Source of the DNA: Parvularculaceae bacterium
GTDB taxonomy: Bacteria > Pseudomonadota > Alphaproteobacteria > Caulobacterales > Parvularculaceae
NCBI GenBank assembly: GCA_028284065.1
Contig: JANQSJ010000005.1
Span: 62,001 to 126,000, forward strand
DNA length: 64,000 bases
Reading direction: 5' to 3'
The position numbers and the translations under genes were made by a program. The notes under the pieces are model-generated. The model saw only the letters and a program-made list of their open reading frames with translations, was not told the origin of the DNA and made no database searches. Shown piece by piece: positions 1 to 64,000 of this stretch (position 1 is the first letter of the stretch; each line of letters opens with the position of its first letter).

Positions 1-690
1 GTGCCGACGGGCGCGATTGCGGAAAATGAAGCGTTCTCGCCCGGCGCCCGGGTGGAGCCTGACGCGGACGGAAGCGAAGCGCCCCGCGGACGCGCGACCC
101 AAGCGGATGAATTCCCCCTCGGGGCCGCCCGCGCGCAGGTGCACGCGACCTACATCGTCGCCCAGACGGATGACGGCCTCGTCATTGTCGACCAGCACGC
201 CGCCCACGAACGACTGGTTTATGAAGGCATGAAATCGGCGCTCGCCGCGGGACGCGCGCCGAGCCAGGGGCTCCTGATCCCCGAGGTGGTGGAGCTTGGC
301 GCGTCGGACGCTTCGCGGATCGCCGCCCGGGCGGACGAATTCGCCGAACTTGGCCTTATCGTGGAGCCCTTCGGCGATGACGCGGTCCTCGTGCGGGAGA
401 CGCCGGCGCTTCTCGGCGCCGTCGACGCTGGCGACCTCGTTCGCCGGCTGGCCGATGACATAGCCGCCTTTGGTGAAGGGCTCGCCCTGAAAGAGCGACT
501 TGAAGAGGTGTGTTCGTCCATGGCCTGCCATGGGTCGATCCGGGCGGGGCGCAGGATGACCGGCGAAGAGATGAACGCGCTTCTGCGCCAGATGGAGGCG
601 ACGCCGCATTCCGGCCAGTGCAATCACGGACGGCCCACCTATGTGGAGCTGAAACTCGCCGACATTGAAAGACTGTTCGGACGCAGATGA
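1..690 (+). CDS. mutL: DNA mismatch repair protein MutL, C-terminal part (5' end outside window)
   Basis: MutL couples mismatch recognition by MutS to strand incision. Only the C-terminal 229 residues are visible, so the GTG at base 1 should not be read as the true start. The fragment starts in the linker (residues 1-40) and then enters the dimerisation/endonuclease domain. The nuclease motif DQHA-x2-E-x4-E is complete at residues 64-75, followed by ACHGSIRAG at 175-183 and CNHGRPT at 207-213. The last is usually CPHGRP, so one residue differs while the presumed zinc ligands Cys and His are kept. An intact nuclease motif implies an incising MutL, as expected in bacteria lacking MutH. The stop overlaps the ATG of the next gene by 4 bases, suggesting translational coupling. 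Confidence 0.95.
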
Positions 691-1277
691 TCGACTTCGC
701 GCCGGCGCCGACGCTGACGACGCCGCGTCTTACCTTGAGGCCGTGGCGCGCGTCGGACGTCGCGCCTTTCGCCGAGATGAGCGCGGACCCGGAGGTGATG
801 CGGCATTTTCCAGCGCCGCTCAGCGCAGAACAGAGCGCCGAATATGTTGCGGCGATTCAGGCGCGGTTTCGAAAGTGGGGCTTCGGCTATTGGGCCGTTG
901 AGACCGCCGACGCGCCGTTCATCGGCTTTGTGGGCCTGTCGCGTCCGGGGTTTGAGGCGCACTTTACGCCGGCGGTCGAGGTCGGCTGGAGGCTCGCGCG
1001 GGGTCACTGGGGCGTCGGCTACGCGACCGAAGCGGCGGCCGCAGCGCTTCGCTTCGGCTTTGATGTCGCACGGACCGATGAGATTGTGTCAATGACGTCG
1101 CTCAGCAATGCCTCTTCAATCGCCGTCATGGAGCGGCTCGGCATGACCCGCGATCCGGCCGACTACTTCGACCATCCGGGACTCGCTTCAGCGCCAGCGC
1201 TCGCGCGCTGCGTCCTCTACCGGCTAACCGAAGCGCGTTGGCGGGCGCGCGGGCGGGAGGCGCGGCTTCCGAATTGA
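687..1277 (+). CDS. GNAT family N-acetyltransferase (RimJ/RimL type)
   Basis: A 196-residue acetyltransferase predicted to move an acetyl group from acetyl-CoA to an amine. The N-terminal TPRLTLRPW block and the [12 protein letters not shown] loop around residues 110-121, which binds the CoA pyrophosphate, are typical of the RimJ/RimL branch. Also present is the late ERLGM segment of the fourth motif. The substrate cannot be told from sequence; members modify ribosomal protein N-termini, antibiotics or small amines. The start ATG overlaps the mutL stop (ATGA), so it is probably co-transcribed with mutL. Confidence 0.88.
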
Positions 1278-1321
1278 GGCGGCGGCGGCTATCGTCGGTT
1301 GGCGATTGGCAGGAGCAGACC

Positions 1322-2008
1322 ATGGCTGGGGCGCCGACATTCACGACCCTGAAGGATTTGGGACACTTCGTCGACCGCGGCGACGCCGATATGGCGGCCC
1401 GCGCGCGCAGCTTTTTCGAAACAATTCGCACACGGCATACGATCAGGGAGTTCAAGCCCGATCCTGTGCCGCTGGAGCTGATCGAGACCTGCATCGCCGC
1501 GGCGGGGCGGGCGCCCTCGGGCGCAAACCACCAGCCCTGGCATTTCGTCGCCGTCAGCGACCAGGAGATGAAGCGCCGCATTCGTCTTGCGGCGGAGGAG
1601 GAGGAGCGCGCCTTTTACGGCGGACGCGCCGGCGCGGAATGGTTGGACGCCCTGGCGCCCATCGGCACTGACGCGGAGAAACCGTTCCTTGAGACCGCGC
1701 CCTGGCTAATCGCCGTCTTCGCCCAGCGTCGCGGCGGGCTTGAGCGCGGCGACGACCGCAAGAACTACTATGTGACGGAAAGCGTCGGGCTCGCCTGCGG
1801 TTTTCTGATCGCCGCCCTGCACAGCGCCGGTCTCGGCACGCTCACCCACACGCCCAACCCGATGTCGTTCCTGACCGAGGCGCTCGGCCGTCCGGACACG
1901 GAAAAGCCGTTCGTGCTGCTTGTGGTTGGCAAGATGGCCGAGGACGCGGCCGCGCCGGACCACGCGCTGAAGAAAAAGGCGCTCAGCGACATAATGTCAG
2001 TCGTTTGA
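1322..2008 (+). CDS. Nitroreductase family protein
   Basis: A 228-residue FMN-dependent oxidoreductase of the nitroreductase fold. FMN-contact segments are visible: the early R-x-T-I-R-x-F block, the APSGANHQPWHF block, and the late glycine-rich GLGTLTHTP block. The C-terminus carries a basic KKK segment as in many members. The ATG at 1322 was preferred to an upstream in-frame start because AGGAG at 1311-1315 lies six bases before it. The family reduces nitro compounds or quinones, or acts as iodotyrosine-dehalogenase-like enzymes; the substrate here is unknown. Confidence 0.9.
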   Translation: MAGAPTFTTLKDLGHFVDRGDADMAARARSFFETIRTRHTIREFKPDPVPLELIETCIAAAGRAPSGANHQPWHFVAVSDQEMKRRIRLAAEEEERAFYGGRAGAEWLDALAPIGTDAEKPFLETAPWLIAVFAQRRGGLERGDDRKNYYVTESVGLACGFLIAALHSAGLGTLTHTPNPMSFLTEALGRPDTEKPFVLLVVGKMAEDAAAPDHALKKKALSDIMSVV

Positions 2009-2026
2009 GCAAGAGCGCTTGGCGCG

Positions 2027-4762
2027 TCAAAACCGCTCCAGGAGCCTCTCGAGGTATTCAATTTCCTCTTCGGTGCGATCGCCCGTCGACAGGCGCCGCC
2101 ACAGCTCCTCCAGGAGTTCGCGGGCGCGTTCGGGATCGCTGAAGTCCGGCACGTCGACGGTGCTGCCGTCGCCAAGCGCGCGTCCGAGCGGCCGACCCAG
2201 GGGATCGGTCTGCGGGCCGCCGCGCGCGGCCTCGCCCTGACCGGCGTCGCCAGCCTCGGCTTCGGCTTCCGCAAGGGCGCTTGCGCCTTCGCGCAGTTGC
2301 TCGATGGCGCGGTCCATGGCGCTTTGGGCGGCGTTGAGGCCGCCGCGTCCCAGCGCCTCTTCAGCCTCGCGCATTTCGTCCAGCGCATTGGCGAGCGCGT
2401 CTGCGGCCCCGGCGTCGGCGGCGTCGCCGCGTTGCAGGCCTTGCAATAGCCCGCGCAGGTCTGAGGCGAGGTCGCGCTGCTCGCCTGACAGGTCTTGCTG
2501 GGGCGCGAAGTCGCCGCCGTCCTCCATGGCGTCGCCGGCGCCGGCGCCAAGGCCCGAACCGAATGGCGATATCGCCCCCGGGCTCAGCGGCGAAGCGAAC
2601 GGTTGCGGGGCGAACGGATCGTTAAAGCGCTCGCCGCCCTCCTGCGGGGCGCCGCCGAGTTCGCGGCGCCGGTCATAGGTCTTGTCGGCGAGACCCCGCT
2701 GTCGTCCGATAAGGTCTGCGGCCTCGCCGGCTGCGCCGCTCCCCGATTGCCCGTCGGCCTGTCCGCCCGAACCGCCGCCGTCCTGTCCGCCCGCCTGTCC
2801 CGGCGGGCCCGCAAGCTGGAGGTTGTCGAGAATGTCTTGAAGCTGGTCGAGGGCCTGCTGCGCCGCGTTTCGGGCGCCGGACTGGGCTAGCTGATTGACC
2901 GAATCGAGGAGGTCGTTGAGGTCGGAAAGCTCCATCTGCTTGCCGCCCGGGGCCGCCTCGGGCGCTTCCCGCGACGCCGGCGAATTGGCGAGCGCCTGCA
3001 AATAGGCCGCCATCGCGTCGCGCAAGGCTTCGGTGAGCCTGGCGATCTCCGCGTCGTTCGCGCCGTTCTGAAGCGCCTCTCGCAGCGCCGCCTGCGCGGC
3101 CTCGAGCGCTGCGCGCGCGTCCGCGACGTCCTTGTCCTCCAATTGCAGGGCGAGCGGCCACAGCGCCTCGACTGTCTCGTCGATGTCCGCCGGGCCGGAG
3201 CCGTCGCCGACGACGCGCCACAGGGCGGTTCGCATAAGGAGGTATTCAGATGGCTGATCGAAGAACCGGTCAGGCCCTATCGTCAGTCCACTGAAGGCGA
3301 GTCGGCTGCGCCGCCAGCGGCTCGGCGCGATCGCGAGCGTCCGGCGCTGCTCGACGACCGCCCGGGCGAGCGGACTGCGGAAGGTCCGTGTCGGCAGCGT
3401 CAGCTTGAACTCCTCGCTCGCGCCTTCCTGTCCCGCAGCGTCGACGACGACGAGCCGGGCGATGACGCTGAGCCCCGCCCAGGGGTCGGCGAGAAGGTCG
3501 AGTTCGAGTCGCCGCGGACCGGTGACGCCGCGCAGGGCGGCCGCGGCCACGCGGCGGGGCGTTTCGGCCTTGACGGCGTCGGGGGCGGGCGCGTCGCGGT
3601 GGCGCTCCGCCGTCGGATCAAGGCGCATTTCGAGGGCGCCCTCTACAACGCCATAGTCGTCGACGACAAACCCTTCAAGCAAGAGGACGCCGTTATTGGC
3701 GACTTGCGGCTCGCCAAGCAACTGCGCCGCCGGCTGGGAATCCGGCGTCGCCTTGATCGGCCAGCGGCCTGCGAGGCCGCCGGCGCGCAAGGTGAGGACC
3801 GCGTCCTCTTCAATTGTCGCCTCGCCGCGCATGGCGCCGCCACGCGGCGTAAATCCGATCGACGCGTTCGCGCGTCCGTTTGACAATTGCGCCTTCAGGG
3901 CGCGGTCTGCGCCGGTCGACGCCTGCGCCTGTATGACGATGCGCGATCCCGCCGGCGCGTCAATCTGCGCGCGTCGGCCGGCGAGTTCATCCTCCGGACC
4001 CAGAAGATAGGCCGGCGGACGGCCGGTATAATCCGGAGGTTCGATCCACATGTCGACGACGCCGGGCTGGCGGAGCGCCGGATCGGTTGGCGTGAACGCT
4101 TCGGCGAGGCGCGGGCCCCAGTCGTCGCCGGCGAAAGTGAGGCCCATGGCGATGAGCGCCGGCGCGGCGAAGCGCAGGCCGAGAGGATCGTATCGGTCGA
4201 AATTCGGGCGCGGCGCCGCGGCGCGCGCCTTTTGCGCTTCTTTGCGCATTTTTTCTTCATGGATGCGCCACAGCGCGTTCTGTTCGCCCGTGAAGGGCTT
4301 GTCTGCGTGAAAGAGCAGGGCGTCGTGACGGACGCCGCCGTCGCGTTCGAGCCGCTTTAGCGCCTCGCGCCGCGACGCCCATATCGGTCCGTCGGCGATG
4401 CGCGTGACGAACCGCCCGATTGCGGCTGTCGCGAGGAGGGCGAGGCCAAGCGCCGCCCAATGAACATAAGCCGGCGTTGCGCGCCACACGCCCATGAGGC
4501 CGAGCGCGGCGATGAGGAAGGCGGGGCCGATGGCGACGAGGGCGATCGGCAGGGCGCGCTCGATAATGAGCGCGCAGCGGGCCTTGAGCGGCTTCAAGCC
4601 GATCCCGAGACCGCCGAGCCGCCCGCGCGCGCGGGCGGCCTCGTCCCGCCGCGCGCCGTCCCGCTGCGCCGCCGCTTCAAGGTCCGAAAGGTCCATCGGA
4701 GCGTCGCCTTGCACGTCCCCTGAGGGTTGTGGGTCCGTCTGGTCGGTGTGTTCGTCAGTCAA
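2027..4762 (-). CDS. TIGR02302 / DUF4175 family membrane protein
   Basis: A 911-residue protein of a family found mainly in alphaproteobacteria, with no settled biochemical role. An acidic N-terminus is followed by two membrane segments near residues 70-92 and 100-120 and a possible third near 200. A large periplasmic beta-rich region and a long helical part follow. The C-terminal third is rich in Gln, Gly, Ala and Asp, with low-complexity GGQDGGGSGGQ-type runs. It ends in an acidic helical tail. In other alphaproteobacteria it also lies close to lysA and argH, as here, but faces the other way from DUF5658 upstream. Recognition is from overall architecture and the motif style of the family. 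Confidence 0.82.
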   Translation of the reverse strand: MTDEHTDQTDPQPSGDVQGDAPMDLSDLEAAAQRDGARRDEAARARGRLGGLGIGLKPLKARCALIIERALPIALVAIGPAFLIAALGLMGVWRATPAYVHWAALGLALLATAAIGRFVTRIADGPIWASRREALKRLERDGGVRHDALLFHADKPFTGEQNALWRIHEEKMRKEAQKARAAAPRPNFDRYDPLGLRFAAPALIAMGLTFAGDDWGPRLAEAFTPTDPALRQPGVVDMWIEPPDYTGRPPAYLLGPEDELAGRRAQIDAPAGSRIVIQAQASTGADRALKAQLSNGRANASIGFTPRGGAMRGEATIEEDAVLTLRAGGLAGRWPIKATPDSQPAAQLLGEPQVANNGVLLLEGFVVDDYGVVEGALEMRLDPTAERHRDAPAPDAVKAETPRRVAAAALRGVTGPRRLELDLLADPWAGLSVIARLVVVDAAGQEGASEEFKLTLPTRTFRSPLARAVVEQRRTLAIAPSRWRRSRLAFSGLTIGPDRFFDQPSEYLLMRTALWRVVGDGSGPADIDETVEALWPLALQLEDKDVADARAALEAAQAALREALQNGANDAEIARLTEALRDAMAAYLQALANSPASREAPEAAPGGKQMELSDLNDLLDSVNQLAQSGARNAAQQALDQLQDILDNLQLAGPPGQAGGQDGGGSGGQADGQSGSGAAGEAADLIGRQRGLADKTYDRRRELGGAPQEGGERFNDPFAPQPFASPLSPGAISPFGSGLGAGAGDAMEDGGDFAPQQDLSGEQRDLASDLRGLLQGLQRGDAADAGAADALANALDEMREAEEALGRGGLNAAQSAMDRAIEQLREGASALAEAEAEAGDAGQGEAARGGPQTDPLGRPLGRALGDGSTVDVPDFSDPERARELLEELWRRLSTGDRTEEEIEYLERLLERF

Positions 4763-4984
4763 AGGTCAGTCGCTCTAGCTTCGTCTTGCGGCGCCCGGGT
4801 TGCAGGCTTCTTGCAGTGACTAGCCGCGCGCAGGAACCGCTCGCAGCCTAACCACGCGCCCGCAGCCTCGTCGACCGCTTTGCGACGAGTGTAGCACACC
4901 AGGCGCCGAGCCGCGGCTTTCCCGCCCGATACCGGACGCTGAAAGCGTTCACAATTTGCTTCCAGGGAGGTCCGAGCGGCCGAA

Positions 4985-5359
4985 ATGGTTTTTCTGCTCT
5001 CAAGCCGGCGACGAAGCGGCCTGATGCGCGCCGCCGCCGCCGCCCGCGCCGCGGCCGCCTCGCGCAAAGCCGCTCTGGCGCTTGTCATCTTCTACAACCT
5101 GGTGGGCGTCGTGGATGTGTTCTCCACCTCCCTCGCCCTGTCGCGCGGCCTGGGCGAGGAGGCGAACCCGCTGCTTCAAGCGATGATGGATTCTTTTGGC
5201 GAGAGATGGGTCGTGGGCAAGTTTTCGCTGCAAGCGCTCGTCAGCGCGATGGTGCTATGGTTTCCCCATGCCTATGTGATGGGCCTATTCGGCGTCGCGG
5301 TGTCATTGAACGCGGTGATCGTCGTGAACAATCTACTGATCGCCTACGGCCTGAACTAG
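4985..5359 (+). CDS. Small membrane protein, DUF5658-like
   Basis: A 124-residue protein with an Arg/Ala-rich N-terminus and three or four hydrophobic helices. The sequence D-x5-T-x-L-A-x4-LGEEANPLL resembles the D...T...G..E.NP pattern of DUF5658 membrane proteins, whose function is unknown. The TAG stop at 5357-5359 lies inside the left end of a palindromic repeat element (5356-5460), so the present C-terminus may have been set by insertion of that element. It converges on lysA. Confidence 0.7.
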   Translation: MVFLLSSRRRSGLMRAAAAARAAAASRKAALALVIFYNLVGVVDVFSTSLALSRGLGEEANPLLQAMMDSFGERWVVGKFSLQALVSAMVLWFPHAYVMGLFGVAVSLNAVIVVNNLLIAYGLN

Positions 5360-5460
5360 AGCGTTTCCAGGCCAATTGTGAGCGGTTGGCCGTTCGGAAA
5401 AGCGCAAAAACAATAACCTAGAGCCGCATTCCGATTCTATCGGAATGCGAAAAGCTCTAG
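5356..5460. repeat. 105-bp palindromic element, copy 1
   Basis: The element begins CTAGAGCG and ends GCTCTAG, so its termini are inverted repeats. It contains two hairpins: GCGTTTCC paired with a near-perfect GGAAAAGC arm, and GCATTCCGAT paired with ATCGGAATGC at about 5427-5448. A second copy of exactly the same length is at 45559-45663; the first 45 bases differ at only three positions. Here the terminal CTAG at each end supplies the TAG stop of the gene on that side (DUF5658 and lysA). It may also act as a bidirectional terminator between the convergent genes. Confidence 0.88.
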
Positions 5461-6743
5461 GTCCGCGCCTCAAGCCAGGGCGGCAGGCCTTCAAGCGCCA
5501 CCATTTCGTCGAAAGACGGCCGGCGGCGAATGACGTGAAACGCCTCGCCTCGGACCAGGACCTCGGGGACAAGCGGCCGCGAATTATATTGCGAGGCCTG
5601 CACCGCGCCATAAGCGCCGGCGGACATGATTGCGAAGAGATCGCCCTCGGCCATCGCCGGCAATTCCCGTTCGCTTGCGAAACGGTCACCCGTTTCACAA
5701 ACCGGTCCTACCACGTCATACCGGCCATACCCCGCCCCTTGCTGCGGCGCCTGCACCGGCTCGATCCCGTGCGAGGCCTCGTAAAGGGCGGGGCGGATAA
5801 GATCGTTCATGGCCGCGTCGAGGATAAGAAAACGCCGGGCTTCCCCCTCCTTCACGTAGATCGCCCGCGTCAGCAAAAGCCCCGCATTGCCGGCGATCAT
5901 CCTGCCAGGCTCAAAGATCAGCTCAACGCCCAGCGGGTCCGCGATGCGGCGGATAAGGGCGGCGTAGTCGGCCGGGCCGGGCGGGGCGCCTTCGCCCTCG
6001 GTATTGCCGTCATAGGAAATGCCGAGGCCGCCGCCGAGATCGATCCGGTCGATCGTATGCCCGTCGGCGCGCAGGTCGCGCACGAGGCCGGCGACCCGCT
6101 GGAAGGCCGCCTCGAATGGCGCGAGCTCTGTGATCTGGGAGCCGATATGAACATCAACCCCCCTTATCTCGATCCCGGACAGCCGGGCCGCTTTCTCGTA
6201 GGCGCGGCGGGCTCTGCTCCACGCGACGCCGAACTTGTCCTCCGCCTTGCCGGTTGAGATTTTTTCATGGCCGCCGGCTGCGACGTCCGGATTGACGCGG
6301 AACGCGAGCGGCGCGCGCACGCCGAGGTCCCGGGCGACCGCGTCGAGAACCAGAAGTTCGTTTTCCGATTCGACATTGAACATGTGGACGCCGGCCTCGA
6401 GCGCGAGCTTGAGCTCCTCCGCGGTCTTGCCGACGCCGGAAAAGACGATTTTGTTTCCCGAAAGACCCGCCTTCAGCGCCCGCATAAGTTCGCCGCCGGA
6501 GACGACGTCGGCGCCCATGCCTTCTTCGAACAGGGTCCGCAGGACCGCGAGATTTGAATTCGCCTTCACCGAAAACGCAGCAAGCGCCCGCGCGCCGGCG
6601 AAGGCGTCCTGAAAGACGCGCGCGTGCCGGCGTAAGGTGGCGTCGGAGTAGACGTAGACGGGCGTTCCCACCTCCGCGGCGATGCGCGCGAGCGGGACAT
6701 CCTCGGCGAAGAGGTCTCCATCTCTATGAGTGAAATGGTGCAC
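5457..6743 (-). CDS. lysA: Diaminopimelate decarboxylase
   Basis: A 428-residue PLP enzyme making L-lysine from meso-diaminopimelate, the last step of lysine biosynthesis. The PLP lysine is K60 in FSVKANSN. The VDVHIGSQI block, the GGGLGISY phosphate-binding glycine run and the GPVCETGD block, whose Cys reaches across the dimer, are all present. Length is normal. It is the last gene of an argH-lptM-lysA run on this strand, the usual alphaproteobacterial order. Its TAG stop comes from the end of the palindromic repeat at 5356-5460. Confidence 0.97.
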   Translation of the reverse strand: MHHFTHRDGDLFAEDVPLARIAAEVGTPVYVYSDATLRRHARVFQDAFAGARALAAFSVKANSNLAVLRTLFEEGMGADVVSGGELMRALKAGLSGNKIVFSGVGKTAEELKLALEAGVHMFNVESENELLVLDAVARDLGVRAPLAFRVNPDVAAGGHEKISTGKAEDKFGVAWSRARRAYEKAARLSGIEIRGVDVHIGSQITELAPFEAAFQRVAGLVRDLRADGHTIDRIDLGGGLGISYDGNTEGEGAPPGPADYAALIRRIADPLGVELIFEPGRMIAGNAGLLLTRAIYVKEGEARRFLILDAAMNDLIRPALYEASHGIEPVQAPQQGAGYGRYDVVGPVCETGDRFASERELPAMAEGDLFAIMSAGAYGAVQASQYNSRPLVPEVLVRGEAFHVIRRRPSFDEMVALEGLPPWLEART

Positions 6744-6780
6744 GCGTCAGGTCCGGTTCCATTGCCGCCAGATGAGGCTT

Positions 6781-6993
6781 TTACGGGCCGCCGTCTTCAT
6801 TCGGCTCTTCGTCCTCGCGCGCCCGCTCCTCATAGCGTTCGTCGCTGAATTCCTCGATCTGCTCCGCGCGGTCTTCCTTCGCCTGGCGCGCGCGCTCGTC
6901 CGTCGGCGTTCTAAGGCGCGCCTTCTTGCCGCACGCGGCGAGGCCGCCGCCGGCGAAGAGCGCAACGAGGACGATGGCGACAAGGCGTTTCAT
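6781..6993 (-). CDS. LptM-like small lipoprotein (YifL family)
   Basis: A 70-residue lipoprotein. The N-terminus MKRLVAIVLVALFAGGGLAAC is a signal peptide with the lipidation Cys at residue 21, followed by GKKARLRTP, close to the CGKKGPL-x2-P start of LptM/YifL proteins. In enterobacteria LptM helps the LptD-LptE lipopolysaccharide translocon mature. The rest is charged and probably disordered. It sits between argH and lysA, its conserved place in alphaproteobacteria; the start lies only one base from the argH stop, so the two are coupled. Confidence 0.85.
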   Translation of the reverse strand: MKRLVAIVLVALFAGGGLAACGKKARLRTPTDERARQAKEDRAEQIEEFSDERYEERAREDEEPNEDGGP

Positions 6994-6994
6994 A

Positions 6995-8416
6995 TCATGC
7001 TTCTCCGTTGAGACGGTCGCGCCAGGCGGCGATTTCCTTGCGGACATTGTCCGGCGCCGTCCCGCCGAAAGATGTGCGCGACGCCACCGACGCCTCGACG
7101 CTGAGGACGGAGAACACATCCTCCGTGATCGATGCATCGATCGCCTGCATTTCGTCGAGCGGCAGCCTGTCGAGGGTAACTCCCCGCCGTTCCGCCGCGG
7201 CGACGACGGCGCCGACGATTTCATGCGCTTTCCGGAACGGCGTTCCGCGCACCCGGACAAGCCAGTCGGCGAGATCGGTGGCCGTTGAATACCCAAGCTC
7301 GGCCGCCGCGCGCATCGCGCCGTGATTGATTGTCAAGTCACGGATCATGCCTGTCATCGCCGCGAGGGCGAGTTCGAGGGCGTCGAATGCGGCGAACGTC
7401 ACCGCCTTATCCTCCTGCATGTCCTTGGCGTAGGCGAGGGGCAGCCCCTTCATCACGGTAAGGAGCGTCGTCATCGCGCCGGCGATGCGGCCCGGCATGG
7501 CGCGGCAGAGTTCGGCGGCGTCGGGATTGCGCTTCTGCGGCATGATTGACGAGCCGGTGGAGAAGGCGTCGGAAAGCGTCACGAAGCCGAAATGCGGCGA
7601 GGTCCAGAGCACCAGCTCTTCGGCGAGGCGCGAGATGTGGGTGGCGCACAGGCTCGCTGCCATCATCGCCTCAATGGCGAAGTCGCGCGAGGAGACCGCG
7701 TCAAGGGAGTTCCGCGCCGGGCCATCGAACCCCAGCGCCTTGGCGGTCATGTCACGGTCGATCGGAAACGACGTGCCCGCGAGCGCCGCTGCGCCGAGCG
7801 GGCAATCGTTCATGCGCGCCGCGGCGTCGCCGAACCGTCCGCGGTCGCGGGCGAACATCTCCACATAGGCGAGAAGATGATGTCCGAATGTGACGGGCTG
7901 GGCGACCTGCAGGTGGGTATAGCCAGGCATGACTGCGTCCGCCCCGGCGTCCGCCTGGTCGAGCAGCGCGGCCTGCAGCGCGCCGAGCGCATCGGCCGCG
8001 CCCGCGCACGCGCCGCGCGTCCACATGCGAAAATCCGTCGCCACCTGGTCATTGCGCGACCGGGCGGTGTGCAGGCGCCGGCCAGGCTCCCCGACAATGT
8101 CGATAAGCCGGGCCTCCACATTCATGTGCACGTCTTCAAGGTCGGCCGAGAAGTGGAAATCGCCTTTCTCTATTTCGCTGGCGATCTGGTCGAGGCCCGC
8201 AAGGATAGCCGCCGCGTCGGCGTCGGTGATGACGCCGACGGCGGCCAGCATCTGCGCGTGCGCGCGCGATCCGGCGAGATCCTGCCGCCAAAGCCGGCGA
8301 TCGACGTCGACCGAGGCGTTGATGTCGCGCATCACCGCCGCGGGGCCTTCGGCGAACCGGCCGCCCCACATTTGGTTTTTGGCGTGCGCGCCCTTATCTC
8401 CCTCGTCGTCGTTCAC
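6995..8416 (-). CDS. argH: Argininosuccinate lyase
   Basis: A 473-residue enzyme of the fumarase/aspartase superfamily that splits argininosuccinate into arginine and fumarate. The superfamily signature [12 protein letters not shown] is intact and carries the catalytic serine loop. The N-terminal [10 protein letters not shown] block and the [13 protein letters not shown] block are also typical. It heads the argH-lptM-lysA run and diverges from tlpA, sharing a short promoter region of about 30 bases. Confidence 0.97.
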
Positions 8417-8445
8417 CTGCTGATATCCTGGCCAACAAACAAGTC

Positions 8446-9093
8446 ATGCCCTCTTTTCTAAAGACCCTTCTGACGCCGCGGATGCTCCTGATCGTCTGGG
8501 GCGGCTTCGGGGCGCTCTTCGTCCTCTACGTGATCATCGCGGCGGGCGTCCAGCGCGCCGATCGGCCAGGCGCTGAGCTGGGCGGCGCCGCCGAGCAAAG
8601 GCCATTGCGCGACGCTCGGCTTCTCGTCGGGGAAATGGCCGAATTCAACTATGCCTATACGGCGCGATCCACGCCGACAGTCGTCTTCAATGACGATCCA
8701 GGCGGCGCGCCGACGCGTCTTAGCGACTTTCGCGGGAGGACGCTGGTCGTGAATTTTTGGGCGACGTGGTGCGCGCCCTGCAAAAAGGAGCTGCCCTCGC
8801 TGAACGCGCTGGCGGGGCGGGTTCGGGACATTGAAGTCGATGTGCTGACCGTGGCGGCGGATCCAAAGGGGCGGGCTGCGGCCGAAGCGGCGCTGGCCGA
8901 CCTTGGCGTAGATGACGTCACCGCCCTGATGGACAAGCGATTGGCGTTGGCCAGCGCAATTGGCGGCCAGGCGGCGCTGCCAATCACGATAATTTACGAC
9001 CGAAACGGCGATGAGGTCGGACGTCTCGTCGGCGAGGCGGACTGGGCGTCACAGGAAGCTGAAGCGCTTGTCCGACGGGTCGCCGCCCGCTGA
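8446..9093 (+). CDS. TlpA-type membrane-anchored thioredoxin
   Basis: A 215-residue thiol-disulfide oxidoreductase. One membrane helix near residues 13-33 anchors a periplasmic thioredoxin domain. The active site is NFWATWCAPC with cysteines at 109 and 112, and a cis-proline is in AALPITI. TlpA proteins reduce substrates such as cytochrome c or copper-site assembly factors. The divergent tlpA/argH arrangement is conserved in alphaproteobacteria. Confidence 0.92.
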   Translation: MPSFLKTLLTPRMLLIVWGGFGALFVLYVIIAAGVQRADRPGAELGGAAEQRPLRDARLLVGEMAEFNYAYTARSTPTVVFNDDPGGAPTRLSDFRGRTLVVNFWATWCAPCKKELPSLNALAGRVRDIEVDVLTVAADPKGRAAAEAALADLGVDDVTALMDKRLALASAIGGQAALPITIIYDRNGDEVGRLVGEADWASQEAEALVRRVAAR

Positions 9094-9306
9094 AGCCGTT
9101 TATCCGCTGACGCTGTTCAAATGGAGGTCGTCTCGCGCTTCGAACGTCCCGGCGAAAAGGCCCTTGTGACGTGCGCCCTGGCGACGAAACCTCTAGGCAG
9201 CGGCACTTTGGCGCCTGCTTCCGGTCTGATAAGGACCGCTCGACCACCATTGCCCGTCGCGGACGCTTCAATTGACGCCACCGCCCCAATAAGGATGCCG
9301 CCGCCC

Positions 9307-11088
9307 ATGCGTCGAGACAACTCATCGCCTCTGCGCCGGTTCGCCGGCGCGGTCTTCATCAGCGCCCTGGCGCTCGGCGCTTCCGCCTGCGGCGGCGGCG
9401 AGGAGGCGGCGCCCACCTCCCGGCAGGCGGCGAAGGCCCGCTCCGTCGCCGCCCGCCCGGGCGCGCCCTCGCCTCTCGATCAGCCCTTCCGCCTACGGAA
9501 CGCTGACGCGATCGATGTCGACCGCCTCCTCGCGATTTTCCCGGAAGGCCTGCGGCCGACCTACGCCGCGGCGGTCTTTGACGATGATCTCGGCGCCACC
9601 GTCCTGACGGACGTGACCGTGCCGGCGGTCAAAGCGAAGGCCGAAGGCGCATTAAGCTACGACGTGGAGTTCGCAGGCCTCAGCGCCGACCGCGTGGAAC
9701 TCTACGGCGCCGACGCGGCCGCCATTGAAGCGGTGCTCGCTGGGGAGCCTTCCGTCGACGCGCCGATGCGCCTTGTGCTGACAAAGGCGCGGCTTTTCGG
9801 CGTGCGCGGTCCCGAGGTCGATGGCGAGCCGAAGGACGATGACGTTGACGCGGCGGTCGCCGCCATCGAAATCGCCGGGCTATCGGTTCGCGAAGGCGGC
9901 CTGCCGCCTATGCCGCCGGCGAAATCGCCGGCCGGCGCTGATGGCGAGGAGGCGGAGGGCTCAGGGCTTGCGCGGCTGCTGCACGCATTCAGCGCCGACG
10001 GCCTCTACTTCAAGGACGCGGCGTTCATTTCGCGCGTGACGACAGGCGCCGGCGAACCGGCTTTCGAGACTCGCCTGCCCGACGTGCGGCTCGTGGGCGT
10101 CGAAGGCGGACGGCTCCAGGCGATGATCGTCAATGATTTTTCCTCCGTCTCGCGTTCTGAGAGGGCCCAGCTTGGCGACGCTGCGGGCATGCTGCGCGGT
10201 GTAACCGAGGCGCTTGAAGGACCCTTCGGCAATATCGTCGCGCCGGAGTTGCGCCGGCTGGCGATCGCGAACATCGAATGGCGCGACATCGACGCGTCGA
10301 ACATGATGCCGTTCGCGCTGACGGGCGAGACGCCGCCGACGAGCGCGCGCGACCTAATGGATTTCGGGACGATCGCGGTGCGCGGTTCTGAAACCTATGT
10401 GAACGGCGCGCTTTTTTCCTCCATGCCCCTCGGCGAGGTGACGGCGCTTGAATTCGACTGGGTCGCGCCCTCGCGCATCCGCGGGCGGGCCGAAGACGTT
10501 TTCTATGACTTCACGGCGCTTTACGGTCCGGAAGACGTGGAAGAGCGCGAGTTCCTCACGTCGCTGGCCCTCAACGGCGTAGAGGCGGATACGGAGCTTT
10601 CCTATGACTGGGACGCCCGCACGGGCGAGGCTCGTCTCGATGCGGGTTCGGTTGCGGACGGCTTCATCTCGTCGCGGATGGACCTCGAGCTTGTGGACAT
10701 GAAGCTCAGCGCGCTAAGCCCGGAAGACGCGGCGAATGGGTTTGATGGCCTTACCGCTGGCGCGTCTCTCGCCCGCTTCAATGCCGCTTTCGTCGATGAA
10801 ACGGCGCTTGATGCGGTGTTCGGGCTTATCGGGCTGGAAGGGGGCCTCGGCGCGAAGAACGCCCGAAGCACGGTAACCACGCTGTTGAGTTTCGCCGGCA
10901 TGCAGGCGGGCTTCGTCAATCCGAAGATTGGCGACTATGTGGAGGCGTTGGTCGACTTCATCGACGATGGCGGCACGCTGACGATTGCGGCCGAACCGGA
11001 AACGCCGGTGCCGCTTACGCTCATTGAGGACCTTGAAGCGGCCGAGCTGCCGACGCGTCTCAACCTGACGATTACGCAGGAAGACTGA
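9307..11088 (+). CDS. Predicted lipoprotein of unknown function
   Basis: I do not recognise a family. The product is about 593 residues from the ATG at 9307, chosen because an AAGGA run at 9290-9294 lies upstream and a signal peptide follows directly. The sequence FISALALGASACGGGEEAA looks like a lipidation site with Cys near residue 25, although the -3 residue is Ala rather than Leu. The mature part has no Cys-based or catalytic motif that I can see. It is acidic, with repeated blocks of the type LEL-x-DMKL and beta-rich segments, suggesting an envelope structural or binding role. In-frame starts exist upstream at 9121 and 9295. Confidence 0.7.
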   Translation: MRRDNSSPLRRFAGAVFISALALGASACGGGEEAAPTSRQAAKARSVAARPGAPSPLDQPFRLRNADAIDVDRLLAIFPEGLRPTYAAAVFDDDLGATVLTDVTVPAVKAKAEGALSYDVEFAGLSADRVELYGADAAAIEAVLAGEPSVDAPMRLVLTKARLFGVRGPEVDGEPKDDDVDAAVAAIEIAGLSVREGGLPPMPPAKSPAGADGEEAEGSGLARLLHAFSADGLYFKDAAFISRVTTGAGEPAFETRLPDVRLVGVEGGRLQAMIVNDFSSVSRSERAQLGDAAGMLRGVTEALEGPFGNIVAPELRRLAIANIEWRDIDASNMMPFALTGETPPTSARDLMDFGTIAVRGSETYVNGALFSSMPLGEVTALEFDWVAPSRIRGRAEDVFYDFTALYGPEDVEEREFLTSLALNGVEADTELSYDWDARTGEARLDAGSVADGFISSRMDLELVDMKLSALSPEDAANGFDGLTAGASLARFNAAFVDETALDAVFGLIGLEGGLGAKNARSTVTTLLSFAGMQAGFVNPKIGDYVEALVDFIDDGGTLTIAAEPETPVPLTLIEDLEAAELPTRLNLTITQED

Positions 11089-11103
11089 CCCGCAGACGCG
11101 AGA

Positions 11104-11748
11104 TCAGGCGGCTGCGCGCCTGAGGCCGGCGACGCTGAGGAGTTCATCCGTAAGCGCCGCAACTTCCGCGGCGGCCCGGCCGCGCGGCTCGCTCTCCGTG
11201 ACGCCGCGCCCGTCTGCGATGCTCTCAGCGAAGGCCGCGCGCGATCTCAACTCGGCGGCGGCGACCGGCAATCCATGGCGCGATATCTCCGATCGGATGC
11301 GGTCGGCCACCCGCGCGCGCGGAGGCGCGCGATTGATGACGAAGAGAGCGTCGCGGCGCGCCTCGCCGATCATCCGCGCCGTCGGCAGGCTGGCGTCCAG
11401 GTCGAGCGGCGAGAGCTGCAATGGCGCGAGCACGAGATCGGCGAGGGCGATCGCGCGGGCGACGGCCGGCTCGACGCTCGGCGGCGTGTCGATCAGCAAG
11501 ATGTCCGCCGCGCGCGCCCGGCGCGCGGCCATCGCGACGGTAAATCCGCTTGCCGTGTCGTGCGCGAAATCGAGGCCGCCAAGCCGCGCCGCACGAGTCT
11601 CCGCCCATCGCGTCAGGCTGCGCTGGTCATCCATGTCGATGGCGGCGACGTCGAGGCCGCAGCCGACAAGCGCCGCTATCAATTGACAGCAAAGCGTCGT
11701 TTTCCCGGCCCCGCCCTTGCGCTGGGCCACCGTGACGATAAACGGCAT
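11104..11748 (-). CDS. ParA family ATPase
   Basis: A 214-residue deviant-Walker ATPase. The motif KGGAGKTT is at residues 11-18, the Walker B-like segment is ILLIDTPPS, and IDMDDQRSL follows the first strand. This is the short ParA type used to segregate DNA or position protein complexes. No ParB, chemotaxis or conjugation gene is adjacent, so the cargo is unknown. It is on the strand opposite both neighbours. It is not recognisable as MipZ from sequence alone. Confidence 0.88.
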   Translation of the reverse strand: MPFIVTVAQRKGGAGKTTLCCQLIAALVGCGLDVAAIDMDDQRSLTRWAETRAARLGGLDFAHDTASGFTVAMAARRARAADILLIDTPPSVEPAVARAIALADLVLAPLQLSPLDLDASLPTARMIGEARRDALFVINRAPPRARVADRIRSEISRHGLPVAAAELRSRAAFAESIADGRGVTESEPRGRAAAEVAALTDELLSVAGLRRAAA

Positions 11749-11885
11749 CGGCTATTTCCTCCGGACTGCGCCACCCAAGGGACGCAATGTCTTAAGGATC
11801 ACGAGCTAATTGTGAGGGGATTCGCACGTGCCGGCGATGCGGCGGAAGCGGCGTCGCGGGCGTCATCGGGCAGGCCGAGCGTCAG

Positions 11886-12338
11886 ATGCAGCACCCCCTT
11901 AAGATCGCCATCCGGCCGCAGGCGGTCCGCGAGATTGCGGGCCAGGCGTTACGCTATGGGCTTGTCGGCCTCCTCAATACGGCCGTCGGCGTATCAACCA
12001 TCTTCGCCATGCTGGCGTTTACGCCCGCCGGACCGTTTCTTTCGAACGCCACGGGCTACGGCGTCTCCCTCACCGTATCATTTTTTCTCAATCGGTCTTT
12101 CACGTTCAAAGCCGCCGATCGCGGGTTTCCGGCGCTCAAATATCTGATCGCGTTCGCGATCGCCTATGGCGCCAATGTCGCCGCGCTGTCGGTCGGGCTA
12201 TGGGCGTTCAAGAACCCCTATCTCAGCCAGGCCCCCGGCATCGCGACCTACCCGATCGTCTTTTTCTTGCTCGCCCGCTACTATGTTTTCGCTGCGCCTC
12301 AGCATGAGCGGCGCACCACCGCCGAACCGGCGGAATAG
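11886..12338 (+). CDS. GtrA-like membrane protein
   Basis: A 150-residue protein with four predicted membrane helices and the RYGLVGLLNTAVG and FFLNRSFTF blocks typical of GtrA. GtrA proteins are thought to flip or stabilise lipid-linked sugars for cell-surface glycosylation, though no glycosyltransferase lies next to it here. Its 3' end overlaps the 3' end of the convergent ketosynthase gene by 40 bases. Confidence 0.9.
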   Translation: MQHPLKIAIRPQAVREIAGQALRYGLVGLLNTAVGVSTIFAMLAFTPAGPFLSNATGYGVSLTVSFFLNRSFTFKAADRGFPALKYLIAFAIAYGANVAALSVGLWAFKNPYLSQAPGIATYPIVFFLLARYYVFAAPQHERRTTAEPAE

Positions 12339-13462
12339 CCGGCCCCGAAGCCGGAAATCACGCCTACGTCGCCGACCGCGCAGTCGCCCCGGTGCAGATG
12401 AAACGCGATAATCGAGCCGGCTGAGGACGTGTTCGCATACTCGTCGAGCACGACCGGCGCCTCCTCGCGCGTCGCGTCGCGGCCCAATACCTTGCGCGCG
12501 ATGAATTCATTCATGGAGAGGTTCGCCTGGTGCAGCCACATGCGTTTGAGGCTCGACGGCGCGATGGCGAGATCGTCGAGATGGCCGGAGATAAGCTCGC
12601 TCACCCAGGGCACAACGTCCTTGAAGACCTTGCGGCCTTCCTGAATGAAGAGCTTATCCGTATAGGGACTGTCCTGTGGATCCGCCGCGTCGCCAATCTC
12701 GCGTTCCGTGCGGTTCAGGAACCCGAAATTGTTTCGGATATTGTTTGAGAACATGGTCCTGAGGCGCGTGCCGAGAATATCCCATGCTTCCCCCTCCGCC
12801 GGCCCCTCGATGCGCTCTAGGATGACTGCGGTCGCCACGTCTCCGAAGATGAAATGGCTGTCGCGGTCGCGGAAATTTAGATGCGCGGTGCAGATCTCCG
12901 GGTTCACCATCAGGATGCGGCGCGAGCCGGCGCGGATGAGGCCGAGCCCGGTCTCGATCCCGAAAGCGGCGGACGCGCATGCGACATTCATGTCGAACGC
13001 GAAGCCGCCGACGCCCAGCGCAGCCTGTATCTCAACCGCCATCGCCGGATAGGCGCGTTGCAGGTTCGATGCGGCGCACACGACGCCGTCAATGTCGGGC
13101 GCCTGGAGGTCCGCGGCCTTCATGGCGTCGCGCGCGGCGTGGACGGCCATCTCCGCGAGAACCGAGAGGTCCTCGTCCGGCCGCTCCGGCAGACGCGGCG
13201 CCATGCGGTCAATGTCTAGAATGCCCGACTTGTCCATCACGAAGCGTGACTTGATGCCCGACGCCTTTTCGATGAATTCCGCAGACGAAGGATGCAATGG
13301 TTCGGTCCGACCGGCGTCGATGTCGGCCGCATGCTCGGCGTTCCACTTGTCGACGAACGCGTTGAACGCGTCGACAAGTTCTTCGTTGGAGACCGAATGG
13401 GGCGGGGTGTAGAGGCCCGTGCCGACAATTCTGACGTCCGGCTTCCGCGTCGTTTCGCTCAT
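12299..13462 (-). CDS. Beta-ketoacyl-ACP synthase III, long variant (FabH-like)
   Basis: A 387-residue thiolase-fold condensing enzyme. The active Cys is C162 in FDMNVACASAAFG; the later His is in WLHQANLSMN and the Asn in YANTSSAGS, giving the Cys-His-Asn triad of the FabH class. It is longer than E. coli FabH (about 317 residues), with an N-terminal insertion of charged helices (residues 30-100). Proteins of this long type occur in Pseudomonas and alphaproteobacteria and have been linked to priming with acyl-CoA rather than acetyl-CoA; that is an inference here. ATG at 13462 was preferred to 13492 because GGGAG lies just upstream. Confidence 0.88.
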   Translation of the reverse strand: MSETTRKPDVRIVGTGLYTPPHSVSNEELVDAFNAFVDKWNAEHAADIDAGRTEPLHPSSAEFIEKASGIKSRFVMDKSGILDIDRMAPRLPERPDEDLSVLAEMAVHAARDAMKAADLQAPDIDGVVCAASNLQRAYPAMAVEIQAALGVGGFAFDMNVACASAAFGIETGLGLIRAGSRRILMVNPEICTAHLNFRDRDSHFIFGDVATAVILERIEGPAEGEAWDILGTRLRTMFSNNIRNNFGFLNRTEREIGDAADPQDSPYTDKLFIQEGRKVFKDVVPWVSELISGHLDDLAIAPSSLKRMWLHQANLSMNEFIARKVLGRDATREEAPVVLDEYANTSSAGSIIAFHLHRGDCAVGDVGVISGFGAGYSAGSAVVRRSC

Positions 13463-13559
13463 GGCCGCGCAACTCCCTCTTACGCTTGGCATATTCTACT
13501 AACAGAGTGCGCCCGTTGTAGAGACGGCGCAAGCCGCGCGCGCCGTAGATCGTCGCAAT

Positions 13560-14192
13560 TTACGGGCGGCCCACGGCCTTGTGACGACCTTTAGCGCCGC
13601 AAAGTTCGGCGTGGCGCGGGCAATCAACCTCGTGGTCATTGACGAGCCCCGTCGCCTGCATGAAAGCGTAGACGATGACGGGCCCGCAGAACTTGAAGCC
13701 GAGGCGTTTCAGCTCCTTCGACATCGCTTCGCTTTCGGGCGATGTCGTCGGTCCCTCGCGATAGTCTTTCAGTCGATTGACGATTGGTCGGCCATCGACA
13801 AAGTCCCATAGCAGCCCTGAGAAACCGTCATCCCGCGCCTCCATGATGTCGAGATAGGCGCGGGCGTTGCCGATCGTCGCCTCAATCTTGGACCGTGAAC
13901 GAATGATCCCCGGGTCGGCGAGGAGCCTTTCAATTTTTTTCGGCGTGTAGCGCGCAATCTTCGCCGGATTGAAGCGGTCGAACGCGCGCCGGAAATTGTC
14001 GCGCTTGTACAAGATCGTCCGCCACGAGAGGCCCGCCTGGAAGCCGTCCAGAATGAGTTTTTCGAACAGCGCCCGGTGGTCATATTCCGGGACGCCCCAT
14101 TCCTCGTCGTGATAGGCGCGATAGACCCCGTCGTCCGCCGGCGCCCAGGCGCAAGGGAGACGCGCGCCGCGGGCTGTGTTTTCTGCGGACAT
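13560..14192 (-). CDS. tag: DNA-3-methyladenine glycosylase I
   Basis: A 210-residue base-excision repair enzyme that removes 3-methyladenine. The Tag zinc site is visible: an early Cys in LPCAW, His in YHDEEWG, and His and Cys in DHEVDCPRH. The aromatic substrate pocket lies in LILDGFQAGLSWRTIL. The start ATG shares one base with the TAA stop of ygfZ (TAATG), so the pair is translationally coupled. Confidence 0.95.
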   Translation of the reverse strand: MSAENTARGARLPCAWAPADDGVYRAYHDEEWGVPEYDHRALFEKLILDGFQAGLSWRTILYKRDNFRRAFDRFNPAKIARYTPKKIERLLADPGIIRSRSKIEATIGNARAYLDIMEARDDGFSGLLWDFVDGRPIVNRLKDYREGPTTSPESEAMSKELKRLGFKFCGPVIVYAFMQATGLVNDHEVDCPRHAELCGAKGRHKAVGRP

Positions 14193-15073
14193 TATTCCGT
14201 CGTGAGATAGGCGGGCGCTTCGAGGCGCGCCGCGTTGCCGGAGACGCTGACCGGCGCATCGTCCTTATGGCGATCGATGCGGATGACGGCGAGCCCTATC
14301 GCGCCGCCGTCGGCGTCGGCCGGGCCGTCGAGCATTGCGCCAACCGTCGCCTCGCCCGCCTTTACGTCCGCGCCGGGCGCAATGTCGCCGGAAGAAATAT
14401 CGGCGGGCGCATCGAATACGACGCGCATTGTCCGCTTGCGGACCGCGCCCTTGCGTTTCATTCGGCTCGCCACCTCCTGGCCGACGAAGCAGCCCTTTGA
14501 GTAGCTGACGCCGCCGAGCGCGTCGTAATTGACGTCCATGAGGAAGCGCTCGTCTGGCGCGAAGCCGTTTCGGCCAGCGTTCGCCGCCGCGGCGATTTCC
14601 GGAACGCCCAGCCCGATGCGGCGGGCGGCGTAGGCGTCCGCGCCGTCCTCAACATCCTTTGCGCTCGCGGCCTCCACAACTGCGCGCGCGCCGAGGGCGT
14701 CGAGCCGCGGATCGCGGAACGCCGCGACGGCGCCGGCGGGCGTTTCGGCGGCCGGGTCGGGCGACCAGACGACGGTGAGGTCGTCGCGCAGTTTCACGTC
14801 CACCTTGGCGCGCAGGCGGTAAAGTTTCAGCCTTTTCTCAAATGCTGCGGCGGTCTCTTCATCGACGTCGAGGAAAAGCCCGCCATCGACGCCGACCATC
14901 AGGAAGTCGAACAGGATCTTCCCTTGCGGCGTTAGCAGCGCGGCGAAGCCTGCGTCGCCTGTCGACGGCAGGTCGTTCGTAAAGAGCCCGCCCAGCAGGT
15001 CCGCGGCTTCGGGACCGGAGACGTCGAGGACGCGGCGCGGCAATCGGCGATAGGTTTCCATGGCTGAAGACAT
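14192..15073 (-). CDS. ygfZ: Folate-binding Fe-S cluster assembly protein YgfZ
   Basis: A 293-residue GcvT-fold protein. YgfZ uses tetrahydrofolate to support repair or assembly of some iron-sulfur enzymes. The family signature KGC-[FY]-x-GQE is present as KGCFVGQEV. It precedes tag in a coupled pair. A second in-frame ATG at 15061 (METYRRLP) is an equally possible start. It diverges from the dihydroorotase gene across a region with a REP-like hairpin. Confidence 0.92.
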   Translation of the reverse strand: MSSAMETYRRLPRRVLDVSGPEAADLLGGLFTNDLPSTGDAGFAALLTPQGKILFDFLMVGVDGGLFLDVDEETAAAFEKRLKLYRLRAKVDVKLRDDLTVVWSPDPAAETPAGAVAAFRDPRLDALGARAVVEAASAKDVEDGADAYAARRIGLGVPEIAAAANAGRNGFAPDERFLMDVNYDALGGVSYSKGCFVGQEVASRMKRKGAVRKRTMRVVFDAPADISSGDIAPGADVKAGEATVGAMLDGPADADGGAIGLAVIRIDRHKDDAPVSVSGNAARLEAPAYLTTE

Positions 15074-15103
15074 AGGATCGCATGAGCCGTTCGCATAGAT
15101 GCT

Positions 15104-15137
15104 GTCGTTCCTGCATCAAACTCGGATGCAGAATGAC
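15104..15137. repeat. REP-like hairpin between ygfZ and pyrC
   Basis: CTGCATC at 15111-15117 pairs perfectly with GATGCAG at 15125-15131 across a seven-base loop. The flanks GTCGTTC and AATGAC extend the stem with one bulge and one mismatch. The GTC-TTCCTGC...GCAG-AATGAC form resembles short interspersed palindromes common in alphaproteobacterial genomes. No other copy was seen in this window. Confidence 0.6.
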
Positions 15138-15182
15138 ACGCAATCTCGACTGACAGCGCGCCTGTGCGGTACCAGCTTCCGT

Positions 15183-16535
15183 ATGACCCAGACATTTGAC
15201 CTCATCCTGAAGAACGGCGTCGTCGTAAATCACGACGGCGAGGGCCGGCGCGATGTCGGCGTCAAGGACGGCAAGATCGCTGAGATCGGCGATCTGTCAT
15301 CGGCGAGCGGCGGCGAGACGATCGACTGCGACGGCCTCCATGTGCTGCCGGGCATCATCGACACTCAGGTGCACTTCCGCGAGCCGGGGCCCGTGCACAA
15401 GGAGGACCTGCACACGGGCTCCAAGGCGGCGGTTCTCGGCGGCGTGACGGCGGTCTTCGAGATGCCGAACACCAATCCCCTGACCGTCACCAAGGAAGCC
15501 ATCGAAGACAAGCTCGCGCGCGCGGCCGGCAAGGTCGACCATGCCGGCATGTATTGCGATCATGCCTTCTTTGTCGGCGCCACTCATGGCAACCCGAAAG
15601 ACCTCGCCGAACTGGAAATGCTGCCGGGAATCTCCGGCGTGAAAATCTTCATGGGCGCGTCCACGGGCGATCTTCTGGTCGAAGACGACGAGGGCGTACG
15701 CGACGTGCTCGCCCATGGCAGGCGGCGCGTCGCCATCCACTCGGAAGATGAATACCTCCTGCGCGAGGGCAAGAAGCTGATCCGCGTCGGCGACTGGACC
15801 TCCCACCCGGAGGCGAGGAGCGTCGAAGCCGCCGTGCGGTGTACGGATCGCCTCATTCGGCTGGCGCGGGAAACCGGACGGCGCATTCATGTCTTACATA
15901 TCTCGACCCGCGATGAGATCCCCATGCTCGCCGCCAATAAGGACATCGCCACCTGCGAAGTCCTGCCGAACCATCTGATGCTGGAGGCGCCTGATTGCTA
16001 CGAGCGCCTGAAAGGCCTCGCGCAGCAAAACCCGCCGATCCGCACCGGCGAACATCAGGCGGGATTGTGGCGCGCCGTGCAGCAGGGCGTTTTCGATGTG
16101 ATGGGAACGGACCATGCGCCCCATACATTGGAAGAGAAAGCGAAAGACTATCCCCTCTCGCCCTCCGGCACGCCGGGCGTGCAAACGGTCGTGCCTATGA
16201 TGCTGACGAACGTCGCTGAAGGTCGCCTCACGCTCGCGAGGTTCGTTGACCTCATGTGCCACGGCGCCCAACGCGTTTTCGGGATCGCGGGCAAGGGCCG
16301 CCTCGCCGTCGGCTATGACGCGGACTTTACGGTGGTCGATCTAAAGCGTCAGGAGACGATAACCAACGCGCAACAGGCGGCGAAGGCCGGCTGGACGCCG
16401 TTTGACGGCTTCAAGGCGACCGGCTGGCCCATTGGAACTATCATCCGTGGACGACGCGTCATGTGGGACGGAGAGCTCACTGAACCGCCGGCGGGCGAGC
16501 CGGTGCGATTCCAGGAAACGCTTGGCCACGGCTGA
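15183..16535 (+). CDS. Dihydroorotase (class I type, cyclic amidohydrolase)
   Basis: A 450-residue amidohydrolase predicted to interconvert N-carbamoyl-L-aspartate and dihydroorotate in pyrimidine synthesis. The carboxylated lysine is in GVKIFMGAS, later metal ligands in AIHSED and VLHIST, and the catalytic Asp in GTDHAPH. The first metal motif, normally D-x-H-x-H, reads D60-T-Q62-V-H64, so one His is replaced by Gln. To my knowledge DTQVHFREPG recurs in related alphaproteobacterial proteins, so this looks like a subfamily trait rather than decay. The ATG at 15183 begins the usual FDLILKNG strand. Allantoinase or hydantoinase activity is the main alternative. Confidence 0.87.
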   Translation: MTQTFDLILKNGVVVNHDGEGRRDVGVKDGKIAEIGDLSSASGGETIDCDGLHVLPGIIDTQVHFREPGPVHKEDLHTGSKAAVLGGVTAVFEMPNTNPLTVTKEAIEDKLARAAGKVDHAGMYCDHAFFVGATHGNPKDLAELEMLPGISGVKIFMGASTGDLLVEDDEGVRDVLAHGRRRVAIHSEDEYLLREGKKLIRVGDWTSHPEARSVEAAVRCTDRLIRLARETGRRIHVLHISTRDEIPMLAANKDIATCEVLPNHLMLEAPDCYERLKGLAQQNPPIRTGEHQAGLWRAVQQGVFDVMGTDHAPHTLEEKAKDYPLSPSGTPGVQTVVPMMLTNVAEGRLTLARFVDLMCHGAQRVFGIAGKGRLAVGYDADFTVVDLKRQETITNAQQAAKAGWTPFDGFKATGWPIGTIIRGRRVMWDGELTEPPAGEPVRFQETLGHG

Positions 16536-16819
16536 CCGGGGCTAAGCGTGAATGCCGGCGCTTGTACCGAGCTTAAAGGCCGCCGTCCGCCCTCGTCGTT
16601 CAGGGCGCGTTGCGGAGCGCGGGCTATGCAGCGGCCCCCCGGATGACCATAAAGGCCGGAATAACTTGATGCTCAAGCGGTCCGCAGTGGCCGTCCGCCG
16701 GCCGGACCGGTGCGCCGTAGCGATGGGGTGCGCGCCGCTCGACGACGAATGGCTCGCCACGGGCCGATAATCCCTCTATGCAGCGATGACGCGACGGCGT
16801 TAGCTGAAAGAGGGGGAAA

Positions 16820-17353
16820 ATGAACTTCGACAAGCTCAACAAATGGCTGACGCTTGGCGCCAATATCGGCGTCGTCCTTGGCCTGATCATCCTGATTGTC
16901 GAAGTACGTCAGAACGCGGCGATCTCCCGCGCCGCGCTGGAAATCGACAAAAACAACCTTATGGTCGACATTGAGCTTCGCCTCGCGACGTCGACCGCGT
17001 CGTCCGCCTGGATTAAGTCCATTCGGGCGCCGGAAACCCTTACCGATGAGGAGCGCATCGTCATCGACGCCTATCTCGCCGCGATCTTGCTGCAATGGGA
17101 TAATCTGTTCCAGATGGAATATGCCGACCTGACGACGCGCAAGCGCGTTGAGGAGCACATCAGCAACGTCGCGCCATTCTTTTTCGGCAGCCGGCACGCG
17201 CAAAACTGGTGGCGCCTGCAGGGGCCTGGGTGGGAAGGCACGCCCATGCTTGAGGCGGCTGGCCCGATCATCGAGGCGGTCGACCCGGATTTTCTGGCGA
17301 CCTATCTTGATGACATGCTTCTTCCTGCGCCGGACGAGGTCGCGGCGCCGTGA
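16820..17353 (+). CDS. Short N-anchored protein of unknown function
   Basis: A 177-residue protein starting MNFDKLNKWLTLGANIGVV, with a single membrane helix at about residues 12-30 and then a helical soluble domain. The N-terminus resembles a widespread but uncharacterised family in marine proteobacteria. A strong ribosome site, GAGGGGG, lies just before the ATG. Its stop overlaps the GTG start of the next gene (GTGA), so it opens an operon with the anchored paralogues that follow. No catalytic motif is visible. Confidence 0.75.
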   Translation: MNFDKLNKWLTLGANIGVVLGLIILIVEVRQNAAISRAALEIDKNNLMVDIELRLATSTASSAWIKSIRAPETLTDEERIVIDAYLAAILLQWDNLFQMEYADLTTRKRVEEHISNVAPFFFGSRHAQNWWRLQGPGWEGTPMLEAAGPIIEAVDPDFLATYLDDMLLPAPDEVAAP

Positions 17354-18123
17354 TCCTTCGTCGGGTCATTGAACACGTCCGCACCCAGAATTGGACGGCT
17401 ATCTTTCTCGACTTCATCATCGTTGTGCTCGGTGTATTCATGGGTATACAGCTAGGCAATTGGAACGAGGCGCGGGCGCTTAAGGCCAGCGAGCGGAGCC
17501 ATCTTCGCCAGCTGCAGGAGGAGATCCGCGTCAACGATCTCGGCGTCGCGTATCAGATCCGTTTCGCGAATCGCATCATCGACGGCGGACGCGCCGGGCT
17601 CGCTTTTTTTGAAGGCGACGGCGAATGCGCGCCCGATTGCGCCCGGCTGCTCATAGATTTTTTCCATGCGTCCCAGGTTTGGGGGACGCCGTTTGTGACG
17701 GCCGCCTTCGACGAGGCCAAGCGGCTTGGATTCCCAACAGATGGCGCCGTGCGGAGGGCGGTGCAGGAATACTATCGGTATGCCGCTGGTTGGGAGGCCG
17801 CCGTTCTGACCACGCCGCCATTTCGAGAAGCCGTCCGCCGCCATTTCACGCCCAACGCCGCCGCAGCGCTCTGGGCGGGCTGCTGGCGCGCCAGCGGGCA
17901 GGCGTTTGAGGAGCTGGCGTTCGACTGCGAGGATGCGCTGAATGCGATCGAGCTCGGCGAAACACTGAAGGGCATTTACGCCGATCCCGCGCTTGCGGGT
18001 GATCTTCAGTACTGGATCGGTCAAAATGCGTTGGCGGTCGGAGAGCAGGGCCTGCCGCTGTCGCGCCTGCGCGCGGCGGTAGCTATCGCCGCTATTGACG
18101 ACGCTCTTGGGGCGGGCAAATGA
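17350..18123 (+). CDS. N-anchored paralogue 1 (DUF6090-like N-terminus)
   Basis: A 257-residue protein. The N-terminal 45 residues contain an amphipathic R-R-V-I-E-H-V-R block, then QNWTA, one membrane helix (about 18-36) and a WNEAR exit. This resembles the N-terminus of DUF6090-type proteins. The same N-terminus recurs at 18120 and 20079, while the soluble domains differ. This copy has a Cys pair in GECAPDC and further Cys late. Translation starts at GTG, overlapping the previous stop. Function is unknown. Confidence 0.75.
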   Translation: MILRRVIEHVRTQNWTAIFLDFIIVVLGVFMGIQLGNWNEARALKASERSHLRQLQEEIRVNDLGVAYQIRFANRIIDGGRAGLAFFEGDGECAPDCARLLIDFFHASQVWGTPFVTAAFDEAKRLGFPTDGAVRRAVQEYYRYAAGWEAAVLTTPPFREAVRRHFTPNAAAALWAGCWRASGQAFEELAFDCEDALNAIELGETLKGIYADPALAGDLQYWIGQNALAVGEQGLPLSRLRAAVAIAAIDDALGAGK

Positions 18124-18893
18124 TCCTCCGCCGTGTCATCGACCACGTCCGCACCCAGAACTGGACCGCCGTTGCGCTCGACTTCGTCATTGTCGTCGTC
18201 GGCGTTTTCATTGGCTTGCAGGTTCAGGAATGGTCGGCCGCACGCGCCGATCATCGCAGCGAGGTTGAAACGCTCGCGGCCATCGCCGATGACCTGCAGC
18301 GCGAGTTGCTCGAACTTGAAACCGGCGAGCAGATGGCGCTCTTGTCGGTCCGGGCCGCCGGCGCCGCGCTCGCAGCCGCGGGCGAGACGCCGAAACAGAA
18401 ACTCGTCATGCCGCTGTCCGACATCCCGCAGCTCAATCAGTCCGTACTGGACCTGGCGACGCTGGACCTCCCGTCATTGCCCGAGGGTGCATCGCTCTGG
18501 CCGGTGATCACCGTTCGGTATTTCCCGACACGGAGTTCCGTCGCGTTCGACGCGCTGGCGAGCACCGGAAATCTTGAACTCATCAGGGACGACGCGCTCG
18601 TCCGGCGGCTGCAGCAATATCAGCAGCTTTGGTTCGGGCTTGAACAATCCCAGCTCTCGACTTTCCGTGAATATCGCAACAGAGCCATTTTTGAAGGCCA
18701 GGCGCTCGGACTTGGGCCATTCTCAGAGATTTCAGAAGCCGAGCTTGGCGCGCTGCTGCGCGAGCGTCCTTCTTTGCGCGGCGCGGTCAAGACGACGCGC
18801 CAGTATTCGCTTCTCCACTACAGCCAGCTCCGCAGCCTCGCCGTTGAGGCGAACGCGCTCATCGCGCGGATCGAAGCGGATCTGTCTGAATGA
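18120..18893 (+). CDS. N-anchored paralogue 2
   Basis: A 257-residue protein with the same anchor as its neighbour: RRVIDHVRTQNWTAVALDF, then a membrane helix ending at QVQEWSAAR. The soluble part is mainly helical, with a predicted coiled coil around residues 45-75 and no Cys. The ATG overlaps the TGA of paralogue 1 (ATGA), so the two are co-translated. It resembles paralogue 3 more closely in the anchor (LQVQEW versus LQAQEW). No enzymatic motif is visible. Confidence 0.75.
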   Translation: MILRRVIDHVRTQNWTAVALDFVIVVVGVFIGLQVQEWSAARADHRSEVETLAAIADDLQRELLELETGEQMALLSVRAAGAALAAAGETPKQKLVMPLSDIPQLNQSVLDLATLDLPSLPEGASLWPVITVRYFPTRSSVAFDALASTGNLELIRDDALVRRLQQYQQLWFGLEQSQLSTFREYRNRAIFEGQALGLGPFSEISEAELGALLRERPSLRGAVKTTRQYSLLHYSQLRSLAVEANALIARIEADLSE

Positions 18894-19008
18894 TCGACTA
18901 CTGAGGACCGCAGGGCCCCTCGCGCGAGCGTTCACCGGACGGCTCGCGGATCTTCGTGCGGCGAATGATTGGTGGTAACGTTCGCGCCCGTACATGGTGG
19001 AGGGCTCG

Positions 19009-20070
19009 ATGCGCATTCTATTCTCTATTGTCTTCATTCTGCTGGCGGGCGCCGTCGGCGCTATTTTTGCCCTCCAGGCGCCGACCAGTTGGACGCCTGG
19101 CGAAGTTATCCGCACCCCGGACGACCGCTTCGCAAATCTGGAAGGCTATCCCTTCGCGCCGAACTATGTCGAGGCGCTCGGCTATCGCGTGCATTACGTG
19201 GATGAGGGACCGCGCGACGGCGAGGCGATCCTGCTGATGCACGGCCAGCCGTCCTGGAGCTATCTCTATCGGCATATGATCCCCGAGCTCGCCGCGGCGG
19301 GGTATCGCGTCATCGCGCCGGACCTCGTCGGGTTCGGGCGGTCGGACAAGCCGCTTAGGCAGTCCGATCACTCCTACCAGATGCATATCGATGTGATGGC
19401 GGAGGTCGTGCGCAAGCTTGATCTTCAGGATGCGACGCTTTTCGCCCAGGACTGGGGGGGCTTGATCGGCCTGCGCGTCGTGCCTGAAGAGCCTGACCGG
19501 TTCGCGCGGATCATGATTTCGAACACGGGGCTGCCCGCCGCCGGCGGGCTGCAGGGCTGGATTGGCTATCCGCTCTTTCGTCTCGCGGTCTGGCGCGAAG
19601 GAACCCCGCTCGCGCCGGCGGGCGACGAAGAAGAGTTCCGATTCACTCGCTGGGTCGCCTACGCTGCGAATGTCGAGGAGTTCGATGTTGGCGGCGTGCT
19701 TCAGGGCGCGAGTCTCAAGACGCTATCGCCCGGCGCGCTCGCCGCCTATCAGGCGCCGTTTCCGGACGAACGATACCAGGCGGCCATCCGCGTCTTTCCG
19801 GGCCTTGTGCCGAGCCAGTTGCGCCAGAACCAGCGCGTCATGGACGAGTTCTATGCGAATTGGGAGAAGCCCTTCCTTACCGCCTTCGGCGACAAGGACC
19901 CTGTCACCCGCGGCGCCGACGCCGTCTTTCGCGAGACCGTTCCTGGGGCGCAGGGCCAGCCGCACACGACGATCACGGACGGAAGCCACTTTATCCAGGA
20001 AGACCAGCCGGAAGAGCTCGTCCGCCACCTGACGGATTTCATTGAGGCGAGCCCGGTTCTTGGAGAATAA
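19009..20070 (+). CDS. Haloalkane dehalogenase-like alpha/beta hydrolase, membrane-anchored or exported
   Basis: A 353-residue alpha/beta hydrolase of the haloalkane dehalogenase type. The TPDDRFANLEGYPFAPNYV block, the HGQPSWSYLYR oxyanion/halide block (78-81) and the nucleophile D148 with halide-binding W149 in AQDWGG match the DhlA/DhmA group. The catalytic His is in DGSHFIQED. It differs from the usual cytosolic enzymes in having a hydrophobic N-terminus (residues 1-24), a signal anchor or signal peptide. ATG 19009 was chosen because GGAGG at 18999-19003 is well spaced; 18994 is the alternative. An epoxide hydrolase is less likely given the Asp-Trp pair. Confidence 0.85.
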   Translation: MRILFSIVFILLAGAVGAIFALQAPTSWTPGEVIRTPDDRFANLEGYPFAPNYVEALGYRVHYVDEGPRDGEAILLMHGQPSWSYLYRHMIPELAAAGYRVIAPDLVGFGRSDKPLRQSDHSYQMHIDVMAEVVRKLDLQDATLFAQDWGGLIGLRVVPEEPDRFARIMISNTGLPAAGGLQGWIGYPLFRLAVWREGTPLAPAGDEEEFRFTRWVAYAANVEEFDVGGVLQGASLKTLSPGALAAYQAPFPDERYQAAIRVFPGLVPSQLRQNQRVMDEFYANWEKPFLTAFGDKDPVTRGADAVFRETVPGAQGQPHTTITDGSHFIQEDQPEELVRHLTDFIEASPVLGE

Positions 20071-20078
20071 CTGGCGGC

Positions 20079-20786
20079 ATGCTCCTGCGTCGAATGATCG
20101 AACACGTCCGCGACCAGAACTGGACGGCTGTCGCTCTCGACTTCATCATCGTCGTTGGGGGCGTTTTCGTGGGCCTGCAGGCGCAGGAGTGGAGCGAGCG
20201 GCGGGACGCGGCGGCGCGGGCGCGATCGCTTGAGGCGCGCCTCGCCGCTGACTTCGAAGGCCTTGTTGAACGGATCGCCAGCGGCGTAGACCGGTCCGAC
20301 GCCTACGCCTCAGCCGGACGCGAGGTTTACGTCATTCTGAAATCCGATGATCCGCCACCTGAACTGGAGGCGTTCGGGGCGTTGCTGAACGCCGCCGGCT
20401 CCGGCCACCCTGCGGCCGGCGGATCGCCAACATATGCGGAAATGCTGTCGACCGGCGGTCTTGAACTCCTGGAGGACACCGAGCTGCGCGCGGCTCTGGT
20501 TGAGTACGATGTGATCGCCAATCAGGCGGACAAAGTATTTGACCTGTTGCTGCCGAGAATCCTCTCCTCTATCGAAGATGTGGATCCCTACATTGAGCGG
20601 ACCGAGCCGGACGAAGAAACTGGCTTTCCCACCGTCGTCACATACGATCTCGACGCGTTAAGGGCCAACGCCCACCGCTTCCAGGCGCAGGCTCGCGCAA
20701 ACCGCAATTTGCACCAAGTATACGCCTACCAGTTGGAGCTTGCCGAAGATGTCCTGGCGAAGCTGAACGGCGCCGAGGAAAACTAA
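20079..20786 (+). CDS. N-anchored paralogue 3
   Basis: A 235-residue protein with the anchor seen in the genes at 17350 and 18120: RRMIEHVRDQNWTAVALDF, one membrane helix, then LQAQEWSERR. The soluble part has a charged helix (residues 40-60) and no Cys. It starts eight bases after the dehalogenase stop and is probably co-transcribed with it. The first 90 bases of the three paralogues are similar at DNA level. Function is unknown. Confidence 0.75.
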   Translation: MLLRRMIEHVRDQNWTAVALDFIIVVGGVFVGLQAQEWSERRDAAARARSLEARLAADFEGLVERIASGVDRSDAYASAGREVYVILKSDDPPPELEAFGALLNAAGSGHPAAGGSPTYAEMLSTGGLELLEDTELRAALVEYDVIANQADKVFDLLLPRILSSIEDVDPYIERTEPDEETGFPTVVTYDLDALRANAHRFQAQARANRNLHQVYAYQLELAEDVLAKLNGAEEN

Positions 20787-20861
20787 CGACGGCGACCGCT
20801 CTTTCTGGCGATCCGACGGTTCGCGCCATACCCACCAAAAAGCCTATCCACGTTCACCCCC

Positions 20862-20893
20862 TTGAATTCGATAGTAAGCTCTATATCATAGAG
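20862..20893 (+). promoter_or_regulatory. Candidate promoter with palindromic operator for the DUF2141 operon
   Basis: TTGAAT at 20862-20867 and TATCAT at 20884-20889 are separated by 16 bases, a fair sigma-70-type pair. A perfect inverted repeat, CTCTAT-atc-ATAGAG, covers 20879-20893 over the -10 element, and a further ATAGAGTT half-site lies at about 20911-20918. The operon ends with a winged-helix regulator at 22655, so autoregulation is plausible but untested. The region is visibly richer in A+T than its surroundings. Confidence 0.55.
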
Positions 20894-20927
20894 TAACTTG
20901 TATAGCAGACATAGAGTTGGGGCCTCC

Positions 20928-21350
20928 ATGCGAGTCTTGTCCGGCGGATTGATCGCCGCCCTTTCGGCGGGCGGCGCGCACGCGGCGACATTGACGGTCG
21001 TCATCGAGAACGTTCCGTCAGACGAAGGATCGATAGGCGTTGGCGTGTGCTCAGAGGAGACGTACCTCACGAGCCCCTGCCCATATGGCGCCAGCCTGCC
21101 GGCGACGCCGGGGCGCGTAACGCTCGTTGTGGAGGACGTGCGGCCCGGCCGTTATGGCGTCGTCGCCCTCCATGACAGGAACGAAAACGGCAAACTTGAT
21201 TTCAAATGGTACGGACCGCCTAACGAAGCGTATGGCGCGTCAAACAACCCGCCGCCGCGGATGGGTCCGGCGAAATGGGAGGATATCGCCTTCGACGTTG
21301 GCGAGACGGACCTTCAGTTTTCCATAACCCTTCTGGGCGCCGATCAGTGA
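20928..21350 (+). CDS. DUF2141 domain secreted protein
   Basis: A 140-residue protein with a signal peptide (residues 1-22, ending GGAHA) and a beta-sandwich. The DUF2141 hallmarks are present: V-x-P-G-x-Y-x-V-x-A-L-H-D-x-N-x-N-G-K-L-D, then FKWYGPPNEAYGASNN. The D-x-N-x-N-G-x-L-D loop resembles a calcium site. Function is unknown. ATG 20928 was chosen because it directly begins the signal peptide. Its stop overlaps the GTG start of the following gene. Confidence 0.87.
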   Translation: MRVLSGGLIAALSAGGAHAATLTVVIENVPSDEGSIGVGVCSEETYLTSPCPYGASLPATPGRVTLVVEDVRPGRYGVVALHDRNENGKLDFKWYGPPNEAYGASNNPPPRMGPAKWEDIAFDVGETDLQFSITLLGADQ

Positions 21351-21925
21351 CCTGGGGCGAGGCCTTCACCTGGGATACCTGGGTCCATTCCGTTGTCGGG
21401 GGCGTCCATTTTATCATGGCGCTCATCGCGCTTGTCCTTGGCCCAATCATCTTCCTGCGCGGCAAGGGCACGAAATTCCATCGTCAGGCGGGCTACGTCT
21501 TCGTTTTGTGCATGCTGACGGTGAATACGACGGCGCTGACGTCCTATGACTTCACAGGGCGGCCGAACCTGTTTCATTTCTTCGCGGTGCTGAGCCTCGC
21601 CGCCCTTCTGCCGGGCTTCTACTTTCTCCAGCGTGCGGTGCGCACAGGCCGCCAGGATTATCTGGAGCAGCACGCCCAGCTTATGATGTGGGCCTATTAC
21701 GGACTTTTCGCCGCCGGCGTCGCGCAGGTGCTGACGCGGGTCTTGCCTTCAATGGTGGGGGATATCGGGCGCGCCTTCATGTATATGGGCGTTGGGCTCG
21801 GCCTTGCGGGGTTCGCCTGTTCGCTCATTTTCCCACGGGCGGCGAAGGCCCTCGCCGCGCGACATCCCCTGACGGCCGCGGCGGGCGGCGAAGCAGGCGA
21901 AGAGTCATTGGAGGCGGCCGGGTAG
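21347..21925 (+). CDS. DUF2306-like membrane protein
   Basis: About 192 residues from a GTG at 21347 that overlaps the previous stop (GTGA). Several membrane helices and the KFHRQAGYVFVLCML block match DUF2306 proteins, whose HR-x2-G segment is conserved; later His residues (EQHAQLMMW) could bind a metal or haem. Function is unknown. It is the second gene of the operon starting at 20928. Confidence 0.72.
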   Translation: MTWGEAFTWDTWVHSVVGGVHFIMALIALVLGPIIFLRGKGTKFHRQAGYVFVLCMLTVNTTALTSYDFTGRPNLFHFFAVLSLAALLPGFYFLQRAVRTGRQDYLEQHAQLMMWAYYGLFAAGVAQVLTRVLPSMVGDIGRAFMYMGVGLGLAGFACSLIFPRAAKALAARHPLTAAAGGEAGEESLEAAG

Positions 21926-21952
21926 CGCGGGCGCGACGGCGGGCGTCGAAAG

Positions 21953-22648
21953 ATGGTGAAGATGTTGGACGATGTCGGACCGCATTCCGGAGGCAAGCGG
22001 GACCGTTCCTTCCGCCAGGGCGATCCGCAGGGGACGATCAGCGAAGACCTCGCTTTCCTGCGCGCCGTCGCCGAGCAGGGACGCAAATCGGCGCGGCTTT
22101 ATGGCGGCCACTTCACGCTCTGGGGCGTTCTCACGTCGCTCGCCTACATCAATCAGTATGTGGCGGAAACGCGCGATCCGCCGACCTATGGCGCCATAGG
22201 GATCGGCTATCTCGCCATGGGCGTGGTTGGGTGGGGCGGGTCTTATGTCCTCGGCCGGTCAATGTCCGCGCGGAGCGGCGCGCAGTCGCTCACGACGCGG
22301 GTATTCAGCACCATTTTCGTCGCTGCGGGGCTCGTCCTCAGCTTTTTCGCCGTCTGCGCGCTCGTATCGCCGACGATTCCCGAAGGCGTCATCGTTATCG
22401 TTGCGGCGCAGATGCTTGGTCTTTGCTTTGTCGCGTCGGGATTGCTGGCGCAAATGCGCTGGGCCGTATTCATTGGGGTCGCCTGGCTTGCGGCGTCGGT
22501 CGGGTTCACCGCCCTTGTGCGCTCGCCGAACCTCTACCCCGCCGCTGCGCTTGCGTGGTTGCTGCTGGCGGCGGGGCCGGGCGTGGCGCTGTCACTTGCG
22601 CGCCGGCGTGAGGCGTCTTTCGCCTTATCAACGGGTACGGAGGAATAG
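21953..22648 (+). CDS. Multi-pass membrane protein of unknown function
   Basis: A 231-residue protein with a charged N-terminus (residues 1-45) and about six hydrophobic helices. The first helical block reads LYGGHFTLWGVL and is followed by GYLAMGVVGWGGSY. I recognise no named family, though such proteins often sit beside small winged-helix regulators. It is separated from the upstream gene by 27 bases and from the downstream regulator by six, so it is in the same operon. Confidence 0.72.
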   Translation: MVKMLDDVGPHSGGKRDRSFRQGDPQGTISEDLAFLRAVAEQGRKSARLYGGHFTLWGVLTSLAYINQYVAETRDPPTYGAIGIGYLAMGVVGWGGSYVLGRSMSARSGAQSLTTRVFSTIFVAAGLVLSFFAVCALVSPTIPEGVIVIVAAQMLGLCFVASGLLAQMRWAVFIGVAWLAASVGFTALVRSPNLYPAAALAWLLLAAGPGVALSLARRREASFALSTGTEE

Positions 22649-22654
22649 AGCCTC

Positions 22655-22978
22655 GTGTCTTCGCCTTTTGATTTCACGGCCGTCGACGACATGGTGCATG
22701 CGCGCACCCGGCTCGCTGTCCTCACCTTCCTCGCCTCGGTGGAGAGCGCTGATTTCAAGTCCATCCGCGAGGCGACAGGGGCGACCGAAGGCAATCTCTC
22801 AATACACCTGCAAAAGCTCGAAGAGGCGGGATTTCTCGACATTTCAAAGAGCTTTGTCGGGCGGCGGCCGAATACGCGCGCGTCGATTACCGACGCCGGC
22901 CGCGAAGCTCTTGTGGAGCACATTGACCAGCTCGAAGCGGCGTTCGCCAAAGTGCGCCGGGCTCTGAAAAAACGATAG
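22655..22978 (+). CDS. Winged-helix transcriptional regulator
   Basis: A 107-residue single-domain regulator of the ArsR/MarR-like winged-helix class (HTH_34 type). The helix-turn-helix is T-G-A-T-E-G-N-L-S-I-H-L-Q-K-L-E-E-A-G-F, and the wing is the VGRRPNT-x-ASIT segment. It starts at GTG. Such regulators usually control the adjacent membrane-protein operon; the palindrome at 20879-20893 is a candidate site. Confidence 0.87.
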   Translation: MSSPFDFTAVDDMVHARTRLAVLTFLASVESADFKSIREATGATEGNLSIHLQKLEEAGFLDISKSFVGRRPNTRASITDAGREALVEHIDQLEAAFAKVRRALKKR

Positions 22979-22995
22979 GCTGCGCCGCTAAATCG

Positions 22996-23376
22996 CTACT
23001 CGACGAGCTTCGCCGCGAGCGCCGCGCCCTCCGCTGCGCGCGTTTCGGTGAACTGTTCAGCGGCGCGGTCGCATTTTGAAAAGCGGCCTTGCGCGTTGCG
23101 GAAGCCGGCGTTGAACGACGACACGAGCCGCCCGCGCAGTTTGGCGGTCGGTTGCTCCAGGCGAACGAGCTGCTTCATCCTCTCGCGCCAGAGATCGCCT
23201 TCCCGCCGCGGCTCGCACAAGCGCCGCACATGGTGCAGCTCGCCGAAGACCTCCGCGAGCGCGGTGAGGTCATCCGGCCGCGCGGCCTGCGCCGGCGCGG
23301 CGGCGGCGCACATGGCGACCGCGGCGCCTGCCGCAATCGTTCCGGAGAGCATTTCGAATCGGCGCCGTCGTCTCAT
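22996..23376 (-). CDS. TIGR02301 family secreted protein
   Basis: A 126-residue protein with a signal peptide (residues 1-31, ending APAQA). The mature part shows the TIGR02301 pattern: LAEVFGELHHVRRLCEP, a WRERM block, and FNAGFRN followed by a late Cys, so the two Cys may pair. Function is unknown; the family is restricted to alphaproteobacteria and typically follows a Nudix gene on the same strand, as here. Confidence 0.85.
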   Translation of the reverse strand: MRRRRRFEMLSGTIAAGAAVAMCAAAAPAQAARPDDLTALAEVFGELHHVRRLCEPRREGDLWRERMKQLVRLEQPTAKLRGRLVSSFNAGFRNAQGRFSKCDRAAEQFTETRAAEGAALAAKLVE

Positions 23377-23385
23377 AGCGGCGTC

Positions 23386-23808
23386 TTACATCAAGCCCGC
23401 CGCCATCTCCACCGCGCGGCGGGTCTCGTCCCAGCCGACGCAGGCCAGCGCCTCGTCATAGGGGAAAAAACGCGCCTCGGCCGCGTCGTCGCCGGCGATC
23501 GGCGCGCCGCTTAGCCATTCGGCGGCGTAGTCGACCATCACCATGTGCCTGTCGGCCTCGCCTGTCGCCGCCGGCAACGCCTCGAACGCGCCGATAAGGC
23601 CGACAATGCGCGCCTCGATTCCCGTCTCCTCGCGCACTTCCCGAAGGGCCGCCGCCTCAAGGCGTTCGCCGAATTCGAGCCTGCCGCCTGGAATCGACCA
23701 CTGCCCCAGAAACGGCGGCTTGCCGCGCCGGATCAGCAAGACGTCCCGCTTCCGAAAGACGACGGCGCCGACGCCGACGGCGATTGCGCGCGATGTCGGA
23801 TCGCTCAT
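23386..23808 (-). CDS. Nudix hydrolase
   Basis: A 140-residue Nudix hydrolase that would cleave a nucleoside diphosphate linked to another group. The 23-residue Nudix box is complete: it opens GGRLEFGE and closes REVREETGIEA. The substrate is unknown; ADP-ribose-type and oxidised nucleotides are possibilities. It is paired with TIGR02301 at a nine-base gap and diverges from the SRAP gene. Confidence 0.92.
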   Translation of the reverse strand: MSDPTSRAIAVGVGAVVFRKRDVLLIRRGKPPFLGQWSIPGGRLEFGERLEAAALREVREETGIEARIVGLIGAFEALPAATGEADRHMVMVDYAAEWLSGAPIAGDDAAEARFFPYDEALACVGWDETRRAVEMAAGLM

Positions 23809-23859
23809 GACCGCGGGCTCATTTCAATTCCCTTCGCCTTCAGCGTAAACTCCTGGTCC

Positions 23860-24582
23860 ATGTGCGGACGATTTCTCCTAACCGCGCCGCCGGACGCGGT
23901 CGCGCAGGCGTTCAATGTCGACGTCCGCGACAATTTCCCGCCGCGCTGGAATATCGCGCCGACGCAACCCATCGCCGCGGTTCACGTCGACGATGGCGCG
24001 CCGATTGCGTCCCGCGCGCCCGCCTACGCGCTGATGCGCTGGGGGTTCATCCCGTCCTGGGCGAAGAAAGACCATCTGGAGCGGTTAAGGTCAAAGCCGC
24101 TCATCAACGCCCGCGTCGAGACGGCGGCGCAAAAGCCCACATTCCGCGCCGCCTGGAAGCGCCGCCGGTGCCTCGTGCCCGCGAACGGCTTCTATGAATG
24201 GCGGCGCGACGAGACCGGCCGCACGCCGTTTCGATTTACGCCCGCAGACCCGGACGCCGCGGGCGGCCTCGTCGGCTTCGGCGCGCTATGGGAGACGGCG
24301 CATGATCCGGACGGCGGCGAAATCGACACGGTCGCGATCCTGACCATCGAGGCGGGGCCTGACACCGCCAAAATCCACCATCGCGAGCCAGTCGTCATTC
24401 AGCAATCGGATTATCACCGCTGGCTGATGGCTGACGAAACGCAAAGCGACGAGGCCGCCGCCATGGTCGCGCCGGCCCCAAAGGGGTTCTGGCGGATGGA
24501 GGAAGTCCCGAAAGACCTCAATAACACGCGCAATGAAGGCGCGGCGCTGTCGCCGGAAACGCGCCAGGGGGAGTTGTTTTAG
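23860..24582 (+). CDS. SRAP domain protein (HMCES/YedK-like)
   Basis: A 240-residue SOS-response-associated protein. The family binds abasic sites in single-stranded DNA through a thiazolidine link made by Cys2. The start MCGRF places Cys2 after Met removal. Other conserved positions are PRWNIAPTQPI, the ANGFYEW block with its Glu, and the His of IHHREPVVI. The chosen ATG is fixed by the Cys2 requirement; longer in-frame starts would bury it. Confidence 0.94.
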   Translation: MCGRFLLTAPPDAVAQAFNVDVRDNFPPRWNIAPTQPIAAVHVDDGAPIASRAPAYALMRWGFIPSWAKKDHLERLRSKPLINARVETAAQKPTFRAAWKRRRCLVPANGFYEWRRDETGRTPFRFTPADPDAAGGLVGFGALWETAHDPDGGEIDTVAILTIEAGPDTAKIHHREPVVIQQSDYHRWLMADETQSDEAAAMVAPAPKGFWRMEEVPKDLNNTRNEGAALSPETRQGELF

Positions 24583-24776
24583 GGCAAGGCGCGGCGAAGA
24601 ACCGGGATGCTCAGAAGTTGCAAGCGATCGTTTGCCTGCGCAGATGCGAAATACGCAGCGATCAAAATCCCCGCTCTCTGGCAGAGGCGTCGACGTTTCT
24701 TAAGACTCCCCGCCATAGAGTTCTCGTCATTGCGGCCTGCTTAATGCGGGCTATGAGGCGAAGGTCATTGGCGCCG

Positions 24777-26024
24777 ATGTCTATTCGAGGGTCTAACCGG
24801 ATCGTCATCGCCGCGCTTGGGTCGGCGTTGTTTGCGTTTGCGGCCGCAGCTTCGCCAAAGGCGATGGCGGAAGACATCGTTGGCCCGCTCATTTCCATGG
24901 AGGCGCTTGACGAGGCGATTGACGCCGGCGGCGACTATCTCGTGGCGTCCGTTGATGACAACGGCAAGTTCACGTACCGCATCAATCTCGAACCGGCGCT
25001 CGCAGTGCGGAAGAAGTACAACATACTGCGCCACGCCGGCGCGATCTACGTCCTCGCCGAGGCTTATGAACGACAGCCGGACTCCGCTATTCTCGAGGCG
25101 ATGAGCCGCGCCAGCGCTTTCATGAAACGTGAAGCGCTGGGACCGGTTCCGGGCGAGGAAGGGCTTCTCGCCATCTGGTCGAAGCACGGCCTCAACAATG
25201 CCGGCAAGCCCGACCAGGCGAAGCTCGGCGGCGCGGGGCTCGGCCTGGCGGCGCTCGTCAGTCTGGAGCGGATTGCGCCGGAGACGAGCAGTATAGAAGA
25301 CCTGCGCGGGCTCGCGCGATTCATCCTCTTTATGCAGAGGGAAAACGGTTCGTTCTATTCCAAGTACTACGTTGATGGCGGACGGGATGAAACGTGGGTA
25401 TCGCTGTTCTATCCCGGCGAGGCGGCGCTTGGCCTCATCATGCTGTATGAAATCGATCCCGATCCCGCCTGGCTCGCCGGCGCCGTGCGGGCGCTCGACC
25501 ATCTGGCGCGCACGCGGGAGGGCCGGGCGTCCGTTCCCATCGACCACTGGTCGCTGATCGCCAGCGAACGGCTCTTTGCGCTTGATCCCGGCGACGTCTC
25601 CATCGAACGGTCGCGGATAGAGGTCCATGCGGCGCAGGTCGTTGAACAGATCCTCCGTTCACGGCCGCCGCCGTCGAAAAAAGAGCCCATAGTCTCCTTC
25701 GTCGTTGATGGACGCACGACGCCAACCGCGACGCGCGTCGAAGGGCTCGTCGCCGCCCTCAACGTGATCCCGGAAAGCGAAGACCTGCTGCGCCGCCGCG
25801 TCACGCGGGCCATCGCCGACGGGGTTGCGTTTCTGGTGGCCGCACAGGTCGCCGACGGCCCCCATCGCGGGGCGACGCCGCGCGCCATCGGCCGCCTCAG
25901 CCCGACGCCGGAAAATGCGCGCTTTAACCGGCGAGCGAGCGAGGTCCGCATTGATTATGTGCAGCACGCGCTAAGCGCCTTCATCGGCTATGAAGCACTG
26001 GCCGCAGAGCCGGCGGCGCCATAG
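24777..26024 (+). CDS. Exported protein with probable alpha/alpha-toroid fold
   Basis: About 415 residues from ATG 24777, whose first 30 residues form a signal peptide ending SPKAMA; other starts are 24744 and 24753. The mature protein has repeated helical pairs with conserved GGAGLGLAAL, DETWVSLFYPGEAALGL and DHWSLIASERL blocks, suggesting a six-hairpin barrel as in glycosidases, lyases or epimerases. No catalytic residues can be assigned with confidence. I have seen similar uncharacterised proteins in proteobacteria but cannot name the family. Confidence 0.7.
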   Translation: MSIRGSNRIVIAALGSALFAFAAAASPKAMAEDIVGPLISMEALDEAIDAGGDYLVASVDDNGKFTYRINLEPALAVRKKYNILRHAGAIYVLAEAYERQPDSAILEAMSRASAFMKREALGPVPGEEGLLAIWSKHGLNNAGKPDQAKLGGAGLGLAALVSLERIAPETSSIEDLRGLARFILFMQRENGSFYSKYYVDGGRDETWVSLFYPGEAALGLIMLYEIDPDPAWLAGAVRALDHLARTREGRASVPIDHWSLIASERLFALDPGDVSIERSRIEVHAAQVVEQILRSRPPPSKKEPIVSFVVDGRTTPTATRVEGLVAALNVIPESEDLLRRRVTRAIADGVAFLVAAQVADGPHRGATPRAIGRLSPTPENARFNRRASEVRIDYVQHALSAFIGYEALAAEPAAP

Positions 26025-26147
26025 ACCGGACCGCTCGCCGCGCCTCACGGGCTCGATTTTCGCCGCGCCGCGGCGTACGACGCTTCTTGAAAACACGATG
26101 GTGCGGCCGACACCCCGCGCCGTCCGTCAGGGATCGGGAGCGAAAAC

Positions 26148-27449
26148 ATGGCCGCCGCAGCATCCTGCGCCGTCATCGGCGCGCAGTGGGGCGATGAGGG
26201 CAAAGGCAAGATCGTCGACTGGTTGTCGGCCCGCGCCGACGTCGTCGTCCGCTTTCAGGGCGGGCACAATGCCGGCCACACGCTCGTGATTGATGGCGAA
26301 GTCTACAAGCTCTCCTTGTTGCCTTCGGGCGTCGTCCGTTCGGGAACGCTGTCGGTCATCGGCTCGGGCGTGGTGATTGATCCTTCCGCGCTGATTGACG
26401 AGATCGCGCGCGTCAGCGGACAGGGGGTCGAGATTACGCCCCGGACGCTCGCGGTGGCGGATGCGGCGACGCTGATTCTGCCGCTCCACCAGGAACTCGA
26501 CGCCCTGCGCGAGGGCGCGGCGGCGGGAACGAAGATCGGCACAACGAAACGCGGCATCGGCCCGGCCTATGAGGACCGCGCCGGCCGGCGCGCCCTTCGC
26601 ATCGCCGATCTCTTACGCCCTGAGACGTTGGCTGCGAAGGTCGACAATCTCCTCCAGCACCACAACGCCCTGCGCCGCGGCTTCGGCGTCGAGCCGCTGA
26701 AGGGGGACGATATCGTCGCTATGCTGAACGAGGTCGCGCCGAAGATCGCGCCCTTCGCGCGGCCGGTCTGGCGCCTCCTCGATCAGGCGCGCCGCGACCG
26801 CAAGCGTATTCTGTTCGAAGGCGCGCAGGGCGTGCTCCTCGATGTCGACCATGGGACCTATCCCTTCGTTACGTCGTCGAGCACCGTCGCCGGGCAGGCG
26901 GCGACCGGGTCAGGCCTCGGGCCGTCGGCGATCGGCTACGTGCTTGGCATCGTCAAGGCGTATACGACGCGAGTCGGCGCCGGACCTTTCCCGACCGAAC
27001 AGGACAATGACGTCGGCCAGCGGCTCGGCGAGCGCGGCCATGAATTCGGAACCGTCACCGGACGCCGCCGCCGCTGCGGCTGGTTCGATGCGGCGCTCGT
27101 GCGCCAGTCGGCCCGCGTCGCGGGCGTTGACGGCATCGCCCTGACGAAGCTCGACGTCCTTGACGGATTTGAACGATTGGACGTGTGCGTCGGATATGAG
27201 ATCGACGGCGAACGGCTCGACTACCTGCCGGCGGGCGTCGACGCGCAGTCCGCGGTGACGCCGATATATGAAACGATGGAGGGCTGGGCCGGCTCCACAG
27301 CTTGCGCGCGGTCATGGGCGGACTTGCCGGCGGAGGCCGTCAAATATGTCCGGCGCATCGAGGAGCTTATCGAAACGCCCGTGGCGCTCGTCTCCACCAG
27401 CCCCGAACGCGACGACGTCATCCTGATGAAGGACCCGTTCGGCGGATAG
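26148..27449 (+). CDS. purA: Adenylosuccinate synthetase
   Basis: A 433-residue GTP-dependent enzyme joining IMP and aspartate in AMP synthesis. The P-loop-like [11 protein letters not shown] at residues 11-21, the [11 protein letters not shown] loop and the [18 protein letters not shown] block are intact, as is the late Thr-Gly-Arg-Arg-Arg block. Length is normal. It stands alone, with about 120 bases upstream that hold no clear terminator. Confidence 0.97.
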
Positions 27450-27543
27450 CTGCTCTTTCCACCGTCGCGTGTTTGGACAATCCCGGCGGCCAAGGTAACA
27501 GAGGCGCGCGGCCATTTAGGGCCGCTTTGCGTGGAGGGGCTTC

Positions 27544-28746
27544 ATGAGGAAGTTGCTGGCCGCCGCGGCGGTACTTGTGGTCGCCGGCGTCGTCGGATGG
27601 ACCGCAATCGGGCCCGATTGGCGCATGCTGCTCGCCAATCCTCCATTGGATAGGGATCTCCTTTTCTGGTCGACCGCCCAGCGCGACGCCGGCTTTCGCA
27701 TGCTGGACCGCGTGCCGATAATGTCGCGCTCGCGGAAGATCGCCGCCGGCGACGCCGTCCGTGAGCTTTCCGCTGGCGCGCCCCTAGACCTTTCGTCCGT
27801 CGATTTCGACATCGACGCCTATATCAATGACGCGCGGGTCGCCGGGCTCGTCATCTTGCAGGGCGGCGAAGTGCGGCTTGAGCGCTACGGTCTCGGCTTC
27901 GGGCCGGAGGGCCGATGGACCAGCCATTCGGTGGCGAAGTCGGTGACGTCGACGCTTGTCGGCGCGGCGGTTCGCGACGGGTTTATCGACAGCCTCGACG
28001 CGCCTGTCTCGAAATATGTCGCCGGCCTTAAGGGCTCGGCCTATGACGACGTCACAATCGAACAGCTTATGACCATGACGTCGGGCGTCGCCTGGAATGA
28101 GGATTATGACGATCCGCAGTCTGATGTGTCACAGTTTCTGTCCCAGAAACCGGAAGGGGACGAAGCCGCGATCGTCAGTTACATGAAGAAACTGCCGCGC
28201 GCGCATCCGCCCGGCGAGAAATGGAACTACTCCACGGGCGAGACGAATCTGATCGGCATTGTCGTGGCGGAGGCCGTGGGCAAGCCGCTTGCGGACTACG
28301 CGTCGGAGAAACTTTGGGCGCCGTTCGGCATGGAGGCGGACGCGACCTGGCTGCTCGCCGAGGATGGCCGCGAGATCAGCGGGTGCTGCGTCCAGGCGCG
28401 CACTCGCGACTATGCGCGCATTGGGCTTTTCGCGCTTGAAGGCGGCGCCGGCGTCGTTCCCGACGACTGGTTCGCGCGCGCCGCGACGACGCGGGTCGAC
28501 TATGGCTCTCCGGGCGAAGGCTATGGGTATCAGTGGTGGACCCTTGACGACGGGGCTTTCCGCGCCTTCGGTATTTTCGGTCAGGCTATCTTTATCGACC
28601 CGTCACGCGATCTCGTCATCGCCATGAACTCCAATTGGACGTCCGCGCTCGGGCGCAAGGATGGCGAGCGGGGGAAGCGGAAAGCGTTCTTCGAAGCGGT
28701 TCGCGCCGCCGTCGACGCCGAGGCGGAAACGGTTGCGTCAAGATAG
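27544..28746 (+). CDS. Class C beta-lactamase-like serine hydrolase
   Basis: A 400-residue protein of the beta-lactamase/DD-peptidase superfamily, probably an esterase or peptidase rather than a true antibiotic-resistance enzyme. The catalytic S-x-x-K is S129-V-A-K132 (WTSHSVAKS), and the second motif is Y-S-T in KWNYSTGETN. An N-terminal hydrophobic segment (residues 3-20) anchors or exports it. Members of this subgroup have a YST or YSN tyrosine motif. The substrate is unknown. Confidence 0.88.
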   Translation: MRKLLAAAAVLVVAGVVGWTAIGPDWRMLLANPPLDRDLLFWSTAQRDAGFRMLDRVPIMSRSRKIAAGDAVRELSAGAPLDLSSVDFDIDAYINDARVAGLVILQGGEVRLERYGLGFGPEGRWTSHSVAKSVTSTLVGAAVRDGFIDSLDAPVSKYVAGLKGSAYDDVTIEQLMTMTSGVAWNEDYDDPQSDVSQFLSQKPEGDEAAIVSYMKKLPRAHPPGEKWNYSTGETNLIGIVVAEAVGKPLADYASEKLWAPFGMEADATWLLAEDGREISGCCVQARTRDYARIGLFALEGGAGVVPDDWFARAATTRVDYGSPGEGYGYQWWTLDDGAFRAFGIFGQAIFIDPSRDLVIAMNSNWTSALGRKDGERGKRKAFFEAVRAAVDAEAETVASR

Positions 28747-28753
28747 ACGGCTT

Positions 28754-29887
28754 TCACCCACTGGCGAGCCGCGCCGCCAACGCCGCATGGCCCGCGAGCA
28801 TGCGCGCGGTCTCCGCCGGGTCCGGCGCGGTCGACCATTCGCCGGGCGCATGGGAGCCGCCGAGAACAAGCGCGCCTTTACGCGGGAACATGTAGAGCAT
28901 GCCGCTCTCGGACGGATAGACATAGCCGTAATCGATCTCCGGCTGCGGCAGCAGCATCGTCAGGTCGCCGCGAATGGGGGTCAGCGCCTCGTCGTCGAAA
29001 AGCGCCTTCGCGCCGAGCCCTGCGCAGTTGAAGATCAGTTTTTCGTCAAGGCGGAATAGATCGTCAGCGGAAGAAAATAAGCGCGTCTCAATCCGGCCGC
29101 CCGCGCGATGAATGTCCGCCATCAGCGCGCGCAGGAACCTGTCCGGATCGATCATCAGCGAATGATACTGATCGACCATGGCGAAGCCCCAAGGCGCGTC
29201 GTCGCCCTCAAGCGCGATGCGGCCGGGGTACAGGTCATCGCCTTCCGGCCGCGGCGTGCGCCAGGACCCGCGCGGGCGGTCAGAGAAATGAAAGCTCCGT
29301 ATCCAGAAGACGCCATAGCGGGGGTCATTGGCGAGCGCCTGGAACCGGCGATGGGCTATCCGCGCCGCCCGGCGAAAGGTCGCCACAAAGGCGTCGTCGA
29401 CCGCGCTGCGCGAGAACAGGCTCGCCGGCTGCCAGAAGGCGGCGGCGACGTTGGACGTCGTGTAAGGCGGCAGGTCTTTCGCATAGACCGTGACGTCAAA
29501 TCCCCGCGCCAGCAGGACATGGGCGGTCGCAAGGCCGAGGGCGCCGGCGCCGATAACGGCCGCGCGGCGGGTGCGGGCGTCCGCGGCGAGGTCCGCGGCC
29601 AGCTCCGCGCAGCCCCAGGACATCGTGACGCCGCATCCGCCATGGCCGTAATTGTGGATGACCCGCCGCCGGCCGAAGCGCTCCAGCTCCAGACGAAATC
29701 CTTGCGCGCGATAGGGCCGCAGTCCGGCGACCGTGCGGATGACGCGACCCGGCGTGGACAGCACAGGGTTTAGCGGCGCGTCCATCGGCGCGATCGCACT
29801 GGCCGGCGGCACCCGAACGGATGCCGCCGCCGCAGCCGCAGCCCCGGCGATGATCTTTCTTCGATTGAGGGAAGGTGGCGTCATCAT
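28754..29887 (-). CDS. FAD-dependent oxidoreductase, permuted D-amino-acid oxidase-like, Tat-exported
   Basis: A 377-residue DAAO-superfamily flavoprotein. A Tat-type leader NRRKIIAG (residues 8-15) with Ala-rich core suggests export. The block GLRPYR...VIHNYGHGG-x-G (about 55-86), which in standard DAAO lies near the C-terminus, comes before the Rossmann motif VIGAGALGLA (111-120). This order recurs in a subfamily of exported oxidases known to me. FAD binding is well supported; the substrate could be a D-amino acid or other amine. It is not ThiO as judged by order of motifs and the export signal. Confidence 0.83.
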   Translation of the reverse strand: MMTPPSLNRRKIIAGAAAAAAASVRVPPASAIAPMDAPLNPVLSTPGRVIRTVAGLRPYRAQGFRLELERFGRRRVIHNYGHGGCGVTMSWGCAELAADLAADARTRRAAVIGAGALGLATAHVLLARGFDVTVYAKDLPPYTTSNVAAAFWQPASLFSRSAVDDAFVATFRRAARIAHRRFQALANDPRYGVFWIRSFHFSDRPRGSWRTPRPEGDDLYPGRIALEGDDAPWGFAMVDQYHSLMIDPDRFLRALMADIHRAGGRIETRLFSSADDLFRLDEKLIFNCAGLGAKALFDDEALTPIRGDLTMLLPQPEIDYGYVYPSESGMLYMFPRKGALVLGGSHAPGEWSTAPDPAETARMLAGHAALAARLASG

Positions 29888-30004
29888 CTTTTGGTCGGGT
29901 TTCCTTAGCGTCTCATGCGGTTGTGAGCCTATTCGGCGTCTGGCCGGCCGAAAACTGAAACTTGCGCTATGGCCGCGCGGTGGAGCCTCATGCCATAAAT
30001 CGCA

Positions 30005-30499
30005 ATGAGTCGAACGCGATCGAAAGACCGGATGATGACGACGAATGGCTATGTGCGCGCAGGTTTCCTGGCGATGGCGGCCGGGCTTCTCGGCTTTTTG
30101 ATGCTGCGGCCCGTGGCGACGTCCGTCGCCGCTGAGGCCGACGGGCCGGCGGAAGTCCTCGCCGTCACCTTTTCATCGGCCTGGTGCGCGTCGTGCCGCA
30201 TCCTGAAGCCGCGGCTCGCGCGCGTCATACCGGAGTTCGAAGACGCGCCCGTCAAGTTCGTCGAAATCGACTTCAGCCTTGGCGACGCAGCGGCGGCGCG
30301 AGAGGTTGCGGCGGCCGAGGGGATAGAGGCGATCTTCGATGATGTCGCCGGCGCCACCGGCTTCACGCTGCTTGTCGACCGCGACACTGGCGAGGTGCTC
30401 GAAATGATTACGTCTTCCTACCCGGAAGATGCGATGCGCGCGAGCATCGCCGCTGCGCTCGCCATCGCCGCGCGCACGCCGGCGCGCGCAGACGGCTGA
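30005..30499 (+). CDS. Exported thioredoxin-like protein
   Basis: A 164-residue thioredoxin-fold protein with an N-terminal hydrophobic segment (about 17-43) for export or anchoring. The active site is SSAWCASC with cysteines at 61 and 64, and the cis-proline position is replaced: the GATGFTLLVD strand has Gly-Phe rather than Thr-Pro. Lack of cis-Pro may change redox behaviour. Alternative starts lie at 30032 and 30035. It converges on nothing; a gene-free region with a TPP riboswitch follows. Confidence 0.8.
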   Translation: MSRTRSKDRMMTTNGYVRAGFLAMAAGLLGFLMLRPVATSVAAEADGPAEVLAVTFSSAWCASCRILKPRLARVIPEFEDAPVKFVEIDFSLGDAAAAREVAAAEGIEAIFDDVAGATGFTLLVDRDTGEVLEMITSSYPEDAMRASIAAALAIAARTPARADG

Positions 30500-30764
30500 T
30501 CCCCAAGACCGCCTCGGCTTGTTGTTCTGACTGTAAAGCTGAGTTGACGCGCAAGTCGTCGATTTGTCGGGCTGATTGCAAGGCGTCGCGCGCATAAGTC
30601 GGGCGCGGTCTTTTTGTATGGTCGGGGAAGCCAATGAGATTAGGCGCTTTTTCGCAAAGACGGTTTTTTGCGCCGCCGCATTAGACGAAAGTCTATAGTC
30701 AAAAAGCACCGACATCTGACGATTTTGCTTGCCGGGTCACGCCGGTTGGCGCAAACTTATAACT
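30500..30764. other. Gene-free leader upstream of the orphan TPP riboswitch
   Basis: No convincing gene. The stretch is less GC-rich than the neighbours and holds a perfect TAGAC-gaaa-GTCTA hairpin or operator at 30682-30695 and a T-run (GGTCTTTTTG) near 30607-30616 that could end the upstream thioredoxin transcript. A promoter for the riboswitch transcript should lie here, but I found no convincing -35/-10 pair. Confidence 0.4.
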
Positions 30765-31100
30765 GTTCCGAGGGGCGTCCCGCCTGTCGTAATTCATACG
30801 ACGACTCGTGCGACGCGCATCGAACGCGAACGGATGTTTACGCCGACCGATGCGGCCCATCGTCTGAGGACGGAGGGGTTGAACGCTGCCGGCGAGAATC
30901 GCGACGTCATGGCGCGCCTATGCTGTGCGCCGTGGCAGTGACGATTATCGCCCGTGCGGACGTAGCCCGATGCGGCGCCGCTGAACGAAGCTGGACAAGG
31001 CCGGTTGCGGACGGCACTGCGCGCCAGGGAGCTTGGGCGATTGGGACTGAGACGGACCCTTCGAACCTGATCCGGGTCATGCCGGCGTTAGGGACGGAAC
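30765..31100 (+). promoter_or_regulatory. TPP riboswitch (THI element) with very long P3 arm; no thiamine gene downstream
   Basis: The conserved 3' half is plain: ACTGAGA, ACCCTTCGAACCTGATCC, and GCCGGCGTTAGGGA between 31046 and 31094. The 5' half, GTTCCGAGGGGCGTCC, lies at 30765-30780. P1 forms by GTTCCG (30765-30770) with CGGAAC (31095-31100), and P3 by GTCCC (30777-30781) with GGGAC (31043-31047), extended by GCC/GGC. P3 therefore encloses about 260 bases, far longer than usual. The TAGGGA block has one extra T. No thiamine gene follows on this strand; the next gene is antisense. See findings. Confidence 0.82.
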
Positions 31101-31406
31101 GAATGACGGCGCGATTTGCGCCGCCGACCGCCTGATGGCGGCGCCAGAGCCTTGCGGGGCGCGGTTGCGGCTTCTCAAAGCCGCTCATTCGCCGCTTCGC
31201 GTTGCGGGAGGAAGCTCCCGGCACGGATGGGCAAGGGCGAGGCGGACGGGTCGTTGCCGGGAGACCAGAGCCGTTTCCTTCGCTGCGCCCGGGAGCAGTG
31301 GGAGGAAGCGGTTTCTGGCTGTCAATCGCCCTCATGCTTGTTCGGATCGTGATTGTCGATCTTGCCGCGTGTGCATTGGCGTGCGCGAATGTGAACGCTT
31401 TGCCGC
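31101..31406. other. Gene-free stretch after the orphan riboswitch
   Basis: No supportable gene. Two hairpins follow the aptamer: GGCGC-gattt-GCGCC at about 31107-31121 and GCGGCTT-ctca-AAGCCGC at 31167-31184; neither has a T-run, so Rho-independent termination is not evident. Small frames here (for example 31135-31422) show no family resemblance and Arg-rich shadow-like composition. The stretch could be the decayed remains of a regulated gene. Confidence 0.4.
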
Positions 31407-32396
31407 TTATCTCTGGAAATGACTGATGGCCGCTTCGGCCGCGGCGCGTCCGCTCTGAAAGGCGGCCCCCGCGTCGTCGCCTATAAGCCAGTCGCCTGCG
31501 GCGATCAGCGTTCCGTCCTCGGATGACAGGATCGGCGCGCCGATGGGCCGCGTTGCGCGGGCGTAGCGCCAGCGGTGCGCAGCGGCGTAGATGATGCGCG
31601 CGTTGTCTCCGCCGACCGCGCGCAGGGCGGCCTTCGTCAGAAGTTCGGCCGCTTCTTCGCGCGGCAAGTCGAGATTTTGGGACGACCATTCGGCGTTAGC
31701 GTGGATGACGAACCTTCTGGGTTGGGAATCACGTCCCGGCTTAAAATTGTCCGAAATGATACGCTCGATAGGCGAAGCCGCGTCGAACCGATCAAGGATG
31801 GGCGCAGCGTCGATTGCTCCGTCTACCGAGAGCATCAGCGTCCAGCAGGGCGCCATTGCCGCTGCGTCGGCCGCGCGCGCCAGCCGATCGTCGGCAGTCT
31901 TGAGAAGACCCGAGGTCTGCGGCGCGGGGGCCGTTACGATGACGGCGTCTACGGAGGGAATGTCGGGGCCGGCGTCTTCGTCTTCGAGACTCAGCCGCCA
32001 GCATGCGCCATCCCGTCGGACCGATGAAACCCTTGTCGAGAACCGGATGTCGAGTCCTGTCGCCGCTGGCGCCAGCAGGGCGTTCATGCGCGGCGCGCCG
32101 ACAAACGCGTCTGCGCCCGCCGCCGGCCACGCCGCCGCCGCGCCTTCGCGTCGCAGCTCTTCGACAAATCGCCTGAACGAGGAAGGTTGCGCATCGATCG
32201 CCGGGGCGCCGTGGTCGAATTCAAGCCCGAAGGCAGGGCCCTCCGCGCGCACCCGGCGAGTCGCAAGGCGGCCGCCTATCCCGCGGCTTTTTTCGAATAT
32301 CGTGACGGCGGACCCCGCGTCGGCGAGCGCGCGCGCAGCGGTAAGGCCAGCCATGCCGGCGCCAATAATTGCGATACGGGGCGTCGGGTCGCTCAT
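31407..32396 (-). CDS. Renalase-like NAD(P)/FAD-dependent oxidoreductase
   Basis: A 329-residue flavoprotein. The dinucleotide-binding motif is IIGAGMAGLTAARAL (residues 10-24), followed by EKSRGIGGRLATRR, and the C-terminal GDW...FQSGRAAAEA block closes the FAD site. The AHRWRYAR block is typical of bacterial renalase-like proteins, which oxidise anomeric forms of reduced nicotinamide dinucleotides; the exact substrate here is inferred. It lies antisense to, and just beyond, the orphan riboswitch. Confidence 0.85.
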   Translation of the reverse strand: MSDPTPRIAIIGAGMAGLTAARALADAGSAVTIFEKSRGIGGRLATRRVRAEGPAFGLEFDHGAPAIDAQPSSFRRFVEELRREGAAAAWPAAGADAFVGAPRMNALLAPAATGLDIRFSTRVSSVRRDGACWRLSLEDEDAGPDIPSVDAVIVTAPAPQTSGLLKTADDRLARAADAAAMAPCWTLMLSVDGAIDAAPILDRFDAASPIERIISDNFKPGRDSQPRRFVIHANAEWSSQNLDLPREEAAELLTKAALRAVGGDNARIIYAAAHRWRYARATRPIGAPILSSEDGTLIAAGDWLIGDDAGAAFQSGRAAAEAAISHFQR

Positions 32397-32474
32397 CGGA
32401 TTGTCCTTATGCGGTTGGCGCGGCGCGCAAATAGCTGCTTATACTGCGGGAGAAACGCATCAAGAGGGGACCCG

Positions 32475-33800
32475 ATGAAACGCATCTCCGCCGCCGTCGT
32501 CGCGGGCGTATTGGCCGGCGCCGCAGCCCCAATCGGCGCGCCGCCGGCCCTCGCAGAGCTGACCCCCACCGAAGAAGACATCGCCGAACGGGTGGAGGCG
32601 CGCGCGGACGAGGCGTTGAAGTTCCTCGAGCGCGTCGTGAACGTCAATTCGGGCACCATGAACCATGACGGGGTTGAAGAGGCGGGAGAGATTTTCCGCG
32701 AGGCGTTCGACGAAATCGGATTTAAGACCGAGTGGATCGACCTGCGCGACGAAGTCGATCGCGCCGGGCATCTGGTCGCGCGGCGCGACGGCGATATTGG
32801 CAACCGCCTCCTGCTTATCGGCCATCTCGATACGGTGTTTCCAAAGGATAGCGACTTCCAGAAGTTCGAAATCAAGGGCAGTCGCGCAATCGGTCCCGGC
32901 GTCTCCGATATGAAGGGCGGCAATGTAGCGGTCGTCTTTGCGCTGAGGGCTCTCGCGGAGGCGGGCCTGATTGATGACGCGCGGATCGAGATTATCTTTA
33001 CCGGCGACGAAGAAAAGACAGGCAAGCCGATCGACGCGTCGCGCAAGGCGCTTATCGATGCGGCGAAGCGCGCGGACGTAGCGCTGAACTTCGAAGGCGG
33101 GGAGCGGGGCGCCGCCGTCACCGGCCGTCGCGGCTCATCCTCCTGGGTGCTGACGACGACTGGCCAGAGACGGCATTCAAGCGGCGTCTTCCGGGACGAT
33201 GTCGGCGCGGGCGCGGCGTTCGAAATGGCGCGTATCCTGAACGCTTTTTATGAAGAGCTTGCGGACGAGAAATTCCTGACCTTTAATCCGGGCGTCGTGC
33301 TCGCGGGCACCGATGTGACGTACGACCGCTCGCTCAATCGCGGCGCGTCGGCGGGCAAGACCAATGTCGTCACGCAAAAGGCCGTCGTTCATGGCGACCT
33401 GCGATTCATCACGGAAAAGCAGAAAGACGAGGCGCGCGCCAAAATGCGCAAGATCGTCGCCGATCATCTGCCCGGAACCGGCGCCGAAATCGAATTCATC
33501 GATTCCTATCCGGCGATGACCCCTAGCGACACCAATGTCGCGCTGTTGGAGGTTCTTTCGGACGTAAGCGAGGACCTTGGGGGCGAGCCGCTGGCGCCTA
33601 ATGATCCCGGCCGTCGCGGGGCGGCGGACGTGTCTTTTGCGGCGCCTCATGCGGGCGCGTCGCTTGACGGGCTCGGCGTTATCGGGAGGGGCGCGCACGG
33701 GCCGAATGAGGAAATGCAGATTGCGAGCCTTGAGCGCGCGACGAAGCGCGCGGCGATTCTCATCTATCGCCTCACGAGGGCGGAGGCGCCGGAATTCTGA
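32475..33800 (+). CDS. Exported M20 family zinc peptidase (glutamate carboxypeptidase type)
   Basis: A 441-residue metallopeptidase with a signal peptide (about 1-27, ending PPALA). Metal and catalytic residues are visible: H117 in GHLDTVFP, bridging Asp D145 in GVSDMKGG, and the Glu pair at 179-180 in TGDEEKT. A dimerisation domain lies in the middle, and the final His is in GRGAHGPNEE. It resembles carboxypeptidase G2-type enzymes that release C-terminal glutamate; actual substrate unknown. The stop shares one base with the next start (TGATG). Confidence 0.9.
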   Translation: MKRISAAVVAGVLAGAAAPIGAPPALAELTPTEEDIAERVEARADEALKFLERVVNVNSGTMNHDGVEEAGEIFREAFDEIGFKTEWIDLRDEVDRAGHLVARRDGDIGNRLLLIGHLDTVFPKDSDFQKFEIKGSRAIGPGVSDMKGGNVAVVFALRALAEAGLIDDARIEIIFTGDEEKTGKPIDASRKALIDAAKRADVALNFEGGERGAAVTGRRGSSSWVLTTTGQRRHSSGVFRDDVGAGAAFEMARILNAFYEELADEKFLTFNPGVVLAGTDVTYDRSLNRGASAGKTNVVTQKAVVHGDLRFITEKQKDEARAKMRKIVADHLPGTGAEIEFIDSYPAMTPSDTNVALLEVLSDVSEDLGGEPLAPNDPGRRGAADVSFAAPHAGASLDGLGVIGRGAHGPNEEMQIASLERATKRAAILIYRLTRAEAPEF

Positions 33801-34546
33801 TGCGCCGCCGCGCCGCATTTTCGCTTATTTTCCTCCCGCTCCTGATGATCGTGTCTGCTCCCGCGGTCGCGGCGTCGTGCGAGGAGATAACCCATCTTGG
33901 CGCCGCCTATACGGCGTGCGAGGTCGATCCGGCCCGGGAGCGGGTGAAACTCTATCTGAACGGCGACGATGGCGCGGCGCTCGGCCACTTCACAGCCCTT
34001 GAACGACGCGTCGAGGGGGAGGGCGCGCGCCTCGCCATGGCGATGAACGGCGGCATGTATCACCGCGACCGTTCGCCCGTAGGCCACTATGTGGAGGACG
34101 GCGAGACGAAACTTGGCGTCAATCGCCGCGAGGGGCCCGGTAACTTCCATATGCTGCCGAATGGCGTGTTCTTTGTGACGGCGAAAGGCGCGGGCGTCCT
34201 GGAGAGCGGCGCCTATGAAGAGGCCGGTTTTGACGTTCAGTACGCCACGCAGTCAGGGCCGATGCTGGTGATCGACGGCGCATTGCATCCGCGATTTCTG
34301 CCGGACTCGGAAAGCCTGAAGCGCCGCAACGGCGTCGGGGCGCGCGCCGACGGTTCGCTCGTATTCGCGATCTCCGAGGCGCCTGTCAGTTTCCATGATT
34401 TCGCGACTCTTTTCCGCGACCGCCTCCGCGCGCCGAACGCGGTTTACCTCGACGGCACCATATCGCGGCTGCATGCGCCGGGCATAGGCCGCAGCGACCC
34501 GGGCGTCGCCATGGGGCCGATCATCGCGGTGGTCGAGCAAGAATAG
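33800..34546 (+). CDS. Exported phosphodiester glycosidase family protein (DUF2233)
   Basis: A 248-residue protein with a signal peptide ending APAVA. The NAGPA/DUF2233 pattern is visible: AMNGGMYHRDRSPVGHYV, LPNGVFFV, ATQSGPMLV, and the final DGTISRLH segment with its conserved Asp. Members cleave phosphodiester links between sugars, as in GlcNAc-1-phosphodiester glycosidase. It is translationally coupled to the M20 peptidase and convergent with the beta-propeller gene, whose stop codon directly abuts its own. Confidence 0.87.
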   Translation: MRRRAAFSLIFLPLLMIVSAPAVAASCEEITHLGAAYTACEVDPARERVKLYLNGDDGAALGHFTALERRVEGEGARLAMAMNGGMYHRDRSPVGHYVEDGETKLGVNRREGPGNFHMLPNGVFFVTAKGAGVLESGAYEEAGFDVQYATQSGPMLVIDGALHPRFLPDSESLKRRNGVGARADGSLVFAISEAPVSFHDFATLFRDRLRAPNAVYLDGTISRLHAPGIGRSDPGVAMGPIIAVVEQE

Positions 34547-35764
34547 TCACTCGACGGCGGCGATCGCTTCCAGGGTCGAGCGTCCCACCTTGCCGATCGT
34601 GATGTGCTTCGGTCCACGGCCCGTCGGGAGGCGCGCGATCTCCGCGGCGTCTTCGATGGAGATGAGGGAGACATCGTCGCTGCGATTGTTCGCCAGGACG
34701 CAAAGGCGTCCGTCCGGGGTTACGGAGGCCCAACTCGGCGCATCGCCGACCTTGATTGTCGTCGTCAGGGACAAGTCGTCTGCGGACAATAGGGCGGCGT
34801 AGTCCGATGCGCGTCCCGCAATGCACAGGGTCTTCTCGTCAGGCGTCAGCGCAAGCCCATGGTGCGGCGCCTCGAAGTCCCAGTCGTCTTCGGTGACGCC
34901 CTCGGCCACCGGCAGATCGATCCGATGGGTCTGCGTGTCGGTGGCGAGGTTGCGGCGGACGACGGCGTGGGTGTTTGAAAGCTGCGCGAAGAGCGTGTCC
35001 TCGGCTTTCGTGATTGCGAAGGGCCGCACGCCTGCGTCGAAGGCGATCGTTTTCAGGGTTTTCAGGGTCTCGGCGTCCACCACGGTCACCGAATACGCGT
35101 TCTCGTCGGCCCCGCGTTCCTCCAGCGGCGCCTGCATATCGCCGAGGCTCGCCGCGTAAATTCGGGCGTTGTCCGGCGTCACATGCACGTCATGAGGCCA
35201 GGCGCCGGCCGTAAAGCCGCCGAGCTTGCGGCCCGTTCGCGCATCAAGAACCTCCACCCTGTCGTCGCTGTAGATCATCGCCGCCACCAACAGCCGCGCG
35301 CCGTCTGGCGAGATGTCCATATGGTCGGCGCGCAGGCCCTTAATCGGCGTGCGCCACAATACTTCGCCAGTCGCAAGATCAAACGCCGCGACGTCGCCAA
35401 GAAACCCGCGCGAGACGTATAGGACGCGTCCGTCCGGCGAGACATCCGTATCCTGCGCATAGTTCTTGCCGCCTTCGCGTTCGACGATGGGCTGGGCGAC
35501 ATACTGGAAGATATCCCGGAAAGGGGACGGGCGCGCGCCGTCCGGGATCACGTTGAGCGCGCCGACGACGCGCGCCGCTTCAAGGTCGATGACGCTCACC
35601 GTGCCCCCAACGGCGTTCGCCACGAACGCGACATCTACCGCGCCCGCCGGCGGCGCGGCGCCTATCTCGGTCGGCCCCGCGCCATAGGACGCCTCGCGAT
35701 AGACAAGCGCAGCAAGGACGATCGCGACGCCTAGAATTGCGCCAACGACAATGGTGCGAAGCAT
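34547..35764 (-). CDS. YVTN-type beta-propeller protein
   Basis: A 405-residue protein with an N-terminal membrane helix (residues 4-23) and a seven-bladed beta-propeller. Repeated blade motifs of the type V-x-V-x-D-x-x-T-x-K and SPDGR-x-LYVS, TPDNARIYAAS, TPDGRLCVLAN mark the 40-residue YVTN repeats. Such proteins bind partners in the periplasm or serve catabolic systems. The substrate or partner is unknown. It lies upstream of the amidohydrolase on the opposite side, 42 bases away and on the same strand, so the two may form an operon (amidohydrolase first). Confidence 0.85.
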   Translation of the reverse strand: MLRTIVVGAILGVAIVLAALVYREASYGAGPTEIGAAPPAGAVDVAFVANAVGGTVSVIDLEAARVVGALNVIPDGARPSPFRDIFQYVAQPIVEREGGKNYAQDTDVSPDGRVLYVSRGFLGDVAAFDLATGEVLWRTPIKGLRADHMDISPDGARLLVAAMIYSDDRVEVLDARTGRKLGGFTAGAWPHDVHVTPDNARIYAASLGDMQAPLEERGADENAYSVTVVDAETLKTLKTIAFDAGVRPFAITKAEDTLFAQLSNTHAVVRRNLATDTQTHRIDLPVAEGVTEDDWDFEAPHHGLALTPDEKTLCIAGRASDYAALLSADDLSLTTTIKVGDAPSWASVTPDGRLCVLANNRSDDVSLISIEDAAEIARLPTGRGPKHITIGKVGRSTLEAIAAVE

Positions 35765-35806
35765 AGTGAAGTCCTTTCAGCGAATCGCGAATCGTCTCTT
35801 CGCGCA

Positions 35807-36637
35807 TCAGCCGAGCCGGAACGCGCGGCGGGCATTGCCGGCGAGAAAAAGGCCTTTCGTCCCCTGGTCAAGTCCGAGGTCAGGCAACGCCTTCAGACAG
35901 CGCGCGGGCGTCAGCATCGGCCAGTTTGAACCGAACATGACGCGCTCGCGTCCTTCCTCCCGCATGAACCGCACGAAGTCCGGCGTCAGGCGGTGCAAGA
36001 CGTAGGCCGACGTATCCACATAGAAATTCGGAAACTTGTGCGCGAGGGAAACGACTTCGTCGACCCACGGAATGCCCACATGGCCGCCGACGACCGTGAG
36101 CTCCGGAAAGTCGAGCAGCACGTCCTCCAGGTACGGTATCAGCCGTCCGGGTTCGGAGCGCCGCAAAGGCCCCGTATGGCCGATCTGCGTGCAGAATGGC
36201 ACGCCCGCGTCGACGCACGCTGCAAAGACAGGATAGTAGCGCCGGTCATTGGGCGGCAGGTCCCACAGCCAGGGCAATACGCGAACGCCGACAAAACCTT
36301 CCTTCGTTCGTCGCCGGATTTCCCTGACGGCGCCCATCGGGTCGTTGATGTCGACGCTGAGGACGCCGCGGAAGCGATCCGGCGCGGCGGCGACATGGTC
36401 GGCGACGTCGTCATTTGAGATGAGCGTCCCCGTGGGGCCGGTCCAGGCGGAGATAATGGAGAGGCCGACATTCGCCTCATCCATTGCGGCGAGAGCGTCG
36501 CCGCGGCCGGGCGTCGGCGCGTCGCCGGTCTGGCGGTTCCACCGGTTGAGGCTCGCCATCCACGGCGCGCCTGTCAGCGCCGGCGTCGGGACCTGCGCCC
36601 AGGCGTCGATGATCGGAAGAGGCTCGCTCGCGGCCAT
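35807..36637 (-). CDS. Amidohydrolase-2 family TIM-barrel protein
   Basis: A 276-residue TIM-barrel protein. It follows a recognisable family with AMDEANVG, DRFRGVLSVD, RVLPWLWDLPP, CTQIGHTGP, VVGGHVGIPW and FGSNWPM blocks. The usual metal ligands D-x-H-x-H are replaced by D11-A-W-A-Q15, and the late Asp of the standard SD-x-P block is Asn, so the canonical metal site is probably absent or altered. Decarboxylase- or lactonase-like activity is possible. It may be co-transcribed with the beta-propeller gene downstream. Confidence 0.8.
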   Translation of the reverse strand: MAASEPLPIIDAWAQVPTPALTGAPWMASLNRWNRQTGDAPTPGRGDALAAMDEANVGLSIISAWTGPTGTLISNDDVADHVAAAPDRFRGVLSVDINDPMGAVREIRRRTKEGFVGVRVLPWLWDLPPNDRRYYPVFAACVDAGVPFCTQIGHTGPLRRSEPGRLIPYLEDVLLDFPELTVVGGHVGIPWVDEVVSLAHKFPNFYVDTSAYVLHRLTPDFVRFMREEGRERVMFGSNWPMLTPARCLKALPDLGLDQGTKGLFLAGNARRAFRLG

Positions 36638-36754
36638 GGCGTCGCTCCGTCAAGGGTCGGCCGAGACCAACCCCCGGCGCCGCTTTGACATTACCTCAAT
36701 CGCCCGTGCGCGTCGCCGACGAGGCGCAGCGCATCACCGGGCGCGCAGCGTCGC

Positions 36755-37621
36755 CTATTCTTCGCCGATTTTGTCCTGGGTCCTCGTTTGGAAGTCGTCA
36801 GCGCCATGGCGTTCGCGCAATTGCTCCGCCGGTTCGCCCCAGGACTTGTTGACCATGCGTCCGCGCTTTGCTGCGGGGCGCGCGCCAATCTGGTTCGCCC
36901 ACCGCACGACATTCTCGTAGTCCGCTACCTGAAGAAACTCCGCGGCGTCATAGAGGGCGCCCTTCACGAGCCCGCCATACCACGGCCACACGGCGATATC
37001 GGCGATCGTATAGTCCGTACCCGCCAGATACTCATTGTCCACGAGGCGTTTGTCCAGCACGTCGAGTTGCCGTTTCACCTCCATGGCGAACCGATTAATC
37101 GGGTATTCGAACTTCTCCGGCGCGTAGGCGTAGAAGTGGCCGAACCCGCCGCCGAGATAGGGCGCAGCGCCCATCTGCCAGAAGAGCCAGTTGAGCGTTT
37201 CGGCGCGCGCCGGCCCGGAGGCGGGCAGGAAGGCGCCGAACTTCTCCGCCAGGTGGACGAGGATCGATCCCGATTCGAACACCCTCACGGGCTCAGGGCC
37301 CGACCGATCAAGAAGCGCCGGTATCTTCGAATTCGGATTGATATCAACGAAGCCGGACCCAAACTGGTCCCCTTCCTGAATATTGATGAGCCAGGCGTCA
37401 TACTCGGCGTCGGCGTGGCCGGCCTCCAAAAGCTCCTCGAACATGACCGTCGCCTTTACGCCATTCGGGGTGGCGAGGGAGTAGAGCTGAAACGGATGTG
37501 CGCCGACCGGCAGCTTCTGGTCATGGGTCGCGCCGGAAATCGGGCGGTTGATCGAGGCGAACTTGCCGCCGCTTTCGGCGTCCCAGGTCCAGACTTTCGG
37601 CGGTTCGTAAGCATCAGCCAT
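36755..37621 (-). CDS. yghU: YghU-type glutathione-dependent disulfide-bond oxidoreductase
   Basis: A 288-residue glutathione transferase-fold protein. N-terminal residues are the PPKVWTWDAESGGKFASINRP type shared by YghU, whose homologue reduces disulfides with two bound glutathiones. The thioredoxin-like domain ends with FESGSILVHLAEKFG, and the helical domain has the DYTIADIAVWPW N-capping block. ATG 37621 was preferred because AGGAAAGGG lies directly upstream and the family start MADAYEPP follows. Confidence 0.9.
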   Translation of the reverse strand: MADAYEPPKVWTWDAESGGKFASINRPISGATHDQKLPVGAHPFQLYSLATPNGVKATVMFEELLEAGHADAEYDAWLINIQEGDQFGSGFVDINPNSKIPALLDRSGPEPVRVFESGSILVHLAEKFGAFLPASGPARAETLNWLFWQMGAAPYLGGGFGHFYAYAPEKFEYPINRFAMEVKRQLDVLDKRLVDNEYLAGTDYTIADIAVWPWYGGLVKGALYDAAEFLQVADYENVVRWANQIGARPAAKRGRMVNKSWGEPAEQLRERHGADDFQTRTQDKIGEE

Positions 37622-37777
37622 TGGCGCGTTCCCTTTCCTGCGAGGCGTTATCGTGCGGCGCAACGGAACATAGGCGTGGAGGCGAGGTTTTACACTCACC
37701 TCTGCGCGAGCGTCCTCGCAGGCGCGTCGCCGGCGGCCGCGCCTTGTGGGCGATGCGTCGTCTTGCTATTACGCTCG

Positions 37778-37904
37778 AGTTACCGAGGGGCGCCGGCGGA
37801 CCGGCTGAGATCGCGTTCCTTACCGCTGCGATGCAGCGCTTAGGACCCTGACGCGAGCACCCTTTGAACCTGATCCGGTTAGCGCCGGCGTAGGGACGGG
37901 ACGC
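37778..37904 (+). promoter_or_regulatory. TPP riboswitch controlling the Rid-thiC transcript
   Basis: The thiamine pyrophosphate aptamer is intact: CCGAGGGGCGCC at 37783-37794, a compact P3 GCCGG-cgga-CCGGC (37792-37805), CTGAGA at 37805-37810, ACCCTTTGAACCTGATCC from 37859, and GCGCCGGCGTAGGGA ending at 37896. A facultative hairpin, P3a, is formed by TCGCGT (37811-37816) with ACGCGA (37851-37856) and an inner CGCTGC/GCAGCG stem. It lies about 70 bases before the Rid-family gene and 600 before thiC. High TPP should lower expression, as in other bacteria. Confidence 0.93.
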
Positions 37905-37973
37905 GTTGAGGATGCTTGCATTCCATCGACGGCAATCCTGCGCCGGGCGCTGCGACTTCAAGAGGAGCGCCCA

Positions 37974-38465
37974 ATGATGTTTCTTCCGAGTCAAATTCAC
38001 CGAGCAAGCCTTTTGGCGCGTACGTTGGCGACCGCCGGCGTCCTTGCGGCCATTGCGTCGTCCGCGTCCGCCGCCGATCGCGACGTCATCGTGCCGGAGG
38101 CGTGGAAACAGTCTTATGACGAACTCCATTACGCGCCGGCGGTCCGCGCAGGCGACTTGCTCATTCTCTCCGGCGTAGTCGCAGGGCTTGGTCCCGACCC
38201 GGACGACACCGACGCCGCGGCGGGATACGATCGCGCGTTCAAGGCGATCGGCCAGATTCTGACTGAGGCGGGCGCCGACTGGGACGACGTCGTCGAAATC
38301 CAGACGTTCCACACGGACCTGCCGGCGCAAATAAACGAATTTGCAGCCGTCAAGGACCGCTACATCAAGGAGCCGTACCCGGCCTGGACGGCGATCGACA
38401 TCGATCGTCTCTATCCGGATCGCGGTCTCGTTGAGATTAAGATCACCGCTTATGTCGGCGACTGA
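37974..38465 (+). CDS. Exported Rid family (YjgF/UK114) protein
   Basis: A 163-residue Rid-fold protein with a signal peptide (about 1-33, ending SASA). The Rid core is recognisable: YAPAVRAGDLLILSGVV, AFKAIGQILTEAGADWDDVVE, and VEIKITAYV. RidA deaminates reactive enamines using an Arg in a R-x-A-V-x-V block; here this reads WTAIDIDRL with no Arg at that place, so standard RidA activity is doubtful. AGAGGAG just upstream of the ATG is a good ribosome site. It sits between the TPP riboswitch and thiC, implying a thiamine-linked role; export is unusual for the family. Confidence 0.85.
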   Translation: MMFLPSQIHRASLLARTLATAGVLAAIASSASAADRDVIVPEAWKQSYDELHYAPAVRAGDLLILSGVVAGLGPDPDDTDAAAGYDRAFKAIGQILTEAGADWDDVVEIQTFHTDLPAQINEFAAVKDRYIKEPYPAWTAIDIDRLYPDRGLVEIKITAYVGD

Positions 38466-38477
38466 ACCGTCGTCTGA

Positions 38478-41232
<2,755 letters not shown>

Positions 41233-41278
41233 CCCCCTCCGTCGCCTCCGGCGACACCTCCCCCATGAATGGGGGAAG
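41233..41278. repeat. Palindromic repeat, left of DUF559 gene
   Basis: Two hairpins in tandem: GTCGCC-tcc-GGCGAC and TCCCCCAT-ga-ATGGGGGA (41259-41276). It starts directly after the protease stop codon. A related sequence in the same orientation is at 41814-41883, and a third palindrome is at 41362-41383. Confidence 0.8.
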
Positions 41279-41361
41279 AATAGCGCTGTGCGATCTCCCG
41301 ATTCATAGTTGCTATATCGTCTTTCCAGATAGAAACGCTCGAGCCTGAAGGTCTGCGCCGT

Positions 41362-41405
41362 CTTCCCCCATTTATGGGGGAAGTCCCGAGCGAAGCGAGG
41401 GGATG
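41362..41405. repeat. Palindromic repeat, 3' side of DUF559 gene
   Basis: CTTCCCCCAT (41362-41371) pairs perfectly with ATGGGGGAAG (41374-41383) over a two-base loop, followed by TCCCGAGCGAAGCGAGGGGATGG. It lies just downstream of the DUF559 stop and could terminate its transcript. Same palindrome family as 41233-41278. Confidence 0.8.
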
Positions 41406-41410
41406 GGGGC

Positions 41411-41800
41411 CTACGGATCGTCGGTTTCGCGACGGCGTCTTATTTCCGCGACGTGCATCTGCGCCTCGTAGAGGATCGTCTCAAGAAGGCCTTCCATGTT
41501 TTCGAACGCCTCACGGTTCCAGAACCGCAGAACGCGCCAACCGTTCTCTTCAAGTAAGGCGTCGCGGCGGTCGTCCCGCGCCGGCGCGTCGTCGCGGCCG
41601 TGCTGGTCGCCGTCGAGCTCAACGACAAGCCGCGCCTCGACGCAGGCGAAGTCTGCGATGAACGGCCCGACCGTATGCTGACGACGGAAGCGAAAACCGC
41701 CAAGCTGTCGATTGCGCAGCTTGGCCCAGAGCTTGCGCTCCGTCGGCGGCATGTCCTTGCGGAGAGCTTTCGCGTTTGGGTGCGGCTTGCGAAGGGGCAT
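41411..41800 (-). CDS. DUF559 / VSR-like endonuclease-fold protein
   Basis: A 129-residue protein of the PD-(D/E)XK-related DUF559 group. The RRQHTVGPFIADFAC and LVVELDGDQH blocks hold the presumed catalytic Asp, Glu and Asp, and the C-terminal WRVLRFWNREAFEN is typical. The biochemical role of DUF559 is not established; resemblance to very-short-patch-repair nucleases suggests DNA nicking. The gene is bracketed by palindromic repeats, an association I believe recurs in other alphaproteobacteria, and may be part of a small mobile unit. Confidence 0.85.
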   Translation of the reverse strand: MPLRKPHPNAKALRKDMPPTERKLWAKLRNRQLGGFRFRRQHTVGPFIADFACVEARLVVELDGDQHGRDDAPARDDRRDALLEENGWRVLRFWNREAFENMEGLLETILYEAQMHVAEIRRRRETDDP

Positions 41801-41813
41801 AGCCGCAGCCTAG

Positions 41814-41883
41814 CCCCCTCAGCCGCCTTCGGCGACGTCGACATGGTGCCCAACCCCTTTCAACCCCCATGAATGCGGGAGCG
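41814..41883. repeat. Palindromic repeat, 5' side of DUF559 gene
   Basis: Begins CCCCCTCAGCCGCCTTCGGCGAC, matching the left copy's CCCCCTCCGTCGCCTCCGGCGAC in the same orientation, and ends with an imperfect CCCCCATgaATGCGGG hairpin. The two therefore bracket the DUF559 gene as direct repeats of palindromic units. Confidence 0.7.
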
Positions 41884-41965
41884 GGTTCCTTTTCCCTCTC
41901 AACCGCCATCGTCATCCGCATCGCACTTTATAGCGTATCGCGCTCATCAGTTTTGGAGCAGCCCC

Positions 41966-42553
41966 ATGCCCCTTTCCCCCGCCAAATCATTCCTCGCCGC
42001 ACTGGTCCTTTGCATCGCCGTCCCCGCGGCGGCTGAGGAGGGCGCGCCCACGTCCGACGCTCAAGCCGGCGAGAGCGCGCACGACTTCACGCTGACGGCG
42101 ATCGACGGCGCGCCCATGCCGCTGAAGGGCTACGCCGGCAAGACGCTGTTGGTGGTGAACACGGCGAGCCTGTGCGGCTTCACCGATCAGTACTCGGGGC
42201 TGCAGGCGCTCTATGCGGCGTATCAGGACAAGGGCCTCGTCGTCATCGGCGTGCCGTCGAACGACTTTGGCGGGCAGGAGCCGGGCGGCGCCGGCCGCAT
42301 CAAGGAGTTCTGCGAAACGAACTTCAATGTGCGATTTCCGCTTGCGGATAAAACCGTCGTGCGGGGCGATGCGGCGCATCCGTTCTACCTGTGGGCGCGG
42401 GAGATGCTCGGCGCCGACAACGCGCCGAAGTGGAACTTTCATAAATATCTGGTGGGGCCGGACGGCTCGCTCCTCGCCGCGTTTCCGTCCTCGGTGGAGC
42501 CGATGTCGGATCGCATTAAGGCCGCCATTGAAGACACGTTGCCGGGCGCGTGA
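41966..42553 (+). CDS. Exported glutathione peroxidase family protein
   Basis: A 195-residue peroxidase with a signal peptide (residues 1-23, ending AAA). The peroxidatic residue is Cys C70 in NTASLCGFTDQY; Gln is in FGGQEPG and Trp in KWNFHKYLV, completing the family triad. Most bacterial homologues are cytosolic, so export is notable; reduction may come from periplasmic thioredoxin-like proteins. ATG 41966 was chosen since GGAG at 41955-41958 is well spaced and the signal peptide begins there. Confidence 0.9.
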   Translation: MPLSPAKSFLAALVLCIAVPAAAEEGAPTSDAQAGESAHDFTLTAIDGAPMPLKGYAGKTLLVVNTASLCGFTDQYSGLQALYAAYQDKGLVVIGVPSNDFGGQEPGGAGRIKEFCETNFNVRFPLADKTVVRGDAAHPFYLWAREMLGADNAPKWNFHKYLVGPDGSLLAAFPSSVEPMSDRIKAAIEDTLPGA

Positions 42554-42557
42554 CGCT

Positions 42558-43271
42558 TTAAAGGTTCGTCCCGACGATCGCTAGGCCCAACACGAGCAGC
42601 AGTCCATAGACCGCTCTCGACAGCGCCTTGACGGGGAGGCGCCCGGCGATCCGTTTGCCGATTATCGTCGCGGCGAGGATGCCGGGAGCGCTTATGGCGA
42701 AGATTGTCAGGATCTCGCGCGTCCACAGGCCGGAGAGGCCGTGGCCGGCGACGATCATCAGATAGGTCGGGGTGAAGAAAGCCTGCGTCACGGCGACGAA
42801 TTTCTCATGCGGCCAGGAACGCATCGCCGAATAGACGACCACGGGCGGTCCGCTGGTGTTGTAGGCGCCGCCGAGGACGCCGCCCACATACCCGAAGCCA
42901 TAGCGCCAGAGCCCGCTTTTCAGTTGCGGCGGCTTCGGGCTGACGAGGGCGTAGACGGCGAATGCGGCGATCGTTCCCCCAAGGATCAACAGGACGAGCT
43001 GCTGCGGCGCGCGCGCCAGGAGGAATATGCCGAACGGAATGCCGACGAGCGCCGAACCGATTAGCCCCGCCGCCTCGCCGAAATGCACGTCCTTGCGATT
43101 CTGCGCGAGCATGATCGCTGACAGCGTGAAGGCTGAGAGCGCCACCAGGGCGGATGCGTCCTTCACGTCCATCAGGAGCGCGAGGACAGGCATGGCGGTG
43201 AGCGCGAAGCCGAACCCGACCGCTCCCTGCACGAGCGCGGCGGCGAAGATCAAGAAGGCGGCGAGGAGCAT
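42558..43271 (-). CDS. TauE/SafE family sulfite exporter-like membrane protein
   Basis: A 237-residue, roughly eight-helix transporter. The N-terminal GAVGFGFALTAMPVLALLMD block and the GGVLGGAYNTSGPPVVVY block are the two inverted-repeat signatures of TauE/SafE. The family exports small anions such as sulfite or sulfoacetate; substrate unknown. The start was set at ATG 43271, where the first membrane helix begins; the longer frame upstream has no homology. It is convergent with the glutathione peroxidase and divergent from the next gene. Confidence 0.87.
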   Translation of the reverse strand: MLLAAFLIFAAALVQGAVGFGFALTAMPVLALLMDVKDASALVALSAFTLSAIMLAQNRKDVHFGEAAGLIGSALVGIPFGIFLLARAPQQLVLLILGGTIAAFAVYALVSPKPPQLKSGLWRYGFGYVGGVLGGAYNTSGPPVVVYSAMRSWPHEKFVAVTQAFFTPTYLMIVAGHGLSGLWTREILTIFAISAPGILAATIIGKRIAGRLPVKALSRAVYGLLLVLGLAIVGTNL

Positions 43272-43445
43272 TGGCGGCGAGATTGACTGTCGAAAGCTGA
43301 ACGCGGAAACAAGGTCTGGTCTCCCTACGCCCGGCGCCGGAGACTTTGCAATGCCGGAACGTATCCGTCGCCGGATTGTGAGGCGCGCGCCGGCCCATCG
43401 CCCGAAGACGTGGCGGCGCCGCTGCGCCGGGGAAGGAATGAGACC

Positions 43446-44657
43446 ATGACCACACGCGAATTCGATATCATCGTCTGGGGCGCTACGGGCTTCACGGGGC
43501 GGCTTGTGGCGGAGTACCTGGCGGCCGAGTACGGCGTCGGCGATGAGGTCAAGTGGGCGGTCGCGGGGCGGAGCCCGGAGAAGCTTGCTGCGGTGATGGC
43601 GGAGGTCGGCGCGGCCGAGGCGCCCCGCATCGTCGCGGACGCCGCCGATCCGACGAGCCTCGACGCCATGGTCCGCCGCGCAAAGGTCGTTCTGACGACC
43701 GTCGGTCCTTATCAGAAATATGGCGAGCCTCTGGTGGCGGCCTGCGCGGCGGCGGGAACGGACTATGTCGACCTCTGCGGAGAGCCGCCTTTCATGCGGC
43801 GGATGATCGACCGCTATGGCGAGGAGGCGCGGGCGACCGGCGCGCGCGTCGTCCATTCCTGCGGCTTCGATTCAATCCCGTTCGATCTCGGCGTTTATTT
43901 TGTACAAAAACTATTCGCCGATGCGCATGGCGCGCCGGCGCCGGAGGTGGCGTGCCGCGTTCTCGAAATGCGCGGCGGCATGTCCGGCGGCACTGCGGCG
44001 AGCGCCGTTGCGACGCTCGAGCTTGCGGGCGCCGACGCCGCCGCGCGCGACGTCATGCGCGACGTCTATGGGCTTGCGCCGGATGCGACGTCTTCCCGCC
44101 CGCGCCAGCCGAACGTGCGCGCGCCCAGATACGACGCCGACGCCGGCGTCTGGGCCGCGCCCTTCATCATGGCGGACATCAACATGCGCAATGTCCATCG
44201 CTCAAACCTGTTGATGGAATACGCCTACGGACAGGATTTTAAGTACTCCGAGATGATGGCCGCGCCGAACGCCGCCGCCGCCTACGCCATCGCCGGCGGC
44301 CTTGGCTTTTTCGGCGCGGGGCTCGCCCTGGGGCCGACGCGCGCGCTCCTGAAGAACGCCATTCTGCCGAAGCCCGGCGAAGGGCCGTCAAAGCGCCAGC
44401 GAGAGGCAGGTTATTTCAAGGCGCTTTTCATCGCGAAGGGCGCATCAGGCGAAACCGCGAAGGCGCTTGTTACCGGCGATCGCGATCCCGGCTATGGCTC
44501 GACGTCAAAAATGATCGCCGAAGCCGCCGCCTGTCTGGCGCTAGACCTTAGCGGCGAAAACAACGCCGGCGGCGTGACGACGCCCGCCGCCGCCATGGGG
44601 GACGCGCTGATAGAACGACTGACCGCTCATGCGGGTCTAACCTTTGATCCCGCCTGA
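43446..44657 (+). CDS. Saccharopine dehydrogenase-like / trans-acting enoyl reductase family protein
   Basis: A 403-residue Rossmann-fold oxidoreductase. The nucleotide motif is VWGATGFTGRLVAEYLA (residues 10-26), and the conserved blocks TVGPYQKYGEPLV, GTDYVDLCGEPPF and SCGFDSIPFDLG are those of the family that includes trans-acting enoyl reductases and saccharopine dehydrogenase-like proteins. A hydrophobic AGGLGFFGAGLALG stretch near residues 285-300 is usual here. The substrate is unknown; lipid metabolism is a reasonable guess. AAGGA before the ATG fixes the start. Confidence 0.88.
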   Translation: MTTREFDIIVWGATGFTGRLVAEYLAAEYGVGDEVKWAVAGRSPEKLAAVMAEVGAAEAPRIVADAADPTSLDAMVRRAKVVLTTVGPYQKYGEPLVAACAAAGTDYVDLCGEPPFMRRMIDRYGEEARATGARVVHSCGFDSIPFDLGVYFVQKLFADAHGAPAPEVACRVLEMRGGMSGGTAASAVATLELAGADAAARDVMRDVYGLAPDATSSRPRQPNVRAPRYDADAGVWAAPFIMADINMRNVHRSNLLMEYAYGQDFKYSEMMAAPNAAAAYAIAGGLGFFGAGLALGPTRALLKNAILPKPGEGPSKRQREAGYFKALFIAKGASGETAKALVTGDRDPGYGSTSKMIAEAAACLALDLSGENNAGGVTTPAAAMGDALIERLTAHAGLTFDPA

Positions 44658-44860
44658 TTCCGCGGCCTTTGTTGGCGGCCGGCGCGAAGAAAGGAAGACA
44701 GCGCGATATTGATCGGAATTCATGTATCGCGGCTTCCGTGGGACTTGAGGCGCCGTGTTAAAGGCGCAGGCTTTCGCCTTGATCGGTCTGGCCGGTTTTC
44801 CGCGTCGCCAAGGCCGCAATTTCACTCTTTGCGCAGGCTATTTGGCGAAGTCGAGTTCTG

Positions 44861-44889
44861 GTGACAAAAGTGCTTGCAAAGTGTAATAT
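44861..44889 (+). promoter_or_regulatory. Promoter of the cold-shock gene
   Basis: GTGACA at 44861-44866 and TAATAT at 44884-44889 are 17 bases apart, a near-consensus sigma-70-type promoter. Transcription would begin near 44896, giving a 5' leader of about 137 bases before the cspA ATG, in keeping with the long leaders of cold-shock mRNAs. From 44658 to the promoter I see no gene. Confidence 0.65.
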
Positions 44890-45032
44890 CGTCGCATCGA
44901 AGACACGTTTTGCTGCTGAACGGCCAAGAACCCTACCGACGGGCGACGCCTGGCAACGACCAAGACTTGTTGCTCGATACCTCGGGGCGCAATCCCGCGC
45001 CCTGTCGCGCCAAGATCAAAGGAGATCTCCTC

Positions 45033-45236
45033 ATGGCGACTGGTACGGTAAAGTGGTTCAATACCGAAAAAGGCTTTGGGTTCATTCAGCCTGACGAAGG
45101 CGGCAAGGATGTGTTCGTGCATGTGTCCGCGGTGCAACGGGCCGGCATGGACACATTGAAGGACGGACAGAAAGTGTCTTACGAAATCGCCACGGAACGG
45201 GGCCGCGAAGCGGCGGCCGATCTGAAGGCGCTGTAA
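45033..45236 (+). CDS. Cold-shock protein, CspA family
   Basis: A 67-residue single cold-shock domain binding single-stranded RNA and DNA. RNP1 is KGFGFIQP and RNP2 is [14 protein letters not shown] lies 5' of the ATG (45019-45026). A promoter and long leader precede it. Alphaproteobacteria carry several such genes and which one this is cannot be told. Confidence 0.95.
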
Positions 45237-45270
45237 CGCCAGACCCAAAAATCCGAATTCTGAGCGGCAT

Positions 45271-45291
45271 CGCCGATTTGGCGGATCGGCG
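45271..45291. repeat. Hairpin downstream of cspA
   Basis: CGCCGAT at 45271-45277 pairs perfectly with ATCGGCG at 45285-45291 over a seven-base loop. There is no T-run, so it may stabilise the 3' end of the cold-shock mRNA rather than terminate it. Confidence 0.45.
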
Positions 45292-45437
45292 GGTAGTTGC
45301 CGTTCGCGACTGCAGCGGGAGTAAGCAATCTCGCTGAATTGATCACGAAAGCTATCGCCTAATCTGGGCCGCCAGCCGCATGATCATGACGCGCGTTAAA
45401 TGACGCGCCAGTGCTTACCCCCTTAACAAACACGAAG

Positions 45438-45475
45438 ACGCGTGGGCGCTGCTGCGCCCGCGCGTTTCTCTTTCT
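45438..45475 (+). terminator. Strong Rho-independent terminator
   Basis: A 12-base-pair stem with one G-U pair, ACGCGTGGGCGC (45438-45449) with GCGCCCGCGCGT (45454-45465), has a four-base loop and is followed by TTCTCTTTCT. It lies 200 bases after cspA. The interval 45237-45437 holds no gene, so this either ends a long cspA transcript or a separate small RNA. Confidence 0.75.
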
Positions 45476-45513
45476 AGTTTATACCCCCCCTGCCTAGTTT
45501 ATACCCCGCCTGC
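45474..45513. repeat. Tandem 20-bp direct repeat
   Basis: Two adjacent 20-mers, CTAGTTTATACCCCCCCTGC and CTAGTTTATACCCCGCCTGC, differ at one base. They begin within the T-run of the terminator. Use as a protein-binding site is possible; no evidence beyond the repetition. Confidence 0.75.
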
Positions 45514-45558
45514 GCGAGGCCTGACATCAGTCCGCGCAACGGCGGGTGGCGACGCGGC

Positions 45559-45663
45559 CTAAAGCGTTTCCAGGCCAAATGTGTGCGGTTGGCCGTTCGG
45601 AAACGCTCAATAACAAAGGCTTAAAGCGTCGCCCCGATTCCGATTGAAGCGACGACGCTTTAG
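45559..45663. repeat. 105-bp palindromic element, copy 2
   Basis: Same length and layout as the element at 5356-5460. Termini CTAAAGCG and CGCTTTAG are inverted repeats. Hairpin 1 pairs GCGTTTCC with GGAAACGC perfectly; hairpin 2 pairs AAAGCGTCG with a CGACGCTTT arm. It sits three bases outside the stop of the GH19 gene, in a region where transcription from both sides meets. Confidence 0.88.
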
Positions 45664-45666
45664 TCT

Positions 45667-47640
45667 CTATCGATTGAAGTGATAGGCGTCCATGCGATCG
45701 CGCGCGACCCGCCGTGAACGGAGGAAAATGAACGCCCCGGCGATCGCAATCGCCAACAGGATCCCTACCTGCAGAAAATCGCCGTCGCCCTCGTCTGCGT
45801 CGCTTGGCGGCGCGGGAGGAGGCGATTCGACGATCTCCCCGGTTTCGCGCGTAGCGTCGTCCGCCGGCGCTTCCGGTTCCGGCGGTTGGACTGCGGGAGG
45901 CAGGGGGTCGAGCGGCGCTTCGTCCACCGGCTCGCTTGGTTGGGGTTCAGGCGCCGACGGTTCCGCAGCCGGCGTTTGCGCCGGTTCAGATTGCGGTTCA
46001 GGTTCGGGTTGGGGTTCAGGCGCTGAGGGCGTTTCTTCCGCCTCCGCCGTCGCCGGCTCGGCGGTTTCCGGCTCTATTTCCGCTTCAGGCTCTGGCGCTT
46101 CATCCTCAGGCGCCGCCGGGACCGGCTCTTCGGCTTGCGCCGCTTCCGCGGCGGGCTCTTCGACCGCCGCTTCATCCGCCGGTTCGGTTTCGCAGATCGG
46201 CAGCGTCTCGGCGTCTGCGTCGGGCGCTTCCTCCGGGTCGCCGCTTTCGGCGTCTTCCATGTCGCCGGCGCTATCCGCCGCTTCCTCCGCGGGAATGCAT
46301 GCAGGCGCCGCTTCGGCCGGTTCGTCGCCGACCGCTTCCGATAACGGCTCGTCGACGGCCGCTTCGGACTCCGGCTCCGCAGCTGCCGGCGCCTCCTCAG
46401 TAGGCGGCTTTTCGGTCGCGGACTTTTCCTCTGTCCCTTCGACTTCTTCTTTTTCCTCTTCGCCGCCGACGAGGTCCTCGAGCGCTTCGCGACCTTCTTC
46501 GATCATGCCGCTCTCATTGGCCGCGCCCGCGGCGCTTGCGCCGCCGACAGCTGCGCCGGTATTGCCGACTGTGCGCGAGTCCCTGATCTCGCGATTGCCG
46601 GCGCGCGTCGCATCCCGGTCATTGCCCTCAAGGCGCTCCGGCGGGATGGATTTGCGCGTGTCGGCGAGGGCCTCGTCCAGCGCATTCGTGGTCGCGGAAT
46701 TCACCGCCCCCGTGATCTCAAGGCCTTTTTCGCGCTGGAAATTGACGACGGCGCGCTCGGTATTGACGCCGTAAATGCCGTCCTCGGCGCCCGCGTCATA
46801 ACCGAGAAGATTGAGCGCGCGCTGCACCTCGCGCACTTCCGGCCCGCGATCGCCCACATAGAGCCCGTCAGGCTGGTTGGGCAGTTCCGCGGTGCGCTCA
46901 CTTGCGTAATCCTCAGCGCCCTTGTCGATGCGTTGGGGGTTGCGGACGAGATCGAGCACCTGGCGCGTCCAGACGATACGCTCCGCCTCGCCGTGGGCTG
47001 GCGAGCTTGCCTCCGGATCGCCGCGATTGATGCCGCGCGACACCGCGCGCACGTCATTCTGGTCCGCATACGACCCAAGTCCGAGCTTGTCGAAGTAAGA
47101 CGCCGCGATTTCGATCGACTTTTTGAGGTTGCGCTCCAGGATCTCCGGATCGCGTTCAAGGTTGTAGCCGGCGATTTCTCCGAAGCGGCGATAATTGGCG
47201 CGGCCCGTCAGCTGGAAGAAGCCGCGGCCGCGATAGCGCCAGCCGTCGCCCGACGCTTCGTCGCCATTGCCGATGCGGTTGGCGTAGACGCGGTTCGCGA
47301 TCTTGCGCGGATTGCGTGCGTAGCGGCGCGCCTCGGCGATCCCGCCCGGAAAATGGCGCGGGAAAATCTGCATCAGGCGCTCGGCGCTGTAATTGAGATT
47401 TTCCGACTTGTATTTGAGGAAGCCGGTCTCGATCAGCCCTTGCGCGATGAAGTGCGCAATGCGCAGGGCGTTGTCGATATTGTTATCGAGAAAGACCTTC
47501 TGCGAGCGCAGGATCGCGGTGATGTATTGGCCGCGCGTCGTCAAGCTCTGCCAGAACGTGCCGCCCGGCAACATCCGCACCAACTTGTTAAAGTTGATCT
47601 TGCGGATGTCTTTGATGTCGAAGAATTCTTCGCCGTCCAC
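45667..47640 (-). CDS. GH19-type chitinase/endolysin domain with peptidoglycan-binding domain and C-terminal membrane anchor
   Basis: A 657-residue protein without a signal peptide. Residues 1-235 match a GH19 catalytic domain (AHFIAQGLIETGF, YRGRGFFQLTGRANYR, RGINRG). Residues 258-330 form a PG_binding_1 domain (VREVQRALNLLGYDAG, DGIYG). Residues 380-610 are Glu/Pro/Ala-rich low complexity with two Cys, and one membrane helix at about 624-640 is followed by a basic tail. It looks tail-anchored, with the enzyme probably facing the cytoplasm unless it crosses by a holin-like route. Phage-derived autolysin or cell-lysis role is inferred. Confidence 0.85.
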   Translation of the reverse strand: MDGEEFFDIKDIRKINFNKLVRMLPGGTFWQSLTTRGQYITAILRSQKVFLDNNIDNALRIAHFIAQGLIETGFLKYKSENLNYSAERLMQIFPRHFPGGIAEARRYARNPRKIANRVYANRIGNGDEASGDGWRYRGRGFFQLTGRANYRRFGEIAGYNLERDPEILERNLKKSIEIAASYFDKLGLGSYADQNDVRAVSRGINRGDPEASSPAHGEAERIVWTRQVLDLVRNPQRIDKGAEDYASERTAELPNQPDGLYVGDRGPEVREVQRALNLLGYDAGAEDGIYGVNTERAVVNFQREKGLEITGAVNSATTNALDEALADTRKSIPPERLEGNDRDATRAGNREIRDSRTVGNTGAAVGGASAAGAANESGMIEEGREALEDLVGGEEEKEEVEGTEEKSATEKPPTEEAPAAAEPESEAAVDEPLSEAVGDEPAEAAPACIPAEEAADSAGDMEDAESGDPEEAPDADAETLPICETEPADEAAVEEPAAEAAQAEEPVPAAPEDEAPEPEAEIEPETAEPATAEAEETPSAPEPQPEPEPQSEPAQTPAAEPSAPEPQPSEPVDEAPLDPLPPAVQPPEPEAPADDATRETGEIVESPPPAPPSDADEGDGDFLQVGILLAIAIAGAFIFLRSRRVARDRMDAYHFNR

Positions 47641-47930
47641 CGTCGCTCCCCTTACGCCCGTCGTCCGGGTCGCCAGTCACCCGGAGCACCCGCTTTCCTT
47701 GCGCGCGCCCTCTATCGTCCGCTCGTCAACGCTTAAACCATCATTCGCGCTTGCGACATTTCCGCGGCGAAACGATGGTTCAAGGCGAACCTCACTGCCC
47801 CCCGGCCAGCCCCCGCCCAACCGCTAACAATCATGGCGCCTTTTTTGTCGTCCGACGAGCCACAATTCCGCTAGGCTTTGAGTGTTTTTTGCGCTGCGGC
47901 GACGTCGCCGGGGCTAATCAGGGTGTGCGC

Positions 47931-48593
47931 ATGGCGAACTCTACAATCTGCGCGAGCGTTTCGCGCGCGCGCGCCGCCATCGTCGCGGGACTCGTCAGCG
48001 CCGCTGTGCCGATTGGCCCCGCGCTGACGGCCGCTCAATCATCTCCCGAGACGTCGACGCCCGAAACGGAAGCTGGCGCGGCGGCTTCAGTCCAACAGAC
48101 AGCCCAGCCCCTTCCGACTGACTGCGCCGACGCGGCCGCGCCATATCGCGATTTTGACTTCTGGCTTGGCGAGTGGAGCGTCGCGCTGCCGGACGGCACG
48201 CCCGCCGGCGTAAACCGCATCACAACAAAGGATGGCGGTTGCACTCTGCTCGAGGAGTGGCGGAGCGCCAGCGGCGGCGTAGGCTTGAGCCTAAATTTCG
48301 TCGATCCGGCGACCCGGCAATGGCGTCAGGTTTGGTCAAGCCCCGGCGTCACGATCGATTATTCGGGCGGCCTTGACGGTGCGGCCATGGCGATGGAGGG
48401 CGCGATTTCCTACGCCATTTCTGGCGATGCATTTCCGTTCCGCGGACGCTGGACGCCGCGCGAGGACGGGGCCGTACTGCAGGAGTTCTGGCAGTACAAT
48501 CCGGATACCGACGCTTGGGACGTCTGGTTCACAGGCGTCTATACGCGGCGCGCCGACCCCGCGCCCGGGGGGAGCCCTGGCGACGACGGCTGA
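47931..48593 (+). CDS. Exported DUF1579-like beta-barrel protein
   Basis: A 220-residue protein with an N-terminal signal peptide (about 1-35, ending LTAAQ) and then FDFWLGEWSVALPDG, GGCTLLEEW and LNFVDPATRQWRQVW blocks. These recur in an uncharacterised lipocalin-like group of secreted proteins. Cys residues at CADAA and GGCTL could pair. Function is unknown. ATG 47931 starts the signal peptide. Confidence 0.75.
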   Translation: MANSTICASVSRARAAIVAGLVSAAVPIGPALTAAQSSPETSTPETEAGAAASVQQTAQPLPTDCADAAAPYRDFDFWLGEWSVALPDGTPAGVNRITTKDGGCTLLEEWRSASGGVGLSLNFVDPATRQWRQVWSSPGVTIDYSGGLDGAAMAMEGAISYAISGDAFPFRGRWTPREDGAVLQEFWQYNPDTDAWDVWFTGVYTRRADPAPGGSPGDDG

Positions 48594-48678
48594 CGCGGCT
48601 GTGTCCCGGGTGAACGTCCGATCTGAATTCCGTGCGATCTAAATTCCGTCCTATCTGAATTAATGTGGAGCATCATTG

Positions 48679-50445
48679 ATGAAGAGCCTGCGCGCGAAAC
48701 GCTTCGGCGCTATCTGCGGCGCGATGTTCGCCATGTCTTCGGCGCATGCGGTCGACAGAAGCGAGGCTGACATGAGTCGCGCCGAGGCGACCGCTGCGCT
48801 CGAGGCGCTCGTCGCTGGCGAGGAAAGCGGACAACCGCTCGCGGGCGCCTCTCTTGCAATCCTGCGTGGCGGCGAGGTCGTCTATGCGGGCGCGGCCGGG
48901 TGCGCGGAATTTGATCCGCTTACGCCAAATGGCGTTCAACGCTGCGCGCGGCCGATGCTGTCGGATACCAAAGCGCGCGTTGCATCGGTGTCGAAAGTGG
49001 CGGTGGCGATGGCCGCCGCGCGCCTCGCCGGGCAAGGACGTCTTGACCTTGACGCGCCGGTTACGGAGCATCTGCCCTGGGTGCGCCCGCCGAAGGGCGA
49101 AAACGTCACTTTGCGCCGAGCGCTAGGCCACACCGCCGGGGTTCGAGACCCATCCGAATATTGGGCCGTCGCGCCGATGTCCATGGAGGAGCGCTTTCGG
49201 GGCGAGCAGGCGCTGTTCGCCGCGTCGACGGACGATGACGTCTTCGCCTACGCAAACATCAATTACGGCCTCGCCGCGGGCGCAATCGAGATCGCGACGG
49301 GAGAACGCTTTGACGGGGCTGTCGCTGATCTCGTCTTAAGGCCGCTCGGACTTGACGCTGGCTTTAACTGGTCGGGCGTTTCTGACGAGGCAAGGGCGGC
49401 CGGCGCAGCGCTTTATCGGTGGTCTGAAGATGATGACGGCTGGGCGGCTCAAATTGATGGAGCAGTCGACCGGCTTGCGCCGCCGCCGCACTTTTCATCC
49501 GAGGAGGGCCTTGATCGAAACGCGTTCCTCGCCCGCTATGCGCCGGGCGACAACCCGACGCTTTTCTCGCCGCAAGGGGGCTTGCGCGCCTCGGCGGCGG
49601 AGATAGCGCGCCTCATCCGCGCGGCAAGCGGCGTGGAGGCGATCGCGACGCCCGCATGGCGGCTCTCCGATACGCGCGCCAATCGCGCCGAAGGAAATGA
49701 CTGGGCAAAGGCGTTCTCCGCGGGCATGGAGATCAATGAGGATGATGTCGCCGTCGCGCCCGGACGGACGCTGATCGGCCACGCCGGGGAGGCGTACGGA
49801 TTATACAGCGGCGCCTGGCGCGTGCTGGACGCGCCGGCGTACGAGTTCGCGCCGCCGGCCGATGACGATCTCGTTATTGGTTTCCTGATAACAGGCGTCA
49901 AAGGGCCGCCGGCGCCCGGCGTCGCCGCAGCCTTTAACCGTCCGAGCCAGGAGATCATGCGAATTGCGCTTCGGGCTGCGGACGCGCTCGCGGGCGAGGA
50001 CCGGATTCTGGTCGAGGAAGACCATCCTGAGGCGCGCCCGTTCAGCAAGGGGCGCAACGCCGACTTCGACGTTGATGGCGCCCTCGCTGACGCGCGGCGA
50101 ACCGGCAAGACGGTCGCCTTGGTTTTCGGCGCGAACTGGTGCCATGACAGCCGCGGGCTTGCCGGCCGGTTGAAGCAGCCGCAGTTCGCTGCGATCGTCG
50201 ATCGCGGCTTTCACCTCGTCTATGTAGATGTGGGCCGGCGTAACCGAAACCTCGACGTCGCGCGGCGATTCGGGGTCGAAGAGTTACGCGGCACGCCCAC
50301 AGTCCTCTTCGTCTCGCCTGAGGGTGAGCTTCTCAATCCCGAAACGGTCCATGACTGGCGGAACGCCGCCTCGCGCACGCGCCAGGAGACGCTGGACTTT
50401 TTTGCGAAATTTGCGCTGCAGCCGGAGGGCGCCGTGGCGCGCTAG
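48679..50445 (+). CDS. Serine beta-lactamase-family domain fused to a C-terminal thioredoxin-like domain
   Basis: A 588-residue exported protein. After a signal peptide (residues 1-24, ending SSAHA), a serine hydrolase domain spans about 30-435 with S103-V-S-K106 and Y191-A-N193. A linker then leads to a thioredoxin-like domain (about 460-585) with FGANWCHDS, where the second Cys is Ser (C488, S491), and a cis-Pro in RGTPTVLFV. The single Cys suggests a monothiol or inactive redox site. GGAG at 48667-48670 supports the ATG at 48679. The fusion is rare in my experience; substrate unknown. Confidence 0.87.
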   Translation: MKSLRAKRFGAICGAMFAMSSAHAVDRSEADMSRAEATAALEALVAGEESGQPLAGASLAILRGGEVVYAGAAGCAEFDPLTPNGVQRCARPMLSDTKARVASVSKVAVAMAAARLAGQGRLDLDAPVTEHLPWVRPPKGENVTLRRALGHTAGVRDPSEYWAVAPMSMEERFRGEQALFAASTDDDVFAYANINYGLAAGAIEIATGERFDGAVADLVLRPLGLDAGFNWSGVSDEARAAGAALYRWSEDDDGWAAQIDGAVDRLAPPPHFSSEEGLDRNAFLARYAPGDNPTLFSPQGGLRASAAEIARLIRAASGVEAIATPAWRLSDTRANRAEGNDWAKAFSAGMEINEDDVAVAPGRTLIGHAGEAYGLYSGAWRVLDAPAYEFAPPADDDLVIGFLITGVKGPPAPGVAAAFNRPSQEIMRIALRAADALAGEDRILVEEDHPEARPFSKGRNADFDVDGALADARRTGKTVALVFGANWCHDSRGLAGRLKQPQFAAIVDRGFHLVYVDVGRRNRNLDVARRFGVEELRGTPTVLFVSPEGELLNPETVHDWRNAASRTRQETLDFFAKFALQPEGAVAR

Positions 50446-50708
50446 CGCCTTTTGCGTTCCTTCAGGATCGCTCAACGGTTGTAGATTGCTGTTTCGCCGT
50501 GCTTCTCTTGCGGAGTTGACGGATGGGAGCCGTCAACCGCGCCGACTTATCCGCGAAGCGCGCTAAACCCCGGCGCGCTTGGCCCCGACACGCGCCAAAC
50601 TCGCTGAACATTCCCCCATTGCGAAGAAGCAGCGCGTGCGCATCACGCCAGAGATGTTTTTTATTAAATCTCATCGAACAGCCTTGCGCCGCTCTTATGC
50701 TCGTCCGG
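50446..50708. other. Intergenic stretch before the methyltransferase
   Basis: No supportable gene. A T-rich patch (ATGTTTTTTATTAAAT near 50655-50670) suggests a promoter for the methyltransferase-nuclease pair, but no clear -35/-10 spacing was found. Confidence 0.35.
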
Positions 50709-51506
50709 ATGACACACGCCTCTTTATTCTCTTCGGGCTGCGAACACTGGGGCACGCCGCCTGAGCTTTTCGCCGCGCTGGATACGGTCTACGGCTTCCA
50801 GCTTGACGCGGCGGCGAGCGATGGAAACGCCCTTTGCCCCTGGTATTTCACCGAAGATGAGGATGGGTTGGCGCAGGACTGGCGTCCGTACGGCAGGGTG
50901 TGGCTGAACCCGCCCTACGGTCGGATGATTGCGCGGTGGATGGAAAAGGCGTGGCGGGAGAGCCGCAAGGGCTGCATCGTCGTTTGCCTCGTGCCGGCGC
51001 GCACCGACACCCGCTGGTGGCATGACTGGGTGGCGGGAAAGGCGGGGGTGACATTCGTCAAGGGTCGGCTCAAATTCACCGACCTTACGCAATCGCGACG
51101 CGGCGCGGCGCCATTCCCGTCCGCGCTTGTCGCCTACGGCCCTGACCTCGATGCGCTTGTTAATGCTTCTGGCAGCCTGCGCCGCCTTGATGCTCCCGAG
51201 CGCAAGCGCGTCATCCCCGGGCTTGAAAGCAAAGCCGTCCTCCCGGGATTCGGCGCTGCAATCCGGCCGCAGTCTGGAAGCGCACATCCGAGCGGTCATG
51301 AAACAGGCCGACATCGAAATCATCGCGGCGTCGGACTGGAAAGAGGCCCGCTTGTACCGCGAACCGGATTTGCGGGCGGCGGTGACGAACGCGCCCTATC
51401 GGTCGGTCTATGGCCACCGCGCGCGGATCGAATTTCTGCTGATCCTTGGGTCGGACCAGTATCTCATCGAGACGAAGCGCCAACGCGTATCAGGCTCGGT
51501 CGATGA
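50709..51506 (+). CDS. Phage-type DNA N6-adenine methyltransferase (Dam family, PF05869-like)
   Basis: An open frame of 265 residues from ATG 50709. The first 150 match phage adenine methyltransferases: EHWGTPPELF, DAAAS, LNPPYG (catalytic N-P-P-Y at 67-70), VCLVPARTDTRWWHDWV, GRLKF and PFPSALVAY. From about residue 155 it no longer resembles the family and reads another frame of the adjoining nuclease gene for over 300 bases. The true C-terminus may have been lost by a frameshift, or the tail is a real overlapping extension. Such enzymes are frequent in phages and integrated remnants. Confidence 0.85.
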   Translation: MTHASLFSSGCEHWGTPPELFAALDTVYGFQLDAAASDGNALCPWYFTEDEDGLAQDWRPYGRVWLNPPYGRMIARWMEKAWRESRKGCIVVCLVPARTDTRWWHDWVAGKAGVTFVKGRLKFTDLTQSRRGAAPFPSALVAYGPDLDALVNASGSLRRLDAPERKRVIPGLESKAVLPGFGAAIRPQSGSAHPSGHETGRHRNHRGVGLERGPLVPRTGFAGGGDERALSVGLWPPRADRISADPWVGPVSHRDEAPTRIRLGR

Positions 51507-51693
51507 ACAACTGCCTTACGTGTATCTCAACGCGTTGGAGAATATCGGCGAACGCGGCTTTGTCTTTGTCTATGACGGCGCGGGCTGGAAACCCGAAGCG
51601 CTCAACTGGATCGGGCGAAAAGCAGCGGATACGGACGGTTTCGAGACCATGGAGGCGAAAGACTTCCCCGACTGGCTTGCGGCGCGCCTGTAG
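51190..51693 (+). CDS. PD-(D/E)XK nuclease superfamily protein
   Basis: About 167 residues from ATG 51190; earlier in-frame starts lie at TTG 51127 and ATG 51151 and 51163, and that longer start would give a signal-peptide-like MRLLMLL run. The core reads ARIEFLLIL-x4-YLIETKRQRVSGSVDE, with presumed catalytic E81 and the E94-T-K96 motif. Similar small nucleases are common in phages and bacteria, where they neighbour methyltransferases. It overlaps the methyltransferase frame by about 300 bases in frame +1 of it. Restriction, DNA processing or toxin roles are all possible. Confidence 0.75.
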   Translation: MLPSASASSPGLKAKPSSRDSALQSGRSLEAHIRAVMKQADIEIIAASDWKEARLYREPDLRAAVTNAPYRSVYGHRARIEFLLILGSDQYLIETKRQRVSGSVDEQLPYVYLNALENIGERGFVFVYDGAGWKPEALNWIGRKAADTDGFETMEAKDFPDWLAARL

Positions 51694-51818
51694 GCCCGGG
51701 GCTGCAACAGACCCATGCGCGTATGGCCGCCCTTGCGCGGGCGCAGACCGTCACGTCGCAACCCGCGCAATAAATGCCTTATGGCGGTTAGATTTAAGCG
51801 CCGAAGCCGTAAACGCCT

Positions 51819-53252
51819 CTAAACGCCGAGGTTGTTCCGGATCGCCGCCACCTTTTCCCTGAAGTCCGCATCGCGATCGTGAATCGCATGGGCGCGATCG
51901 TAAGAGGACATGATCGTCGTGTGGTCGCGCTTCAGCACGCCCGCGAGGCGCGGAAAGGACACGCCCATTCGGTCGCGGCCGATCATATTGAAGGCATGTC
52001 GCCCACGGACGATGCGTTGCGGCTGGGCGCGGCCGACGAGCTCCTCGACGGTTAGTCCGAACGCCGTCGCCGCTTCCGCCAACAAGTCTTCAAGCGTGAC
52101 GGCCTCCGCCCCTGTCTTAAGGCGAGGGCGCAACGACGCCCGCGCCTCCTCAAAAGAAATATGGCGCGCCTCTTGTCCGTATTCCAACAAAAGCTGGTTC
52201 ATGGCCCCTATCGCCTCCCTTATGCTGCGCCGAAAATGGCGTGCGACAAATTCAAGAATATCGTCCCCCAGGATGCATTGCGCATCGCTCGCGGCGCGTT
52301 GCTTCGACAGGATCTCAATGCGCAGATTGTCCCCCGCCGGCTGAATAACCAATGGCAAGCCGCCGGCGAGCCTGTCGGCGAGGCGCTCATTCAGGCCTTT
52401 CGCCTTGAGCCCCTCTGGATCGACGCCGCCTGAAATTATGAGGTGCTTGCCGGCCGCCCGGAAGACGTCGATCAGGACAAGGATCTCTTCCTGGGTGCGT
52501 CGGCATCCATCCAGGAGATGCACGTCATCTATCAACAGCGCTTCGCATGCGAACAGGCGCCGATGCACGGCCTGCAGCTTGTTCGCCCGCGCGGCGGGCG
52601 CGACTTCATCCCTGAAATCGGCATAGGAAAAATACGCGATCGGGTCATCCGGCCGCAAGACGCGCCACTCGTTCGCGAGGCCGCACATCATGTGCGTTTT
52701 TCCGCAGCCTGACGGGCCGTGCAAATAAACGACGCCGCCGAGCGATTTTGACCTGAGGGCGCGTTCGATCGCGAGATACGCGGTGCGATTTGTGTTATCC
52801 ACCGCAAAGTTTTCAAGACGCGCCTTGGGATCGATACGTGAGCCGACCTGGCCTGATGGCTCGTCACCGACTGCGGCGGCCCCTGCGCCGGGCGAGGCGG
52901 CGAGCGGGTCGAAAAAGCCGCGGCCCGACGGCGAGGCTGCATTGGTCTTTGCGCGCGCCCGCGCAGCGGAAGGCCCCAGACGCGCGCGCGTCTTGATCGA
53001 CATCGCCTTAACCGGCGCAACGCCGGCGTTCCAGATTTTCAGCATCCCATGGCGGTATTGCTGATTTAGCCGGTCAGCGATGACCGGAGACTCCGTCGTC
53101 AGCGTCACCACGTCGGAGGACGCGTCGAGAATTGCGAGGTCATACATCCAGGACCTGTACACCGCGTCCCCGAACCGTGATCGCAGCAGGTCCTGAAAGA
53201 CCACAAACCTCTTCGCAAAAGCATCGACATGACCACTCGCATGATCATCCAT
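51819..53252 (-). CDS. dnaA: Chromosomal replication initiator DnaA, divergent
   Basis: A 477-residue DnaA. Domain I is in residues 1-85, a low-complexity linker follows (to about 165), then the AAA+ domain with Walker A HGPSGCGKTH and Walker B ALLIDDVHLL, the RTQEE sensor region, and the C-terminal DNA-binding domain with LKRDHTTIMSSYDRAHAI. Usual DnaA sequences read GGVGLGKTH and GRDHTTV-x-HA, so both the P-loop and the box-binding signature differ. ATG 53252 was chosen over 53300. The position beside rpsT supports the identification. Confidence 0.9.
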   Translation of the reverse strand: MDDHASGHVDAFAKRFVVFQDLLRSRFGDAVYRSWMYDLAILDASSDVVTLTTESPVIADRLNQQYRHGMLKIWNAGVAPVKAMSIKTRARLGPSAARARAKTNAASPSGRGFFDPLAASPGAGAAAVGDEPSGQVGSRIDPKARLENFAVDNTNRTAYLAIERALRSKSLGGVVYLHGPSGCGKTHMMCGLANEWRVLRPDDPIAYFSYADFRDEVAPAARANKLQAVHRRLFACEALLIDDVHLLDGCRRTQEEILVLIDVFRAAGKHLIISGGVDPEGLKAKGLNERLADRLAGGLPLVIQPAGDNLRIEILSKQRAASDAQCILGDDILEFVARHFRRSIREAIGAMNQLLLEYGQEARHISFEEARASLRPRLKTGAEAVTLEDLLAEAATAFGLTVEELVGRAQPQRIVRGRHAFNMIGRDRMGVSFPRLAGVLKRDHTTIMSSYDRAHAIHDRDADFREKVAAIRNNLGV

Positions 53253-54036
53253 GAACAACCCCAAGAATTTAGGCCGCGACGGGCGCGCCCGTGCTGGCAA
53301 GATAAGATCAGCGCCCGGACGAGCGCCGGCTGAGGAGAATCTTTAACTCTGAGAATGAGCGCGTCTGATTGCGCTCTTGGAGACGATCCGACTGAGCGCC
53401 GGATTGTCGGCTTGACCGAACGCTAAGCTACGAGAAACGAGTAAAACTCAGATCGCCGCAACGAGACGCAGATGTGTAGTTACTCAGCGCTCGCCTGACG
53501 AATTGACTTGCGACGAACTGAATAGCGACATCGTTGGTCATCGTGCTAGCCCCTTGAAGCGCAAAATAAGCGCCAACCACACACCACGCCGCAGCGCGGC
53601 GTTTATCTTAAAGGCTCAACCGGCGAACACGGCCTCCACCGCCGCTGAATGCGCCTTAACTGCGCGCCTGCGAGATCTCGATCGGCGAAACTGACTAAGC
53701 CGTCCTCGACCGCGCTTTCATCTAATCTTATGGCGCTTAAACCGCGAGGCCCCCAACACGATAATCCGTACGCCTCACAAAGTTTGCAACAAGAATATGA
53801 CTAATCGGCTTGGGGCGCGCAAGCCGAAAGAATCGGCTTTAAGGGGACGCGGACCCGTATTTTTCTCTTGCAAAACGCAATTCGCGATAAATTCAATCGC
53901 TTATCGAAAACAGCGTTCCGCAAAAAAATCCCCCATTCGCGAATTTCACAACGCGCACACTGTACATGGGCAAAAAGTGCGCGATTGCGTCGGCTGACGC
54001 AAGCCGCTGCGCATGACTAATGTCAGTCGCCTAAAC
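53253..54036. other. Gene-free region between dnaA and rpsT, partly AT-richer
   Basis: No supportable gene in 784 bases. It presumably holds the dnaA promoter. I see no cluster of DnaA boxes (TTATCCACA or close variants). At 53806-53839 the arms CGGCTT, AAGCCG and CGGCTT allow two mutually exclusive hairpins: 53806-53811 with 53821-53826, or 53821-53827 with 53833-53839. The origin role of this region remains undecided. Confidence 0.5.
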
Positions 54037-54070
54037 AAAAAAACGCCGCATGTCAGCATGCGGCGCTTTT
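54037..54070 (-). terminator. Rho-independent terminator of rpsT
   Basis: Read on this strand, CGCCGCATG (54057-54065 complement) pairs perfectly with CATGCGGCG over a four-base loop, and a run of seven T follows. The distance to the rpsT stop at 54123 is about 50 bases, appropriate for ending its transcript. Confidence 0.9.
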
Positions 54071-54122
54071 GAAGCGGCGTGTCGCGTTGTTCGCGACGAA
54101 CGTCGCGCGGGCGCCATTCGGC

Positions 54123-54389
54123 TCAGGCGGCGAGCGCCTTCACCCGTGACGACAATCTTGACAACTTGCGCGCCGCCGTTCGCTTGTGGATGACGCCTCT
54201 GGAAACGGCGCGGTGCAGCTCCGGCTGCGCTGCGCGGAACGCAGCGTCCGCGGCCGCCTTATCGCCGGACCTGATCGCGTCCTCCAGCCTGCGCAGATAG
54301 GTGCGCACGCGCGACCGGCGGGCCTTGTTCACTTCGGTGCGCCGCGCGATCTTTCGCACCATCTTCTTAGCGGAGGTCGTATTAGCCAT
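54123..54389 (-). CDS. rpsT: 30S ribosomal protein S20
   Basis: An 88-residue, very basic helical protein of the small ribosomal subunit that binds 16S rRNA. The start [22 protein letters not shown] and the final [10 protein letters not shown] are typical. It lies between dnaA and mutM, the standard alphaproteobacterial order, and a terminator follows. Confidence 0.97.
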
Positions 54390-54591
54390 GATCGCTCAAC
54401 TTGCTCAATTCCAAAGCGCATTTTTCGGCGGCGGCCGATAATGCGTCCCGTCAAAATTCTGTGGCGTTTCGCCGGTCGACATCCGCCTCATTCGTTTCTC
54501 AACAAACAAGCCGCCAACGTCGGAAGCGCGGCGTATATCCCTCGAAATCGCTAGCGTCAACGCCGTTTTCGGACCGTCCGCTCGCTTGAAC

Positions 54592-55467
54592 TCACCTCTG
54601 GCATCCGCCGCAGTAAAAGGTGGAGCGGCCGGCTTGAACAAGACGGCGAATGACGCCGCCGCACCGCCGGCATGGCTCGCCCGCCCGGCCATAGACTTCA
54701 AAGGCGTGCTGGAAGTATCCGAGTTCTCCGTCGGCGGCGGCAAAGTCGCGAAGGCTCGACCCGCCGGCCGCGATCGCTTCCTCAAGGACGCTCACGAGCG
54801 CCGCCCGCAGGCGGCTTGAACGCGCGCCCGCCACACCGTGAGCACGCCGGCGCGGGGAGACGCCGGCGCGGTGGAGCGCCTCGCAGGCGTAGATGTTGCC
54901 GACGCCGGCGACCACCTGCTGATCGAGCAGCGCGGCCTTTATTGGCGACCGTCCGCCTTTTAGCCGCTCTGCGAGATATGCATCGGAGAAAGCTTCGGAT
55001 AGCGGCTCCGGCCCCATTCCGGCGAAATGCCGGCATTCCGCCAGGTCCTCTGTCGCCGCGAGGTCCATGAACCCGAACCTGCGCGGATCGTTAAAGGTGA
55101 CGCGAGCGGCGCCCTTCGGTCCGTCGAGCGAGATGACTACATGGTCATGGCGGGGATCGCACGCGGCGGCGTAGTGAAAGGCGTCGGCGGCCGTCTGCGC
55201 CGCTTTTCGCGCCGCGGCGGCGACGGAGAACCTGCCGGACATGCCGAGATGCATGATGAGGGTCTCGCCGGAGGAAAGTGAGGCAAGGAGGTACTTCCCG
55301 CGTCGGCCAAGGTTCTCGACGCGGGCGCCTTCGAGCCTCGCCGCGAAGCCCTCCGGAAACGGGAACCTCAGATCCTTGCGGTTCAGCTGAACGCCCGACA
55401 CGCGAGCGCCCTCGAACGCTGGCGCGAGGCCGCGCCTGACGGTCTCGACTTCCGGCAATTCAGGCAC
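54592..55467 (-). CDS. mutM: Formamidopyrimidine-DNA glycosylase (Fpg/MutM)
   Basis: A 291-residue base-excision repair enzyme removing oxidised purines such as 8-oxoguanine, with AP lyase activity. The mature N-terminus must be Pro-Glu ([13 protein letters not shown]), so translation starts at the GTG at 55467, with GGGAG nine bases upstream. The catalytic beta-hairpin Lys is in GRRGKYLL; the C-terminal zinc finger is C-x2-C...C-x2-C (CRRCGG...YCGGC). The order dnaA-rpsT-mutM is the usual one, but no ubiE follows. Confidence 0.95.
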
Positions 55468-56297
55468 TCTAAGCCGCTCCCAATGTTTGTCGTCGATTGC
55501 TTGTCTGCGTTCCCGCCTGTCCACGCAGTTCCTAGTGCGCATTCGCTCTAGGAAGCGACCTCAATCTTGCACTCTACATCGTTCCAGTCCACGCATCGGC
55601 GCGGGCTCCTACGATCGCCCGAAATCCGGCAGGTTATTGGGCGGTTCTTCGATCTGCGCCGGAAGCGCAGCCTCTAGCGGGCCGCTTCCTTGGCCCTCAG
55701 TTCGCTAGATTCCGAATAGTTCGAAATCTCGTCCAAATCATAGATGTTGGCATCTACGGATTCCGGAATGATCGGTTCATGAGTCCGGGTTTTGGTCAGG
55801 GTAATGTATGCGACTTAGTCTATCGCACTTGCGCGCCGGTTTTTCGCAGTTTGTCGCAATCGCTGGATGGGAACCATCAGCCGGCGCCCGATTTGGCGAC
55901 TGCGGTATCGGCGTGGAAGCTTGTTCCAGAAGCCGCTTTTGCGGGTATTCGTTCATCGGCCCATGACATCCGCCCAGTATGGCGAAACGCCCGAAAACGC
56001 TTGACAAGCGAGCTTTACGTCAATCATGCTTGACGCTGAGCTGGGTGTCAGCGCTTCATTCCCACGGATTGGATGCGCGTGGTAGCGTATTGAGCGTGTC
56101 GGTCGCGAGTAAGACGCGCGACAGGTGCTGACAGCCGGATGGGAAGCGAGGGTCTCGAACCGTGTCTGCGAAACGGAACGGGCCTGCCAGCACCTCGCCG
56201 TACGATGCGAGATAAGGTACTCGGGAAACAAAAAACGCGCGACCATGATAACGGCGCGAGACCAAACAGGAAGCTTTGGAAGGAAGACGGCGGCGCT
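55468..56297. other. 830-bp gene-free region, lower GC, after mutM
   Basis: I see no supportable gene. Landmarks: a perfect TAGATG-ttgg-CATCTA hairpin at 55741-55756, an ATTCCGGAAT palindrome at 55760-55769, and TTGAC repeats at 56001-56035 in alternating orientation. A tRNA-like GGTCTCGAACCG stretch near 56150 does not fold into a tRNA. The sequence could be decayed acquired DNA where ubiE would be expected. Confidence 0.45.
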
Positions 56298-56651
56298 ATG
56301 GCTCAATATGCTGTGCAAGGACGGACCATTGGCCTTAAGGACGAAATAAACCTCCTCGTAAAATGGACGGTCGCGACGCCGATCCTCGCCACCTGGTTCC
56401 TCGCCTCGATGCTGCCGGTCTTCGGCCTGTTTGACGCCAAGCGCACCGCGCTGACCATGTCGATGGACATTCTGTTCTTTCTGATTGGTTTTTACCCGAT
56501 GCTGGCGCTTTTCGTCGGTTCACGCCTCATTGCCCACAATCTGGCCGCGCGCGACACCATCGGCGACGCCACCCACGGCGCCGGCCTGACGCTCGCCGCC
56601 TACGCCTTTTTCTGGCTGACGGCGTATTCGATCTACCGCTATCTCATCTGA
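56298..56651 (+). CDS. Small membrane protein of unknown function
   Basis: A 117-residue protein with three predicted membrane helices and the sequence SRLIAHNLAARDTIGDATHGAGLTLAAYAFFW. No family recognised. ATG 56298 was chosen; longer in-frame starts reach 56139 but upstream residues look like shadow. GGAAGGAAG lies about 15 bases before it, a weak ribosome site. Orientation is opposite to the flanking genes. Confidence 0.55.
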   Translation: MAQYAVQGRTIGLKDEINLLVKWTVATPILATWFLASMLPVFGLFDAKRTALTMSMDILFFLIGFYPMLALFVGSRLIAHNLAARDTIGDATHGAGLTLAAYAFFWLTAYSIYRYLI

Positions 56652-56904
56652 AACCCTGTTTGCGAGTGACCGCCGCCTATTTGGTGACAGACAATGAGAC
56701 GTTCGTTTCCATGCGACGATGCGTTTCAGGCTCTAGGTCAATAAGAAACAGGCCCCGAACCGGCTGACGCGGCGGCCCGCGCGCGTCTGGCTATCCGATC
56801 ACGGGGGACGTTGCCGGTTTTTCGGACGGGCTCTGATCAATGGACAGACGCAAGAACCGGCCGCGTGGATCGGTTGCCTGTCGCTAACTCTCAAGTCGCA
56901 GACC
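56652..56904. other. Intergenic stretch between the small membrane protein and the rpsA terminator
   Basis: Nothing recognised. No convincing gene, tRNA or structured RNA could be found; the strand of any transcript is unknown. Confidence 0.4.
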
Positions 56905-56911
56905 CAACAAG

Positions 56912-56942
56912 AAAGGCGCGCCGGACGAGCCGACGCGCCTTC
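56912..56942 (-). terminator. Terminator of the cmk-rpsA transcript
   Basis: AAGGCGCG (56913-56920) pairs with CGCGCCTT (56934-56941), an eight-base stem; read on this strand it is followed by TCTTGTTGGG after CGCCTTT. It lies about 65 bases after the rpsA stop. Confidence 0.7.
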
Positions 56943-57006
56943 CGTTTATTGGACCACGGTTAAGCCCGCGCGGCGCGCCTCTTGCGCGGCGCCGCAGGCC
57001 CTGCCC

Positions 57007-58722
57007 TTACTCGTCGCCCTTTTCGTTCTCTTTCAGGGCCGCGCCCAGGATGTCCCCGAGCGAGGCGCCGGCGTCGGCCGAGCCATACTGCTCGACAGCT
57101 TCCTTTTCCTCGGCGACCTCGCGCGCCTTGATGGAGAGCGAAATCCGCCGCGAGGTCTTGTCGAATGCGGTGACCCGCGCGTCGACCTTGTCCCCGACCG
57201 CGAAGCGGTCCGGCCGCTGCTCGTTGCGGTCCTTGGAGAGGTCCGACTTGCGGATGAAGGCTTTCGGTCCGCCCTCGCCGCCGACCTGCACCTCAATGCC
57301 GCCGGTTTCGATGGCCGTCACCGTACAGGTGACGTCAGCGCCCTTGCGCACGCCGCCTTCGACAGCGTCAATCGGATCGGACCCGACCTGCTTGACGCCG
57401 AGCGAAATGCGCTCCTTGTCCGGATCGACGTCAAGGACCTTTGCCTTGACCATATCGCCCTTGTTGTAGTCCTTGAGCGCGTCTTCCCCGGACCGGTCCC
57501 AGTCAAGGTCGGAGAGGTGGACCATGCCGTCCATATCTTCGGTGAGGCCGACGAACAGTCCGAACTCGGTGATGTTCTTGACCTCGCCCTCAATGACGGA
57601 GCCGATCGGATGCTCTTCGGCGAAGAGCTCCCACGGATTGTTCAGGCACTGTTTGAGGCCGAGCGATATCCGCCGCTTGTTCTCGTCCACCTCAAGGATC
57701 ATCACCTCTACTTCCTGGGAGGTGGAGACGATCTTGCCGGGGTGAACGTTCTTCTTCACCCAGCTCATCTCCGAGACGTGGACGAGGCCTTCAATCCCGT
57801 CCTCAAGCTCCACGAACGCGCCATAGTCGGTGATGTTCGTGACTTTGCCTTTGAACTTGGCGTTGATCGGATACTTCGCGGCGACGCCCTCCCACGGGTC
57901 CGGCGTCAACTGCTTCATGCCGAGCGAGATGCGGTGGGTCTCTGGGTTGATCTTGATGATCTTGATGCGAACCGTGTCGTTGACGCCAAGCACCTCCGAC
58001 GGGTGGTTCACCCGACTCCAAGACATGTCGGTGACGTGCAATAGGCCATCGACGCCGGGTGCGAGCTCCACGAAGGCGCCATAATCGGTGATGTTCTTCA
58101 CCACGCCTTCGCGCTCGTCTCCCTCGTTCAGTTCACGGACGACTTCCTGGCGATGTTCGGCGCGATCCTCCTCAAGGATAGAGCGGCGCGAGACGACGAT
58201 GTTGCCGCGGCGGCGGTCCATTTTCAGGATCTTGAAGGGCTGCGGCATGTTCATCAGCGGCCCGGCGTCGCGCACCGGCCGGATGTCCACCTGGCTGCCC
58301 GGCAAGAACGCCACCGCGCCGCCGAGATCCACCGTAAAGCCGCCCTTGACACGGTTGAAGATGACGCCTTCGACGCGTTCTTCATCATTGAACTGCTGTT
58401 CAAGGCGCTCCCACGCCTCTTCGCGGCGAGCCTTGTCGCGGCTGATCACCGCTTCGCCGAGGGCGTTTTCGACCCTGTCCACATATACTTCGACGGTGTC
58501 GCCGACATTCAGCGAGACGTCCTGACCCGGCTGGGAGAATTCCTTCAGGGGCACGCGGCCCTCGGTCTTCAGGCCGACGTCGATGACGGCCATGTCCTTT
58601 TCGATGGCGGTGACGACGCCCTTGACCACTGTGTCTTCGAACTGGCTGCGGTCGACGAGCGAGGCTTCAAGCATTTCGGCGAAGTCGTCGACGCTCGGGT
58701 TAAGGTTGGTTGTTTCAGACAA
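57007..58722 (-). CDS. rpsA: 30S ribosomal protein S1
   Basis: A 571-residue protein with six OB-fold S1 domains that recruits mRNA to the 30S subunit. Repeated VKNITDYGAFVEL and GLVHVSEMSW blocks mark domains 3-5. Translation most likely starts at TTG 58722, giving SETTNLNPSVDDF, with AGGAAA ten bases upstream; an ATG at 58788 adds 22 residues foreign to the family. It follows cmk directly on the same strand, as usual. Confidence 0.95.
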   Translation of the reverse strand: MSETTNLNPSVDDFAEMLEASLVDRSQFEDTVVKGVVTAIEKDMAVIDVGLKTEGRVPLKEFSQPGQDVSLNVGDTVEVYVDRVENALGEAVISRDKARREEAWERLEQQFNDEERVEGVIFNRVKGGFTVDLGGAVAFLPGSQVDIRPVRDAGPLMNMPQPFKILKMDRRRGNIVVSRRSILEEDRAEHRQEVVRELNEGDEREGVVKNITDYGAFVELAPGVDGLLHVTDMSWSRVNHPSEVLGVNDTVRIKIIKINPETHRISLGMKQLTPDPWEGVAAKYPINAKFKGKVTNITDYGAFVELEDGIEGLVHVSEMSWVKKNVHPGKIVSTSQEVEVMILEVDENKRRISLGLKQCLNNPWELFAEEHPIGSVIEGEVKNITEFGLFVGLTEDMDGMVHLSDLDWDRSGEDALKDYNKGDMVKAKVLDVDPDKERISLGVKQVGSDPIDAVEGGVRKGADVTCTVTAIETGGIEVQVGGEGGPKAFIRKSDLSKDRNEQRPDRFAVGDKVDARVTAFDKTSRRISLSIKAREVAEEKEAVEQYGSADAGASLGDILGAALKENEKGDE

Positions 58723-58924
58723 GTTGGGTTTTCCTGGGTTGAAGGCCGGCCGGACGTCAAATGACGCCCGCGAAAGGCCATGTTGCATAGTGATTGTTTC
58801 GTGGTCGCCATAATCGCTGCGCGCCCAATTTGAGGGAGAGCGGCGAGTGCGTGGCGGCGACGTGAAAGCGCCTCGTCGGCCGATTTTGGATTTGACCTTG
58901 GAGGCTTGCGCCTCCTCGCTCAGA

Positions 58925-59608
58925 TCAGCCGCGACGGCGCCTGAAAATACCGTCGATGAGGCTGCGCGCGGCCGCCTCGACGGCGTCTATAGTCAAATGA
59001 GTGGTGTCGATCAACTCGGCGTCCGCGGCGGGCTTCATGGGCGCGTCCTTGCGGTCGGCGTCGCGCGCGTCGCGTTCGCGTATGTCCTGCAGGATCGCCG
59101 CCTCGGTAAGGTCGGGCCGCTCGTCGCGCAGCTCAAGCCAGCGGCGGCGCGCGCGCGCCTCCGGGCTGGCGGTGACAAAGAACTTCACGCGCGCGTCGGG
59201 GCAGACGACCGTGCCGATATCGCGGCCGTCAAGGATCGCGCCGGCCGCGCCGCCCGGCGGATTTGCGGCGAAGTCGCGCTGAAAGTCGAGAAGCGCGGCG
59301 CGCACCGCCGGCACGGCGGCGACTTTCGAGGCCGCGGCCCCCACTTCCCGGGATCGGATCGGCGCGCCCTCTATCTTCTTCAGGCTGAACTCGCGAGCGT
59401 AGCGGCCGGCCGCCGCCGCATCGGCCGGGTCGACGCCGTCCTTAATCATTGTCCAGGCGACGCCGCGATACAGAACGCCGGTGTCGAGATATGCGAAGCC
59501 GTAATGGGCCGCGAGGCGGCGCGCGAGCGTGCCCTTGCCGCTCGCCGCGGGGCCGTCGAGGGCGATGACTTTCAGGTTTGCAGGCTCGTTGGAAGGAGGG
59601 GCCGCCAT
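58925..59608 (-). CDS. cmk: Cytidylate kinase
   Basis: A 227-residue enzyme phosphorylating CMP and dCMP. The P-loop is GPAASGKGT, the substrate-binding DGRDIGT block is present, and the FVTASPEARARRRW lid follows. ATG 59608 was preferred (MAAPPSNEPANLKVIALDGP). It precedes rpsA as in most bacteria. The usual upstream partner aroA is about 3.5 kb away here, separated by three genes on the other strand. Confidence 0.95.
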   Translation of the reverse strand: MAAPPSNEPANLKVIALDGPAASGKGTLARRLAAHYGFAYLDTGVLYRGVAWTMIKDGVDPADAAAAGRYAREFSLKKIEGAPIRSREVGAAASKVAAVPAVRAALLDFQRDFAANPPGGAAGAILDGRDIGTVVCPDARVKFFVTASPEARARRRWLELRDERPDLTEAAILQDIRERDARDADRKDAPMKPAADAELIDTTHLTIDAVEAAARSLIDGIFRRRRG

Positions 59609-59883
59609 GCCGCAACGCATACAAGGCCGCGAGGGTTGGGCCAAGCGGTGGACGCAAGCGCCGGACGGCGCCGCGCTGACCCCGAAAAAGGATCCCGAGC
59701 GACCAAGCACGATGCGGCTGAGCCGGCCGAGGACGCCCCTGGTTGGCTGTCGTTACGCTGGAAGCTGCGCAAACGGTTATTTGTGGCGCGATTTTATGGG
59801 AAAGCTATGTGTGCATGAGGCCGAAGGGCCAAGGCGTCCCACACGAACGTCTCAAGGCCTCATCAGAGGGAGAGAGCTGACTC

Positions 59884-60411
59884 ATGCCCCAACTCTTCAT
59901 GATTCTGGTTGGCGGCATGGCGGATGGCTGCCATGTGGAGTTGCACGATGTGCGGTTCGCTATCGGCGAGACGATAGAGGACTGCGTCCCGGCGCTGAAG
60001 GCTCAGTGGTGGGGGACGCCGGAGAGCCTCCACCTGGATGCGTGGGGACCGGTGGAGGCTGTTGACGGCCATGGGGTGACGGTCGCGCCTGCGTCAGGCG
60101 AAAGCGCGGGCGACCCCGATGGACCGCGGCTCTTCTTCTGCAATATGGGCGGCTATGACGCCGCTCAGTTTACGGAGCTTCATGAGAACGTGCTCGTCGT
60201 CGCTCGCGACGCGCAGGAAGCCCGCCGCAAGGCGATCGCCCGCGTGCGTCACTGGACATCGCCTCACAAGGACGCGGTCCTGTCCTGCGAAGGCATCATC
60301 GATGTCGCCGGCGCTGTAGACGCGGTTGAGGCCTGGCGCATTGACCTTTCGCCAGGCGCCAGGGAGACGCCGTTCGTGTTCGAGGCGCGCTACATTCCTT
60401 TGGGAAAGTAG
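59884..60411 (+). CDS. DUF1543 domain protein
   Basis: A 175-residue protein with LFMILVGGMADGCHVELHDV, LFFCNMGGYDAAQFTELHENVLVVA and a PHKD block typical of DUF1543, whose role is unknown. GGGAGAGAG lies before the ATG. It is the first of three plus-strand genes inserted between cmk and aroA. Confidence 0.85.
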   Translation: MPQLFMILVGGMADGCHVELHDVRFAIGETIEDCVPALKAQWWGTPESLHLDAWGPVEAVDGHGVTVAPASGESAGDPDGPRLFFCNMGGYDAAQFTELHENVLVVARDAQEARRKAIARVRHWTSPHKDAVLSCEGIIDVAGAVDAVEAWRIDLSPGARETPFVFEARYIPLGK

Positions 60412-60553
60412 GCGAAACGGCGGTGCGGCGCCGCCCCGCCCATGAACCGTCCGCTTGACGCGCCGGCGCGGGAACGCTCCGTTCACCTCAGTCGTTTAAG
60501 GATAGCGCGCGAACCACTCGCGCCGTCTTCGCCAATAAAGGGAGCCGCCCTCC

Positions 60554-62152
60554 ATGATCCGCCGCACCGCCTTGTCCGCCCTCGCCTCAGCCGCCGCGCT
60601 CGCCTTCGCCGCCGCTACGCCGGCCTCGGCCCTTAGTGAACACGAAGAGAAAAAGGGCCACGCCGAATGCCCCATGATGCAGAAGGGCGGGAAATGCGGC
60701 CATGGCGCAAAGGCCGACAAAGACCCAGAGCATGAGAAGTCCGTCACCCAAGGCTCCGTCACGATCGGCGGCGCGGCGGTTCCCTACGAGGCGACCGTCG
60801 GCCTTATGCCGATGCTGGGTGAGGACGGCGAAGCGAAGGCGACCTTCGGCTACACCTATTATCGCCGTACGGACGTTGAGGATATCGCGAAGCGGCCGAT
60901 CGTCTTCGCCTATAATGGCGGGCCGGGTTCGGCCTCCATGTGGCTCCACATGGGCGTTCTTGGCCCCCGCCGGGTCGTCCTGGCCGACGGCGAACACACT
61001 GGCCCCGCGCCTTACGCCCATGTGAACAACGAGTACTCCGTCCTTGACGTCGCCGATCTCGTCATGATGGACCCGGTCGGCACCGGGTATACGGAGCTTC
61101 TCGGAGAGACGAAGGGCGAGGATTATTGGGGCGTCGATCAGGACGGCGACGCTGCGGCCGAGTTTATGGCCCGGTTCACGACCGAGAACGGCCGCTGGCT
61201 ATCGCCTAAATTCATGCTTGGCGAAAGTTATGGCGGCATGCGGGCGGGCGTGACGACCTATAAGCTCCTGGCGCAGCATAATATGGATCTCGCCGGCGTC
61301 ATCCTTGTCTCGCCCTTCATGGACTACACCGCCGGCGCCGACGGGGAGGGGATGGATCTCTCCCACACCCTTTTCCTGTCCACCTTCGCGGCGACCGCCT
61401 GGTATCATGAGGCGCTCGACCCGCGCCCGAAGGCGCTGCGCCCCTTCCTCAAGGAAGTCGACGACTTCGCCTCAAGCGCGTACACGCTTGCGCTGCGCAT
61501 GGGCAATCGCCTGCCCGCGAAGGAGCGTGAGGCGATCGCAGATAAGCTCGCCGCCTATACCGGCCTCGACAAAGACTACTGGCTGATGGCGAATTTGCGC
61601 GTCAATCATCAGCAATTCCTGAAGGAACTGATGCGCAAGACAGGCAAGACCGTCGGGCGGATCGACTCGCGCTTCATCGGCGCGCATGTCCGTCCGCTGG
61701 CGGAGAGCATGGACTATGATCCTTACTTCTCCACCGTGCGCGCGGCCTATACCGCGGCGTTCCTCGACTACATGACGGGAACGCTGAAGTTCGGGTCGGA
61801 CAAGAAATACAAGATTTCGGGCGGCGTCTTCGGCAAGTGGGATTGGGGACACGCCGCGCCCGGCGGCCCTGGCTGGTCGCAGACGGCGCCCAACACGGGG
61901 ATCGACTTCGAACACGCCATCAAGCAAAACCCGACCATGAAGGTTCTTATTCAGCAGGGCTACTACGACCTTGCGACGCCCTTTGGCGCCACGGACTATT
62001 TCGTCGACCACATGAACCTCACTGCGGAGGAGCGTGCGCGCGTAAAGACGGAATACTATGAAGCCGGCCACATGATGTATGTGCATCCCGCTTCGCTTCA
62101 AACGTACGCCAAGGACCTGCGCGACTTTATCAAGGGCGCGGTTGGAAAGTAG
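60554..62152 (+). CDS. Exported S10-type serine carboxypeptidase-like peptidase
   Basis: A 532-residue alpha/beta hydrolase of the S10 family. Signal peptide at residues 1-27. The NGGPGSASMW oxyanion block, S225 in GESYGG, a late Asp in YYDLATPF and His in AGHMMYVH form the catalytic set. Residues 30-60 form a His/Cys-rich stretch (HAECPMMQKGGKCGHG) that resembles a metal-binding tail and is not part of the S10 fold. Bacterial members are little studied. It follows DUF1543 on the same strand. Confidence 0.88.
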   Translation: MIRRTALSALASAAALAFAAATPASALSEHEEKKGHAECPMMQKGGKCGHGAKADKDPEHEKSVTQGSVTIGGAAVPYEATVGLMPMLGEDGEAKATFGYTYYRRTDVEDIAKRPIVFAYNGGPGSASMWLHMGVLGPRRVVLADGEHTGPAPYAHVNNEYSVLDVADLVMMDPVGTGYTELLGETKGEDYWGVDQDGDAAAEFMARFTTENGRWLSPKFMLGESYGGMRAGVTTYKLLAQHNMDLAGVILVSPFMDYTAGADGEGMDLSHTLFLSTFAATAWYHEALDPRPKALRPFLKEVDDFASSAYTLALRMGNRLPAKEREAIADKLAAYTGLDKDYWLMANLRVNHQQFLKELMRKTGKTVGRIDSRFIGAHVRPLAESMDYDPYFSTVRAAYTAAFLDYMTGTLKFGSDKKYKISGGVFGKWDWGHAAPGGPGWSQTAPNTGIDFEHAIKQNPTMKVLIQQGYYDLATPFGATDYFVDHMNLTAEERARVKTEYYEAGHMMYVHPASLQTYAKDLRDFIKGAVGK

Positions 62153-62195
62153 ACGCCGCAGCGGCGTCCGCCGCGCAAGCAACAGGGAGAAACCC

Positions 62196-63128
62196 ATGAA
62201 AGCGACATCGTCGGGCGGAGCCCAATGGCGCGGTAGCGATGCGTCTCGCCGGAAGACCGCGGCGGACTTCGACCCGAAGCTCCTGGAGATTTATGACGGC
62301 TACGTTCATGGCGCGATGACGAAGCGCCAGTTCCTTGACCGCGCCGGCGCGCTGGTTGGGGCCGGCGCGGCGGTTGGCGCGCTCGCCGCGCTGCAACCGA
62401 ACTATGCGCTCGCGCGGCAGGTCGCGCCGGACGATCCGGATATCGTCACCAGCCGGATCGCCTATCAATCCGCCGCCGGGCATGGCGACATCGAAGGACT
62501 TCTCGCGCTGCCCGCCGAGATGTCGGCTCCGCGCGGCGGCGTTCTCGTGGTCCACGAGAACCGCGGGCTAAATCCGTACATAGAAGATGTCGCACGGCGC
62601 GTCGCCAAGGCGGGGTATGTGGCGTTGGCGCCGGATGGACTCTCGCCGATCGGCGGCTATCCCGGCAATGACGACGACGGCCGCGCCATGCAGCGATCCA
62701 TGGATCGTGAAAAACTCATGAACGACTTCTTCGCCGGGTTCGAACATCTTGGGTCACTTGATGAAACGACTGACGAGATCGGCGCCGTCGGGTTCTGTTA
62801 TGGCGGGGGGATCTGCAACGCGCTCGCCGTCGCCTATCCGGAGATGGCCTGCGCGGTCCCGTTCTACGGGCGGCAGGCTGACCCGAAGGACGCCGGCGCC
62901 ATAGGAGCGGCGCTTCTTCTTCACTATGCGGAGAATGATGGGCGCGTCAATTCAGGCTGGCCCGCCTATCGCGAAGCCCTGAAAGAGGCGGGCGTAACTT
63001 TCGACGCCTACTTCTATCCAGAAACGAACCACGGCTTCCATAATGATACGACGCCCCGCTATGACGAGGCGGCGGCCAAGCTGGCGTGGGAGCGTACGCT
63101 CGCCTGGTTCGAGGCGCACCTAAGCTGA
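62196..63128 (+). CDS. Dienelactone hydrolase family protein
   Basis: A 310-residue alpha/beta hydrolase of the carboxymethylenebutenolidase type (YghX-like). Cys201 in GFCYGGG is the nucleophile, Asp in AENDGRV and His in NHGFHND complete the triad. Residues 40-75 include TKRQFLDRAGALVGAGAAVGALA, a Tat-like but KR-containing export signal. GGGAGAAA precedes the ATG. Its 3' end overlaps the aroA stop by nine bases. Confidence 0.87.
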   Translation: MKATSSGGAQWRGSDASRRKTAADFDPKLLEIYDGYVHGAMTKRQFLDRAGALVGAGAAVGALAALQPNYALARQVAPDDPDIVTSRIAYQSAAGHGDIEGLLALPAEMSAPRGGVLVVHENRGLNPYIEDVARRVAKAGYVALAPDGLSPIGGYPGNDDDGRAMQRSMDREKLMNDFFAGFEHLGSLDETTDEIGAVGFCYGGGICNALAVAYPEMACAVPFYGRQADPKDAGAIGAALLLHYAENDGRVNSGWPAYREALKEAGVTFDAYFYPETNHGFHNDTTPRYDEAAAKLAWERTLAWFEAHLS

Positions 63129-64000
63129 CGGGGCTATGTCCGCGCCGAGGCGGCGCATCAGTTCTGCGAAGTTCGGGAAGCTTGTCGTGATCATCGACGC
63201 TTCGTCGATCTCGACAGGCTCGTCCGCCGCAATGCCGAGAACAAGCGCCGACATCGCGATGCGGTGGTCGTGGCGGGTGTCGATGCGCGCGCCGCCTTTC
63301 GGCGCTCCGCCGCCGCTCATGACCCGGAGGAAATCCGGACCCGACTCCGTTTCGACGCCCGCCGCCTTCAACATCGAGACGGTGGCGTCGATGCGATCGG
63401 TCTCCTTAACGCGCAGCTCCTCAATTCCCGGCATATAGACGTCGCCGTCCGCAAACGCGGCGGCGACCGAGAGGATCGGATACTCGTCGATCATGGAGGG
63501 CGCTCGGGAGGCCGGTACCGCAAGGCCCTTCAGCGTCGAATGGCGCGCGCGGATGTCCGCGACCGGCTCGCCGCCGACGGTTCGCTCGTTCTCGAATGTC
63601 AGGTCCGCGCCCATGTCGCGCAGGGTTTCGTATAGCCCCGCGCGCGTCGGGTTCATCAGTACATTGCTGATGAGAATATCCGAGCCCGGCGTAATGAGCG
63701 CAGCGACGATCGGAAAGGCGGCCGAGGACGGATCGCCCGCCACGTTGATCGTCGCAGGCTTAAGCATCTGGCCCCCGGCAACGCGGATGCGTCGACCCGC
63801 GCCGGCCCGCTCGATATGAATTGACCCGCCGAAGGCCGTCAGCATGCGTTCGGTATGGTCGCGAGTCGGCGCCGGCTCATGAATGATGGTTTCGCCCGCC
63901 GCGCCGAGGCCTGCGAGTAGCGCCGCCGACTTCACCTGCGCGGAGGCGACGGGAAGCGCGTAGTCCACGCCCTTAAGGCCTTTCCCGCCCGGCGCGACAG
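63120..64000 (-). CDS. aroA: 3-phosphoshikimate 1-carboxyvinyltransferase, C-terminal part (continues past window)
   Basis: EPSP synthase transfers enolpyruvyl from PEP to shikimate-3-phosphate in aromatic amino-acid synthesis. About 293 codons are visible; reading continues beyond base 64000 with LKGVDYALPVASAQVKSA, so the gene is cut by the window edge. AGDPSSAAFPIVAAL, DEYPILSVAAAFA, ELRVKETDRI and DHRIAMSALVLG are family blocks. In most relatives it is directly upstream of cmk-rpsA; here three opposing genes intervene. Confidence 0.96.
   Translation of the reverse strand, partial: VAPGGKGLKGVDYALPVASAQVKSAALLAGLGAAGETIIHEPAPTRDHTERMLTAFGGSIHIERAGAGRRIRVAGGQMLKPATINVAGDPSSAAFPIVAALITPGSDILISNVLMNPTRAGLYETLRDMGADLTFENERTVGGEPVADIRARHSTLKGLAVPASRAPSMIDEYPILSVAAAFADGDVYMPGIEELRVKETDRIDATVSMLKAAGVETESGPDFLRVMSGGGAPKGGARIDTRHDHRIAMSALVLGIAADEPVEIDEASMITTSFPNFAELMRRLGADIAPSA

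Follow-up and report, generated by a model that had tools for sequence, protein, structure and literature searches.

TPP (vitamin-B1) riboswitches form a riboswitch class of very wide distribution, and they are regarded as switches that act in cis. The element described here agrees with the TPP riboswitch of RF00059 in P1, P2, P3, the CUGAGA motif, the order of P4 and P5 and the core letters, but differs from it by a branched, sequence-conserved P3 domain and by having no constant downstream gene. Extra length on P3 is shared with the extended-P3 TPP riboswitches of Klebsiella and Serratia thiC, of plants and of fungi (PMC12632268, PMC5882874). The Klebsiella extension measures about 25 nt and lies before thiC, whereas our element has a junction with four added helices, a conserved internal loop and no thiamine gene behind it. 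For SAM and B12 there are known riboswitch RNAs with an action away from the downstream gene (PMC8079631). Among them, the Listeria SAM riboswitches SreA and SreB resemble the reading proposed below, being metabolite aptamers that occur as short RNAs able to act in trans, but SreA senses SAM and also controls a downstream transporter operon in cis (PMC8079631). The B12-riboswitch-controlled Rli55 of Listeria likewise has its riboswitch in a non-coding transcript and not before a protein gene; it differs in carrying ANTAR elements that bind EutV (PMC8079631). In Agrobacterium, a TPP riboswitch accumulates as an abundant transcript of about 110 nt (PMC3738593). With the terms searched, we found no free-standing TPP riboswitch in the open literature, which leaves most subscription journals outside its coverage. 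The combination of features reported here did not turn up in that literature; an extended P3 and riboswitch RNAs that act at a distance are each already known.

The element lies in a stretch of 64,000 nucleotides from a Parvularculaceae bacterium, which we call the window and to whose first letter all positions refer. The initial annotation had placed both halves of a TPP aptamer at 30765-31100, and the arms of P1, P2 and P3 were all located there, as follows:

30765..31100, + strand: whole TPP-aptamer element with extended P3; predicted 5′ end of the RNA at 30765
30765..30769, + strand: 5′ strand of P1 (GTTCC), partner 31096-31100, paired in 34/34
30771..30774, + strand: 5′ strand of P2 (AGGG), partner CCCT at 31057-31060, plus C30776 with G31054; 4/4 pairs in 34/34
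30777..30781, + strand: 5′ strand of P3 (GTCCC), partner GGGAC at 31043-31047, invariant in 34/34
31043..31095, + strand: putative TPP-binding core (3′ strand of P3, CUGAGA, 3′ strand of P2, P4, P5, L5); CTGAGA and ACCTGA invariant in 34/34
31096..31100, + strand: 3′ strand of P1 (GGAAC); relatives have GGAAC, GGAGC or GGGAC, all of which pair with GUUCC

The pairing of P1 (GTTCC/GGAAC) and P3 (GTCCC/GGGAC) across the gap holds as proposed, and P1-P3 are paired in all 34 copies. The gap itself, put at about 260 bases, counts 261. Meanwhile, the 5′ half had been said to match the thiC riboswitch almost base for base, which overstates a likeness of only about 12 bases (CCGAGGGGCG). The helices P1/P2/P3 and P4/P5 follow the canonical TPP riboswitch order in the 34 species, and the pocket letters CUGAGA, ACCUGA and GGCG..AGG are invariant or nearly so in the columns of the 34-sequence alignment (A2). 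To judge from these comparisons, the element is one RNA with a TPP-aptamer core, conserved across relatives.

A scan of the window with RF00059 at its gathering cut-off returned the thiC riboswitch (37776-37913) as sole match. Below the cut-off, RF00059 matched 31016-31112 with 43.1 bits against the required 54.3, which leaves the element outside the class by curated score; this lowers its formal membership and not its likeness, since RF00059 does not span the P3 domain. The match consists of a poor local P1/P2/P3 with CCAGGGAGC as makeshift 5′ side, and the copies of relatives score 33-52 bits. As RF00059 alone did not cover both halves, the question of whether they form one element was taken to the relatives. 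There, alignment joins the two halves through the distal P2, and R1, a covariance model built on the element in full, matches from end to end. R1 was run on samples from the order (249 genomes) and the class (289 genomes); it matched 26 genomes of the family end to end with 147-192 bits, while all other matches listed reached at most 84 bits and were mostly 70-150 nt long, as compact TPP aptamers are. With R1 the two long copies, those of the window and its congener G001, reach no more than 63.5 and 64.1 bits because of their enlarged tip. A standard covariance-model scan misreads such elements as weak, truncated matches.

The region between the P3 arms comprises the following parts:

30782..30784, + strand: P3b (GCC), partner 31036-31038 (GCC/GGC)
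30786..30802, + strand: P3c hairpin (GTCG/CGAC), a branch off the P3 arm; 99% of cells paired, one both-sides change
30804..30807, + strand: 5′ strand of P3d, partner 31029-31032; GCUC/GAGC in most relatives, 3/4 pairs in the window
30814..30819, + strand: 5′ strand of P3e (CGCGCA), partner TGCGCG at 31018-31023; one pair alternates GC/AU/GU in the 34
30820..31017, + strand: variable P3 tip, enlarged in the genus of the window; 26% identity over 34 species

The structure made up of P1-P3, P3b-P3e, P4 and P5 is paired in 97.6% of cells in the 34-sequence alignment, with seven pairs that change on both sides, against 32-45% when the same structure is slid by 1-3 columns as a control. Three of the pairs with both-sides changes occur in P3d, where GUUC/GAAC, ACUU/AAGU and GCUU/AGGC replace GCUC/GAGC. 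With P1, P2 and P3 nearly invariant, covariation is a better test of the P3 extension than of the core. What had been taken for an insertion is therefore indeed a very long P3, but not a random insertion: it is mainly a conserved, branched P3 extension domain with covarying helices, common to 34 species, and a variable tip. The window and its congener G001 share a genus-specific arm of the tip, GGGUUGAACGC..GCGGAnnUAGCCC. The insert was also considered as a repeated element and rejected, as the only matches to the element elsewhere in its own genome are the aptamer core of the thiC riboswitch and a 31-base piece of flank.

Two further observations concern this domain. Between P3d and P3e lies an internal loop, GUGCGA/CCAGG (30808-30813 with 31024-31028; A2 columns 45-50 and 275-296), whose conservation beyond the needs of pairing could mark a candidate binding site. 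On the 3′ side, an extra small hairpin, CAUACUAACAAGGUUAGAGCG, is present in eight copies (L064, L065, L071-L075 and L079) as a sub-lineage variant.

Both halves were found in 34 of the 62 Parvularculaceae genomes searched. A DNA search of related genomes recovered a full-length homologue in G001 (74% identity), and in other genera both halves are present but closer together than in the window; the element measures 155-207 nt in 32 species, 336 nt in the window and 334 nt in G001. Outside the family, the samples of 249 order and 289 class genomes held ordinary compact TPP aptamers only, an absence that is strong but not absolute because the many-genome searches used stricter filters. A pattern of the 5′ half searched over 84,980 genomes gave 31 records, every one an element of the set of 34: 28 were assigned by sequence identity, two are truncated at the end of their sequence record, and one (L104) is the same contig as L005 and had escaped the listing of the set solely through the 3′-end pattern. 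The records are labelled Marinicaulis, Amphiplicatus (a member of Parvularculaceae), Parvularcula or Parvularculaceae, and seven only Alphaproteobacteria. Mean pairwise identity over the 34 species is 87% in the 5′ half, 89% in the 3′ aptamer part and 26% in the P3 tip; the thioredoxin-like gene upstream reaches 56% (nucleotides) and the stretch just upstream of the promoter 26.5%, which is chance level. The element is conserved far beyond chance.

Conserved signals also flank the aptamer on both sides:

30729..30734, + strand: putative -35 element (TTGCCG); CTTG stands 36 or 37 bases before P1 in 34/34
30752..30757, + strand: putative -10 element (CAAACT; family consensus CAnnnT), 17-base spacer, from the consensus of 34 upstream regions
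31268..31314, + strand: downstream hairpin, presumed 3′ end of the RNA, kept in 33/34 loci

CAnnnT lies 12-13 bases ahead of the first base of P1 in most of the 34, and together with the -35 element it would form a sigma-70-type promoter with a predicted start at that base (30765). The hairpin stands 6-173 nt past the aptamer in 33/34 loci, with -23 to -39 kcal/mol and compensatory changes, and its 5′ arm is less variable than its 3′ arm. In most species it is followed by no U tract; TTTTTT follows it in the congener G002. It probably marks the 3′ end of the RNA. A genome repeat was ruled out, given that the hairpin matches at one locus only in the genomes searched. Inspection by eye also dismissed a ribosome-binding-site lock, with no consistent start codon past its GAGGAG, and no small ORF behind the aptamer is consistently conserved among the loci of relatives.

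The gene neighborhood is constant on one side of the RNA only. The relevant features of the window are:

30005..30499, + strand: thioredoxin-like gene (PF00085, Pfam), constant upstream neighbor of the RNA
37776..37913, + strand: compact ordinary TPP riboswitch used as comparator (RF00059, 64.2 bits), upstream of a RidA-like gene and thiC

In 34/34 loci a thioredoxin-like homologue precedes the RNA, encoded on the same strand, and a family-wide search found the gene in every RNA-bearing genome. A close homologue of the gene unaccompanied by an intact RNA occurs in five genomes (G002, G024, G041, G050 and G010): the copy in G002 is degenerate, the RNA is absent from G024 and G041, and in G050 the contig ends. 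Since G024 and G041 keep the gene without it, the RNA is dispensable. Downstream, the genes vary among NAGPA (a secreted phosphodiester glycosidase), an outer-membrane barrel, an M20 peptidase, secreted proteins of unknown function, thiC, and antisense DsrE or amine oxidase genes, so that the constant downstream gene expected of a cis-acting riboswitch was not seen in the 34 loci. The antisense gene is an amine oxidase in the window and G001 and of DsrE type in three others. The window copy is an orphan, as first described: no thiamine gene lies behind it, an antisense gene comes next, and about 1.4 kb separate the element from the start of the following gene on the + strand. Farther downstream follows thiC with its own compact TPP riboswitch, while thiE-like genes and thiG are on other contigs.

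The thiC loci themselves showed some variation. In the window, within 37776-38499, a RidA-like gene (Ribonuc_L-PSP, 37974-38465) lies between the thiC riboswitch and thiC, a position that suggests the riboswitch may also control it; no RidA-like gene was seen in this interval in the relatives read. A gene of 254-276 aa overlaps the start of thiC in L042 (8432-11177, reverse complement), L089 and L093, apparently as one operon; it has no Pfam match, appears thioesterase-like by eye and lies behind a compact TPP riboswitch in L042. In genus g7 (L080/L081), G029 has a compact TPP aptamer followed by a small membrane-protein gene (about 136 aa) and then thiC, and in G030 two TPP aptamers lie 2.5 kb from each other.

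What kind of RNA this is can be weighed against several explanations. We see next to no chance that the short local aptamer at 31016-31112 is the true one, with the 5′ half as a separate RNA; RF00059 does place its match there in the window and in relatives, but the local P2 is complete in 19/34 only, the distal P1 and P2 pair in 34/34, and in eight species the extra hairpin stands in place of the local AGGG. An equally remote case is that of a non-functional relic of a thiamine gene leader, which the initial annotation had listed beside action in trans and an unrecognized target. No thiamine gene follows in the window, and a duplication may have given rise to the element, as the thiC riboswitch is found on the same strand at a distance of 6.7 kb; the promoter, aptamer, P3 domain and hairpin are nevertheless conserved across genera, which refutes a relic for the window copy and leaves the other two options. 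It is improbable, though less so, that a former TPP riboswitch now works without TPP, its P3 domain having taken on another role such as binding a protein or a second ligand. The 5′ segment and P3 domain are about as conserved as the aptamer core, and G002 keeps the promoter, a recognizable 5′ segment (GTTCCAAGGAGCACCTCGCCTGTCG) and the end hairpin although CUGAGA is gone and RF00059 finds no TPP match on this copy. Against this, CTGAGA and ACCTGA are unchanged in all 34 other copies, and the G002 copy, altered throughout, may be no more than a decaying one. The genome of G002, which is 66% complete, yielded no thiC; as a hint from this one incomplete genome, the RNA may decay once TPP control has gone.

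Second in rank after a stand-alone RNA comes a cis-acting attenuator of changing genes, that is, a leader of the following + strand gene in which TPP decides whether transcription stops at the hairpin. TPP riboswitches of Alphaproteobacteria can use transcription control (PMC3738593), and the U6 behind the hairpin in G002 would suit a terminator. In nine relatives the nearest + strand gene, soon past the hairpin and within about 350 nt, is NAGPA, and several others have another close + strand gene; a leader function is therefore possible in about half of the species. On the other hand, the gene is antisense or distant in roughly half the genomes, yet aptamer and hairpin stay conserved, and the downstream genes come from several unrelated families, mostly not thiamine genes. 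We consider this explanation credible but doubtful. The best reading, to which we lean with slightly better than even confidence, is a stand-alone TPP-responsive RNA that is produced as a separate short transcript and acts in trans. With no constant downstream gene, and with its own promoter and end hairpin, the element may be a free-standing regulatory RNA.

Such a stand-alone RNA would be driven by its own promoter and begin with the first base of P1, would fold as a TPP aptamer whose P3 arm bears the added branched domain, and would end at the downstream hairpin, giving about 220-300 nt in most species and about 550 nt in the window. Binding of TPP would lock P1/P2/P3 and thereby join the near-invariant 5′ segment to the 3′ half. 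In the TPP-free state, the local hairpin GGGCG-UCC-CGCCU could form in the 5′ segment and GGG/CCC in the 3′ half, and the exchange of folds would expose or hide segments acting in trans on mRNAs or a protein. Four steps of this scheme are inferred, namely that the RNA binds TPP, adopts the alternative fold, is terminated at the hairpin and acts in trans. The two local hairpins are those preferred by RNAalifold and would compete with P2 and P3, which makes an alternative TPP-free fold plausible; both are too invariant for covariation to test. Folding of the single sequence was uninformative (z -1.27); for the 336-nt element, the TPP-type fold lies 7.6 kcal/mol above the unconstrained minimum. 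The hairpin loop CCGGAUC was discarded as anti-aptamer partner of GAUCCGG, the match being lost, by eye, in species with loop GGGCC or AGGCC.

Based on these findings, we tentatively suggest that Parvularculaceae may possess a family-specific, free-standing TPP sensor, whose branched P3 domain would be the output that controls mRNAs or a protein in trans. Possible targets of this output module are, for instance, the thi genes without a riboswitch of their own (thiE-like, thiG). If true, this would be an example from nature of a metabolite aptamer turned independent regulator, with its own promoter, an end hairpin, an added domain and no constant gene.
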